Assembly (NCBI GenBank): GCA_021234155.1
Contig: JAJEKV010000021.1
Coordinates: forward strand, 11,089,523-11,153,522
DNA from: Isoetes taiwanensis
Taxonomy: Eukaryota; Streptophyta; Lycopodiopsida; Isoetales; Isoetaceae
Direction: 5' to 3'
DNA: 64,000 nt
Under the pieces are notes generated by a model, which was not told where the DNA came from, searched no databases, and saw only the letters and a program-made list of their open reading frames with translations. Every line of letters begins with the position of its first letter. Position 1 is the first letter of the stretch. The position numbers and the translations under genes are program-made. This document shows, one piece after another, positions 1 through 64,000 of the stretch.

Positions 1-308
1 CATTCCCTAACAATCATTGTTCCCATTACCTGTGTTCATTCTGAGAAAGACTAGCTAAGAACTGTTCTTTGTTGTAAATGCTGCTACTTCTCTTAAGATT
101 CGTAGTTGTCCATTAGAAACATGATATTATTTAGTCACAAAGGAGGTCAAGGATAGTAAGGTGAGAATGGAATCAAACTATTCTCATCATATCCTTATCA
201 TAAAGTCGCTTAAAAATTTTTGGAGAAGCTATGAAACCTGATGATTAAAGTTACTATCCATGATAAAGATACTTAGGCTAGTTCTATACAAACGCATAAT
301 TTTGGGAA
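1..308 (+). repeat. Left arm of a ~0.3 kb inverted repeat
   Basis: This stretch is the reverse complement of 9531-9899 with few differences. Pairing starts at the first base of the window, so the arm may continue to the left. It stops at about 308, where the two sides diverge after TTTTGGGAA. The arms enclose the dioxygenase gene and its divergent neighbour. They could be terminal inverted repeats of a 9.9 kb element or an inverted duplication. Target-site duplications cannot be checked because the left flank is missing. Confidence 0.85.
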
Positions 309-558
309 AGTTGCACTCAACATCCTTATCTCCACGTTATAAATGTGGTTTGTCTACATTGCCATTGTTCCACCAACTATAAAAGAGATTTAAAAGACAC
401 CCATCATAATATATGTATAGAATACGATTGATGATATGATGTATAGTGATATAAAAAATACAATATGTTAATCCACAAGGAAAAACTTCTTATTAACTTA
501 TGTAATAACTGGTTGATATAATAGCTTTTAGAAGAGTACTCATAAGCACAAGGAAACC

Positions 559-1875
559 TTAGTGCATCGACAACTTATTGGCATTCAACAAGGTTTTGTG
601 ATCTAGAGGGTTTGAGGTGATATGTCGTAAGTATTCCCCAAATAGACATCCCCCATAAAGAGCAGGGTTCTCATCGTTAATGAGCTCTAACAATGGAGAT
701 ATAAACTTATCGAGGGGTGGGCTCAAGAACGTGTCGATGAAGATGGATGACTTCTTCCCCACAATGGCACGATGTTCCACACTCTTTATCTTGCCATTGC
801 TCAAAATCTGCCGAAAAATAAAGTTCCAACTTCTATAGAAGTAGATGATAGAAGAAAGAGATAAAGAATAAGAAGAAGACTATCAGTTACCTCAATTTGA
901 TCTGCCAGCATAATGGTTAAGGCACCTTTATGGTAGTTGACTGGTAACCAACATCCATCCTTAAGTAGTTGAAGTCCCCCATTTTCCCCTTGCATGAGAA
1001 TGGTCATCACACCAGGATCAGAATGTCCAGTGAGCCCTAATGCCAAATCAGGGTCAGGACACGGGGGAAAATAACTAGATCTCATGATCTGGTGTGGGAG
1101 ATATTTCACTGCGTTTCCCAATATATTCTTTTGTAGCTTTAAACTTTCTGAAATAACATCTAACAATTGTCCTGCTAACTCCTTTATGTATATGCCGTAC
1201 TCAATTGCATGATCCCTATAATAAGGAAGATGCATAAGAGTTACTAACCAAACAACAAACATTTTTTTTTTCAATTAAGCTACAAAAGTTAATACATACT
1301 TGTATTTTGGTAATTTCTGGGGCCATAAATATTCAGATTGTTGAGGATCTACAGGATGCTGGAAATAATCACTCCATTCCATCACCTTCTCCTTAGAGGG
1401 CCTAAAGCTAGTGCCTGCCCTAAATGGAGCAAAGAACTCTTCAGTATAATACACTAACTTGTCTTCCATTGGGAGATCGTAAAAATCCTTCACATCTTGC
1501 ATCATGGAATTCATCAAGTCGAATGGAATGCCATGATTCACTACCTACAGTTGCATGAAAGAAGAGATCTATGTTAATTTAAACTTGCAAATCTAATTTA
1601 TGGGAGAATAAAGAAGGATCTTGAGCGAAATTGCATGACTCAACTTGAAATAATCCATGTTTCTGGCTAGCTTTACGAATCGCATCCACCACTTGAGGAC
1701 GAGTATGACCATGCAGTCCTGAGAGATCAATAAGAGCAACCTCATCATCTTGGCACAAGTTAGTCTGGTGAGGGCGCTCATGTGGCTGCCGGATGTAGAG
1801 GTCAGGAACACGGAGAATGCCATGATCGACGAGATCTTTGACGCCAGTGGCGAAGTGCCTAGCAGTTTGAACCAT
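559..1875 (-). CDS. 2-oxoglutarate/Fe(II)-dependent dioxygenase, four exons, intact frame
   Basis: Four exons join in frame: 1875-1645, 1544-1300, 1215-891 and 807-559. All three introns are GT-AG, and the spliced product is 349 residues, the usual length for plant DOXC-type dioxygenases. An N-terminal DIOX_N-like region (LIDLSGL, then FQVVNHGIP across the first junction) is followed by the jelly-roll core. That core has YFPPCPDPDLALGLTGHSDPG, giving the Fe ligands His and Asp of HxD, and SVEHRAIV, giving the distal His. The family's RxS motif, which binds 2-oxoglutarate, is not visible: the equivalent strand reads KKSSIFIDTF. The enzyme may therefore have altered co-substrate use or be inactive. 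Relatives act in flavonoid, salicylate, gibberellin or coumarin metabolism; the substrate cannot be read here. The start ATG at 1875 has a TATA box about 60 bases upstream. Confidence 0.9.
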
Positions 1876-1933
1876 GGGGATGAAGTAGAGAAGGAGGGGG
1901 GTTGATGAACTATGTGTTGGGAGGGAAAGGCTG

Positions 1934-1941
1934 TTTATATA
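1934..1941 (-). promoter_or_regulatory. TATA box of the dioxygenase gene
   Basis: TATATAAA reads on the minus strand about 60 bases before the ATG at 1875. The spacing fits a short 5' leader. The gene on the other strand starts within about 0.7 kb, so this interval may serve as a bidirectional promoter. Confidence 0.6.
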
Positions 1942-2578
1942 GATAGGGGCGTGACCGTTTTTGTTTTGAAACAAAAAGTAACAGCTTGGTCCATAACCCG
2001 TGAGCAGGCAATTATGATTGAACCGTTGAATTTAGTTTAGGGGGTTTTGCGCAGGGTTTAGTTTAGGTTTTTTTTTGGCCCTTGGAGGGGGCAAGACGCA
2101 TAGAGGGCCGCGATTGAAGAATGTTGTAGCATATTCCTTGTGGACGGCTGTGGACTTTTGGGATTTGAGGGACCCCTCAATACACTTAGACGGCGTGGAT
2201 TCCACATGAGCCAGGCGGAAGGTGGAGATGCGATCTCCTTTTTGGTTGGGTTGCGAGGGGCAAAGGTCCGGGGCCGTTTCCTTGTATCAGAAGTAGGCAG
2301 AAGGTGGAGATGTAGTCTCTGGTTTGTAATGCGAGGGGTAGAGGTCCGGCGCCAAAGGCGAGGAAGCTTTAAATCTGTTTTCTGAATCACTGCAGATGGT
2401 TATTCTTCTATAAAGTTTGTGGCTATTCACGTAATAATAGACAAAGCGACTTTGTAAGTTGGATTTTCTTATTCATAATTTACAGAATCATTAATAGATT
2501 GTGATTTTCATATGCAACAGTTTATACAAAACTATTCATAATAGTCTTTTATTTGCAGGAAGAGAAAGACGGAAGAGA

Positions 2579-4253
2579 ATGACTATATGCAAAAAAACGG
2601 AAGGAATTACAAGAGAAGAAAATGGCAAAGGTAAATCTATTCCCATGCCTGTCTACGTCAAAACATAGTTCCACCAAAGTATAAGAAACGCAATAAATCA
2701 TCAACCTGGTTGCAGTCAACTCCCACAGAGGACCAACATATGGATGAGCGATCTGTTGATGATCTTGTGTCTTTCATTGATGGAGGTATGGACAATGCAT
2801 TTCTTCTAATCTACTCAACTTCTGATGAGCCTGCTTCAGCACCAGCTTTCTCAAACTTTGAGCTTGAAACTATTGTTATATCAAACTGCCAGTCATATAT
2901 TTTCAGCTGCATTTGTTGAGGCATTCTTCTTTATAGTTTACTGCCAAGAACAAGCTGATTATTGCATGACTGTGATAAAGTATGCGTCCTTTTTATGCAC
3001 ATTTGGTTACAGTTTCTCTCTATTGTGCAAATGTTAGGACACATAGCATAGATGTCTTGTCAACAGGTTTTTTTTAATGTGTTTATATGTATGTAAATGC
3101 ATTTATGGGCGATCCTATAGTAATCTGGACCATCTTTGCGCAAGGATTTTAAGTATGATTTTAAACTTCCAATAAGTGTGGAGAGGGCAGAAAAACACGT
3201 TGATATTTTTGCTGATTGGTTTAGTCGTGTGAAGCTTTAGGAGCCAAGTAGTAGAGCTGCAAGGGTACAATTGATTTTTTTGTATAAAATCGAAGTATTC
3301 TTACAGAACTAAATAGGGGGAACTGGGCTTTGATGATTTTGAAAGTTCTGGGTTCTTGGCTAAAGAGAACATGTATGAATGTATGAAAGTGTGCATGTCT
3401 GCATATGGCGTTTCAAATGTCTACCAAAAAAAAAGGCAAATGTCTCTGCTTCCGTTGCATTTAATGGCTCTCAAATGTCTTTGTATTTAGGTTGAATAAA
3501 AAGTTTGTTATAATTTTCATGTTGATATGGTATTACTGCACTTGTTTGTGCTGCTTATTTGTTGATTTTTATTAATGATATCATTCCACATTATATTAGA
3601 TGCTAAGACGAGCAAAATTGGGAAGTCAAAAAGAAAGAAAAACAAACGCAAGAAGGAGCATTTCAAAAATCACCCAGGCGCGGTTGAGTCACATGATAAG
3701 GTGAGACATTGTAAGTCAGGAATGTCTTTTCTCCTGTGATAATACTTCTGATTTTCTGCATAACAGGATTTGGAAGTCAATGGAGGAGATAAATAGACGT
3801 CATTGCCAAACAGTTCACAGCATCTAGATGTTGACAGTGAAGATATATTTGATGTTGATGATGATGATATTGATCATGTCCTGAGGGAGAAGTTAGACAG
3901 GTGACTTCACATGTTTTGCTCCATAGGCTGTCATTTATGAGTGTTTTACTGAGACAGTTTCTTGTTGTTAACCTTTAAAAGTTTTTGGGGGCAGGGAAGT
4001 TGAGGACTTTGCCAGAAGACTGAATTCTGATTGGCCAGACCGCATGCAAGAAATTCTTGCTCTTGCATCTTCCAGCCAAGAACAGAGAAGTTTAGCATCA
4101 AGAGTTGATAGGTTGCGCATAAGCTTTAACAGGTCAGATCAGGTTGGTGCGTTTGGTTTTTGTTACCATTTTATCTCAGGGCTGGTTGTCATTATCATGT
4201 ATTATACCATGTCTAACATTTTTATGTCTGAGGTGTTTTTTGTACAGGTGTGA
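2579..4253 (+). CDS. Small multi-exon gene for a basic/acidic hypothetical protein
   Basis: I reconstruct exons 2579-2630, 2669-2785, 3600-3700, 3797-3900, 3995-4142 and 4248-4253. They join in one frame across GT-AG introns and give 175 residues ending at TGA 4251-4253. The product has a lysine/arginine-rich patch (KSKRKKNKRKK), then an acidic stretch (DVDSEDIFDVDDDDIDHVL), then a probably helical tail (EVEDFARRLNSDWPDRMQEIL). I do not recognise the family. The basic patch could be a nuclear localisation signal. Two points are uncertain. The true start may lie in an exon upstream of 2559. The exon 4 acceptor at 3796 is chosen because an earlier acceptor near 3767 would bring in an in-frame TAG. 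The gene is divergent from the dioxygenase. Confidence 0.55.
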
Positions 4254-7200
4254 AATGCCATTATATTGATTCTTGCATTTAAGAGTTCTTGCTTCGAAGA
4301 GGACAATGTACAAATTAGATTGGAAGAGTTATGGCGTACTTCGGCAACCAAAAGATTTTGCAAGATCTCATAACATAAGTAGAAGTTCAATGAGTAGGCC
4401 CCTTCATCAGCATTCTTGAAGTGCGCTTGCAAATGAATGGTGCTAGAATTCCTTCAGACAAGATCTGATTCTGCGCTAGATCTTGTGCATCTTTGTACTT
4501 GTACATGATAGATGCAGCTGTATGTATATTTATTCGAGGTGAGGTGAGTCCTATTAGATCTCATGGAGTGATGATGTAATGCAGTCTAAAGTGATGCTGC
4601 TCATTGTTTGTATTGATGCAATCTATGTCTTGAATATCTGGGGAACAAATTCTTCTTCTGGATTCAATAAAAAAATGAGAACAGTGCAGAAGGTGCTAAA
4701 AATGTAGAATTGTTAAGCGGAATTGTCAAAGTCCTTGAGATTTGGCTCTTTCCTCCAGTTGGTCCAACTTATTGATGATTTGAGACATAGATTAACATTT
4801 TCTGGATTCTTTATTTGTGTGCCATCAGGCCACAAAAATGATGGCATATGTGGCATAAAAGTTCGACTACAAAATCCAAAGAAATGCTGCCTTGACATTT
4901 GATTTTTGGTTGATGAAGGCTTCTATTGTACGAAGTATTATACTCCAGCAGTCCCGATTGGATCAGATGATTCAGTAGTGTAACTTCAATGTTCTAACTG
5001 CTAACTCCATCTAAATGTATGAAACAGTTCACTTGGGATTTTTGTTTTTGAGAGCCTCCTAAGAGAAATTCCATTATTCTGATTATTATTATTGTTGTCA
5101 TTATTACTGAGGGTGCTATACCTGCAAAATGAGGAACATATCTGGATTTGAAGTGCTTCTACAAGTTCCTTGGATCCTCAATACCATATGTTCAGAGGAT
5201 CCAAAAGGGCAAACAGCTTTGATGTTACAGGTGCGTGGCAATTAAAATTAGTAGAGTCATAAGGACTCGAACGCAAGGTCATACAAAATTTGATTTAGTG
5301 AATTAACCAACTTGTGGAATAATATCTTGTTTTTGAAAACTTTATTGTTAAATTATCTTCCATTTCATGCACATAATACTCATCCACAAGGCTACATGCA
5401 TAAGTTGAAACATGTAGTTCTTACAACAATATGTACCGACTTTATAATGTTCTAATTATTTCGTTATGTTCACACAATTGCATGCACATGGCTACATGCC
5501 TATGTTCTATTTTACTACTATTAAGGCATGGCTACATGCCTATGTTCTATTTTACTACTTTTAAGGCTAAGCTCATTGATTTTTACTGTTAACATCAATG
5601 TGTCTCATACCTCTTCTAGCAAAGAAATCTAGTACTTTCATCCTTCACATATTGGATGCAGTAATAGGTGAGTTGTTTGTACCATCCTAAGGAATTAGAA
5701 GTGCTATATCCTAAGGAATTATAAATACTTTCCACTTATTCATTGCCAAATATGGAGTTTTGAGTCCAAAAAAGATCTTCGCATTCAATTTAACTTGATG
5801 TGGATCAATTTCACTAGGACTTTATGTAGAGGTCATAATTTGACGTGAATCAATTTCATGGGTACTCAAAATTGACTTTGGCTCATGCTATTTTGTCATA
5901 GTGTACGAAGTAATATTCATCCTCTCTTTTAGCCATTATGAGATGTGCAATCATTTCCTTGCTTTGAAATGAGATTTTTATTTTAAAGACCCGTGGTAGC
6001 CTTTTTATTCCTCTTGTTTTTGAGTCTTGTAAAATATCGCATTCTTGTTTATGCTTTGATGTGACAGATTTCTCATTAGGCTAACACATGAGTTAATTGT
6101 ATCAAATACATAGCTTTGTCTACCCATCTACGCTTAGCCCCGGTATGCACCCTCGCATCTAGAGTCAATATATCAATTAGTTCTACTATATTATCATTCC
6201 TTACGTATGAGTATAAATCTCTTGTGATAATGACATTAACACTACTATAATGGCTTTTTGCATTGGGGATTTGGTTCTAGCACCTAACCGAATTCCCTCC
6301 TCAAACAACCTACAATCTAATCTACAATCTAATGTATTTCATGACATTATATTGGTATTGATACGCGGTTGGAGAGGCATAAAGGGTCTTGCAACGGGCA
6401 ACCCATTGATGCGTTAGCAATCTTGTTTGATCAGTGGTGCCCTCTTTCACTTGAAATCGCCCATTTTTTCTTGCGGACCACAATTCGCAATCTTAGGCTT
6501 AACCGGGAATCTTGTTCTTCAAGCTTGTGTTTCATGGAGAGTAGCTTGAGTTGTTTAAGACTAAACAGAACATGCCTTTCTAGTTGAACAAGTCGCTCTC
6601 TCTGCTCCATGAATCCAGACCTTGTCTTTGCAGACGGTATGGCAAGAATGATACCAGCTCAATGGGATTGCAAAGTGCTCCCAAGAGTTTTCCAGGAAAG
6701 GAAAGAGCAGACTAGGAGGCAAGCTTGAAGGCCCAGACAAAATGAAAAGCAGTACATCTCCTTCTCAGGTTAGGGTGGGTTTTAAATTTCTAACAATTTT
6801 GTACATTGGATATGTAGTGCTTGACTTAGATGTACATGTGCTCGTTAAATTTGGTGAATAGTTTAATTTCAAGAGCTTATTGCAGATCCAAATTTCTAGT
6901 ATAAGGATTATGCAAACGTGAATTTTAGGACATGAAAGTAATCTAAGTAATTGCAAGGCAGATCCTGTAAATATTATGTGATTGCAGACTTATTTGGAGT
7001 AACTTCTTGTGGATTTCAACTACTCACGGTATTGATCTGGATTTGCAATGAGCTTGGCCATGACCATTACTATATTCAGTTAGATCTGAACCGTGCATAG
7101 CATATATGAATCTGGCATGGTAATATTTGAGCTTGGCATGCGTGAACTGCAGATCTATATTATCTTGAGTTTGATTTATTGGATCTCTGTACTTTATAAT

Positions 7201-9530
7201 ATTAACTAGACCATGCAATGCTTGCTGGATTTATACCTATAGTATTAACTAGGCCGGTGTCAAAGTAGCTTGTAAGGATTGAATATCATATACACACAAG
7301 CATCCTAATTCTTGAAATTCTCCAAGACTACATAATCAGTAGACTGTAATGAACACAATAAGGTTGTTCTTCTAACCTGTAATTCATTGATGATAGCAAT
7401 TCTTGATTGAGCTTAATTGTTGCATTGACATAAACCAAATATTGGCTGTCATGTAAAAGTTGTTGCTAAGATATCACCGGAGCCTAGAAGGAGTTCTTAT
7501 ACATAATTTAAACGGATACAGCCATGACTTTCTATGATTTGAGCATGTAGATTAGGGAAGTAAATATCTTAGGCTAGAGCCATTAAGCATAAATATTCAT
7601 GTTTTCTCATTGCATGCACTACATTGGTAAGGTCCTGCTAGGCGATATAGACTCCTGCGCTGCAGCTTCTTCAACCCACGGTAGTTTATAATGCTTCTTT
7701 ATAAGTGGACTCCTATGCCAGCATCAGGTATTTAGTTTGCAAACTTCGTTTATCTGTTCCTTGGTATCTGAAACTACTGAAATTGATTAGAAGACTGTAA
7801 GCTTTGTCTTGATTTATTCTAAAATTGGCCCTTAAGAAACCTTGTAAAGAGAATTTGGGCTGCATGTCAAGTTGTTACTTATTTATTACGCTATATTTTT
7901 CATGCAACTTCATCGTAATACAAGCTCACAACAACTATGAAAATACGAAAGCATGAAGAGAAAGTATATTGGAGGCTGCAGTTTTGGCTTTATGTGCTGT
8001 TGTAGAAGGGTATATAAGTGGTCTTCTACCACACTTAGAGCAGGTAACAGACCTTGGTTGTCTTCTAGTCTGGGAAGTTTCATATAAATACTCATTGATT
8101 TTTTGACTGTCATTTTGCCCTCAAAAGGCAAGGGTCAGGCTATGTCAACTTGTTGGATTTGCTAGGTGATAAACATCCTTTTGTGTGCAGTATTACATGC
8201 TGGACATTGTCACGTTACAGCAAATGAATAGTTCAGGTTGGTCCAGATAATTGGTTGTTGTATGTACATAGATGATTTTGTGTAGTGCCATTGTTTTAGT
8301 CATTTTGCTATTGTCACCAGCACATTTGGATGGGCATTACCAGTTTGATGACTTTTTAAATGGTCTTCGATAAATACTTGATAGTAATAAACATATGCAA
8401 AAGGCAGTATGCTCGGCATTTGCAATATCACCTTTTTTAGGAGCTGCTGAGGAATTTACGCCACATTTAGAACTTATTCTTCAGCTTCTCATATTCCTTT
8501 TCAATAAATATCAGGTATCTTGAGGGACTTATCTTCTGCGTGATGTGTGGGATAATATTATTATAAATATGTGTATGTTGATGAATTTATTTTTTACGTG
8601 ATGCTGGGATAATATTATTTTAAACATGTGTTGTGTCTGCAATCTTTTCCATATTTGCATGCTATATTTTCAGCGGAAGAATCTACGTCAGATACGGTGC
8701 AATTTGAACTCTGGCAGTTGCAGTGCTATTGAACCTTAATCAGGTTTGTGTGCCAATCTACTCATGTTAAGGGGTTTGAGAGGTCAAGTTTCTCAATGAG
8801 ACACCATAATCTCAATATGATGTGATTCTCATCATGAGGATCCAGAAAGCAGTTACTAAAACATGGAGATATTGCAACTGCCAATAAGTATGGCATGCAA
8901 ACCTGTTTGATCCTCAAGATGGACATGTTTGTTTGATTGTATAGGCATCTAGAGTTCATCTACACTTTACATGAAACAATCACTATTATTTCTCATGAAA
9001 ACGCGTATAAACTTGCTAAAGAACACGGTGAATAAAAGCTTGCTCCCATTTGTGAACTTGTGGGCTGCTAACAAAAAACACCATGAATTATTGAGAAGCT
9101 TTTTGAGAGGGTATCATGCTTCATATTGAATGCTTGACATTATGGTCATTTAGAATCTCCATCGCCCGATGTTGACACTTCTCACTTGAAAAGCATCCAC
9201 AGGCATTGAGATGTTTTCTCGACATTGTGTCTTCAAAGCACATAGCAATGTAGAATGTCCTTTGTTTGTATTCCTCAATTTCGAGTATCAACAATGCTAA
9301 ACGAAGACATATTTATGAAACATTTGATATGTATAGCTTTAGTGCGTACGTGGCTTTTTGAAGTTGTTGAAACAATTAAGATTGAAGTAATTAGAATTAT
9401 GTAATATATAAAATGCCCTTGTCGACTTTTACAACAAATGATATAACAAACAAGTCTTATACAATGAAGCAGTAATGTGGAGAAATTTAATTCTGTAAAA
9501 TGTGTAATGCTTCAGTTGTGAAGCCTCCGA
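4254..9530. other. Gene-free interval
   Basis: No ORF here looks like a real gene on either strand. The DNA is AT-rich with scattered short direct repeats. The clearest is a 40-base unit present twice at 5487-5566 (CATGGCTACATGCC and following). I see no element termini or poly(A) tract. Confidence 0.5.
5487..5566 (+). repeat. Two tandem copies of a 40-base unit
   Basis: The unit starting CATGGCTACATGCCTATG occurs at 5487 and again at 5527 with one or two differences. It looks like a local slippage or duplication event. Confidence 0.85.
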
Positions 9531-9899
9531 GTTCCCAAAATTATGCGTTTGTATAGAACTAGCCTAAGTATCTTTATCATGGATAGTAACTTTAATCATC
9601 AGGTTTCATAGCTTCTCCAAAAAATTTTAAGCGACTTTATGATAAGAATATGATGAGAATAGTTAGTTTGATTCCATTCTCACCTTACTATCCTTGACCT
9701 CCTTTGTGTCTAAATAATGTCATGTTTCTAATGGACAACTACGAATATCATGTTTCTAATGGACAACTACGAATCTTAAGATTCTAATGGACAACTACGA
9801 ATCTTAAGAGAAGTAGCAGCATTTACAATAAAGAACAGTTCTTAGCTAGTCTTTCTCAGAACGAACACATATAATGGGAACAATGATTGTTAGGGAATG
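9531..9899 (-). repeat. Right arm of the inverted repeat, enlarged by a triplication
   Basis: This is the reverse complement of 1-308. It is about 60 bases longer because TTCTAATGGACAACTACGAA occurs three times (near 9726, 9754 and 9782), while the left arm has it once. The expansion therefore happened after the arms formed, and recent gene conversion between the arms has not erased it. Confidence 0.85.
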
Positions 9900-12040
9900 A
9901 TGCTTAAGTTAGAGGAGCATATTTGAATGGGAATGTTGCAAATGTTGTCACATCCACATTCACTCAAGCAATAATAAACATATGTACACCCTTGATGCTG
10001 CACTTGTTATCGCGTTAACATGCACATATTTACTATAATTCTTGCCATGACTCTGAACAATACATCCTTGAAGCTTCAATGTTTGAAGATGCAAATCTTT
10101 AAGCCATGATCACTCCACCTCATTCCATCCAACTCAATATTCTCTTGTATATCCCCCACTCCCACCCCCCGGCCCCCCCATATATTCTTCCCTTCCTCAA
10201 GCCTGCCCGACCGCTAGTTTTTTTTTTTCTTTTTTTTGGGATGAATATGAAGATGAGAACAAAAGAATCAATTCTCGCCAAGTTTCTCTCATATAGCTGC
10301 ATCATGACAAGTTCAACTAAACAACCCTTTATGCTAGTACTTATGTGGAAGTCAAAAGCTTTGCAATTTGGGTCAGGAGTACAGTATTGTTATGGTAGGT
10401 GGCAAGAATTTGGTAAGCTTTGATGTTATACTATGTTCTCACTAGTTCAATAACTTGCATGATCCTTTTTTTGCGTGCACAATCCAAACTTGAGCCTAGT
10501 TCTACAAGCATGACCAATATTGCTGGAGATGGATTTTATTTGACTGCTTAATGATGCACTACCCTTGACATTGGTTCCTTCCAATGCCTATAGGCTTTAT
10601 CTAGCTTGTCTTCCACAGAAATTTGGAAGTAGAGTAGAATTGAAGAAATATCAGGCTATGAAAGATAGCTCGATGCTGGTTGTCCTATGGCTTTGAAGAT
10701 TATATAAAATTAGTATGGTTTTGAAGATTATATAGGACCTGAATTATTATCAAGTACATGACATATGCGAGTACCTACTTCTCCCATTCAATGATAGTAA
10801 GTGGGTTTTGAACCCTAGTGGAGCACACAAAGGCCTATGGGATAAGGTTGGAAGAGAGGAAAGATAAGTTGTGTCTCTTCATAAATGTGAATCATCCAAC
10901 ACAAAGATTTGAAAGAATCAATACCATTGTCCTAGTACTTTAGAGGTCTTCAAGTCATACTAAGGTAAAATAATATCTATCTGAATCCAAGTTAGGTTCT
11001 CAAGTTCTCTTAGACTCCAATAGCTCTTTTACTGATCTACTCGATTTCAATAGAGATTGCAAGGCTTCATTATGCTAGAACGTGAGGTCATACCTCTATC
11101 ATAGTTGGAGAGAAGAAAACTTAGTTTGTGATTTGATGAATTTAAAAGGCATAAGTCGTGTATTGCATACATGGTTTATTGTTCTTTCATATTCCAAATA
11201 CATAATGGAAAACAATGTCTAACGTAAACAAAATAAAGGCATTTCTAGGACAAATATTGCATGCATCTTGCTTACAATTTAACACGATATAAATAATTGG
11301 AGAGAATGATACAGTTTTGAGAATTTTGAGCCAAGCCACTGAGCTCAAGCTCAAGAATTTAAACCATCATCAGTGGCATCTTTTGCCAAGAATTCTTGCA
11401 AGTAGATCTAGTCGTGATCATTATTGCTCATGGCTTGTTCTCAACTAACCAACCATAGTCTATTGTCTTTAGATGCTAGTATCGTGACCTATCGTTAGAA
11501 TTTGGTTTACACTTCTTACTTTAGCAGTTGAGATGTTGTGGTTTACACTTCTTACTTTAGCAGTTGAGATATTGTTGCGCATATCCGAAGCTCCCATCAA
11601 GAGACAAGTACGTCTTCTCCTACCAAGAGATAAGTACCTCTTTGTAATGAGGGCGATTTGGATCTCCCACTAAACTGCCCAAAAATTCCTCCTTCCACTT
11701 CCTTCCAGAAACCCTCACAGAAACTAATGCCCTTTGCTTTTATCACATGGACTTTGTATAAATTCCTCATTCATCGCATGCATGTCTCATAAGTCACGTT
11801 TTATTAAAGTGGATCACGTTCTGATGTTTGCGACTCATGCAGGAAAAATTAACTTTTAAATTGAATCACTGTTAGATTTTCATATCATACAACAAGAACT
11901 GGTTCATGATATTTGCTCATGAATTTTACAGAGGGGCATGTTGAATCACCACTAGATTTTTTAATGATACATCAAAAGCAATGTTTATAAAAAATAATTC
12001 GAGAAGGCATAATATGTACAAAGACAAAATGATGAAAATA
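9900..12040. other. Gene-free interval
   Basis: I see no supported gene. A ~31-base unit (GGTTTACACTTCTTACTTTA and following) is repeated in tandem at 11503-11570. The ORFs in this stretch are short and cross homopolymer runs. Confidence 0.5.
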
Positions 12041-12041
12041 A

Positions 12042-12210
12042 GGTGGGCAAGGGGGAGGGGGGGGGGTGTATATCAAAGAAAGGGGCAAAGGGAAGGGCAT
12101 AGGGTTAAAGGGGGCAAAGAAAGGGGCAAAGGGGCCACATGAGGAGGAGAAGGGAAAAAGCTAGGAAAAGACGTTGGGGAAGGGGAAAAGAAGTTGGGGG
12201 CAAAGGGGGA
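12042..12210 (+). repeat. G-rich purine tract with repeated GGGGCAAAG
   Basis: The plus strand is almost all purine, with a run of ten or more G near 12055 and many repeats of the type AAAGGGGCAAAGGG. Runs of G with short loops could form G-quadruplexes. Confidence 0.7.
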
Positions 12211-12295
12211 GAGCGGAACTCACAGGAGTTAAAAGACAAGTCGAGAATGCGAGGAAGCAAGAAATATTACCATGCTTCTCAGTGATTAATATGGA

Positions 12296-12466
12296 AAAAA
12301 ATTAATTATTAATTTAATTAAATATATATTAGATTAAATCAATACTCCATTTAGAAAAAAAATTTGACCCATTATGTTGGCAAATGCTTTTTTCAAAATT
12401 TTATTTGAAGAAAAAAAAGGTTTTAATTCGAATTTTTTTTTTTAATGCATTGGTTTTAAGGAACTT
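12296..12466 (+). repeat. Dispersed AT-rich repeat, copy 1
   Basis: About 170 bases match 44655-44825 in the same orientation. Shared blocks include TTAATTTAATTAAATATATA, TCCATTTAGAAA, GACCCATTA, GTTGGC and a poly-T stretch before CATTGGTTTTAA. Two copies this far apart suggest an interspersed element, but I cannot place its ends. Confidence 0.75.
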
Positions 12467-12509
12467 ATTTAAGCGATGGTTTTTTGTACACTCGATTTGG
12501 GCTGGCCTC

Positions 12510-12890
12510 CCATGGAAATCTTCCTATTTTTTGTGGAAACCTTTCCGGCTTTCATTAAAACCAGGAAAGGTGGAAACTCGTCCTCCGAATTTCTAAATTT
12601 GGAAAATAGGAAGGGTTTTCATGGAAAATGGGAAGGGTTTTGAAAACTGGAAGGGTTTCCACGGAAAATGGGAAGGGTTTCACCCTTTATTTCTTTTAAT
12701 ATTTATAATATTCACACGCAGTAATCTTTATAAACCATGCTTTTCAAGATGGACACCGCCCATTAATGGGGCATGCCGTCACCCGAGATTTCAAAATTTA
12801 ATTCATATGAAAACCCTTCCTATTTTCTAATGCCATGGGAAAATAGAAAGGGTTTCCACAAACGGGAGAAAATAGGAAGGGTTTCCATAT
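12510..12890 (+). repeat. Cluster of GGAAAATAGGAAGGGTTTC motifs in both orientations
   Basis: The motif GGAAAATRGGAAGGGTTTYC and variants recur at about 12600, 12630, 12650, 12665, 12838 and 12866. Inverted copies occur near 12518 and 12806. The pair at 12806-12858 is a foldback. Related text appears near 44230-44290, beside the second copy of the dispersed AT repeat, so both probably belong to one repeat family. Confidence 0.65.
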
Positions 12891-12956
12891 CTGATCAAAA
12901 ATTTCTGAAGGTGTATTCTCTTTTTGCGCTTGCACTCTGCCATTGCATTCTTCTTA

Positions 12957-14028
12957 TGGATCCGGAGCTTGACGCATTTGAGCGACGTGAGGAGGATGCT
13001 TCTACAGATTCATCTCTATATGATTCAGACGAAATTGTAAGTGATTTTGCTTTTGAAAATATTGATAATGTTGCAAGTTTTGAGGATCTACATGATGAAG
13101 ACAATGCAGATCAAATATGGATTATGATCCCTTGGAAGAGGAAGTGCAACTATTTCCTCCTATTCCTGTAATCGCCTCAGCGGAGGGCTACATTTTTAAT
13201 GAAGATTCATACTATTTGATGGTGCATTGTGTCCTAAGTTCCATCCATCCCTCTATTCAAGATGTCCTTCAAGCAGATCCTAATTTTCCTGCGGGGTATG
13301 TTCGCCAGACACAAAAGCCACGATATACACAATGATAGAGAGGTGGTTGAGCTTCCAAGAGAAGTTGCAAGTCCATAGAGAATCCCGTCTTCTCATGCGC
13401 TGCAGAGCTCACGTCGAAGGTGGTCTAGGCCACTTGTCTATATGTCCCACTCTAGGTAACATGAAGAAGGTATCGCAGATTGGAGCCAAGTTTCATGGCA
13501 TTCTAGAAGATTATATGAGGCAATGCAGAGCTGACTCCAGAGCTGAGATATCGTGTGGAAATTTATGCAGCATATTGCAGTTGTCCAAGCGTGTTCTCTA
13601 GGTGCAGAGTACTACCTTGCTAAGCATCATCCTGGCTTGTATAAGATCCTCCATCTGGCTGTGAGTGTATATGAGGTTACTGGACTTCACCATGGAATTG
13701 AATTTCCAAAGGGCACAATGGAGACATTGCAAGAAGTCGCCCTCATGCTTGTAAAGAAGAAGCGACTCTTCAAAAGTGGGTCGATGTAACGATAATGCAA
13801 TTTGACAGAATCTAGGTGGCAGAGAAAGAAAAGCTGGAGCAAATTATCCAAGCCATACGACGAAATGTCAGATTGCTCGGTTCCATGGACAGGCTTGCAC
13901 CTGTGAAGTTCAAAGGATCTTATGCACAGTCGCAGGCTGCTGCGTGGGGACCTCTCTATCCATATAGAGGGCCTGGTCCATTTCGACAACAACCACCTCT
14001 CCACGCTGGAGGTAGGCCAAGGGGATGA
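12957..14028 (+). pseudogene. Broken ORF cluster of unknown family
   Basis: The reading starts with an ATG at 12957 giving an acidic N-terminus (MDPELDAFERREEDAS). It then shifts frame near 13117 (MDYDPLEEEVQLFPPIPVIA) and again near 13330 and 13550. A later section contains YYLAKHHPGLYKILHLAVSVYE, and the last contains EKLEQIIQAIRRNVRLLGSMD followed by a Pro/Gly/Arg-rich tail. The pieces lie on one strand in plausible protein order, which suggests one former gene with several frameshifts or unrecognised introns. I do not recognise the family. The adjoining dispersed repeats suggest a mobile element. Confidence 0.3.
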
Positions 14029-14129
14029 GCAAGCGTACATGTGAAGTTTCCCTTGGATGAAGAAATATAGAAATGATGTTATGTTGTACTCTATTATGTT
14101 GCATCATGACACTATGCTATACATAATTT

Positions 14130-14745
14130 TTGTTGCATAACCCTTGTCTTTGTTAAATATTATTGCGTCCTGCATGCAAGAGACCAAAAGAAAAAAAGAA
14201 ACAAACTTAAATAAATGATAAATGTAAACACGTATCTCAATACATATAAGTCATCAGCCCCTTGGCTTGTTACGAACCAGCCATAGTACATATAACAATG
14301 CAATAGCGGAGCAATGTCTTTGTAATCAATGACAAGCAACAAAGAAGAATTTCCAATCAAACAGATCATAAATTCTAAATAAATTGGAATCGCTAGCTCA
14401 TGTTTGAATTATAACTATGAAAATACAATCGTTCAAGGTAGAACCTACTTGAGTGGATATAGAAGGATCATTTCCATACCTCCTTTTTTGGTTGCACCTA
14501 AACTTAATATGATCAGCCCTTTTTTACCTTGCTAGAGAACAGCCTCAGGCTTTTCTTATTGCCATGAAAAGAAGAAGTAGAGATGCAATGAAACTGCACT
14601 TTGAGTGCTTTTGCATTAATATTTGAACAAATACATTTGAAGTTCTAGATTGGGTCAAAACCCAAGCATTTCAAATATTTATCAAAGGATGTGCATGTGC
14701 TAAGTGCATGTGCTTCGTATGCTATCATGAACAAGATTCGATCGT
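14130..14745. other. Interval without a recognised gene
   Basis: Nothing supported is visible. It is the left flank of the Ty3/gypsy element, and its last five bases (ATCGT) nearly match the five bases after the element's other end (ATCGC). Confidence 0.5.
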
Positions 14746-16321
14746 TGTGACGTCCCCTACTCGTATACGGTACCCTCACCGTATACAACCAGGAGTTCAT
14801 CCCCCATACCAGCTCCATGCCGATACAGGGCCCTCCACATGACACTGCAACCGTAACGGGTTCCAGTGGGAAGAGTGAAGGGGTCATTTACCCCGTCTCC
14901 CTCAGGGCCTATTTAGCTGCGGAAGCGTAAACATACATGTCAGTATATAAGAGCATCACCTATCCACCTCGATGGGTGGTCCGTCAACATCTGCATAGAC
15001 AAGATCAGCACAATACACATGGGAAATCCTACTCAAGGCTCAGACTCGAAGGGATGACTGATGGCTTGGGTCTCCAGAGTTCATTGCAGACAGAATTCAT
15101 GGCAATGCATTTGGCTGGCATAAGAACATGGCTTAGGGTTGTCCACTCCATCCGCCCCTCCTGTGCACACTTTGCAGAGTAGGCTGAAAAGTGTTGGGAC
15201 CTTACTGTAGCCCGCCGGATGCATAGCCAAAGGAACTATTCCTGGGTTGCATCTCCCCAGTTCCGATGGGGCAGGTAGGGATCTCTCCCTCCAGAGGTCT
15301 CCATGCTAACTCAAGGTGACTAGAGGGCCACCGCCCTTATTCGACTTAACCCACTAGAAAGTGAACACCACTTCACGGGTGTCGAGCCCATGCCTTACCC
15401 GCACTCAGTGGTAAGCCATTAGACCTAGTCACAATGATCCCCGGTAGGCCTTACACACCAGAGGGATCGATCAAGAGTTAGGACACGAACCTCCTTCTTA
15501 GCCAGTCTGGCCCCTTCACCCACAACCAGGTGTGGTTCTTGTACACAGGCCGAAACTACAGTGTGCTAGAGAGGCTAATCTAGGAGCATCTACTACTAAG
15601 CTTGAGGTCTCTACCCCCCTTCCCAATACAAGGAGTTCACAGAGATACATCATCCATATACATCACAGAAGAACGAAAGAACTAGATCTAATCTATCTCA
15701 TAGAGTTAGGTTCTTTAGTTAGAGTCTGGTATCTAGAGATCTAGAGGGCTGCTATGGGCAATTTAATAGGCTAAACCTACTGATTCAATGACTAGAAGAC
15801 GGTTTAGACTATTAAATTGACTAAATACCTGATCCTTGGCTTGCTCCTCCTGCTCTGAACTCGACCATCCTGCTAAACTGCTCGAATCAAGGGAAACTAA
15901 TGGTGCAATTCGCTCATACAGAGTCTGGGAGGTGGTTTTGGCTCTTGGAGCAACCAAAATAGAGCTCTAAAACCCTAGGAACGAAAATGGGCAAGTTAGG
16001 GTTTCTCCTATCTAAATAGACAAGGGGTTAGGGCTAGGGTTTCCAATTATCCCTTTAGGCATGTGGGATAATTGGGTATGGCCACTTGCCTTTAATGGCT
16101 AGGTGGCATAAATGTATCTACATGGGGAGGTGTGCACCTTAATAAATGTGCACATTGGTAAATATGCACATTAATAGTAAATGCACATACCTAGCAAGTT
16201 GCCCCCTAGGGGCTACCCACCTGGCTACACGTCGGCGTACACGTCAGTCGGAGTGGCGTGTACGCATGACGAGGCAGTACAGTATACGTCCTGGGACCGT
16301 ATACTGTGCTGGAACGTCACA
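14746..16321 (-). repeat. 3' LTR, full length (1576 bp)
   Basis: It begins TGTGACGTCC and ends GGAACGTCACA in plus orientation. Its inner 280 bases (16042-16321) match 25100-25380 with six substitutions and one indel by eye, about 2% difference, which suggests a fairly recent insertion. A purine-rich tract lies just inside it. Confidence 0.85.
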
Positions 16322-16336
16322 TTCTCCCCACCTTGA
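16322..16336 (-). other. Polypurine tract
   Basis: On the minus strand AAGGTGGGGAGAA directly precedes the LTR terminus TGTGACGT. This is the position of the plus-strand DNA primer in LTR retrotransposons. Confidence 0.75.
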
Positions 16337-16566
16337 AATGATGCTGTCCGCAGCATCGTGGGTCTCCCCACCTTGGGATCTTTCTAACCTGCAATCAACC
16401 TGATACATACAATATACTACTATAATATTTACACATTTATTAAGATTACCTTAAGGTAATATTTTTAGAACATTATTACGCCATTATCTTATGAAATAAC
16501 TTATCAATTGATAACATCATTAAAACAAGTTACTCAATAATTCACTTATCACGACAATTTAGTTTA

Positions 16567-19500
16567 TCAAAATTTTAATTTAACATTCGAGGTACTCTTC
16601 ATTCCTTGCAACACATTCCAACAAAATTTGTGTTGCAAGTCTTCGTAGCTCGACCTCCTTGCCCTCCGGAGCGCTCTTGTTTTCTTGAAAGATTTATCAA
16701 GAATCAAATCTGGAACTATTTCCAGCTGCTCCTCCGTCATTTCCAACAACGTTGGAGTGTCCAAGACTTCATCTGGATTTGGAGTATGCTTCTTCAATAA
16801 ACTCACGTGGAAGACTTTATGAATCTTTAGGTGTGCTGGCAAGTCTAACTTGTAGGATTGATTACCTACTCTCTTGACTATTCTGAAAGGTCCAGCCCAC
16901 CTTGGAGCAAGCTTCTTACAATTCCCGATGCGGAGCTTCGCCTGCTTCACTTTGATCTTGAGCCACACGTTGTCGCCAACTTCGAACTCCCTGACTGTCC
17001 GATGCTTGTCGGCGATGCTCTTCTGTCGACTCCTTACTGCTAGAAGATATCCCCGCACTTCTTCCACCAGCTGCTGCATGTCGGCCAACATCTGCTGCGA
17101 AACTTCTACTTTTGACACGGGATTGTGCCAAGTGTCTGGAGTTAGGCATTGATAGCCATAATTGATCATAAACGGCGACATTTGGGATGATTCCTGCTTG
17201 GTGCTATTGTGCGCAAACTCCACCAAGTGAATAAATTTTTCCCACATACCTTGCTTATTCCAGACATAGTTTCATAGCATATCCTCCAAAATCCTGTTGG
17301 TCCGCTCCGTTTGCCTGTCCGTCTGAGGATGATAGGCCGTGCTCATGGATAGCTTCGTCTGAATCGTCGCAAAGAGGTCTTGCCAAAAGGCACTCATGAA
17401 CTTCGGATCTCTGTCGGAGATGATCTCCCTCGGCATGCCATGGAGCCTGAAGATTTCTTTGGTGAAGAGCTTCGTTCTATCCATAGCCGTATCTGTGGTC
17501 CTGCAAGGCACAAAATGTGCCATCTTCGACAACTTGTCGACCACTACCATTAAGGCATCCTTCCCTCTTACTGTCCTTGGGAGCCCTGTTATGAAGTCCA
17601 TGCTGATGACCTCCCACTTAGCGTTTGGCACCGCTAATGGTTCCAATGCTCCTGGAATTCGAAGCTGCTCTGCCTTTGTCTGCTGGCATTGCTGACATTC
17701 CTTGATGTAGCGAGCTACCTGCTTCTTCATTCCTTGCCAATAATAGCTGCTGCGCACTTTGAAATATGTCTTCATGAATCCTGCATGGCCAGCTATTGGA
17801 CTGTTGTGTGCGTCATGAAGAATCAACTTCCTTACACCCGATGATTCTGGCACGCACAACTTGTTCTTGTGGTATAAGAGATTACCTTCCTTCTTAAAAT
17901 TTTTGAAGGTTTCTCTCTCCTTGTCTGTTCTTGCTTCCCTACATAAGCTTGCCTATACCTCCTTGAAGTCTACATCCGTTGACAAGGATTCTTCAATCTT
18001 CTTTCCGAAGTCGCTGGAAAGCGTCGAAATTGCATTGCAATGTACTCTAGTTGTCAGGGGATGCCTTGAAAGTGCATCTGCTACCACATTGAGCTTCCCC
18101 GGCTTGTAGACTATAACAAAGTCATACTCTTCGAGGAACTCCATCCACCTTCTCTGAGATGTGGTTGCGTGAATACATACTGGAGGCTCTGGTGGTCTGT
18201 ATCCAATTGGAACTTCCTTCCCAAGAGGTAGTGCCTCCAAATTCTTAATGCCCTGACATCTGCAAGCAATTCCTGATCATGGGTCGGGTAGCGCGTTTCG
18301 GCGTCGTTCATCTTCCTGGAATCGTACGCTACCACACGCTCTTCCTGCATGAGCACTGCACCTGTGGCTATCTTATTCGCATCTGTCGCCACAAGCTTAT
18401 CTTTCTCTGGATCTGGCAGGGTTAAGACGGGGGCGGTTGTCAAGGCTTCCTTCAGCAATTCAAACCCTGCCTGGGCTTTCTTGTACCAATGGTCTGCCCA
18501 ATCTTTCACCTTTTCCGCCCTCGTCAAGTCTCTTAGCGGGGCCGCTATCTTAGCAAAGTTCTTCACGAACTTCCTGTAGTACCCTGCTAGGCCAAGGAAA
18601 CTTCTGACCTCATGCACATTCTTCGGTGCCGGCCACTGAATGACGGCTTCAATCTTGGCGAGATCCGTCGAGATTCCTTCTGCTGATATTACATGACCCA
18701 GGTATTCCACCCTCTCCGTTGCGAAATGACACTTCGACAGCTTGGCGTACAACTGGTGCCTCCTTAATTTCTCAAGCACTCTCCTTAAGTGTTGCACGTG
18801 TTCCTCCAGGGATCTGCTATACACCAAAATGTCATCAAAGAATACTATCACAAAGGTGTCCAAGAACTCCCTGAAGATGTCATTCATGAGCCTCATGAAT
18901 GTTGCTGGGGCATTCGATAAACCGAAAGGCATTACCGTGAACTCATAGTGCCCATACCGCGTTCTGAAAGCGGTTTTATGGATATCTTCCTCCTTTATCC
19001 GGATCTGATGATAGCCTGACCTTAAGTCAATTTTGGAGAAGACCTTTGCACCTTGGAGCTGATCCATCAAGTCGTCCGATCTGGGGAGCGCATACTTGTT
19101 CTTGATGGTGTGCTTATTCAACTGCCTGTAGTCTATGCACATCCTCAAGCTACCATCCTTCTTCTTTACAAAAAGAATGGGTGCTCCAAACGGCGAGACA
19201 CTAGGTCTAATGAAGCCTAGGTTGAGCAACTCCTGCAGTTGCTTCTTTAGCTCTGTCAGCTCCTGCGTCATCATTCTGTATGGGGCCTTGCTTGTCGGCT
19301 TCGTCCCTGGTTCGAGTGTTATCTCGCACTCGACTCCCCTATAAGGAGGTAGCTGCTTGATCTCATCTGGAAAGAGATCGTGGAACTCCGTGATTAACTC
19401 AGCTACTTGCTTGGGCAATTTGCTGAGCCCCTTATCTTCCTTACCTTCTTCTGCTTTGGGTTCTTGAATCTCAAGCTTGAAGATATATGCTACCTGCTCA

Positions 19501-19935
19501 CTCTTTATGCACCTGAACAGCTGCTTACTAGACATGCACTGCATTATGGGAACAACTTCTTTACCTGTGATCTCTATGATCTTGCCATTGGGTGTTGTGA
19601 GAGTCACCTTCCGCTTTTCACAATCAATGAGGGCTCCTGCTAGACCAAGATACTCCATCCCGATGATTAAATCATACTTTCCAATGTTCATTACCTCTGC
19701 CCCCATCTGAATGTTAATTCCCGGCAATTCAATGTCGAAGTTGATTCTTTTGCCTGCCGTATGCCTTACTCCCCCATTTGCCAACACCACGGGTCTTGGC
19801 TTGGACTTCAAAGGCTTGAGCTTCAACATTTCTACCATTCTTGGGGATGCAAAGTTATGGCTACTTCCCGAGTCTATCAGGACTATGAAAGACTTGGCCT
19901 TGGCCTTCCCTACTGTAGAAATTACCTTATACTAG
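16567..19935 (-). pseudogene. Ty3/gypsy pol (protease, RT, RNase H, integrase), broken
   Basis: Protease appears as [10 protein letters not shown] near 19870, with an in-frame TAG just upstream at the expected start. RT follows ([37 protein letters not shown]) with the catalytic motif [10 protein letters not shown]. RNase H begins [17 protein letters not shown], where the family usually has DAS. A frameshift near 18200 moves the reading to [20 protein letters not shown]. Integrase has the HHCC finger (near 17800 to 17690) and a D,D,E core (MDFITGLP, ISDRDPKF, HPQTDRQTERTNR). A TGA interrupts at 17275, after LEDML, where CGA (Arg) would fit the family. The C-terminal domain (VGDNVWLK, KLAPRWAGPF) runs to 16567. 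The enzymes would copy and integrate the element if intact. Confidence 0.92.
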
Positions 19936-19982
19936 TTCTCTGCTTGTTCTGTGTCTATTGCGGCAAAGATATGACACTCGCC

Positions 19983-21263
19983 CTAAATATAGTCGCGGGC
20001 TGCCTCGTCGTCGTCGTCAGACGGAGTGTCCCAATCTCCCAACTCCGCTAGTGCTGCACTCATGACGTAGAGACAGTTCGCTGTCCTATGGCCTGGCTGG
20101 AAGCACCTGAAGCAAAGCTGCTTTTCTATGCACTCTTGCCTCTTTTCCTTGGGCATAGCCGGAAAAAAGGATCGCACTGCTTTGGAGTAGTTTGACCCCT
20201 CCTGCTTGTCCTTGAAGGACACCTGCTTTTTCTCCTGCTGCTTCCCCTGGTTGCCACCATATGGGGCTCTAGCTGGACCTGGGCTTGCCGCTCTAGGGCT
20301 ATAACTCCCTGCTGCCTTGCCTTTGTCCTGGTAATAGTGCTGCCTCTGCCCGCTATTCTGAGGTCCCGTCCCTTGCAAGCTTATTGCCTTAGACTCTGCT
20401 TCTGATACTATCTTAAGGTTTATTGCCCTTACAAGCTTGCGGATCTCATCATTCAGCCCTTCAATATAGCTCTCTACTGCATGCTTTTCCCTTAACTTTG
20501 GCACATAAAGCCTTAGTCTCATGAATTCCTTTGTATATTTCTGGACTGATTTGTTCCCCTGCTGCAACCTGTAGAACTGCTGCATCATGTTGGACTTGTT
20601 CTCTCTTGGGACATAGTGGCGCTTGAAAGCTTTAGCAAACCTCCTGAACCTGCAAGCATCCCTGCTTAAGCCATGGGCCTTGGCATAACCCTTCCACCAA
20701 ATGCGTGCTGCTCCTTTCAGGTTGGCTGTTGCCACCCTGCCTTTATCCTTGTCCTTCATACCATAAGCGTTGCCATATTCGCTCATTTCATCGAGCCAAG
20801 CCTCCGTTCTCGCCTGAGAATTGCTCGAGCTTCCTGGCCTTCCATACGTTTCCCAAAGCTGAATCTACCTTCTTCTGGTAGTCCGAGGTCTTCGCCTCTT
20901 TGGGTCTGTCATCCCTCCGGTTCTGCACTGGTTCAGCCTCTTCCTCGGAGTCAGAGTCTGAGTCCGAGCTTGAGTCGGAGGATTCCGTGCTGGAGGCCCT
21001 TCTTCTCTTGCTCCTCTTCTTGTCCTTGCCTGTTTTCCGAGCTGATGCTTGTGGCAACTGAGCGTTGCCCTCCGAACCAACTCCTGCTTGTGCGGCCAGG
21101 AAAGCCTTTATCTGCTCAAGGTCCGTCCTCATTTGCGATACTTCCTCCTCTGGGGTCATGGGTCCAAATGCTTCATACAGGCTCCTTGCCGGGGGTGGTC
21201 TGGGAAGACTCTGTTCTTCCCTATGATTTCGGCGTTGTCGTTCCCCTGAGCTCGGGTCTCTAG
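19983..21263 (-). pseudogene. Ty3/gypsy gag with zinc knuckle, one frameshift
   Basis: The N-terminal section is rich in Ser/Asp/Glu and Lys/Arg. A retrotransposon-gag domain follows (AARIWWKGYAKAHG, FKRHYVPRENKSNMMQQFYRLQQG, YTKEFMRLRLYVPKL). It ends with the CCHC knuckle CFRCFQPGHRTANC at about 20060-20110 and an acidic tail. A one-base shift near 20800 separates FSGEN from EAWLDEMSEYGN. There is no ATG at the 5' end. An acceptor-like TATGCAG precedes 21263, so gag may have been expressed from a spliced RNA. It would form the particle and bind RNA. Confidence 0.85.
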
Positions 21264-21486
21264 CTGCATACACAACTAGTTCATGGCTATATGGTTAGTT
21301 TTATTTGTTCTCTTGCATTATATGTGTTTGTTGGTATAGTTGTGGAACAAAATACATCAACAAAACATTTGAAGTGCAAAATAAATTATATTTATATTAT
21401 ATAATATCGTAATACAAAATCTCCGGGATCAAGAGTCTAACTATTCTTGAAATCGCCGGTAAGATGGGTTGTCCTCAAGGAACTTC

Positions 21487-22930
21487 TTAACTTGGGTCGT
21501 TCCTACCGAGCGTCCCAAGTTCCTGGGGACATTGCAAGGCTGACACCAACTCTTCTACTCTGTGGTCGGCGGTGTAGGCCGCGGTTACCGCCAATCTTCC
21601 CTGCCGTCGGTGGGGCACGGCGAAGTCGAAGATGTCAAGTGCCATTGCTCTCTTGACTAGGACAGCATAGTCGACATTTGTCGCTATTCGAGCATGCCTG
21701 CCGAAGCCTGAGAGTGCAATAAGCATGAACACTCCTTCTTCACCCCGGGGGCTGAATTTGCGGTGTATCACCGCTATTCTCCCATCCAGCAGCAGGGGCA
21801 GGTAGTACCGCAGTGACTTGTCATTGTGCGTCACTGAAGATTCTCCACTTGCTTGACCTCCAGCTCTATGCCGCCCGGCGTATTCGTCGACCTCAACCTC
21901 AGTCAGTTCCCGGTAGTCTACAATTGTGGAGTCGACTCGCCTGATGTCGATCCCTGCTCCTCTTGCTGGAGGTGGTGTCGAGGAGCTCGGCATTAAGATG
22001 CTCGTGGTCTTGCCACGGATCCCCATCGTTCACCGAGGGTGGGAACTCCTCCTCCGTTGGCGGCTCGGGCCCTTCCATCCCCGATGTTCGTTGTAGGCAC
22101 GGATGTCGGAAGTCGACTCCCCTGTGTAGGTGTCGGCTTCCCTGACTTGAAGCGGAAAGTTTGAGACTCCCCGGACGATGAAGTTGTTCAAGTCGGACTG
22201 CCGTAGTTGGTGCAGTAGTTCGTCAATCCGGAACTCGTTCTCCCTGCATTCAGGAAGGTTCTGGATGTCGCTGAGGAGTAGATACTCCTCTCCGTTGATG
22301 ATGATGGGGGCTAGGCTTGTGATGCCTAGCCCAAGTGGGGAGACGACTCGAGGGTCCGCCAGCTCGAAAGTTGGCCAGCTCCTCTTCGCTTTGCCGCTCT
22401 TCCTCCCGGAAGTCGAAGGTGTACTCTTCTGCCGTCCACTCATCTTCTTCTTCTCTTCCTCCTTGCTCTTGCTGGTACTGCAAAAGCATCTGCTCTTCTG
22501 CTTGGACTGCTATGGGGTCCACCTCAATGGGAGGAATAGAGGTTGCCCCCATTGGGTTTTCGGCGCGGTGGGAAAGGAAAATGGCTAAGGCGACGGTGTA
22601 GAAAAATCGGGTCCTGTCTAACCGCCGGGACCATGTAGTCCGGGTAACCTCTGCCTTGTTGGTCAAGTATTTGGCAATGTTCGGAACATCCCCCAAGGCT
22701 GCTTGAAGGGATGGGCGGGGAACAAAATACCCTATGCAAGGGGGGAGCTGCACTAGGGAGGGTCCTACCCTAGCTTGGAATTCTGCTAAAACTTGCCTGT
22801 ATGCTGGGGTTGCGTTCAGAGTGGCTTGGACATCTATTTCTTTCCTAAAGACTCGGAAGATGTCATTGACGTCGGCCTCGGCAGCATGGGCACTGGCGCT
22901 GTACCATCGCCTGAAGTCAGCAGTGGCCAT
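21487..22930 (-). pseudogene. Second extra gene of the element, unrecognised, frameshifted
   Basis: A genuine ATG at 22930 opens a ~190-residue stretch (MATADFRRWYSASAHAAE, then ADVNDIFRVFRKEIDVQATL), ending in an acidic run (EEEDEWTAEEYTFDFREEE). The reading then moves to a second frame near 22380 (ELADPRVVSPLGLGITSLAP, EEYLLLSDIQNLPE) and to further frames after about 22090, ending with LRYYLPLLLDGRIAVIHRKF and VDYAVLVKRAMALDIFDF at 21487. Codon-like content continues across all frames, so this was one protein of roughly 470 residues. I see no zinc finger, catalytic motif or membrane segment that I recognise. It lies between the H3-like gene and gag on the same strand, with its own TATA box. 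Confidence 0.5.
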
Positions 22931-23042
22931 TGATCTAGCGAAGAAGAGACTAGCAAACAGATGCAGAAGCGCCTCAGTGAGCTGGAAGATCGCCTAAGCA
23001 GTCAAGAGCAGACTTGTAGGGTGCTAAGTGAGAATTGGGGGA

Positions 23043-23054
23043 CCTATTTATAGA
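23043..23054 (-). promoter_or_regulatory. TATA box of the second extra gene
   Basis: TCTATAAATAGG reads on the minus strand about 113 bases before the ATG at 22930. The leader between them resembles the leader of the H3-like gene (GAGCAGA, AGGCGATCTTC-like blocks), which points to a shared origin of the two promoters. Confidence 0.65.
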
Positions 23055-23252
23055 AAAAGGGAAACCCTAATTTTTGGAAGACCTAGAATTTTACTGGGGT
23101 TGGGTGATTCTGATCTATTAAGAGGTGCAAATGAAGATTTGAAGACTACTTTTAGGGTTTGAGCATGCTAAGATCAACTAATGAACCTATTACAACGACT
23201 GGAGATCATTTGGACATGGCATGGTGAAGAAAATGCTGAGAGGTCTCACACG

Positions 23253-23303
23253 TTGCGCCCAGACCGATAATGAGAAGTTCATTTTCTGCCCTGGCGCGAC
23301 GTG
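23253..23303 (-). repeat. 51-base repeat, copy next to the second gene
   Basis: It matches 25047-25097 with two differences (core GCGCCCAGACCGATAATGAG). Here it is the centre of a foldback: GTCTCACACGTTGCGCC at 23243 pairs with GGCGCGACGTGTGAGAC ending at 23309, 16 of 17 positions. The two copies bracket the H3-like gene as direct repeats. Confidence 0.85.
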
Positions 23304-23556
23304 TGAGACATTGACTCTAATTGGGTTAAACTTGTCCAATTTGGGTGATCTAAGGGTCTAATTCTACTGGACTCGCCGAGTTAGGCAGAATTGACCCCTT
23401 ATTCGGTCAATTTGTGTGAGACATCGTCTCAATTTACTCAAAAAAGTCCAATTTAATCAAAACAAAAGCCAGAATTCGATATCTTAACCTAATTAAGCAA
23501 GATTAAACATATTATTTAACCAAAATTTCTTTGTATTAACAAAAATTTTCTAATGT

Positions 23557-24858
23557 TTAAGGGCGTTCTCCCTTGATATGACTAGCAAGATGCATGTCTT
23601 GCCTCATAAGTGTGACTCTCTTCGCGTGAACTGTGCAGGCCGTCGAATCTTCGAAGTGCTGCACCAGTTTCTGCTCTGCTGCCTCCTGTAGGCACATCAA
23701 CATTTCGTCAGTCACCCGCATGTCTGTGTTATACTCTTGCATAACCTCTCGGACTAAGCGTTGGAATGGTGCCCGGGGGATCAAGAATCCGTAACTTCGC
23801 TGGAAGTGCCGGATCTCCTTGAGGGCTCTCTGCTCCTTCTGCTTCCTGCTGGTCCGCTTCTTCCCTGGTGCTCTAGGAACCTTGGGCTTCGGTGGTGGCG
23901 GCTTCAGGGTCTGGCTCTTCGTCGACTGCCCACCTTCGATAGTCCATACCCTGTTCTCCTGGTAGTATGCGTTATATGCCTCCCACTTTTCCATGAAGGC
24001 ATTGTGTTCCCTCATCTTCTTTTGATAGACCTTCACGGGGTCTATCACATACGCCTCCCGTTGTGGCCGCGGTGCTTTGACCCTGCCCCACGTTGGGTAG
24101 GGTGGGGGATTCGGTGGCTGCCTGGGCTGCCCCTGCTCGGGTGCTTCCTGCTCTACAACCGGGGGTTTTGAAGAGCTTGCCCCCTCAGTGTTGGGGACGT
24201 AGTCTTCATCTGAATCGTCGGTGGAGGGCGGGGTCTGTCCGCCTGATGGCTCGTTGATGACCAAACCCCTTACTCGCTCAACCCTCACGACTGTTCTTTT
24301 CCCCGCCTTTATGCCCTTCGCCTTCCTCTGTTTCCGCTTGCCGGCTGTGCTCGGCTCTTCCTCTTGCCTTTTTCTCTTTCTTTCTCTGCGGCGCTCTTTG
24401 GCTTCATACTTCTTGATAAACGCCGCGAGGTCCTCTTCTTCAGCTGGGTCGAGCCTCGCCTGCCGCTGTTCCTCTATCTCCTCAGCCTCCTTCAAACAAG
24501 CCCAAGCTTCAAGTTGCTCCTCGATTGTTGGCTGCCTCTGCTCTTCACGTTCTTCAGCCACTCGATCTTGTTCCTCTTTCCTCCTCCTTTCCTCCTCAAC
24601 GATTTCTTCGAGGATCTGGTGCATGATGTCCGGCTGCTCCTCGTCTAGGACCTCTGTTGCCGCATCGGAGTGTGCATCCTCCTCTCGCTGCCGGGATCCT
24701 CCGCTTTGGTGTTCCTCCGAATCCGCCTCCTCGCTTGATGAAGACTGGTCATGCCTGAAAAGGCGTTCTTGAAGTATTCTTTGTATTAGGGCAGGATCAT
24801 GGGCGCTGGAGGATTCGCCTGGGCGGGGCTTCCTTGCAGTCTGCTTTGTCCGGGCCAT
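23557..24858 (-). CDS. Long histone H3-like protein with an authentic H3 tail and a ~330-residue inserted linker
   Basis: The ATG at 24858 opens an uninterrupted 433-codon frame. Residues 2-10 are ARTKQTARK, identical to the H3 tail including R2, K4, R8 and K9; the next residue is Pro instead of Ser10. Residues ~11-340 are a charged linker: Ser/Glu-rich, a long Glu/Arg/Lys-rich and probably coiled-coil stretch (IVEEERRRKEEQDRVAEERE), basic patches (RKRKRQEEE, GKRKQRKAKG) and a Pro-rich segment. The last ~91 residues align without gaps to the H3 globular domain: ALKEIRHFQRS, PFQRLVREV, LQEAAEQKLV, FEDSTACTVHAKRVTLM, ending GERP. I count about 47 of 91 identities to the plant H3 I remember. Such a protein would be expected to enter nucleosomes with H4. 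No K27 or K36 context is recognisable. Canonical H3 is about 136 residues. The gene lies inside a retrotransposon whose own genes are broken. Confidence 0.9.
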   Translation of the reverse strand: MARTKQTARKPRPGESSSAHDPALIQRILQERLFRHDQSSSSEEADSEEHQSGGSRQREEDAHSDAATEVLDEEQPDIMHQILEEIVEEERRRKEEQDRVAEEREEQRQPTIEEQLEAWACLKEAEEIEEQRQARLDPAEEEDLAAFIKKYEAKERRRERKRKRQEEEPSTAGKRKQRKAKGIKAGKRTVVRVERVRGLVINEPSGGQTPPSTDDSDEDYVPNTEGASSSKPPVVEQEAPEQGQPRQPPNPPPYPTWGRVKAPRPQREAYVIDPVKVYQKKMREHNAFMEKWEAYNAYYQENRVWTIEGGQSTKSQTLKPPPPKPKVPRAPGKKRTSRKQKEQRALKEIRHFQRSYGFLIPRAPFQRLVREVMQEYNTDMRVTDEMLMCLQEAAEQKLVQHFEDSTACTVHAKRVTLMRQDMHLASHIKGERP

Positions 24859-24957
24859 ATTCGACGGTTCGCCGATCTGAGCTGTGCGCCAGAAGATCGC
24901 CTTGGCAAACGAGAGCAGATTTCCTAAGGAAGGGACGCGGAAATGGGGGGGCCTAGG

Positions 24958-24969
24958 TCTATTTATAGG
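24958..24969 (-). promoter_or_regulatory. TATA box of the H3-like gene
   Basis: CCTATAAATAGA reads on the minus strand about 100 bases before the ATG at 24858. It has the same core and similar spacing as the box at 23043-23054. The gene could thus be transcribed independently of the LTR. Confidence 0.7.
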
Positions 24970-25046
24970 CGGGCGATTTTAGGTCAAATTTCAAACTACC
25001 TTTTTAGGTCACCTAAAACACATAGAACTCCTAAATTTAAGCATGT

Positions 25047-25097
25047 TTGCGCCCAGACCGATAATGAGAAGTTCATTTTCTGTCCTGGCGAGACGTG
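25047..25097 (-). repeat. 51-base repeat, copy next to the LTR remnant
   Basis: It is the partner of 23253-23303. Its right end is two bases from the point where the LTR remnant begins, so the break in the LTR occurred at or beside this repeat. Confidence 0.85.
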
Positions 25098-25099
25098 CG

Positions 25100-25380
25100 T
25101 CCAATTATCCCTTTAGGCATGTGGGATAATTGGGTATGGCCCACTTGCCTTTAATGGCTAGGTGGCATAAATGTATCTACATGGGAAGGTGTGCACCTTA
25201 ATAAATGTGCACATTGGTAAATGTGCACATTAATAGTAAATGCACATACCTAGCAAGTTGCCCCCTAGGGGCTACCCACCTGGCTACACGTCGGCATACA
25301 CGTCAGTCGGAGTGGCATGTACGCGTGACGAGGCAGTACAGTATACGTCCTGGGACTGTATACTGTGCTGGAACGTCACA
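25100..25380 (-). repeat. 5' LTR remnant (first 281 bases)
   Basis: It matches 16042-16321 of the full LTR and ends in the proper terminus ACGTCACA. The remaining ~1.3 kb of the LTR and the primer binding site are missing. Confidence 0.9.
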
Positions 25381-26540
25381 ATCGCCCATCACTACATATT
25401 CAATAGTGTTCTGAAGCTGAAGCAATATACGCCAGTCCAATTACTTAAAGTTCTTTGCTAGAGCAATATTACATAAGATGCTTTGAGAATTACCACTACT
25501 TTCTATAATGTCAATTCCCACTTTTTGTCTATTGCCCTTGCCCAAATATTGACATGTCTACATGTGGTAGATGTCCCGATCTTGTTTGCATTGCGGAGCT
25601 TGATTGGGACTCTTTGTCTGAAGATGACTACATCACAAAAAAGTCGTATTTAATTAAAGTGGGACTCATTTCATTCCCACTTTTTTTTGGAACCCTGTTA
25701 TTTTACACAAAAAGGAGCACCCCGACCTGAAAACTGTCCTTAATTCGAATTTTTGTCTGTTAGTGTGCATCCAAGCTTTCTTCCAGTTTTCTCGGATAGC
25801 GAGTCGAGAACAAGAACAATGCAACTCAAACAAAGGAAATTCATTAAAGATTGAAACCAAAGTTCTAGTTGAAAAAGAATTTTTATTAATAAATTGAATA
25901 GGTACAATGTATTTTACATCGGACGCAGAGACCATGGCGGTCTTGCTGTCACTACAGTTACGTCATCGTGGTAGGTGGTCCACCTTAGGGGATTAACTTC
26001 CTCTCTTCATGCCGCCTCGTAAGCCTTTGGGGCAACCCGAAGAGTGTGGAATGCCTCACGAGGAGGTGCCTCGAGCCACCGCTGACGGCCACCCACCGAC
26101 TTCTCCACTGTCCTCCCGCAGCTTTTTATCAATATGCTCCTTCCCAACCTCCGTGGATGTTATGCAATGCTTGCAAGATGCTTTGAGCTTTCTCGACTGT
26201 CTCAAATTTCTTCCCCCGCTTCTTTTTATCCCGAAAGTGTGCATGGCGCTCGATTCACGAGCAACCTTATCCCAAAGGCGGGTAAGAGTGTAGCGTGGCG
26301 GATCTCAATGCCCGAGCGGTATCTCTGCCGCTTTGAGCGGGATCTGTGCCGCCTGGAGCGGTCTCTGTGATGTCTGAACGGGATCTGTGCTTGTGCGGGA
26401 TCTGTGCCTGAACCACCTAGAGCAAGGAGAGTATGATTAATTACGGTATCATTAGTCAAAACGGAGAAAAGAATGGTGAATTCAAAATACAATGGAGAAC
26501 ATTCATTCCATATAACTACATCCATTCACGTGGCAAGTAG
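25381..26540. other. Interval without a supported gene
   Basis: AAGTCGTATTTAATTAAAGT at about 25643 recurs in inverted orientation near 42580, so it belongs to a dispersed repeat. Near 26320-26400 short units like GCGGGATCTGTGCC repeat. A minus-strand reading at 26056-26244 has one CxxC pair but no complete domain. Confidence 0.4.
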
Positions 26541-26542
26541 TG

Positions 26543-26696
26543 CCTTTCTCGACTCGCGAGTCGAGAAAGGCCCGGAAAAGTCAAAGTACAACCATTATCA
26601 TTATAGATTATGGCTACCTCCAGTCACACAAACAAACATACAATTGGTTTCATCAACAGGACAAGCATGCCTTTCTCGACTCGCGTGTCGAGAAAG
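26543..26696. repeat. Two copies of the CTCGACTCGCGAGTCGAG palindrome
   Basis: The copy at 26543-26570 is a perfect 28-base palindrome. The copy at 26671-26696 has one mismatched pair (CGCGTG in the centre). Both lie just beyond the stop codon of the DGQHS/FCP1-like gene, in what would be its 3' region. Confidence 0.95.
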
Positions 26697-27683
26697 CCAG
26701 CGAAAAGTCAATGTAGAAGTATATTCATTACAAAATATAGTACATTTCTTCAGTTTCTTTACAAGATTCACACAATTCGATTATCTGAAAGCAGAGGTCA
26801 CTCTTCTTGTTCACCAAAATATTTGTCGTCCATAGCTTTCATGATCGCGCTGCTCTCTGGATCGACCTCCTTGAGGATAGATCCTAATCACATCGGCCAC
26901 AAGTATGGCAAACAGGGATTCCGCCAAGACAGGAATGAGCTTGAAAGACAACCACCTATCCGTTTCATACTCTTCTGGTCGATAACTCTTGACAATGATT
27001 GTATTGTGCAAGTTATGATAGTACTTGTAGGCGGAGTCGTCTATGATCAGAGTGTTGTGTTTGTTAAAGTCCTGGTATGCTTCATAAACCTTGTCCAGCC
27101 TTTTCACCATAATAGGCTTCCCCTTTGTGATCTCTGGATCAAGGTCTGACACATGCTCGACCCTTTCGTTTCCCCAAACAAACTTGAACATCAAAACTGG
27201 AAGGCCGAGAACACCAAGGACATTGATAATATTTTTCTTTGCCATACAAGACCATATGGCCACTTGGAATCCCCGTTCCACGCACCATTCAATAATCTCC
27301 TTTGCTCTAGGTCGAGGATACACGATTTTAGACCCCGTTTTTGTCGGGATCTGCGAGGTGTTAAGCTCAGGGACGTCTTTATCGTGGTATACTGTAGTTA
27401 ATACTCCATTGACGTCAAATATTATAAGCTTTGTGGGCCCCGCTGTATCCCAGTTAGAGTTTGGCTCTGACCAGATTTCTGATTGATCGGGATCCATATG
27501 CGGGATCATTATTTTTTCAGGTCCTTTCTTGCTGCCCGCACTGTCTTGCTCTTGACTGCCTTTCTTGGATCCAGTATCCTCCACGTGATGTGAACTGCCA
27601 GCAGATTCGTGTGATATTGACAATGATCCCGATTCGTTGCGATCGATGTCCCTGGAATGATGAAAGACGTCAGATAGGAAATG

Positions 27684-27757
27684 TTTTCTCGACTCACAAG
27701 TCGAGAAAAGAAAAAGCTAAAGACTCAGAGGGTTTCTCGACTCGCGAGTCAAGAAAC
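27684..27757. repeat. Two palindrome copies inside a 130-base intron
   Basis: Copies near 27685-27709 (centre ACTCACAAGT) and 27733-27756 (one arm mutated) fill most of the intron between the last two exons of the DGQHS/FCP1-like gene. Confidence 0.9.
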
Positions 27758-29478
27758 ACTCCGGGAGCAAAGTGAACTCACCTCAATCTCAGACTCTCCA
27801 GTATTAGTTTGGCAGCGTTGTCGTCTAAAGCTTGGACATTGTCGTCTCCGTCACCTTTCTCTCCCTGGCTGTCAGGTTTGTCTTCGTCATCATCGTCCTT
27901 ACTGCTTCCATTTGTCTTCCTCCCTTTGAAATGCTCATGAAGCAGGTCCAGGTATGACCGAATGGTTTCAACCATGTCCTTATTTTCAACCACGGATATA
28001 GGTTTCATTCTATACAGCATAGCCCCCTGAGAGAACAGGTCATTCATGTACCACTCGCATACAATATGATCTTCCTCGACCAAGATGGTTATGAAGTACT
28101 TGATAACTCTTGGCCGGATAGGAATTCTATGTATTGGACCTGTCGCACCATCAGTGCTGACTTTGTCCATCGATGGCACATCCTCCATAAATCTGCCCCC
28201 CTTCTAGGGTTCCATCTGCTCTTGAAAAATCATGAACTTGTCGAGATAGTAGTGTTCGCTAGACCACCACTTGTCCAGGTCTGCAGCCGATCTTGAAACC
28301 AAAACCAATACTACATTGGCAAAACTTGGTGCCTTCGGCAGGCCAAGTCTACACTCATGTTCCAGTTCGTATATGGAATACAAGATCTTGTTGATGAAGT
28401 TAATATCAGCTGCCCATTGTGACACAGCAGTTGTCTGATTGCCCGGCATGCAAAAGATAAGAAAACTGAAAGTATCCAGCTCGGTCATGTCAAGACACGT
28501 CTTGTACCACTGCTCAATGTCAGCTTTTTCATAAAATAGGGTGGGGTCTTCGATCATATTGATGGCAAATAGTGCCACGGGCCCAGGTGCCAGTTCTAGA
28601 CCACCAAACCCCTTGTGTCCCAAGGTTACCAGAAATGGAGGGGGAGCTATCATCCGTCTTAAATGGGACCACCCCGAATCCAAGCTTTCTCTTCAGAATT
28701 GCCATAGCACGTTCAGGGAAGGGGAGGGTTTTGACGTTACGCTTTAGCTTGGTGTTGATGTAGGGTTGACATAGACGGTTCAACTCCTTCATGTCTTCCT
28801 CATCAAGCGCAGCCTTCTCCTTATAATAATCAAAATCATGGCATGCATTGGAGGCAACATTGCAAAACTCTGTGATGCCTTCTTCCAATGCACACCGTCT
28901 CTTTAGGATTGTGGCGTAATCCTTTGCGTCCTGGAATTTTGAACTTCTACTTTTCCTTAGCAGGATTGTTCCATCCAGGATTCTGCCGTAGATCAAAAGC
29001 GTTTCCTTGTCCGTCGGGCCACATTATCCTTTTCATGAATTGCTTGTCGAACAACTTTGGGTCCGGCCTGCACGGCAATTCTCCATTGCTGTCTTTCAGC
29101 TTGCCTCTTGTCCATTGAGCCCATATCTCAGTCCATTTCTCCCAGACCGCCTCAGTGCTAAGAATGAGGTCATATTGGTCTGAGAGGGATTCCCTGCCCT
29201 TTCTTTGGTGTTCTCTTCTTCTTCTCGTCTTCATCCTCTCCCTCATCATCTTCCTAGCCTTCCAGAAGAACATATCTGCAGAGTTTCTCGAAGGTCTTCC
29301 ACTTATCGGAGGGGGCCCTGTTTCCTTTAGGACGCTGAGGACAACCCAATGCTTTCCACTGTTGCCGAGCGTGTATGATCTGGTCAGGATACGGGCTGCA
29401 TTCAGCAAATGTCACAATGTCAGAGTATGAAAGTATCTCCTAACACCTGAAGGAAAAAATAAATAGAAGGATGCAGGG

Positions 29479-29803
29479 GGTTTCTCGACTCGCGAGTCGA
29501 GAATAACCACAGGAGAGGAGAAAACATAAGAGTCAAGGCCAGAGCGAAAGCATCGCGCATTCCCAAATCTTTGCTTTCACGCCTCTTCGAACGATGCAAC
29601 TTAGGATATTAACTAAGCGACATTGCCCGAAGAGGCGGGGAAAGAAAGATTGGGAAGGCTCGATGCTTTCACTCTTCAACCATTAATCTCTAATGTTCTC
29701 TCTATTGCCCTAGGGTATCTCGACTTCGCGAAATGTCGAAAGTCAGAAAGAACAATTATGAGAGGAGAAGATCGAAGGGACTTTCTCGACTCGCGAGTCG
29801 AGA
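29479..29803. repeat. Palindrome copies at the edges of a duplicated intron block
   Basis: Copies at about 29481-29502 and 29782-29803 start the two halves of a ~240-base direct duplication. A degenerate copy lies near 29716-29735. Confidence 0.85.
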
Positions 29804-30025
29804 ATACCCACAAGAGAGGAGAGAACATAGGAGAATGAAGGCCAGAGTGAAAGCACCACTCATTCCCAAATCCTTGCTTGCCCGCCTCTTCGGACGATGC
29901 AACTTAGGATATAAACTAAGTGACATTGCTCGAAGAGGCGAGGGAAGAAATGATGGGAAGGCTCGATGCTTTCACTCGTCAACCATTAATCTCTAATGTT
30001 CTTTCTATTGCCCTGGGGTTTCTCG
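29480..30025 (+). repeat. ~240-base direct duplication within an intron
   Basis: Bases 29480-29722 and 29781-30025 match closely throughout. Each half starts with a palindrome copy and holds an internal foldback, CGCCTCTTCG to CGAAGAGGCG. The unit was probably copied together with its palindrome. Confidence 0.85.
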
Positions 30026-30275
30026 ACTCGCGAGTTGAGAAAGTCAGAGGAGCGCAGGAAAGTCGAACTATAAAGGGACTTTCTCGACCCGCGAGTCGAG
30101 AAAGCCCCTTCATCTTTATTCTTCGGATTTATTCTCGACTTTCGACTTCGCGAGTTCGAAAGTCCCCCTTCAATCTTTACCTTTCATTACTTCTCTGGGG
30201 TTTCTCGACTCGCGAGTCGAGAAAGCCCCCGCATCTTCTGATTTCTGTGTTCCTCGGCTTTCGACTCATGAGTCT
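30018..30275. repeat. Five more palindrome copies in the same intron
   Basis: Good copies lie at about 30019-30043, 30080-30104 and 30201-30225. Degenerate copies lie near 30145 and 30258. The one at 30201 extends into GGGG and CCCC flanks, so the pairing is longer there. Confidence 0.85.
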
Positions 30276-31747
30276 AGATACCCAGAAGAAAGGCGAAAGA
30301 TTCGGAAGCACTCAACTTCGAAATCGAAACCGAATCAAAGACAGTAATTTACCTTATGTAGCTCGCACTTGCTGCTATTGTGTTCTGGCAGTGGCTAATG
30401 CTGGCGAGCTCCGTTGGTGGCGTGTCCACTGAAAGAACTCTGCACTCTCGTTTGGAATATCTGTCCTTGATCCTTTGCGGCACTTTCTTTTCCGTCTGCA
30501 ATACTTGCGCTGCCCTCACTGAATGCTGGCCGTCCACAACCCAAAATCTGACGTCTTTTCCCTTCAGGTCTTCCTCAGACTTCCAGCTAAACAACTCACC
30601 GGTCGATCTGCTGAATGGTATGACATCCGCATGCATTGGATCTGCAACAGGATGCCGCACCATCAAATTGAGAATCTCCAGCATGTGTGCTGGATTAAAT
30701 TCCCTGTGGTTGAACAAGATGGCATCTCCTGTGCAAACCTTCAGGCGTCTGATGTCCAGCAGCAGCTTGTGTGATATTCCCAATGGATAATACTGAGCCA
30801 GCCGCTCCATCTTCTGGGCCCCTCTCTGTGATTTCCTAATCTGCTCATCTGGATCCAAGAATTGGGAGTCGACCATATCTTCCTCACCTTCAACATTTGA
30901 ATCCTCCCGGGTATGCGGCATCTGCGCCGTCGCATTCCTGTCCCCGAAGTTTTTCTTTTCAACTACAACATCCTGGGTAACTGCCGAGTGCTTTAGAGTC
31001 TTTAGCACGCTGGACGTAAAGCTCCCAGTGTTGAATAGCTTCTCCCTTACCCTGGAAATCTCCATTCCAAGCTCCCTGGATGTTAGGGTACCGGCCTCCT
31101 TCATCCCTTCCAGATCCTTCCACCCAAGGTTCTGACAATTTAAAGGCGCCGGCCTTTTGTCTGTCCCCTTCGACTTGTTCATTGAAGAGTGAGAGTAATT
31201 AGACACCGACAACTTCTTAGTGTGGTAGAACTTACCCTTGTGCGGTCTTCCACATACAATGTAAGATGCTTGAATCCGGGCGCAGGCCGGAGAGCACAAC
31301 ACCGAACTTCTTATACTTGTCACCGGAGCTCTTCTTATCCCTTTGCCACAGAAACAGATCTTTCTCCTTCCCACTTGTTGATACTTCGACATACCACCAA
31401 GAATCTGCTGGTGTATCAAGTAACTCTGTCTCCAATCCCTCGATAACGAAGAGCGGAGTTCGGCCAGTGATCACTAGCGTCTCCGCAGTGAATGATCCTG
31501 ACCGAACACAAAACCGAAGCCACACAGAGTCAACCGTCTTTCTTTTCTTGGTGCCGCTTTGAACCAGATTCGCTCCGGCCTCCGCTTCTTCGATGGAGTC
31601 GCCATATCTCAGATGCCCCTCGCACCTTCTTCTGTGCCACGAATTCCCTTGTAAATTGAGCCTCTTCCGCCTCTTGGAGGTTTTAGGACTGCACGTAAAA
31701 AAGGTCGGTGTTCTTAAATTTGAAATTAAGGACACACAATCATTCAA

Positions 31748-32080
31748 GGAAAAAAAAGCGGGCTAAAAGTGCAAAGACGACCAGCTTTAGCCCGCCCAAA
31801 CACCAATTCCAAATTCATTCACTTCCAGGGACTTAGTGAACACAGTGGAGATTTCGGGCTTTAGTTCGGCAAATGGGCGACAAAATAATCGGAGGAGATC
31901 GATTGCTCGCGAAGTTCACCGGATGGTGCCACGACGTTGTAAGCTCCTAACAAACTTTACTTACTCTTTCTATTTCTAGCTGTCTCTTTGCAAATAGTTG
32001 ATTTGATCGATGTGCACGCGGGCTAAGGTAGCAAGCTTTGGATATGAGCCGCAAGACACGAACACTTCCTTCTTTGTGCC
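31748..32080. other. Interval without a supported gene
   Basis: I see no ORF with recognisable content. It separates the minus-strand composite gene from a plus-strand exon-like fragment. Confidence 0.4.
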
Positions 32081-32280
32081 ATGGAAGAGGGATACGCGAG
32101 AATCGCTTTGATACAAGTATTTGAAGGGGATGCATTGTTGATGAGACCAACAGAAGAAGCGAAGACTCTCGGTGAGGCTGTGGGATCTGTGATACAATGG
32201 CCCAAGGAGTTCTTGCGAGAAGAAGTGAGTTTCAGAGATTCCTGTTTCATTGTGTGTACAACATGGCAGATGTGTATAGA
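32081..32280 (+). pseudogene. Exon-like fragment resembling DUF8039 of plant transposon proteins
   Basis: The plus-strand reading EGYARIALIQVFEGDALLMR, followed by TLGEAVGSVIQWPKEFL, resembles the short DUF8039 region next to CACTA/En-Spm-type transposase genes. Nothing else of such a protein is visible on either side, and the reading soon runs into a local duplication. I therefore treat it as an isolated relic. The family call is from memory of the motif and is moderate at best. Confidence 0.4.
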
Positions 32281-32282
32281 AC

Positions 32283-32516
32283 ATGGAACTGCTCGAAAGC
32301 TCGGTGGATTTATTGTTTCCTTATCCAGCATATTTCAGCGTCAAGAGATGAAATATACTCTCTGGGTTGAGAGATGTTGGGCACGGAAATAATGGATCGG
32401 AGTAACACGCGAACAACTCCCTGTTTTGATCATGGAACTGTTCGACAGCTCGCCCGATTTATCGTTTCTTTGTTGAGCATATTTCAGCGTCGAGATACTC
32501 TCTAGGTTGAGAGATG
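32283..32516 (+). repeat. Two imperfect ~90-base copies
   Basis: The segment from CATGGAACTGCTCGAAAGCTC to GGTTGAGAGATG (32283-32376) recurs at 32430-32515 with a small deletion and scattered changes. Confidence 0.8.
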
Positions 32517-32703
32517 CTTTCGAAGGAACTATAAATCGGACAACTCCTTGAAACGCTTTCATCTGTCTGAAACTTTGCTTGGAATGCCTTCCATTCTGTT
32601 TAGAAGCATCGTTTCGAGTATCTGTTAGGCATGCTAGTTGTGTATAAATAATGTTAGGTCTAGGGCCTTAGGGATGCAGTTCAAATGCATTCCCCACGTA
32701 GTT

Positions 32704-33575
32704 AGTCCCGTGAGGCCTCCCCGGTCCAGCCACCCCTTGCAATATTCGAGGAAGATGGTTCGAAGGAGAGTGGCTCAGACATGATAGAGGCACCTAGGAC
32801 TAAACCTAGGACTAGAGGCACAGGAGAATTGGATGGCTAAGGGATTCTCGACTCACAAGTCGAGAATTCCAGTGTTGGCTTGATGCCTGCATTCTCGACT
32901 CGCAAGTCGAGAATGCCTTAGCCAGCCAAAACTCCAGGTAGTACTCCTGGAGTGCTGGCTAGTTAGGGCATTCTCGACTCGCGAGTTGAGAATGCAGACA
33001 GCAAGCCAACCTATGGCATTAAGGATGCATTTCCCTGTGGTTAGTTGCAGAGGCCTCCACCCAGTCCGAGCCCCTCCTCTTCGCAATATTCGAGGAATAT
33101 GGTTCGAAGGAGAGTGGCTCTGACTGGGTCGAGGAACCTACGACCAGACACAGGATAATTGGTTGTCTAAGGGATTCTCGACTTGCGAGTCGAGAATGCA
33201 TGAGAAAACATGCCGAGAAAGCCCCCTGTGGTTTGACCCAGAGGCCTGCAGACAGTCCAAGCCACTTCCCTTCGCAACACTCGAGGAAGATAATTTGAAG
33301 GAGAGTGGCTAAGACTGTCTGCAGGCGCCTAGGACATTCCCATGCGGTTAGACCCAGAGGCCTGCAGACAGTCAGGGCAACTTCCCTTCGAACCATCTAG
33401 GAAGATAGTTCGAAGGAGAGTGGCTCGCATACCGCAGCACCCGGGAGAAGACAATGTAAGAATGCATCGAGTCCACTCGCGGTTAGGCCGAGGCCTCCAC
33501 CCAGTCGGAGCCAGTCCCCTTCGCAATATTCGACGAAGATGGTTCGAAGGAGAGTGGCTCGGACTGGGTGGAGGC
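32704..33575 (+). repeat. Five foldback units with a shared core and differing stems
   Basis: The core GAAGATGGTTCGAAGGAGAG and variants recurs near 32750, 33095, 33290, 33408 and 33533. In the last unit GCCTCCACCCAGTC pairs with GACTGGGTGGAGGC. In the third unit GCCTGCAGACAGTC pairs with GACTGTCTGCAGGC. Stem sequence thus differs between units on both sides while pairing is kept. The first and fourth units pair less well on their outer parts. Confidence 0.85.
32843..33197. repeat. Four palindrome copies between foldback units
   Basis: Copies lie at about 32843-32868 (centre ACTCACAAGT), 32891-32913, 32970-32993 and 33173-33197. Here the outer bases are ATTCTCGA...TCGAGAAT, a subfamily slightly different from the TTTCTCGA type in the introns. 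Confidence 0.9.
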
Positions 33576-33612
33576 ACCTGCGACCGGATAATGTGGGCTT
33601 TGGTCGGTGATG

Positions 33613-33786
33613 ACATTCTCGACATCAGCGAGTCGAAATTCACAAAGGCTGCAAAGAAAGCCGAGGACTAGAAAGACGTCTCGCCTCGCGAGTCGAGAAA
33701 TACTCGACTCGCGAGTCGAGAAGAAGGCTTGTACTTCCTGGATTGTTGGCAAGCTGAGGCATTCTTGAATCGCGAGTCGAGAAAGC
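33613..33786. repeat. Four palindrome copies including a tandem pair
   Basis: A degenerate copy lies at 33613-33640. Two copies adjoin at 33678-33700 and 33701-33722, and a further degenerate one lies at 33761-33785. Confidence 0.85.
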
Positions 33787-33789
33787 CGA

Positions 33790-34800
33790 GTGTAGTCTGC
33801 ACCTTTCCTGCAAAGGAGGATATTCTGTGAGTTAGAAAGATTTGCATTTGCTATAAAGCAAATCATGTTCTTAGATCATAGTTAAAAACAGTTTCTTAGA
33901 GCAATTTCTGTTGTGAATCAGTCATAGTAATGTTCTGTTACTGCTCTGTAGTTTTTTCTTCCTATCACCTGTCTCTGAGGATTCCTAGTTCGGTTGCTTG
34001 CCACTAGTCTTAGCACTAGTCTTACTTATGCATGTACAAGGTATTCAATTAAACAGAAACTAAGAAGAAGAAACAGTGAAAAGAAAAACAGAAAGAAAAA
34101 CACAAAACAAAAGAAAAACAGAAAACAGTGAAAAGATGTGAAATAGAGTGAAACAGTGGACACAAAAGAGAACATATTAAAAAAGCAAACCTGGTAGATT
34201 TGCTGGATGCAGAGGAAGCTCCCGTGTTTGATTCCATGTTTGAACACCCGTCTGCAAAGCAAGAATAGGGATTTGTCGGGCTGGAGATTGAAACAGGGGA
34301 TAGTAAGAACCTCTGATAAAAGAACAAAAAATAAGAGTGCAGTAAAGGACTTACAGAAAACTAAAAAGAAGCAATAAAAAAAGCTATACACTTACAGAGA
34401 AGAACCTCACTTTCTTCTTAGGCAGTAACGCCTGCTCGAACACTCAAACTGCGCAAAAACCTCGGCGCTAGATGCATCCCGATCCGTCGACCAGGCTACT
34501 GTCATAAGAAGACGTCGGAATTGAGAGATTGGAAGGATCGCCAAGGGTGGAGCTCCAGAGAAGGAATGAAAAAACAGAACAGAGAAAGAATGAATGGATT
34601 TTTCGGGTCGCGGGGAAAGGGGAAGAGGGTGCAGTTATTTCGGGCTGCACCCTCGAACCTCGATAAAGTGCCATTATGACACCCTGTCACGTGTGGGCCA
34701 TGCGGTCCGTGACCTGGGTGTCCGGATTGCTGACGTGGCAATGTCAGCGGTCGCTAACGAGGCGCCACGTGGTCCATGTTTTTAATAGTTATATGGTTTT
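33790..34800. other. Interval with an A-rich tract and G-box-like sites
   Basis: Bases 34068-34155 repeat GAAAAACAGAAA-like units. At 34689 and 34767 the hexamer CACGTG occurs in GTCACGTGTG and GCCACGTGGT, the core of plant G-boxes, with TGACGTGGCA between them at 34731. This could be promoter-type DNA, but no convincing gene starts on either side. Confidence 0.35.
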
Positions 34801-37800
34801 AATTTTTACTAGTTATGGTGCCCGGCGTTGCCGGGCTTTTGAACATTTGAAGAGGTCGTTGTGTGATGGTTGGGTTGATATGGAAGTAGTCGAGATGAAT
34901 TAGATTTGGAATTTGTGGCGATATGATTTGTGGTTGGAAGTAGTGGAGTGGAATTGAAGTTTGTGACGTTATGATTTAGTAATCTTAGCTAATGAAGTTG
35001 TTAATGTGCTTGGGATAGGAATATAGTAGCAAGGAAAACATATTTGGAGAGCCCTATAATATTTGGCCTTAGCCACAACATGTTAGTAGGCAACGATGTA
35101 TAAATAGGAAAAGAAGTGTTTGTTTAATTTGTTTGTCGTATGCGTGAAAGATGTGTTTGCTTATGGGTAAGATTTTACATATAACAACATTGATATTATG
35201 TGTGGAGCTTACCAAGGGTGTACATGTCTTTAAGTTTCATTATGGATAAATAGTTTGTTGATGTGAAAATGTTAGAGATTTTTCAGCTACAAATAATAGA
35301 CTGAACTTATCTTTGGAGTGGCACGATGTGGCATAAATTGAATAGAACAAAATGTGATTGGAAAGCTAGACTGGAGTCATCTTGAAGTAGGTATCTTTCG
35401 TGGTCTTCTTTTATATTTTTTGGTTCTCTGGAATATTGCAATGTGGTATAAATTGAATACATCAAAATATGAGTGGAAATTGATTCAAAATGATAACTTG
35501 CAATTCTGATTTCCCTTTTTACCTGTTATGGCATGCATTGAATCGCCAAAAGCAAATATGATAACTGCAATAAGTTATTTGATCAATCACGGTTTGAAGA
35601 TACAAAGTATTATAGGTCTTAGAATGAGTCCTTTGACATCTTCCTATGGTCTGTTACACGTATATCTTAAGAAGACTGTTTTTACATTGGCCTTAATGCC
35701 TAGCTTTTTACATTGGCCTTAATGCCTAGCTTAAAGTATCCCAGAGTTTTATTTTCTAGCTACACTGATGTTGTCAACACCAGACACATAATAGAAGTAT
35801 AAAATCCCAGCACATCCCATTGATGTGTATATGGGTCACCATTAAATCTGATAAATAAATGCCAACTTTCTTTTAAGACGAACAGATGAGTGAAGTACCC
35901 TGTCAGAGCTATCGATTTTAAGTACCATGCCATAAATGGTAACAGTTTTCTGGCACCACTATTGCGATATATGAATAAATGAGATAGTCTGCCCTTACTG
36001 GAAATAGTATCATCCATGCTCAAATGGTGCTTTACAGTGTCCTGCAGCAACAACTTCGTGCATCCAATTATTTGATCGAAAGCCATGCACCAAATTACAT
36101 ATTTATGGGGCCTGCACAAAGACAACAAAGCTAAATACAATTGCTCTAAATGCAACATCAAGGTTCATTCTGTGGAATCAGCACTTTACATACACAACGC
36201 ATAAATATGCACATAAGGAGACAACAACCTTCACATTCTAACTTTGTCACCAATACCTATGTATGTTATAAATAGATGGCTACGTTTCATTAAAAGTTGG
36301 CAAAGTCTTTCACTTTGACATCATAACACCAAAATTAATGCTATAGAATAAGAGGAACATGAACCACGATGTTCATCAATAAAGAGGTTTCATGCAATTC
36401 TTCGAATGGGCAAAGGACCTTTCAACCATGCATTGTATTTCATTTTAAACTGCATGAAACAAAATGCTACGGAATTTCCTCCAATCACAGAACAGTATGA
36501 GTGCAATGTGTTTCTGTTTATATGAAAATACTAAACCTTGATTCCCTACATGTGAAGCTCTTGGTTCGGTATAACCTTATGCAGTCCATACTTAAACACA
36601 TTTCCATCAACATTCTAGACTCAACTGGATTTATAAGACGTGGAATCCTTAAAAATGGGGTAGGGGGATTCTTTCAGTATTGAGCATCCAACTTTGAATG
36701 GTTTGTTCTGCTTCTTGAGCTTTGGGAAGTAACATTTATGGAAGTCCTTTCATTGAGGCCTGCAATTTATTGAAGGCTTTGACTACATAACCTTATCAAT
36801 TAAATAACACTTACCGACAGTGAAGCTGTTTGCAAAGGGTGGCAGAATTCATGATAAAAGTTGAATATGCATGTCTATATATGTATGCGCAGCGAAATAT
36901 ATTTGTGCCGACAGTATGGTGTAGTGACATGTAGAAGCTGGGCATAACTCATATGCAACCAATGCTAACTCCACAGTCTCTAAGACTCTGTGACTTCGTG
37001 CTTTTCAGCGTGGGTTGTGGGTGGTTAGACCACACTGTAAGCTATGAACACCACTGGTGAAAAGGCTTTAATATTAGAACAGAAGCATAAGATGTTAGAC
37101 TTCAGTTTCATTCAATATAGCATTAGACATAGCTGAATTCAAGTGTAGAGATACATGCATGCGCAGAGTATCCAGTCAATAAATAATTTCTTTCTAGTAT
37201 CTGTAGATGCTTGTTGGCACAACGTGATATATGTATGCATCGTAACAATATATGCTTGTAATAGCTCATACGTATGTGAAGGTCAAAAAGCTGTTGAATA
37301 AATGGGTATCATATTGGAATATTAGCCATTGTATCATAGTATTAGGCTATTGATTAACAAAGAATAGTGTCATACCTTTAATGTGAAGATGAGGCTGGGA
37401 AGGCATGCTATATTATGGGTGTTTGGTGCATAAGAGCGTGCAATTCTTTGATCTAGTATCTTATTGCTCCATGCATCTGCAGATTGTGAAATCGTCTTGA
37501 TGCATATAACTCTAAGGTCTAAGGTGATGGTGGAAGCAAATCTGCAAGCAATGAAAGAAACCCACAAAAATAAGAAACCTATTGTTTTGACCTCGTTACC
37601 TAAGTTATGAAAGAATCAACATGGGAGGTGTTTACCGTTTATCGAGAGGATCGGATCATATCTGGGTATCAGAGGATAGGAAAGGAACGTATGAAAATGT
37701 CGGAGCCTTTTCTTCATGGTTGTGTTGAAAACTCAAGAACATGTAGAGTGCGTTATGGTTTAAGTCGATGCATTACATCTCCTGTTATCAGATGTCCTCC

Positions 37801-39239
37801 ATCTTAGTCAGAATAGAAATGGTAATCTGGGAAATACCAAGGATGGTGTAGACTGAACCTGTATTGACTTGAAGGTAAGCGAAGCGATTTAGAAGTATAG
37901 AGGTAAGAAGGTATGATCAGAAGCTGCGCTTGACGATTGAGCTGGATGGATGAATTTTTGCAGTCTGCAAACTCCTATGTGATATGGGCATGCTATCATC
38001 ATAAATACAACTGGTTGTTGAGGAAGAATCGCAGAGGTAGTTGCGAGTTGAGGAAGAAGGTAGGTGGTGTCTCTGTTATGATATGCATTTCTGCTTAATA
38101 GGGTCAGCGTATGATCTTTTGATTGCTCTTGGATAGTGTATAGAAGTTTCGTGCTGCAATGATTCTGCAACCTGCAAGAAATGAAGTGAATTTGAATTGA
38201 AAAGAGTAAAATAGAGTCAGTATTGGAACAAAGATGAAGGCAGGGCTGCCTGAGAAATTTGTTAAGTGTATGAGAGATATAGAGTAGGTTGATGTGGTGG
38301 ATAGAGACGTACCGATGTTTGTGGCTCCACTATGGCCCTCCCCCCTAGCTCGAACAACTGAATCATGAGCTAGGTCTATTTCAACCAAATCATTCCAGCG
38401 AGTATCCCCACAATTTATTCTCCAACGGAAAAAGCTTCATGAAATCAGATGAAAGTAGTTTAGGAGTAGAAAATATGGGACAAATCCAGTCGAGAAAGGA
38501 ATAGGAAGCGAAAAAAGAACTGGAAAGGGAAAACTCACATAACTCACAGGTATGACCATTTCGAAGAAGCAAAGCTCCTTATCTGCTATCATCACGAACA
38601 TCATATCTACCAGAAATCAAAACAGATCAAATTCATATAACAACCCAATATATCTGCCCCTGGATTATCCATGGACTGCATGCCGAGGATACCACCGAAT
38701 GCTCCAAACTGGGCGAATAAATAAAATGCAAATTCCAAATCATAGGAAAAGCCACACCCAATTTTTGGAATACCTAAAATGTTTTCCAGACATATCATAC
38801 TTATAACAGCCGAATTTGCATGCAGCCGAAACTTGCCAGCATCTCTATCCTAGGCAGCCGGCCAGATCTTGTATGCTAGAACCAAATCGTATGCATGGGC
38901 CATGAATCAGGGCAACAAAACCAGGTTTGAGAATACTGCCAGAAGACAAATCGACACTGAGCTTGGCATGGCATGCATGATACTGATCGTGGCATGGCGT
39001 GCGCCGATCCTCCTCGCCAGCTGCAATCAAGCACAAAGAGGAAACATACTCAGAAATCTCAGAAATAGGAACCCAACTAAAATCATACGGATAAGGGAAA
39101 ATTAGACCCTAAAAAAACTTGTTTCGATTTTTGGATAGCCGGAATTTTTTATCGGCAGCTAAAATCTTAAAAACCTTTGAAAACCAACCTGAAAAAAAAA
39201 TCCAAAAAGTTTTTCACTTGACGGAAAAACCGAATTTAA
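34801..39239. other. Gene-free interval
   Basis: No ORF looks coding. Near 34813 GGTGCCCGGCGTTGCCGGGC forms a small hairpin. A 24-base unit is repeated at 35687-35733. The remaining sequence is ordinary AT-rich DNA. Confidence 0.5.
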
Positions 39240-39478
39240 ACAATAGGATAATGGTTAATGATTTCAATGGTTAATGGTTATAATGTTTTTAATGGTTAGT
39301 GGTTCTAATGGTATAATTGTTACATGGTTATATGGTTATATTGTTTTAATGTTTTTAATGGTTATATGGTTTTAATGTTTTTAATGGTTATATGGTTTTA
39401 ATGTTTTTAATGGTTCTATGTGGTTTAAATGGTTTAAGTGGTTTAAATGGATTTAATGGTTTAAATGGTTTTAATGTG
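39240..39478 (+). repeat. AATGGTT-rich low-complexity tandem array
   Basis: Units such as ATGGTTATATGGTTTTAATG and TTTAAATGG recur with slippage variants. It directly precedes the DUF7869-like reading. Confidence 0.85.
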
Positions 39479-39479
39479 T

Positions 39480-42392
39480 GCTCTTTCATTCAGGGAGCAT
39501 GTGAGATGAGCAAAATGGAGCCAAGGAAGCCCAGCACAGGACATTGCCCTAGGCTCCAATGGAGGAAGATGGTCTGCTTGTTGTTGCACCCTTGCAACGA
39601 GACAAGATTTTGCAGAGGGCATCATAACTGCCAGTTTGATCCTTTGATAGTGTGAATGATGAAAGGCTGGGGAGATGATCATCTTGGAGTTGGCATTGTG
39701 AAGCTTCTTATCCAAGTTGATACAATCATGTCCCGGGAAGTCGAGTAGTGATTGCATTGTGTGCTCGGGTTGTTGGAGTCCCAAACTTCGGTTGAGATGG
39801 CCAATTAGATATATTACACACAAGAATGGTGATGGTTTGGAATGCCCTACTGAACTACATACCCCAAGGCCCACCCCAGACCATGTGGAAGATTTGGTGG
39901 TCGATGAGCATCCTTTGATCACAAGGAAGAGGCGCTATGTTTTTCATAAGAGGCAGCCAAGGGTGCCCAAGAGGCCTAGAAGTGACAAATATTTAGAAAG
40001 GATGGAAAGAATGGCCCCAACCAAAGAAAACCTAGAGGCAATTAGGGGACAAGAGTGTTGCAACCTAGATTGCACAGTGCAGTACAGTGTGGATGACCTC
40101 GTGCAGATAAGGTCCCAATACATTGGACAGCTTCATAAAGATAGGATTAATTTCATCTACTCCTTGTGTAGGAATTCCAGCTATGATGAAAACACAGGAA
40201 GGCTACTATATCAATTGAGGGGCCTGAAGGTATGTATGAGAGCATTGAGATGGATTCTTGGGGTGAGCAAGTCTTCATTCTACAGATACTGGGAGCAGGT
40301 TAGAAAAGGGCACAGTTTGTTCCAACATGACAATGCACTCACTTTAAAACCTAGAGCAAATACTCTCAAGTCCATTGCAGTCTTCGAGAGCTTTGTGAGA
40401 TACATGTCTCAATCTATGCCCCACAAGTCGAAGGTGAACGAGCACGGTGTGCGAGTGGTGCAAAGGGTGTTGCCACAACACTATATCCAAAAGGAGTGCC
40501 TTAAAGAGGTCAACTCCATCCTAGAAACTACACTGAGGTAGGCCTCTTTCTCAATCACATTTCAAAGAAGTTATGGAGCACTCACTTCTCGACGTGAGTG
40601 TCCCGCAACACATGCCATTCTCAAAGTGCAACACTTGCATTCAACTCAAGGATACACTTGCATCAACCGCAATAGAGAAAGAAAGAATGGCAATTAGGGA
40701 GCAATTTGCGATCACCAAAGGGACTAAATATCATGTAGACAGCGATTGTATTGGCGAGAACAACATTTTCTCAGATGCGGCACGCATTTTTGTGTATAAT
40801 TCATGATAAGATGGACCAACACAAGACTTTCTTGCCAAAGCTAGATCCTTTTACCCAAGCGCTGTCAAAAACGCTTTTTTGAAAGTAAGTCCGTGGGTGT
40901 CTTAACACATGGTCATGGAACTGGAACCTATGGTCATTTTGTGCTTGATCTATGGAGGAATGATCCAAACTTCCATGTGAGCTCTATTTTCAAGTGCTTG
41001 AGAACACTAGAGAAAGGATCGATAGAAGGGAGGAGGTCCATCAGCACCCATTTTTGAGGCTTTGATGGATGATCAACCGCTTTGTTACCAAAGGCAGATA
41101 AAAAAGCTCACATCCAAGGTGTCTAGTGAATCAAGGAGGACTTGGGATGATTTCCCCTTACTTGAGAAACAATTGCCAGAGGAGCTACGTGTTCAATTGG
41201 ACAACTGTTGGAAAGAAAACAAGAATAGATGGATGTTTGGAGCAATGTCATACTTGACAGCAGTGGGAGTATTCAAAGTTGTGAAAGTGGGGTTCATGAT
41301 GGTTGGGCATACGCATGATGATATAGATGCATTCTTTGGAACTTTCTCCACCAAGCTCAAGAGAGAAAACGTGACTAGTCTCCCTGAACTAATGGATGTG
41401 TTTGAGAGCTGCATTGACCCCAGCCCAATGGCTTTCTTGATGGATGAGGTTACAGATTGGAAATCATTTGTCGAAGGATACTTGCTAGATGGTAAGAATC
41501 AGTTGACAGGACACACAAAGCCACTTCAATTCAAGTTTTGGGTTAGGGATAGAATACCAATCATGCAATATAAGTGGAGACCAGGTGACAAGTTGTGGAT
41601 GCCTGTACAAGGAATCGAGTTGTGGCAACGGGGTGCTGCTGGTGAAGTTCTCATTCCTAAAGGGCAGCCAAAACCACTACCTCCCTTCAAGACTGTCAAA
41701 GACTCTAGCCAACTAGTGAAGGGCATCAAGGATTATATAATGCACTGGGATGATGTTCGAAATGGAAAGCACACCTCCACTCTTAAGAAAAATCACATGG
41801 ACTCCCTAATCAAGTACTGGGAGAAAGTTGTGACATGCTTAGAAACTGAACAACCATGTGGGAGGGAGCTGAGAGACGGGTTCTTGCCAGAGTCAAGATG
41901 GGAGGGTTCTCAAGGAGCAAGCACGTCTAATAATGTTCACTTGGGTCCTAACAAGGGTTCCAAGTGGTTTGTGGAAAGTAAGGCCTCAAAGCCAAAGTGG
42001 TTTGATCTTCCTGAGTGGGATCCCTTTGAGGACATCAAGGAAGGATACTTTGTGCTAGTAAGGCATGATGATGAGGATTGTCCAATATGGTTAGGGGTGG
42101 CACTACCACTATGGCTGATGGAGAGGAGTTGCGTCCTGGATTCCAAATTCAATATTGGGAGCCCATTGGAAGACACAAGAAGGGCAACTTGAAGGAGCAA
42201 TACACCGACTGCTGGGAGAAGAAGTGGAGGGCAAATCATGCTGATCCTCAAAGGAGGGAATTGGTGGAGTGTGTGGTATGGTCATATCCAAGTTCTCACA
42301 TTGCAAAGGACAACACACACAAGATTCCAAAAAGGGAGATGGACAAAGCCATGAGCAACCTCCATGCTTTATCATTGTATGAGGGTAGATAA
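39480..42392 (+). pseudogene. DUF7869-like (transposase-like) gene, frameshifted
   Basis: Fragments on the plus strand follow one protein order. An N-terminal cysteine-bearing part (39480-39655) is followed by 39717-40541 (CCNLDCTVQYSVDDLVQIRS, RWILGVSKSSFYRYWEQVRK). Next come 40573-40806 (FSKCNTCIQLKDTL), a shift to HDKMDQHKTFLPKLDPFTQAL near 40804, HGHGTGTYGHFVLDLWRND near 40915, and 41062-42192 with the signature VGHTHDDIDAFFGTFSTKL. That signature and the spaced acidic residues fit the DUF7869 family as I recall it, which is widespread and often repeated in genomes and has a suspected transposase origin. At least four frame changes make this copy non-functional unless some are introns. 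I found no terminal inverted repeats around it. Confidence 0.6.
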
Positions 42393-44654
42393 TATTGAGA
42401 AGCTTAAAAACTTTCCCAACCCGTGGTTTGTAAAATTTATGAGGAAAATAAGTAACCCAATTCTTTGTGTGTGATGTGTAATTCTATTCAAGCAATCAAT
42501 TCAGAAATATGTTTTCTGGGGTATGAGTCCCATTTTCAGTCCGAGTCCCAAAATTCAAGATTTGTCCCACTTTAATTAAATACGACTTAAAAAACTTTAA
42601 TCTTCAAACGCACAACATATATCCATTAAAAACATTTACAGAATGCAACAGTCTGCTTAGAAAGTTTATTCCCCATAAGTCTCTAAGAATCAGAAAGTAG
42701 AATAGTTTTAAAAATACTTTAAAGCAAATAAACCATAGGGATTTAAACAAGGCACTCAGTCGCCATCATAAAGACTCACATACATATATTAGATATATGA
42801 TTATCATAAAGTGAGAATTTAAGACAAGAATAACAATGCTAGCATACCCCAAAACGAATTTGTAGCAGAATTGTTTGTGGTAAGTAACCATTTGCCAACT
42901 AGCAACTTATGTTTGTGCCAGACCTATTGCTCCTTTTTTGCAAGCAACATGCCATTGCAGAGTAGAATCCAGAAGCTTCCACATAGAGGAGTTGCAATTT
43001 ATATAAAACTGAGCATCCCTAGCTAACAGAGGAGCTGCAATCTACATTGGCTTCTGAGAAATCATAATACCCTAGATAGACAGATTTTTTTGATAATAAA
43101 TGATGGATTCATATGTCGAGATGATGAGCCGTGCATCAAGGATTAAGCAACATCGTTAAAGCATGATAGAGTCAACCATTTTTTTAACAAATCTCTTACT
43201 TAGCTGGAGAAATGCGGTTCTAATTTGGAAGCTACAGGGGTCATAAACATAGCAAGTTAGAAGGGGTAAAAATGAGCAAAAGCTAACCATCTTAAAATCT
43301 TCATATTTGTCTGCCAAGAGTTCTACTTAAGCATTTGGGAGAACATGACCCATTTTATAATCTTATTGATGATTATCTCATTTTACCTTCAGGAGCAGAG
43401 TTTGAGGAAGATCATGTGCTCTTACATTCCAAAAAAACAGACGTTAAATTTCCTAATATGTTCTGTGCATTATAGTTCTCCAAGCAGCGAAGGGGCTCTA
43501 AAAACGAATTGGGTCTTTTAAGTTTTTTTAGGAGAAGGAGCACGGATTTTTTTACGGAATGAGCACTAGACTCAGGCTTCCTGACATTCTAAATTATGCA
43601 AAGAAGCTTCTCATGGTTGGCTCTATAGCAAAATCCAGAGCTATTTCGGCTAAAACATCATGTCAAAGTTTTCTAATGAGGGGCCTCACTACACAAAATC
43701 ACCTGATGAAGATCATATAGAGCCCAAAAATGATCAGGAGTGCAACATGGCATTGCCCATAACGATTTGGGTGCAAGAGAAGGATGTTAAAAATCAAAAT
43801 AAAATAACGGACTGCTCTTACTACTTAACCATCGTCATCTTCACAAAGTCATGGAGCGAAATTCCATTTTATGTGTACATGGGCAGCTGTGCAAGTTTTG
43901 CAAGGCCCCATACAAATAGTTCATGTTCAAAGATGACGAAAGCTTCCTTGATCTCCTCTTCAGAATCTCTGGTTTGTCCTGCGCCAAAAGCTCCATCGGG
44001 TTAAACAAGCTCTAAAAATCCAGAAAAAAAACTGATTAGTTTTTACCTGGGGAACCCTTATAGTTTAGACAATGGCCACACTGCGGGAGGAAGAACTAAG
44101 AATAGAAAAGCTTCAAAAAAGCTCTTCCAAAGCAGCCAGAGGAATTAAATTGGATGAAATTAAATACTGGTGTCCCAAAATTTTGCTTTGATTTCTTTTC
44201 TCAAGCGAAAACTTTCTGGTTTTCAAATTGAAGTGGAAACCTTTCCGATTTTTAGGAAAAATAGGACGGGTTTCAAGCTTTCTTGGTTTTCCAACCCAAA
44301 TCGGGCGGAGATAGTTTGAGCATTATTTAAGGGTCACTGAAATATCTAGGGGTCGAGAAGATATTATTGCGGCATCAAGTCTACAATAGAAAAATATGAA
44401 CCATTTAAAAATCAAGGAGGAACCTTTATATAAAGGATAGAATGTATGTAAAGGTGGATGTTGAAGCTAAGAAACAAAAGCTTTTATGTCCACAGACTTT
44501 TTCGCTACAGTTCATGGTCCATCGCTTCCTAATGCATTTGAGGTGGTTGCTTACAGCACTCCCACAAACAGGGCGCCAGAGTTGGAGCTCTTGGATGTGG
44601 CAATGATTTGCATTTTGGAGGAGCCCAGGCACTTTGTTTTCAGGATCGATAAAA
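42393..44654. other. Gene-free interval with repeat traces
   Basis: Near 42568-42592 lies the inverted counterpart of the AAGTCGTATTTAATTAAAGT motif seen near 25643. Near 44215-44290 lie GGAAACCTTTCC and GGAAAAATAGGACGGGTTTC motifs as in 12.5-12.9 kb. No gene is supported. Confidence 0.45.
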
Positions 44655-44825
44655 AAAAATTTTAACTATTAATTTAATTAAATATATATTAAATTAAATC
44701 AATGCTCCATTTAGAAACATTTCTCGACCCATTACGTTGGCGAATGTTGTTTTTAAAATTCTGGTTAAAGAAAAAAAGTTTTTATTCGTTTTTTTTTTTT
44801 TTTGGATGGACCATTGGTTTTAAGT
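44655..44825 (+). repeat. Dispersed AT-rich repeat, copy 2
   Basis: It is the counterpart of 12296-12466 in the same orientation. In both places it ends beside CATTGGTTTTAAG and has the GGAAGGGTTTC-type motif family nearby. Confidence 0.75.
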
Positions 44826-45329
44826 GAAGGGAGGAGGGAATAGAAAACCAGAGAATGCACCACACGATATCGGAGGGATCGAATGGAAGAAGTACCTTGA
44901 GAAACTATATAAAACAGGGGCCTCACCAATACTAATACCTGCCCTACAGGAGATAGACAAACCGTGTTTTAGCATGCAGGAAGTAATGATTGCACTGAAC
45001 ACTCAACTACAGATCACCTGGTCACCCTTCGGATACTAATAGAGCATAGCAGATCACAGGGAAAGAAGGTAATATGTTGTTTTGTGGATTTTAGAAAATC
45101 ATTTGACACCGTCCCGAGGGAAAAGCTGTTATAGAGATTAGTAGATATGCAGGCCCCAGAAGGCATGGTAGGATCGATTGCACGATTGTACCGGAGAGTG
45201 TATGCAAAGATGGAACAGGAAGGGCAGGCGATAAATTATGACACAGGAGTTAAACAGGGGTGCCCTTTGTCCCCAACACTATTCGGCATATACATAGATG
45301 CATTACAAGGCTTCATTTCACCTCGCTAA
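44824..45329 (+). pseudogene. Non-LTR reverse transcriptase fragment
   Basis: After a degenerate leader (KKYLEKLYKTGASPILIPAL), the readings ILIEHSRSQGKKVICCFVDF and RKSFDTVPREKLL give RT motif A, interrupted by TAG near 45133. GVKQGCPLSPTLFGIYIDAL gives motif B. The catalytic YxDD block and everything beyond are missing. The motif wording differs from the LINE at 54-60 kb, so it belongs to another lineage. Confidence 0.8.
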
Positions 45330-46078
45330 CTAGTCTTAGACTACTGTGCCTTTTTTGTGGGTACCCATAGGCCATCTCCCCCTGGCCGTGATAATGCATC
45401 CTACCACTCAATGCAGATGGAAAGCAGCTGGGGTTAACTCTTTAGAGGCATGGTATGAGGATAGATGTCTTCTTTCTTGGAATAGATTCAGGCATAAGTT
45501 TGGTTTGCTCTGGTGGGACTTTTCTTCTTGGAAAGTTGTTGCAGATAATATTCCTTTCCTAATTGTGCTGACCTTGCCTTCAGGTGTTTCTTTAGGTAAA
45601 GGATTTGTCCAGAAAAGGTATGAATACTATATAGCATCCAGACCTTAATCACCCTCTCCACATTGGCAGCTTAAAGTGGAAGAGGCTCACACTCATTGCT
45701 TCATAAGGTTAAGTCCATGTATGTACAATCAATTTCAAGTTTCTACATTACTAGATGAGGAGAAGGATAAGGTTTGAGGAGATTATCTCCACCTCATCTA
45801 GTCTATGATGTACTTCATTTTCCCTATAATATAAATTTCTAGGAACAACAGTTCTTTGAGAGGATTAATCTAATATTTGTTATTACGCAACAAGCACCAC
45901 CTATTCTATATTCAACCAATACAAGTGGTAACTCTCATACCACAAATTCCAATTATGCTACAAGCTTCAATGATCCAACAAGCTCCAATGGGTTCCACTC
46001 AAATAGTGCAGCCAAAACAGGGATGGTATCCAAGTAAGGCACATTTGTATTGCAAATTATATGATAAGTTCAAGCATG
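45330..46078. other. Interval without a supported gene; one foldback
   Basis: CTAGATGAGG at 45753 pairs with CCTCATCTAG ending near 45802, with an internal GAGATTATCTC loop structure. No coding content is convincing. Confidence 0.45.
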
Positions 46079-46440
46079 ATCCCATCGATCCGAGACATCG
46101 GATCGCCATTCTAGAATGGGACGAGCATGCATGTTTTGCATGCATGCGGGCGGCGCATGCTCGTTCTGGTTGGGAGTTCGCTATTTTAGGCGTGTTTCTG
46201 CTTCGACTTCTCATCGGCGCTTCCTCTTCTCTCTCAACAGTACCTTATTCTCTTTGAATTGTTTCCAGGCAGGGGAGGGGCTTCTTCCTGCCTGGTTTGG
46301 CCAATTTGGCGTTTCTTTCATGCTGTCCTTTCTCGGCCTTTAGCCTTCATCCTGTGACCTTCGTCCTCGATCCTAGTTTGTTAAGGAAGTCCTTTGGTAT
46401 TCGGGCGGTTTGTTGGTTTCATGCGAGTCCCATTCTAGAA
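46079..46440 (+). mobile_element. Foldback-ended repeat X, short copy
   Basis: It starts ATCCCATCGATCCGAGACAT and continues to CATTCTAGAATGGGAC. It ends GTCCCATTCTAGAAT, the reverse complement of that block, so 16-base inverted termini enclose ~330 bases. The next copy follows directly. No coding capacity is seen, so it could be a MITE-like or other non-autonomous element. Confidence 0.6.
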
Positions 46441-47100
46441 TCCCATCGATCCGAGACATCGGATCGCCATTCTAGAATGGGACGAAAGCATGCATGTTTT
46501 GCATGCATGGCGGGCGGTGCATGCTGGATTACGTTGGGAGTTCGCTATTTTAGGCGTGTTTTACGCTTCAACTTCTCATCGGGCGCTTCCTCTTCTCTCT
46601 GATAGCCTTATTCTCTTTGAACCCACCCTCCCCTTCTTTGTTATTGTATTTATCGCGTGGCACGTGCGTAATCAGCCCCTCCACTCTGGGAGGTTTGTTT
46701 TGTCTTGTTGTTTTGTAGGTGATGTGCAGGTACAGGTTAGCGAGCGGCATCTGTTTCGACTTTTTCATTCGTGGGTTTTGGGAGCGATTTTTATGCCTTA
46801 CATTTGTCCAAGCCCCTTGCCGAAGGCTTATCACTAGGGTTTTTCCTCGAAAACCTGAAAGGGCGGGGTTTTTTAATCCCGGTGATAAGCTTTTGGCAGG
46901 TACACTAGCCCAGTCTCTATTAGCATTGTATTTTGTTGGGGTCCAAATGATATAATTGGATTTTCCCTTTATTTTTTATGGGTAGTTCGCATGTGTGCGG
47001 CTACCCACTATCCACCATTGTAGAAAATCTGCTGAGATGAATGAGAAGCAAGTCCAAGTCGGGCGGTTTGTTGGTTTCATGCGAGTCCCATTCTAGAATG
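46440..47100 (+). mobile_element. Repeat X, long copy
   Basis: It opens with the same ~170 bases as the short copy and ends with the same ~40 bases (CGGGCGGTTTGTTGGTTTCA to TTCTAGAATG). Between them it has ~450 extra bases, including the hairpin at 46826-46890. Its body is repeated inverted at 48643-49264. Confidence 0.65.
46826..46890 (+). other. Conserved hairpin, copy A
   Basis: GCTTATCAC at the left pairs with GTGATAAGC at the right. Weaker pairing continues outward (GCCGAAG with CTTTTGGC). The loop holds CCTCGAAAACC and GGGCGGGGTTTTTTAATCCC. Copies occur at 48807-48871 (inverted) and 63764-63834. Confidence 0.75.
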
Positions 47101-48642
47101 AGAGTACTTGCTGAAAGTTTTGTGGAAAAGCAACCAACAAATATTCATGAAGGCAACAAGTATTTGAATCAATTCTTCTTCTGAATAATGATGTTCACAT
47201 TCAGAATGCAAAGCACATTGATAATTCTCAAGTTAAGGCTCTTAATGAGGAGCTGAAAAAAGCAAAAGAAGGCAAAATAAGTGGTGAATTATGGATTTGT
47301 TGAGGCAGAGATTGATCTATTTTAGTAAGAAGAAAATATAGGAGAATTAAATGTCGTTATACAATCACAAAAGGTGGTTCAAGCACCAAGAGTAGTGCTA
47401 GTAGCAGAGAAGACTAGCTTCAAAAGTGTCAATGCATAAGAACGCACAATTCAATGTGCTATCCAAGGAATAGTTCCAGCTCATTGAAGAAAATCAGCCC
47501 ATATTGATGCTTCAAATGGTTCAGAATGAAGATGAAGTAATTAACCAAGTTTTGGCTACTAAAGTCACTTACTCTTGAGCAATTGATGAATTATTCTATC
47601 AATTTATTTCAAGAGCTACAATTTCAGTCCAACAAATGCTACTAAATGATAGAAGCAAAACTATAACAGAGCTACCAGCCCGTCAATACAAAGATCCAAG
47701 GCCAGGCTATTGCGACAAACAAAAGGAGTGCGATCAAAATGTCAGTCTGTTGCTCCAAAGTGGGAAGCTACAAAATTCCCGATAACTTTCACATTAGCAG
47801 CTGGGCATAAGATTCGGATTGGTTGTAGTTCAAGTGATATATATTATGTCATGGCTATACCACATATATAGACCATGTCAGAAGATTTAGTACAATCAAC
47901 AAAAGAGGCCAAAAGTGGTTTATAATTTCTTTTAAATAATCCATCATAGCTCGGAAGGTAACTAAGTGGTCGAAATTGGAGTATCGAGGTCTAAAATATG
48001 CTTGTCCCTTTCTCTAACCCCATGTTCATCCACCGACTGATTTTGTAATTCATTAGTATAACATATAACTTTGCATACCGTAATATTTACACCGGGGGGT
48101 GCATATTCACATGGGGGGTGACTCCGGGCATCGAGAGTGTTAGAAAAACTCTCCTATTGTTTAACTTATACAAACACACTTATTATATCCCCAATGTCAC
48201 ACACGAATACAAATACTAGCAATATACCATTAGAAGTGAAGAAATGATCAATGAAAACAGACGAAACTTCAGATGAACATATCATTCAAAAAACTTCATC
48301 TGTACAGGATGTGTTTCTGCTTAAATTTTCTTTGGGATCACCGCATTCTGGCAATCCATCAATCTTACCCTTTGGTTGATCTGGTCGGCAGCTAGATCTT
48401 TGCTATTGAAACCACCTGGCCGGGAACACTGTTCACCGAGCTAGGTTTTAGATTTTCCTATATATAACTTCGATATTTCATAGAAACATTGCAAATATCC
48501 TTGATATCCCATATAACCATTGAAAACCTATTAAATCAACCTCGTACATATATTCAATGAATCTCAACTTAAATTGTATCAAGCTCATACTCTTCACTTC
48601 CCCTTCATTGAATATATATGGAAAAAACCTTTCATGTACTTA
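47101..48642. other. Spacer between inverted X copies
   Basis: No intact ORF is present. Readings near 47200-47330 contain short Lys/Glu-rich stretches that may be remnants of a retroelement gag, but nothing is recognisable. Confidence 0.4.
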
Positions 48643-49264
48643 GACTTGCTTCTCATTCATCTCAGCAGATTTTCTACAATGGTGGCTAGTGGGTAGCCGC
48701 ACACATGCGAACTACCCACGAAAAATAAAGGGAAAATCCAATTATATCATTTGGACCCCAACAAAATACAATGCTAATAGAGATTGGGCTAGTGTACCTG
48801 ACGAAAGCTTATCACCGGGATTAAAAAACCCCGCCCTTTCGGGTTTTCGAGGAAAAACCCTAGTGATAAGCCTTCGGCAAGGGGCTTGGACAAACGTAAA
48901 GGCATAAAAATCAGCTCCCAAAACCCACGAAATGGAAAAGTCAAAACAGATGTCGCCGCTAACCTAGACACTGCACATCACCAACAAAACAACAAGACAA
49001 AACAAACCTCTCAGAGTGGAGGGGCTGATTACGCGCGTGCCACGTGATAAAAATACAAAAAACAAAGAAGGGGGGGAGGGTGGGTTCAAAGAGAATAAGA
49101 TACTGCTGAGAGAGAAGAGGAAGCGCCGATGAGACGTTGATGCAGAACCGCGCCTAAAATAGCGAACTCCCAACCAGAATGGGCATGCGCCGCCCGCATG
49201 CATGCAAAACATGCATGCTCGTCCCATTCTAGAATGGCGATCCGATGTCTCGGATCGATGGGAT
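48643..49264 (-). mobile_element. Repeat X, inverted copy
   Basis: It is the reverse complement of most of 46440-47060. It begins on the minus strand exactly where the copia RNase H reading loses its sense, so it was inserted into or fused with the copia remnant. It lacks the final CATTCTAGAATG terminus at its left end. Confidence 0.7.
48807..48871 (-). other. Conserved hairpin, copy B
   Basis: CTTATCAC at 48808 pairs with GTGATAAG ending at 48870. It is the inverted counterpart of copy A and sits inside the inverted X repeat. Confidence 0.75.
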
Positions 49265-51575
49265 GACTGTAAAACTGTGTCACTACTTTCAGAATTTTGT
49301 ATTCTCATCAAATCCTTCAACATGTTAAACCTTGGTTCTCTGAGAGCCTTAGTTAGTATGTCTGCTATTTGTTTTTTTGTTGAAACGTATCTTACTGCTA
49401 TAAGCTTCCTCTGAACCATTTCTCTTATAAAATGTTGTTTCATTTCAATATGCTTTGCCCTTTCATGAGGGTTTTGAGGCATAGCAATCCCGCTGGCACT
49501 ATCAGACCATCGTGTGGCTGGCTCGTGATCTTTAATTCCAACTTCCTCTATCAATCTTCTTATCCAAATTATTTCTTTTGATCCCAAAGTTATTGCTGTG
49601 TACTCAGCTTCTGCACTTGACAATGCCACTGTACTTTGCTTTTTGCATTTCCAACTTATTGGATTTCCACCTAACATCACTACATAGCCTGAAATTGAAT
49701 GCCTTTGATCTGCATCTCCACCCAATCTGCATCTGCAAAAGCTTCAAGATTGCACCCTTTATCTCTGAAATTAATTCCATGATTTACTGTCCCCTTTAAG
49801 TACCTTAGAATTCGTTTGGCAGCTGTCCAGTGTTGCCTCCCTGGGTTATTGTTGTATCTACTCAGCAAATTAACAGCAAAAGCTATGTCTGGCCTTGTGG
49901 CTCCTGCCAAGTGCATCAGACATCCAATTAATCTCCGGTAAGGAATCTTTTTCATTTGTTCTATCTCTTCTTCTGTGGTAGGATACATTTTTTTGCTTAT
50001 TTTATGCCCCGGCACCAAAGGAGTATCTGCCGCATTGCAGTCTGTCATCCTAAATCTTTCAACTACTCCTTGTACATAATCTGCCTGATTCAAACTCATA
50101 GTCTTCTCCTCTCTATTTCTGATTACTTTAATTCCCAAGAACCTTTTCAACTCCCCTAGACCAGTCATTTTAAATCTGGACCTCAGTAATCCTTTGCAAG
50201 TTTTCAAGCAGTCCAAATTGCTAGAGAACATTACACAATCGTCCACATATAATGCAATAAGACAAAATTGATCATGCTGTTTGTACACATACAAGTTTCC
50301 ATCACCATTTAATTTCATAAATCCTTGGTCAGTCAAATACTTATCCATACATGAATACCATGCCCTAGGTGATTGTTTAACCCCATAGACTGCTCTCTTG
50401 AGCTTCCAAAATTTGTCTCCTTTTACTTCAAATCCCAAAGGAGATCTCATGTAGATTTCTTCTTCTAGCTCTGCATTTAAAAATGCAGTACTAACATCCA
50501 TATGATGGACTTCCCAATTCATTGTATTTGCTAATGCCAGCATCATTCTTATACTTGACATCTTCACAATGGGAGAATAAGTGTCATTATAGTCAATCCC
50601 TTTTTGCTGTGTGAATCCTTGAGCTACAAGCCTGGCTTTGTATTTCTTTGCTCCATCAGGAAGTTCCTTGATCTTATAGATCCATTTATTTCCAACAATA
50701 TTTCTGTTTGCAGGTCTATCTACTATCTCAAAGGTTTCAGTTCTTTTGAATGATGTCATTTCCTCATCCATTGCAACTTGTCAATGTTTGTGATCTTTAC
50801 TATTCATGGTCTCTTCAAATGTCTGTGGCAGATTGATTTCCATTGCTGTCATCAAGTGAGAATCACTTCTTCTTCTATAGCCTCCAATCTTTTACGTTTT
50901 CCATCAATCTCTCTGCCATGCTCATGAATTTCAATTCCCTTGTCTGCCAATTCCTTTTTAAGTCTCTCTGGCTCAGTCATTCTTTTTCTTTGCTTGGGGG
51001 CATTAATTTCTTCCTGTACTTCCTCATTGTTGAGGTCATTTGTTTCAATATTTTCTTGTACTATTTCATCAGATTTCTCATCATCATCACTATTAACCTC
51101 ATTCTTATAAATGCATCTTTTCAACTTCAGTAGCCTTATTCTTCCTTTGCATGTTCAGATCTTTGAAATCCTTATACAACTATTCTTCTGAGAATACAAC
51201 ATCTCATATCTTCCTCTTGCTTGGGGCAAAAAGCCTGTATGCTTTAGACTCCTCGTCATATCCAATTAAAAATGCAATTAAAGCCCTGTCATCTAATTTA
51301 TTTCTTAATTCCTCTGTTTATAGAGCCTCTTCCAACATATTTGGCAATCCAGCATGTTTCAACATAGCTCTCACTGCATTTAAACAAGTTATATTCTTTC
51401 TCTCTGCTACTCCATTCTGCTGGGGAGAATATCTGCATGTCAATTGCCTCTTTATTTTTTTTTCAATGCAAAAAGCTTTAAATTTCTTTGATATATACTC
51501 ACCACCCCTGTCTGACCGTAAATATTTTACTTTATAGCATGTTTCTCGTTCTACTTCAGTCAAAATATGTGGCAT
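49265..51575 (-). pseudogene. Ty1/copia pol remnant (integrase end, RT, RNase H)
   Basis: The reading begins inside integrase (YLRSDRGGEYISKKFKAFC, then SPQQNGVAERKN with the catalytic Glu). It continues through DRALIAFLIGYDEESKAYRL and an acidic spacer, then RT: KARLVAQGFTQQKGIDYNDT, HHMDVSTAFLNAELEEEIYM, and LIALYVDDCVMFSS with the YVDD active site. RNase H follows (ISGYVVMLGGNPISWKCKKQ, LSSAEAEYTAI) and ends near TKALREPRFNMLKDLM. A frameshift lies near 49725, and others lie between integrase and RT. Gag, protease and both LTRs are missing. The 3' side abuts repeat X. Confidence 0.9.
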
Positions 51576-51689
51576 AATAACAGGGGGTTTTCTTTGTGTT
51601 TTTGTACGCTTTTCACTAAGGTTTTCCTATTATTTCGTGATGTATTCAAATGGATGTACTAATGCGTACATCTAGAGTGCACCATTTCT

Positions 51690-51850
51690 GAGCCATTGAT
51701 TTTAGCCTTTTTTTTTCAATGGTCAACAACCAATGGCTCACAACAAAAGCCCTTTTTTTGTGCGTGTGGTGCATAATGGGCACATGAAGGGCCATTGATT
51801 TTAGCCTTTTTTTCCAATGGTCAACAACCAATGGCTCACAACAAAAGCCC
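51690..51850 (+). repeat. Two ~60-base direct copies
   Basis: CATTGATTTTAGCC through CAATGGTCAACAACCAATGG to AAAAGCCC occurs at about 51694-51752 and 51791-51850. It lies just beyond the truncated 5' end of the copia remnant. Confidence 0.85.
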
Positions 51851-51859
51851 CACATTAGA

Positions 51860-53957
51860 AGTTCTTCAAAACGAATGAGATTAGTAGCTCCTGCTCAGAA
51901 GAATGTGCACCCACAACACATGTTGGAAGTCTCTCACATGAAGGAGGCCGCCCTTATGGACAAACAGAACATCAAACACACGTTGGAGGTTCCTCAAGGC
52001 AGGAGGAGTTCCCCCCTCTTCCCTCGAGCAAGCCTGGGATGCCTTCTTCAACTGCGAGGTCTTCTAACACAGTGGCAAGGGTTACAGGTGTCTATTTTCT
52101 TGAGTGGTTATGCAAAGGTGTGTCATCTCCAGCCACCTCACTTCATGCCTCAAAGGCCGTTGCCACCATGGTGGACAATAATAAAAAAGAAGTTGCATCC
52201 TATCTTTAGTAGTTGCCATGGAAAAAATTAGTGGCTAAACTTAGCTAAATGGCAAAATTTTGGCCTTGTTTGGAAAACAATTGGCTAAACTATGGCCCTT
52301 TTTGGGCTAAAAAAAATAAAATCTTAGCCAAGTCTATTTCATGCCCCACCTCCATTTTGTCCGACTTTAGCTAATTGCAAGAAAGTGTAACTGCCAAAAT
52401 TTGGAAAGTTTAGCCAAAACTTAGAAGCTTTTATGTCAAATTTTAGTGTACTTTAGCTACATTATCGTATAGCCTTTATATTTATTATGGTCAGTTAATA
52501 TTTAGGTCTTGAATAAATGCAAAATAGTCAAAAGATAAAAGTTTTTTTTTTTTTAAATAAAAATTTAGCCAAACATAAGAAAGTACAGGTGGCAAAATTT
52601 AGAAAGTTTAGCTAAACATTAGAAGCTTTCACCTCAACTTTTGGCATACTTTAGCCAAGTCTATTTTACCACTTTGAATATAAAAGTTCCTTAATTTTTT
52701 CCCTGGTAGTTGCAGACCAAGCAGGGCTCTGTGGATATTCTGTTACCACTAGCTGAAATTTTTTATGAGGTTTAGGAGTGCAGGTCAACCTTTGAGCGCT
52801 TTGTGGCCACTGTAGTGCAGATCAGCCATGAGGCTCACTGTCGTCATGTGGAGTAATTAGTTCACTATTGTTTGTTACTTCATCAACCCCTTATTGGATC
52901 TAAAGCGTATAGGATCTTAGTTATTTGGGCATCTACACAAATTAGGGCTTCCTGCATATCAATCTATCAAGCTCGTGGCCAACGATCAACATCGTTTTCT
53001 CTTGATGTTTGAGTCTCCAAAGCCAGTGGCTCAACTCATAGAATGAGGTGTTGATCCTTTGTGGAAACATTTCTTGTTGTATCAACAGTATGTTCCTAGC
53101 TCTTTTCTAGGTAAGCCAGATGCTTTACGTGCCCCATTCTGGATTGCTATTGAAGACTTTTCTCCAGAGTTTCAGGATTCTAAGTTCATTTCTGCCATTG
53201 CTAGTGAGATTGGACTTCACTTGCAACATGCTACAACATTACTAAGATTTGTGTAGCACGGCCCATTCATCGTGATCTGCCTCAGACAATTGTTGTTCAG
53301 AGTGGGCCCATATTCTTTCTTTTCAAGAAACGATTGTTAAATGGCCCAGAACTGGCTCTCATGTTCATTGAGGCCCCTCTCTTTGCTCAATATCGTAAGT
53401 CTTAATTACCAGTAGGCTTCTCTAGTTGCCTCTGCTGCAAATCCTGCTCTTAGCTCTGCTCCTTCTTCAATGGACATCTCTCGTCCCCCTGACTTCTTCT
53501 ACATGTATTCCAACTGCTAGTTCCATGCCTCTGCTGCTAGATCAACAGAGGCAAAGGCTGGATGAGATTCAGAGGTCACAAGAGCAAGTTGAAGAGGCTT
53601 GTGAGCAGTACATTTCTGCTCCTCATGTTGTATATGGTTGCTTTGCTCCACTTCAGTGGGCTGATTTGGTTGAATATAATATTGCCTTCCCGCAGGCCCA
53701 GGATATATCTTCAAACTCTCCTGAGATTCTAGTAGTCACATCTGATTTAACTCCATTACAAGTCCAATGCGGTTAGACCCTTAAGCGGAGCCTTATCTCC
53801 TTTTACTTATCTAGTATGGAGTAAGTACATTGCGTCGCAGGCTTGTGTTCCAGTGGCACTCTCTTATGCTTACATAACTAGATGAGAAATATTCATGTTG
53901 TACTTATTCCTGTTGATTAATAAACTTTTGTTCGTCCTTCAAAAAAAAGAAAAAAAA
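51860..53957 (+). other. Possible retrocopy or non-LTR element 3' part ending in poly(A)
   Basis: The stretch ends in an A-rich run at 53940-53957, about 15-20 bases after AATAAA. Short readings on the plus strand (LGKPDALRAPFWIAIEDFSP near 53100 and RQRLDEIQRSQEQVEEACEQ near 53550) look protein-like but are broken and unrecognised. The segment 52250-52660 is rich in TTAGCCAAA-type words. A poly(A) end suggests RNA-mediated origin, but the left end is not defined. Confidence 0.35.
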
Positions 53958-54820
53958 GGTCTTTTAGTGGCATAATACGTCTTTTTTTTATAGAACATCC
54001 AGGGGAATAGGATGGTTAAACTTTAGGCGCTTCTTTGGTCGCGGCCTCAAGCGGGGGTTTGGCTTAGAGAGAGAGAGCATTTCTCTCTCCTCTCAATCCG
54101 TTACCTTCGGATTAGGTCTCCTACAAGTGCAGCCGGTCCCCTTGTAGAAGGGGACACTAGATTTGGTCCGGCGGTATGCTCTGCTTTTTTGCTGCTGAAA
54201 AAGCGACCTTTTGACAGAACTTTGCATGATTGCTTGAATGGATTTAGAAGGATTGGGACTCTGCATCTGCAGCTATGCCAGTAGTTGTCTTTATAATCAT
54301 CCCATAATTCTTTACCTTTCCACAGTCTAATCCAAGCCTGCATTTTTCCTGTCGATCTTTACTGCTGCTTTCTAGTCAGTTTCTATTCCTTGCTTAATCT
54401 TCCTATCAAGTTCTTTCAGTTTTCATAATGCCGGATCTCGATGGGCGTCCCTCTTCCATTACATATCATATGCTCTGAGTCCAGCTCCCCAATACCATCC
54501 CCAATCTCCTCTGTGGCCGAAAACTCAAAATATTTTGCTATTTTCTATACCTCTGATCAAATCTGCTGTGCCTGGTTGGAAGGCTCCACTGCGGATCTTT
54601 GGGCTTTTTTGGTTGATGAGTCTATTTTTCCAGACATCTTCTTCATTGGTGAGCAATCTGGCCCAACCAATGCCAACCAACGACCCCTTAGCATCCTCCA
54701 TTGAGCTCAAAATAGCTTATCTTGATTCTGATCGCCCTCCTAAGGCCAAGTTCTCAATCTTCTCAGGTAGCTGATTTTATCACTCTGGAGCTCTACATAA
54801 CGGTTTAATGTTGGCTTTAA

Positions 54821-56555
54821 ATGGAGTTCTTGCTCTTTTCTTCAGATTCTAGCCCCCAAATATCTGAGACTTTATTTCCTCCATCTCCCCTACCATCTTC
54901 TCAAGGTTTTTCCTCATCTTCTTCAGCTTCTCTAGGATCATCACCCCCTCGAGGTGCTCTTACCATCGTCAGATCTGCCTTTCTTATGAATACCGACTTT
55001 ATCTGGTGGGGATTTGTTCAAGGACCGAACGATCAACTATGGGCGACTATTATTGATAGCAGGCATATCTATCAGGATCAGTTCAATTGCACAGGTGGTT
55101 TAACCATTATAGCGGACTCATTCTTGGTGAGGAGGCAAGTCAGGCAGTTTGTCTTCGGTAATCAGGGTGCTGAGCCCACTCAGTCCCTTTTAGTGACCTG
55201 CACTTGGTAAGATAGCCTTTATTGGCTTGAGCTTTATGGATAAAACTCAGCCGTTTTTATTGGATATGGAGGACCACATTTCGCTTTTCCTTCATATCCA
55301 TGAGGTGGCAAACAAGATTTGCCACCTTGATAAACTTGGCCTTATTGCAAAGGTTATAAGGGGAAATCCCTCTGTGGCAGAACTTAAGAAGGCCCTGGAA
55401 CGAATGTCCAGGGGCCGAAGTTTGCCTAGGTTGCAGCCTTTAGGCAACCAGTATTTCTTGGTTACCTTTCCAAGCGAAAGGGATGCTGATTTAATCTTTA
55501 GGAAGGGTGTTATCACTTGCTTTAATGGCCAGATCTTGTTTCAACGATGGAGGCCTAAGTTCAGCGCCAAAAATCATGAAACTCTCTTCTTTCCAGTGTG
55601 GCTATCTCTAACTAACCGCAGTTCAGAGTTTTAGACAGAAAAAGGCCCTTAAAATCATAGCTTCTGGGCTTGGTGAATTCGTTTGCATGGGTGGCAGCCC
55701 CAATGAGCCCCCCAAAATCTGTATCTCAGTGAATCTCTTCAAACCTCTTTCTTATGCCATTCTGTTTAAAGGTTTTAACAATGAGACCATCGAGTTTGTG
55801 CTTCAAGTTTATGGTCTCCCACTGCCTTGTGAAAAATGTGCAGCTTTGGTGCATGCTGGGGAAATCTGTAACTCTACAGTTGCGGTTGAGGTTGGCAAGT
55901 GGATGGACCTCTATGATAATGAAGGATTTATTTCAGTTACAAGGCCCCATAAACAAAGGGACGTGTTTCGAAATCTTTATGCTGAATATTCTGGTAATAA
56001 CAGTTATGGGGATCCCAAGATACCTCCCTCTGCTACATACAAAAGCAAAAGGCCTTGCTAAAAAGAGGGCCTCTGTCTTCTTCCCATGCTCTTCTCTGTG
56101 AACCAGTTAGGACTGATATCCCTCCTACTGGTGGTGAACAACAAGCTGGACAAAGCAAGCCAGCCGTCCCCTGTCTATCTAACAGGAGGTTATGTGCACT
56201 GCTCAGTTGAAAAGTATTCCCGTTGAGACCCTTGCCGAAGGCTGCTTTACCATATCAGACTCAAGAAGATACTATGCCTCTCTCCCCTGAGCAACACCAG
56301 CCCCAAATGGCTCTATTTTTACATAAACGATATGAGACCATATCTGCGGTCATGCAAGCTGAAGGTGACCCAGTGGTTGAGGAAGCTCAATACCGTTCTT
56401 CATACCCTTTTTCATCTGTTGTAGCAACCGCACCCACTGAAGTGGCTCTGGAGGGGCTGCCCTTTCCAAGCTCTGAGATTCCTGTTGATGAAGCAAGGAT
56501 TGCAGATGAAGCTATTAAAAGAAAAGAAAAAAGCTTTTGGAAAGAAAACAAATAA
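54821..56555 (+). pseudogene. LINE ORF1 with DUF4283 domain, frameshifted
   Basis: After a Ser/Pro-rich N-terminus the reading contains DFIWWGFVQGPNDQLWATII. It then shifts near 55220 to the DUF4283 core (GLIAKVIRGNPSVAELKKAL, PLGNQYFLVTFPSERDADLI, FNGQILFQRW). A further shift at about 55630 leads to FVLQVYGLPLPCEKCAALVH, the region that normally carries the knuckle, and the acidic end near 56550. ORF1 binds the element's RNA. An earlier reading at about 54500 (YTSDQICCAWLEGSTADLWA) parallels the start of this one and may be a duplicated part. Confidence 0.7.
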
Positions 56556-57289
56556 GCATGAGTTTGAATCGGCAGTTGCTAAGCTTCTCTTAGATCACTC
56601 TAAAGATGACACGGCTAAAAAGAAGTGATATGGCTGGGAGGCGTTGGCATGCACATCTGAAGCTGGATATTAGATCAGTTGGTTTATTTAGTGCTTAGGT
56701 TAGTATCTCCTTTAATCAGCAGTCTTTTACTTTAAGGTTTTTAGTTTTCTGGTCTCGAAAGATCCCCTTTCAATGGCTGGAATTTTTACGGCTAGAATCA
56801 GAATCGAAAGCTCGAATTTGTGGCGAAGCAATTCCTCCTTTCATTATCAAGTTGAAGGTCATTTCCTTTTTGCTATCTAAGCTGGTCACTTTCCAGCAAG
56901 GGCTGGTTTTGAAAAGTGCTTGTAATCAGTTTTGGTGACATCAGACTACTATTAATGGATGTTCTCTTTATGATCTTGTCAATTGTTCAAGTTTCTATGT
57001 ACAACAGAATATCTAGCACTACTTTAAGATGGGAATTTAAAAGGAAAAATACCCTTTTCACCTTTCAAAAACAGTTTATAACCAATTGGTACAGCTATGA
57101 ATGGATCTATTGGTTGTGGGTGCTTTGTATCATCTGGTTCGATTCATTACTCCATAGTTATTGCTATGACTATTTAGAGGCCATCAGAGGCTCGAATAGG
57201 AAGCAATATGAGGGCTCATTTTGGGAATGGATTTGCAGGTTTGGTGACAGGATGCCAAAAAGGAGCTTCTATCTTAAGGATATTCCAAT

Positions 57290-57870
57290 AAGGTTATTAT
57301 GTCAAACCTTGTGTTGACTTTTGTGATCCATTTATTTTCTGGGAGGGCCCCTCCTTTGAAGTATGCCCCTAGTAGAGTGGGAAAAAAATGGAAGCCTTGG
57401 TCGAATAAGATCCCTTGGCTTTGTGTAACCCTAGGTGGGATGGGGGGTTTCAAAATGAGTTTGTACTTCCCCTTGCTAGTAAAGATATTCTTTTCAAGAG
57501 GTTTACCAACAGGAATATTATGTCAAACCGTTGACCTCTCTCACTATTGTGGTCTATTTCCTTGTAGAGAGGGCGAGGGGCCTCCTCCTCCTTTGACATA
57601 TTCCCCTAATAGATTGGGGAAGAAATGGGGGTCTTGGTTGATAAAGGTCCCTAGGGTAACCCTTGGGGGGATGGGGGGTTTCAAAAAGAGTTTGTACTTC
57701 CCCTTGCTAGTAAAGGTATTCTTTTCAAGAGGTTTGCCAACATGAATATTATGTCACACCGTTGACTTGTCTCACCCTTGTGGTCTATTTCCTTCTTGTG
57801 GGAGGTCTTCCTTTGACATATTCCCCTAATAGATTGGGAAAGAAATGGGGGCTAGGGGGTAACAGCCTGA
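57290..57870 (+). repeat. Tandem array, ~225-base unit, about 2.6 copies
   Basis: Unit starts are marked by ATTATGTCAAACC near 57296, 57517 and ATTATGTCACACC near 57747. Each contains GGGATGGGGGGTTTCAAAA and CTTCCCCTTGCTAGTAAAG, except the truncated third. It lies just upstream of the first recognisable RT motif, where an L1 endonuclease would be expected. Confidence 0.85.
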
Positions 57871-57899
57871 CAAGTTATATCTACCTTGGAATTTGTGGT

Positions 57900-60022
57900 C
57901 CATGCTGGCTCTTATTGATAAAGATCCTTTTCTCATCAGGGTCCTGTAAAAGGAGCATCATTCTGACACGCTTGAAACCCATACTCAATAGGGTCATTGG
58001 GAAGGAGCAATCAGCCTTCTTGCCTGGCAGATATATCTTGGACAACTATCTTGCAGCCAGGGAGGGGTTGAATTGGTGTCAAGCCTCAAAAAAAAAGTGC
58101 ACAATGATTAAGATGGATTTTAGAAAGGCTTATGATTCCCTCAGATGGACAGGGTTACGTGCAGTAATGTGTTACATGGGATTTGACGCTCAATTCATCC
58201 GTCTAGCTCTAGGGATGAACAGCCTAGCTTCGGCCTCGGTGCTGATTAATGGGCAACCCTCTGGTCTATTTAATCTCAAAAAAGGAATAAGGCAAGGTTG
58301 CCCCCTTGCTCCCTATCTGTTTCTCATCATGGCAAACCTTTTAACAAGAATGGTCCACCTCAAAGTGTCAGAAGGGAACTTAAAAGGTTTAACCTTTCCA
58401 GAAGGTATGGACAAGCTAACGATCATGCAGTATGCTGATGATACTTTTATGTTTCTCAGATATGACGACAATAGCTTTCTCTCATTCCGAGAGATCTTGC
58501 TGTCCTTTGAGGTTATTTCTGGAATTGGCCTCAATGCCAATAAATGCTTTGTTTTATGGCCTTCAGAAAGCGACATTGATCCTCGAGCCAAGGGTCTGGG
58601 TTTCCCAGTAGTGACTGCCAGGGAATCAGTTAAACTTCTTGGACTTCCCTTGGTGCTTTCTGATAGTCTTAAAGGCCTTTGGGCCCCTATGCTTGATAAA
58701 CTGAGAAAGAAGGTTGGTCTGTGGTCTACAAAGTCCCTTACTACATCTGGACGAGTGACAGTGGCAAATGCTGTTATTTCTGCCTCTCATATTTATTACT
58801 CACCAGTCATGGTTGCCCAAAAAGGGGTGTCTAACCAAATCCAGATTATCATCGGGAAATTTATCTGGGGGGGCATGGCGAAGGTGGCCTGGGGTGAACT
58901 CTGTCGTGACAAAAAAGATGGTGGTTTGGGCTGTAAAGATCCCTTCTTACAAGCTCAGGCTCTGGCAGCCAAATTTGTATGGCGGGCTCTACAAGGTGAG
59001 TCATCCCCTGCTCTGAAATTTGTCTCTTATTGGTTGAAGCAAGGCAAGCTCCTTGGTAAGCCATCTCTCCCTAGGGATGAGCTGGGTGCTTTGTTCTACA
59101 ACTTCAAGGTGGCTCCTGGAACATCTCATGTCATGCGGAAAATTCTTCATGCTTGGTTGCAGGTGCAACATCTCCTCTCCTATGGATTCCCCTAGGGATG
59201 CAGGTGGATTTAGTTTATTTTGGAAGGGTTGTGGAATAACTTTGTTGCAACACCTCTGGGTTAATGGCAGATGGGTTAACTGGACTGTATTCAAGGGGAC
59301 AATCTCGAACCCAAGGGAAGGAGACCGTAAAGTTTTAAGGGAGATCTTATGGAATGCCACTAATTTGACAGGTATTGTGGAGCCACGGGAGAATTGGCTA
59401 CATGATGGGCGAATTCAGTATAGTGTGAAGAGGATATATAGGGATCTGTGCCAGGACGCCCCCATGAAGGCTGAGGTAAGGCTTGGGATTAGTATGGCAG
59501 AAACCAAAACCTTACTGTCAAACTCCTGGAAGTCTATCTGTTCTAGGAAGATTCAATTCTTCAGATGTAGGGGAATTAAGTACTACGGAAAGCTTATTTA
59601 ATAAGGGTTTTACGGCTGATGACAGATGTCCATTTGGCTGTCAGATCACTGAATCCATAGCGCACCTCTTTTTCTGTCCCCGGATTGTTGAATTCTGGCA
59701 ATGGGTTTGTCCTATTATTGGTATCATGCTATGTCAACTGGTCTGGCCAGAACTGGTCATGAGCTCGGATCACTGCTCCATTGATGCCTCCCTGGTGCAT
59801 CTGACACTTTGGGTTATCTGGAAGCATCGTTGTGATGTGGCTTTGGGTGATCAGGGGATCTCCATGGAGAAGCTAAAAAACTCTTTCAATATGGAAGTTG
59901 CTATGATGGCCCTATCTCATCATAGAAAGAAAGGCACGAAATACAACAAAGGACTTGATAAAGTAGGGATCCTAGTAGGGTTTTATTTTTTCTTCAGGTG
60001 CCACTGGGTTGATAACGAGTAA
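57900..60022 (+). pseudogene. LINE reverse transcriptase and C-terminal cysteine region
   Basis: RT begins abruptly at LTRLKPILNRVIGKEQSAFL after the tandem array. Motifs are MIKMDFRKAYDSLRW (A), KKGIRQGCPLAPYLFLIMAN (B), MQYADDTFMFL (C, catalytic YADD), then GLNANKCFVLWPSES. The long frame runs to 59195. The reading shifts near there and again near 59560 to RCPFGCQITESIAHLFFCP, the zf-RVT pattern. RT N-terminal motifs are missing. Confidence 0.88.
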
Positions 60023-60294
60023 GTAAGAACTACTGGTAATGGAGAAGTAAGAACTACAGGTAATGGTGCTAGATAATCGGTGGATCTTGTACTGGAATGG
60101 AGCTGGCTCTCTTTGTAGTACCCACTCTCTGGTGAAGAAAGAAGATTTTCCTTATAGTACCCTACCAGTGGGGAAGACGAGTAGATGCCCTCTATAGTAC
60201 TTGTACTTAGACTTCCACATCATCTACCATGTTGAGTGGCCCTATTGTATATATTTTCTAATTTTTAATATATATACAAGAAAATTAGCACGTC

Positions 60295-61130
60295 CTACGA
60301 TGCATGTTCCAACAGTGCAAGTTCCAATTTTAGCATGTTCCTACGGTGCAAGTTGAGATTCTCTTGGATTTGATGTTATGCAGATTCTCCTAGATTCCCC
60401 TTTAATTCTATGACATTCCTCGCTCAGATTATATGAAGATTCCTTTGGTTCTCCAAGAATCCATTAGATTTTATGAGAATTCCTTGGATTCTCCTAAACT
60501 TTGTGAGATACCCTTTGATCCTATCAAGATTGTCCTAAGTTCTCTATGATTTATGAAGATTCTTTTAGATTGCCCTTAAATTCCACGAGATTCCCGTAGA
60601 TTCGCTTAAATTTGCTTTATTTTATGCCCATGAAAATCTATGAGATTCCGTAAATACCCTTACATTTGCTTACACTTTATGAGACTCCCTTAGATTCTGT
60701 TACATTTCATGCAAATTCTTCGAGATTTTGTATAGATTCCTTCAGATTTTATGAAGATTCTTATAGATTGCATCAAGCTTCCCCCAGATATCCTTAGATT
60801 TTATGATATTCTATGATGTTGTGAAAATTCCCTTAGATTCCCCTCAAGTTCCATGAGATTGCTCTAGATTCCCCTCAAATTCTATGAGATTCCTATAAAT
60901 ACACTTAGATTTGCTTAGATTTTATGACATTCCCTTAGATTCTATTACATTTCGTGCAATTCCCTTATATACTCTGAAGATTCCACTAGATTCTCCAAGA
61001 TTCCATTAGGTTTTCATAGATTGCGTTATATTTTATGAGATTCTCTTATTTTCTTGAAAATTAGCACGTCCTACGGTGCATGTTCCTATGGAGCAAGTCG
61101 CTCCTAATGCAAATTTTTTTTGGTTAAAGT
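60295..61130 (+). repeat. Satellite-like AGATTCCCTTAGATT-rich DNA
   Basis: Degenerate words such as GAGATTCCCTTAGATTC, TTATGAAGATTC and TAGATTCTCC recur irregularly. A separate block, GCACGTCCTACGGTGCATG and variants, occurs near 60290, 61063 and 62243. No gene is seen. Confidence 0.75.
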
Positions 61131-61140
61131 TGTGGGAGAT

Positions 61141-61720
61141 CGAAGGTTCTAGAAGTTTCTAGAAGATTCTAGGTTCTTCTAGAAAGTTTTAGAAGTTTCT
61201 AGGTTCTTCTAGAACATTCTAGAAAGTTTCTAGAACTTTCTAGGTTCTTCTAGAAGGTTCTAGAAGTTTCTTGATTCTTCTAGAACATTTTGGAACTTCC
61301 AGAATAAAATTTAGATTGCTTTAGATTTCTAGAAAATTCTAGAAGGTTCTAGAAGATTCTAGATTCTTCTAGAATAAGTCTCTAGAAGGTTCTAGGTTCT
61401 TCTAGAATAAGGTTTAAATTTCGTAAACTTTTTTTTTACTTTCTACAAGATTTTACAACTTTTTTTTATTATTCTAGAAGGTTCTATGTTCTAGAACCCC
61501 CTGAGACCTTCTAGAACATTCTAGATTGTTCTAGAACATGCTAGGAGATTCTAGAAGTTTCTAGGTCTTCTAGAAGGTTCTAGAAGTTTCTAGGTTCTTC
61601 TAGAACATTCTAGAAGTTCTAGGAAGCCCCTGAATTTTCTAGAACATTCCATAATTTTTGGAACATCCTAGAACTTTCTAGAGCATTCTAGAACTTCAAT
61701 CTAGAATTTTCTAGCCAAAA
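61141..61720 (+). repeat. Dense TTCTAGAA array
   Basis: About two dozen TTCTAGAA octamers occur in under 600 bases, spaced so that many merge into alternating nTTCn/nGAAn pentamers. At 61146-61170 five perfect pentamers follow without a break. That is the pattern of a heat-shock element. Confidence 0.9.
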
Positions 61721-61849
61721 ACCAGAATTCTTATTCCCATCTGGATAGCTTCCTTATATACTGGAAAAAATGTGGGATATATGTGCAAACCCTAAATTCT
61801 AGAACATTAGGGTTCGTGCTAACTTTAACAAGAAAAAAGCACCTTGAAT

Positions 61850-61960
61850 AGAAGTGTGGAAAGTTGGTTAAGGAGTTCCCCCCAAACCCCCTTGTGGGGG
61901 TGGGGGGTTCAGGGGTTCAATTCCCCTCTAATGCAAAAAATTTTAGGTAAAATTTGGGAG
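61850..61960 (+). repeat. tRNA-like SINE head, copy 1
   Basis: AGTTGGTTAAGGAG resembles an A box and GGTTCAATTCC matches a pol III B box; CTAATGCAAAAAATTTT follows. A G/C-rich foldback (CCCCC...GGGGGTGGGGGG) lies between the boxes. It cannot fold as a normal tRNA. Confidence 0.45.
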
Positions 61961-62118
61961 ATCCCCAAACAAATGGACGGTCGAGATGGACCATCAGAGA
62001 GCCGCCAAGAAGCTTCTAGAAGCCACCAGATCCGACGGACGAGTTTGCAAGGGAGCAAACCAACGGCCAAGATCTGGCGGGCGGATATAAAAGAAGCTTC
62101 CGGAAGCCACTCCTAATA

Positions 62119-62245
<127 letters not shown>

Positions 62246-62329
62246 TACGGCACATTGTTCCAGTTTTAGCATGTTCTTACGGTGCAAGGCTCTGTCGTGC
62301 TCTAGGTAACCAACGATTCTACTGAGATT

Positions 62330-63110
62330 CTCTTGTGATTCCTCTATATTCTTTAACATTCTATGTACTATATTTAGCATTCATGAAGAATCCTCTAGAT
62401 TATCTTATAATTTTCTATTTTGATTGAGGTGCTTACCCATGAGCATTTAGAACCTTCCAAAATAATCTATTTTGGATCTGTGCAACATTTCTAAAACACT
62501 TTCTATTTTTAGACTGAGGCGCTTACCCTGAGCATCTAAAACTTTTTTTTTTCAAGATTTATATTATACACCTTTATTATGAAACATTTTAGAACATTCT
62601 ATTGTAGCTCTTTGCAAAATCTTAAAAAAACTCTAAGATTTCATCAAGATTTTCTTAGATTCCCTTAGATATTATGAAGATTCCCTTAGATTCAACTAGA
62701 TTTTAAGAGATTCCCTTAGACTTGTAAATATCTTCCTAGATTATCTTACAATTTATTAGATTTCCTTAGATTCCCTTTAATTCTTCTGGATTCCCTTACA
62801 TTCTAGAAATTTCTAGAACATACTAGAACTTTCTGGAACATTTTGAAACTTTAAAAACATCCTAGAACTTTTTGGAAGTATTTCCCTATTCCCTTACATT
62901 CCCTAAGATTCCCCTACATTCTAGAACTTATTAGAACAATTTGGGACTTTCTGGAAGGATTCTCTTAGATTCCCCCTAGATTCTCTTATATTCCAAAACA
63001 TTCTAGAATATTCTGGAACTTTCTAGAACATTCTAGAAGATTTTAGAACTTTCTAGAGCCTCCAGAACATTCTAGAACTTTCTTGAACTATCTAGAATGT
63101 TATATTCTAT
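62330..63110 (+). repeat. Second satellite-like block with TTCTAGAA clusters
   Basis: The left part resembles the AGATTCCC DNA of 60.3-61.1 kb. From about 62810 the TTCTAGAA words return (for example near 62811 and 63000-63060). GAGGCGCTTACCC-type units repeat near 62425 and 62517. Confidence 0.75.
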
Positions 63111-63171
63111 TGTATCTTAATTAGAACATTCCCCTTAAGTATATTTGAAACATAATTATTCATAGAATTAA

Positions 63172-63250
63172 TGCTTGGTCTAGTGGTTAGAATGGAGGGC
63201 TGGAGGGTTAATGTTCAGGGTTCGAATCCCCTCAATAATATAAAAAATTT
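63172..63250 (+). repeat. tRNA-like SINE head, copy 2
   Basis: TGGTCTAGTGGTTAGAATGG fits an A box and GGTTCGAATCC is a perfect B box, about 40 bases apart. The ends do not pair as an acceptor stem, and the copy is followed by ATATAAAAAATTTT. This fits a tRNA-derived SINE better than a tRNA gene. Confidence 0.6.
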
Positions 63251-63284
63251 TAAAAGCTTTTCCTTAAGGGACGAGCATTCAACA

Positions 63285-63672
63285 TGAGCCTTAGGATCTT
63301 GACTCGATCAATGATCAAGATCTCACCATATAAAAGCAATATGAGCCGTAGGATCTATTACATATAATTCCCAAAGCCATATGGACCGTAGGATATGTGC
63401 CAAGCCACCTGACCCGTAGGATCTCGGATCGACGATCAAGATCAACCTGGACCGTTAGATCGATTACATATAATTCCCAAAGCCATGTGCACCGTAGGAT
63501 GTGTCCCAAACCAACGTGAGCCGTATGATCTCAGACCAACGACCAGGATCAAATCAACCTGGACCGTAGGATCGCTTATATATGATCGTATACAAACTCC
63601 CAAGCCATCTGAGCCGTAGAATACGTCCCAAAGCCACGTGAGCCGTAGGATCTCGGATCAACGGCCGGATTC
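63285..63672 (+). repeat. Tandem GAGCCGTAGGATCTCGGATC-type array
   Basis: Variants of GAGCCGTAGGATCTCGGATC and TGGACCGTAGGATC recur about ten times, with larger units of about 120-150 bases (ACATATAATTCCCAAAGCCA occurs at 63360 and again near 63466). Confidence 0.8.
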
Positions 63673-63763
63673 AAGAGGACAAACATAAGGATGAGAATGA
63701 GAATGATTTTTTATCGTCCACTGAAGCCAATCGGCCTATGGGATCCATAAGGAGCGCAGCAAA

Positions 63764-63834
63764 CTTATTACTGTCCGGGTTAAAAAACCCCCGCCCCGAA
63801 GGGTTTTCGAGGGAAAAACCGTGGCAGTAATAAG
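63764..63834 (+). other. Conserved hairpin, copy C
   Basis: CTTATTACTG pairs with CAGTAATAAG. The loop retains GGGTTAAAAAACCC and GGGTTTTCGAGG as in copies A and B, although the flanks differ. Against CTTATCAC/GTGATAAG one stem pair has changed from C-G to T-A, so pairing is kept. Confidence 0.75.
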
Positions 63835-64000
63835 AATGTTGTCAAACTGTACAAGTATACATCAATGTATATATACATGTCAAGTGTGTGCCTGAGGACA
63901 TAGCTGATCTCGCATGTCCATAACCTCCTGAAGGTATGATCCCAGCACCCGTACGGATGCTGTGCTCAATGTCGCATGTAACGGCTGGCCAGGCCTGACC

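Follow-up and report, generated by a model that had tools for sequence, protein, structure and literature searches.

The H3-type open reading frame of the window

The window, that is, the whole 64,000-nucleotide stretch of Isoetes taiwanensis contig JAJEKV010000021.1 analysed here, carries on its minus strand an open reading frame of 433 aa (23557..24858) that was taken from the ORF list and characterised by Pfam and PDB searches. The translation begins with MARTKQTARK (residues 1–10; 24829..24858, minus strand), in which residues 1–9 of histone H3 are exactly present, and ends with an H3 fold (residues 339–433; 23560..23844, minus strand). The Pfam Histone model matched residues 316–428 with a score of 96.7 bits (E value 1.5e-27; family cut-off, 26.4 bits), the best PDB match was an H3.3 chain (1.3e-26), and a profile built from 13 copies of the ORF again retrieved H3 chains as the best matches (6.6e-33). 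The alignment to H3 is free of gaps from H3 residue 46 through the C-terminus, with 48 of 88 residues identical to host H3 in the window copy and 50 of 90 in the family majority. About 325 residues of long, charged linker with basic and acidic stretches separate the tail from the fold. The ORF thus exceeds the H3 standard of about 136 residues, in which a tail of about 38 residues is joined to the fold; across the family, the size of the variant is about 415–450 aa. The preliminary description of the locus had proposed a 433-codon frame starting with Met and ARTKQTARK, an H3 fold with a gapless and roughly half-identical core, and a long expansion between the two H3 ends, all of which were borne out by these analyses.

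Residues of H3 that we take to be among its contacts with H4, DNA and the other H3 (R69, R72, R83, K115, R116, T118, C110, H113 and D123) were compared by alignment, and such contact residues are mostly kept in the element fold. Contact residues altered family-wide include R63, which is P in 27 of 27 copies, and R129, which is H in 23 of 24. Both AlphaFold models were poor (mean pLDDT 54.8 and 44.1) and lacked a clear histone match, and Foldseek searches with them returned nothing at E ≤ 0.001; therefore, no structural claim is made.

A Ty3/gypsy LTR retrotransposon carries the ORF as a fixed gene

The H3 ORF lies within a Ty3/gypsy element that occupies 14746..25380 on the minus strand, as delimited by comparison of the LTRs and flanks. 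The flanks, GCGAT and ACGAT, agree at four of five bases and represent a target-site duplication with one change. The 5′ LTR is a remnant of 281 of 1,576 nt (25100..25380, minus strand), which aligned with the 3′ LTR over 280 positions with 6 mismatches and 1 gap; the H3 leader follows directly on these 281 nt, and the primer-binding site is missing from this copy. Downstream of the H3 ORF, likewise on the minus strand, are ORF2 (21487..22930, from the ORF list), which begins MATADFRRWYSAS and is broken by frame changes in this copy, gag in two frames (19983..21273; Retrotrans_gag, 2.1e-17), a protease remnant followed by reverse transcriptase (RT) and RNase H (18111..19838; Pfam), an integrase in two pieces with H2C2, rve and SH3_Tf2-1 matches (16567..17859; Pfam), a polypurine tract recognised by sequence (16322..16334) and the adjoining 3′ LTR of 1,576 nt, TGTGACGT...ACGTCACA (14746..16321; LTR comparison). 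The coding order gag, protease, RT, RNase H and integrase is that of Ty3/gypsy elements, and LTRs with TG...CA ends, a tRNA primer site (in other copies) and a polypurine tract are all found. In the window copy, gag, RT and integrase are each split over several frames, in agreement with the earlier description of gag and pol as broken.

ORF2 belongs to no known family and has no Pfam or PDB relative; over 10 other copies, its N-terminal part of about 260 aa gave a dN/dS of 0.15. A Chromo domain match was not obtained at the integrase end of the window copy, in which the integrase is broken. This end (16567–16750) begins with a stretch that we take to be chromodomain-like (PDLILDKSFKKTR), and judging from this one broken copy, it is possible that a reader of H3 marks was lost in an element that bears its own H3.

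The same arrangement was found elsewhere in the genome. In 30 H3 loci, the window's own included, an LTR stood beside the ORF in 27, with 25 reaching the exact last LTR nucleotide. The primer site TGGTATCAGAGC was exact in 20 of the 25 loci in which the best match started from residue 1 (21 counting one variant; the five other loci were left out of this sample). RT and H3 places were then paired, using the best 76 of 40,558 first-look candidates for RT and the best 97 of 20,897 for H3. At 13 of the 76 RT places (including the window), a scored H3 start lay 4.6–5.3 kb upstream of the RT start on the same strand, compared with 0.09 expected, and four further pairs on the same strand were 18–24 kb apart; as both sets comprise just the top-scoring places, this pairing count is a lower bound. 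The element order is LTR, primer-binding site, H3 ORF, ORF2, gag-pol and LTR, and the H3 ORF is a fixed gene of a high-copy Ty3/gypsy LTR retrotransposon, located between the primer-binding site and gag; it is therefore retrotransposon-borne, as had been proposed. Because the 5′ LTR of the window copy breaks off at 25100, we also considered whether an unrelated H3 gene had been inserted into an LTR element (a nested insertion); this was rejected, as the order from LTR end through primer site and leader to H3 ORF is constant at other loci.

Ogre-type plant elements carry an extra ORF before gag, and the H3 element resembles them in having an extra ORF upstream of gag. The extra ORF of Ogre-type elements is not known to encode a histone. 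At one location (L011 and L013; contig C935, 1,352,037-1,355,180), two element H3 ORFs are arranged in tandem, 1.87 kb apart.

Putative promoter modules preceding the H3 ORF and ORF2

Two TATA boxes of identical sequence, TATAAATA, were identified from the sequence and the comparison of copies, one 109 nt before the H3 ATG (24960..24967, minus strand) and the other 122 nt before the ORF2 ATG (23045..23052, minus strand). The spacing is fixed in the family: the distance from TATAAATA to the H3 ATG is 108–119 nt in 24 of 25 copies, and of the 19 copies with an identified ORF2 ATG, 18 have the box 122–123 nt ahead of it. Folding predicted a leader hairpin before ORF2 (23243..23309, minus strand; −40.6 kcal/mol, z −7.2), and a repeat search located a cut-down copy of it, a 51-nt repeat, upstream of the H3 ORF (25047..25097, minus strand). 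The corresponding 61-nt inverted repeat gave 66 exact-pattern matches in 25 copies; most of the matches fall, relative to the H3 ORF, at about −450 and −250 upstream and at +151 and +351 downstream. There are up to four of these hairpins per element, in pairs about 200 bp apart that precede each TATA box. In 12 of 43 hairpin sequences, picked for diversity, 5 of 22 base pairs showed pair-keeping changes on both sides. We infer that the two modules, each consisting of a TATA box and paired hairpins, are promoters of the H3 ORF and ORF2. For an LTR element to contain separate promoter modules, each with paired hairpins, would be unusual in itself.

Purifying selection across copies

Of the 30 H3 loci, 28 could be aligned (L028 and L032 were too short), and 27 were counted for dN/dS after L013, the tandem copy of L011, was dropped. 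The pooled dN/dS was 0.03 for residues 1–10, 0.25 for residues 11–33, 0.20 for residues 34–310 (the linker), 0.11 for residues 261–325 and 0.10 for the fold; RT gave 0.06 (30 loci, the window's included). As a control, the fold read in the two wrong frames gave 1.4 and 2.6. When the copies were divided by distance, the ratio for tail plus fold was 0.11, 0.11, 0.10, 0.08 and 0.06, and the ratio for the ORF was far below 1 in all five distance classes, at a dS of about 0.65. The copies had been picked by protein similarity, which lowers the ratio; this choice alone is insufficient as an explanation, because the fold, with a dN of 0.07 at a dS of 0.67, departs too strongly from neutrality. In the aligned part of the ORF, 16 of 27 copies were free of in-frame stops and 11 contained them.

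Purifying selection thus keeps the H3 tail and fold across copies, and the gene is almost certainly kept for the function of its protein. A dead hitchhiking gene is rejected on the ratios of tail, fold and linker. The preliminary description had named two outcomes as refuting it, no significant histone-model match, or other copies that are all broken with neutral dN/dS, and neither was observed. It had attributed the open frame of the window copy to recent activity or separate selection. The open frame reflects selection on the family rather than demonstrated recent activity of this particular copy, from which the primer site and the greater part of the 5′ LTR are gone.

Numbers of H3 and H4 sequences in the host genome

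Genome-wide counts were made in the I. taiwanensis assembly of 1,658,258,908 bases in 1,110 contigs. In the Histone search, fifteen places scored as canonical genes; eight of them were read, each encoding an H3 of 136 aa that we take to be of plant type. An ATG followed by ARTKQTARK (in a pattern that also permits Ser in place of Arg) occurred at 1,051 places, and the H3-core signature C-[AT]-[IVM]-HAKRVT at 3,405, with no match of the reversed-pattern control in either case. A chance resemblance to H3 is ruled out by the Pfam match and by the absence of reversed-pattern matches for both signatures. Because fifteen Histone places score as canonical, eight of which were read, we estimate that about 1,000 of the 1,051 ARTKQTARK places are copies of the element. 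Element copies can swamp H3 gene counts and CENH3 searches in such genomes.

The corresponding search for H4 gave 69 first-look candidates, all of which were scored, and 43 matches, including 16 full-length ones with 99–100% identity. The amplified histone is therefore H3 and not H4, which is still a small family; of the other core histones, the search covered H4, and its capture as well was rejected on this count. As H4 is not amplified, host H4 would be the partner of the element H3.

A second H3-bearing family

Two further loci, L069 (413-1834) and L070 (454-1884), contain frames of about 475 aa whose C-terminal part is a near-canonical H3 core (Histone, 1.2e-43 and 2.6e-41, respectively) and whose N-terminal part differs from the H3 ORF of the first element. 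The ARTKQTARK tail is absent from both of these copies, and the primer site, LTR end and TATAAATA were not found in the few hundred bases flanking them. ORF2 of the first element was considered as a relative of the N-terminal part and was rejected, as the two showed no profile similarity. A search with L070 scored 89 places on 57 contigs, L070 itself and 88 others at 77–92% identity, as the best of 11,153 first-look candidates; this second family is thus dispersed and high-copy in the same genome. Between L069 and L070, the core is near saturation at silent sites (pS 0.74) with 8% of replacement sites changed, and 73 of 200 residues are identical in the N-terminal part, a comparison that indicates strong constraint on the H3 core of this family. 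Paired inverted repeats are also present upstream of L070.

Likeness of the fold to plant CENH3

The fold was compared with the CENH3 of Arabidopsis, maize and rice. These three agree with one another against host H3 at 7 columns, of which 25 of 26 element copies match CENH3 at 5 (R63P, L65A, Q85T, S87E and V89L) and the remaining copy at 4. The same columns gave 0 for L069, 0 for L070 and 1 for human CENP-A. In a wider count, 14 of 44 changed positions match some plant CENH3, compared with 4.0 (sd 1.8) under a BLOSUM62 null; this count is less specific, because L069 (5 of 14, null 1.3), L070 (3 of 11, null 1.4) and CENP-A (8 of 32, null 3.3) likewise exceed the null. A tree of 22 rows, including 12 copies and the CENH3 sequences, groups the element with plant CENH3 with support of 96/91, and a tree with the element held with H3 is not rejected at 0.05 (p-AU 0.057). 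The element, Arabidopsis CENH3 and CENP-A form long branches in the tree.

Alignment scores were higher to host H3 than to Arabidopsis CENH3 in all four copies tested (e.g., 243 vs 192), with nearly equal identity in an example copy (48/88 vs 47/89). The element differs from plant CENH3 in lacking the loop-1 extension, its loop 1 being of H3 length, and in carrying the exact H3 tail instead of a divergent CENH3-type N-terminal tail, together with the 325-residue linker. Since the fold has residues diagnostic of plant CENH3, the source gene may be other than canonical H3, and to us, derivation of the fold from a CENH3-type H3 and from canonical H3 appear about equally probable. The earlier proposal that the element had captured an H3 gene thus holds in that both ends of H3 are kept, while a canonical source for the gene is in doubt.

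Relation to known elements and viral histones

No report of an H3 gene in an LTR retrotransposon was recognised among the titles and abstract openings of open PubMed Central papers listed. The word 'histone' does not occur in the main text of the I. taiwanensis genome paper (PMC8566536) or of another Isoetes genome paper. The nearest parallel comes from Dothideomycete fungi, in which hAT DNA transposons transduplicated histone H3 (PMC6710886). RIP has inactivated most of these copies in at least five species, and one species has many intact recent copies (PMC6710886). Capture of H3 by a mobile element and its subsequent multiplication are common to both cases, the fungal copies numbering tens or hundreds. 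The fungal carrier is a DNA transposon with an H3 coding sequence that has no apparent added linker (PMC6710886), whereas the quillwort carrier is a plant LTR retrotransposon whose H3 gene encodes a long fusion protein, has a TATA box of its own and is under purifying selection between copies.

Single viral histones, such as bracovirus H4 and viral H3-like proteins, are reviewed in PMC9145170. They also represent a selfish or viral genome with one host-like histone, and are thought to enter host nucleosomes (PMC9145170). Their carriers are DNA viruses or wasp viriforms, in contrast to the retroelement described here, which is present in the genome in thousands of copies and has 325 residues inserted between the H3 tail and the fold. 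Chromodomain-bearing Ty3/gypsy elements (chromoviruses) include the lycophyte Tcn1 and Galadriel clades, as described in PMC3350952, and share with the H3 element that they are Ty3/gypsy elements of non-seed plants tied to histone H3 marks. Chromoviruses bear the reader of H3 marks on the integrase (PMC3350952), whereas the H3 element bears an H3-type protein, without a Chromo match in the one copy searched.

Possible function of the element H3

The explanation that we consider best, with a probability of roughly one half, is that the element encodes an H3 variant that is put into chromatin to the benefit of the element. The H3-variant protein would be made from the internal promoter, pair with host H4 and enter nucleosomes, where its tail could be read or modified at K4 and K9 and the linker would act as an arm. 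Such an accessory protein would alter chromatin either on the new DNA of the element or at its target sites, and copies would then be expressed or inserted despite silencing. A variant that enters chromatin is favoured over a soluble decoy, centromere steering and a role in the particle because the tail and the fold are the most constrained parts. The tail is what chromatin factors see and the fold is what the nucleosome needs, and the contact residues are mostly kept, which likewise favours a histone variant. Taking the parts separately, we lean towards the element H3 working as a nucleosomal histone; a role in anti-silencing or marking falls somewhat short of an even chance. A more elaborate history, in which a centromere-type H3 taken up by the lineage bears a genuine H3 tail at the end of a 325-residue arm and has long served as the element's own histone for building or marking chromatin at its DNA, with most of the 3,405 core signatures lying in repeats by way of the second family, is on the doubtful side.

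The tail might instead act as a mimic, its ARTKQTARK end occupying H3 readers, writers and chaperones and so blunting silencing; nucleosome entry would be unneeded, and the fold would serve for dimerising or chaperone binding. Residues 1–10 are indeed the most constrained part of the protein and are set 325 residues from the fold. However, the fold is strongly constrained too and retains most of the nucleosome contact residues, and such a decoy appears unlikely. Less probable again is that a CENH3-like histone steers integration or segregation of the element towards certain chromatin, centromeres for instance: the diagnostic CENH3 residues and the position in the tree are in its favour, but loop 1 is of H3 length, the tail is that of H3, and the scored copies are unclustered (8 pairs within 1 Mb vs 5.6 expected, 97 places). 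As this last observation concerns genomic copies, it says nothing on where the protein localises. Binding or condensation of the element's nucleic acid in the particle or integration complex would suit a protein encoded within the element whose long linker contains basic and acidic stretches, but would leave the conservation of an exact H3 tail unexplained, and H3 is not fused to gag; we rate this slightly below steering. Passive amplification of a captured gene without function, for which the mostly inactivated fungal copies (PMC6710886) and the in-frame stops in 11 of 27 copies might speak, is barely credible given dN/dS far below 1 in every distance class and the fixed place and promoter spacing of the gene.

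An H3 gene kept by selection across many copies means that the element may act directly on host chromatin. If the variant does enter nucleosomes, a mobile element would supply a building block of host chromatin, and a transposon would have a direct route to change the marks meant to silence it, with a testable arms race over histones.

Other ORFs in the window

Outside the element, the window contains a Copia-type RT ORF (49680-50771, minus strand; RVT_2, 2.5e-77) and another RT ORF (57762-59195, plus strand; RVT_1, 2.9e-23). An ORF at 26811-27623 (minus strand) has an NLI-interacting-factor-like phosphatase domain (3.6e-11), and one at 41062-42192 (plus strand) matches DUF7869 (3.7e-39).
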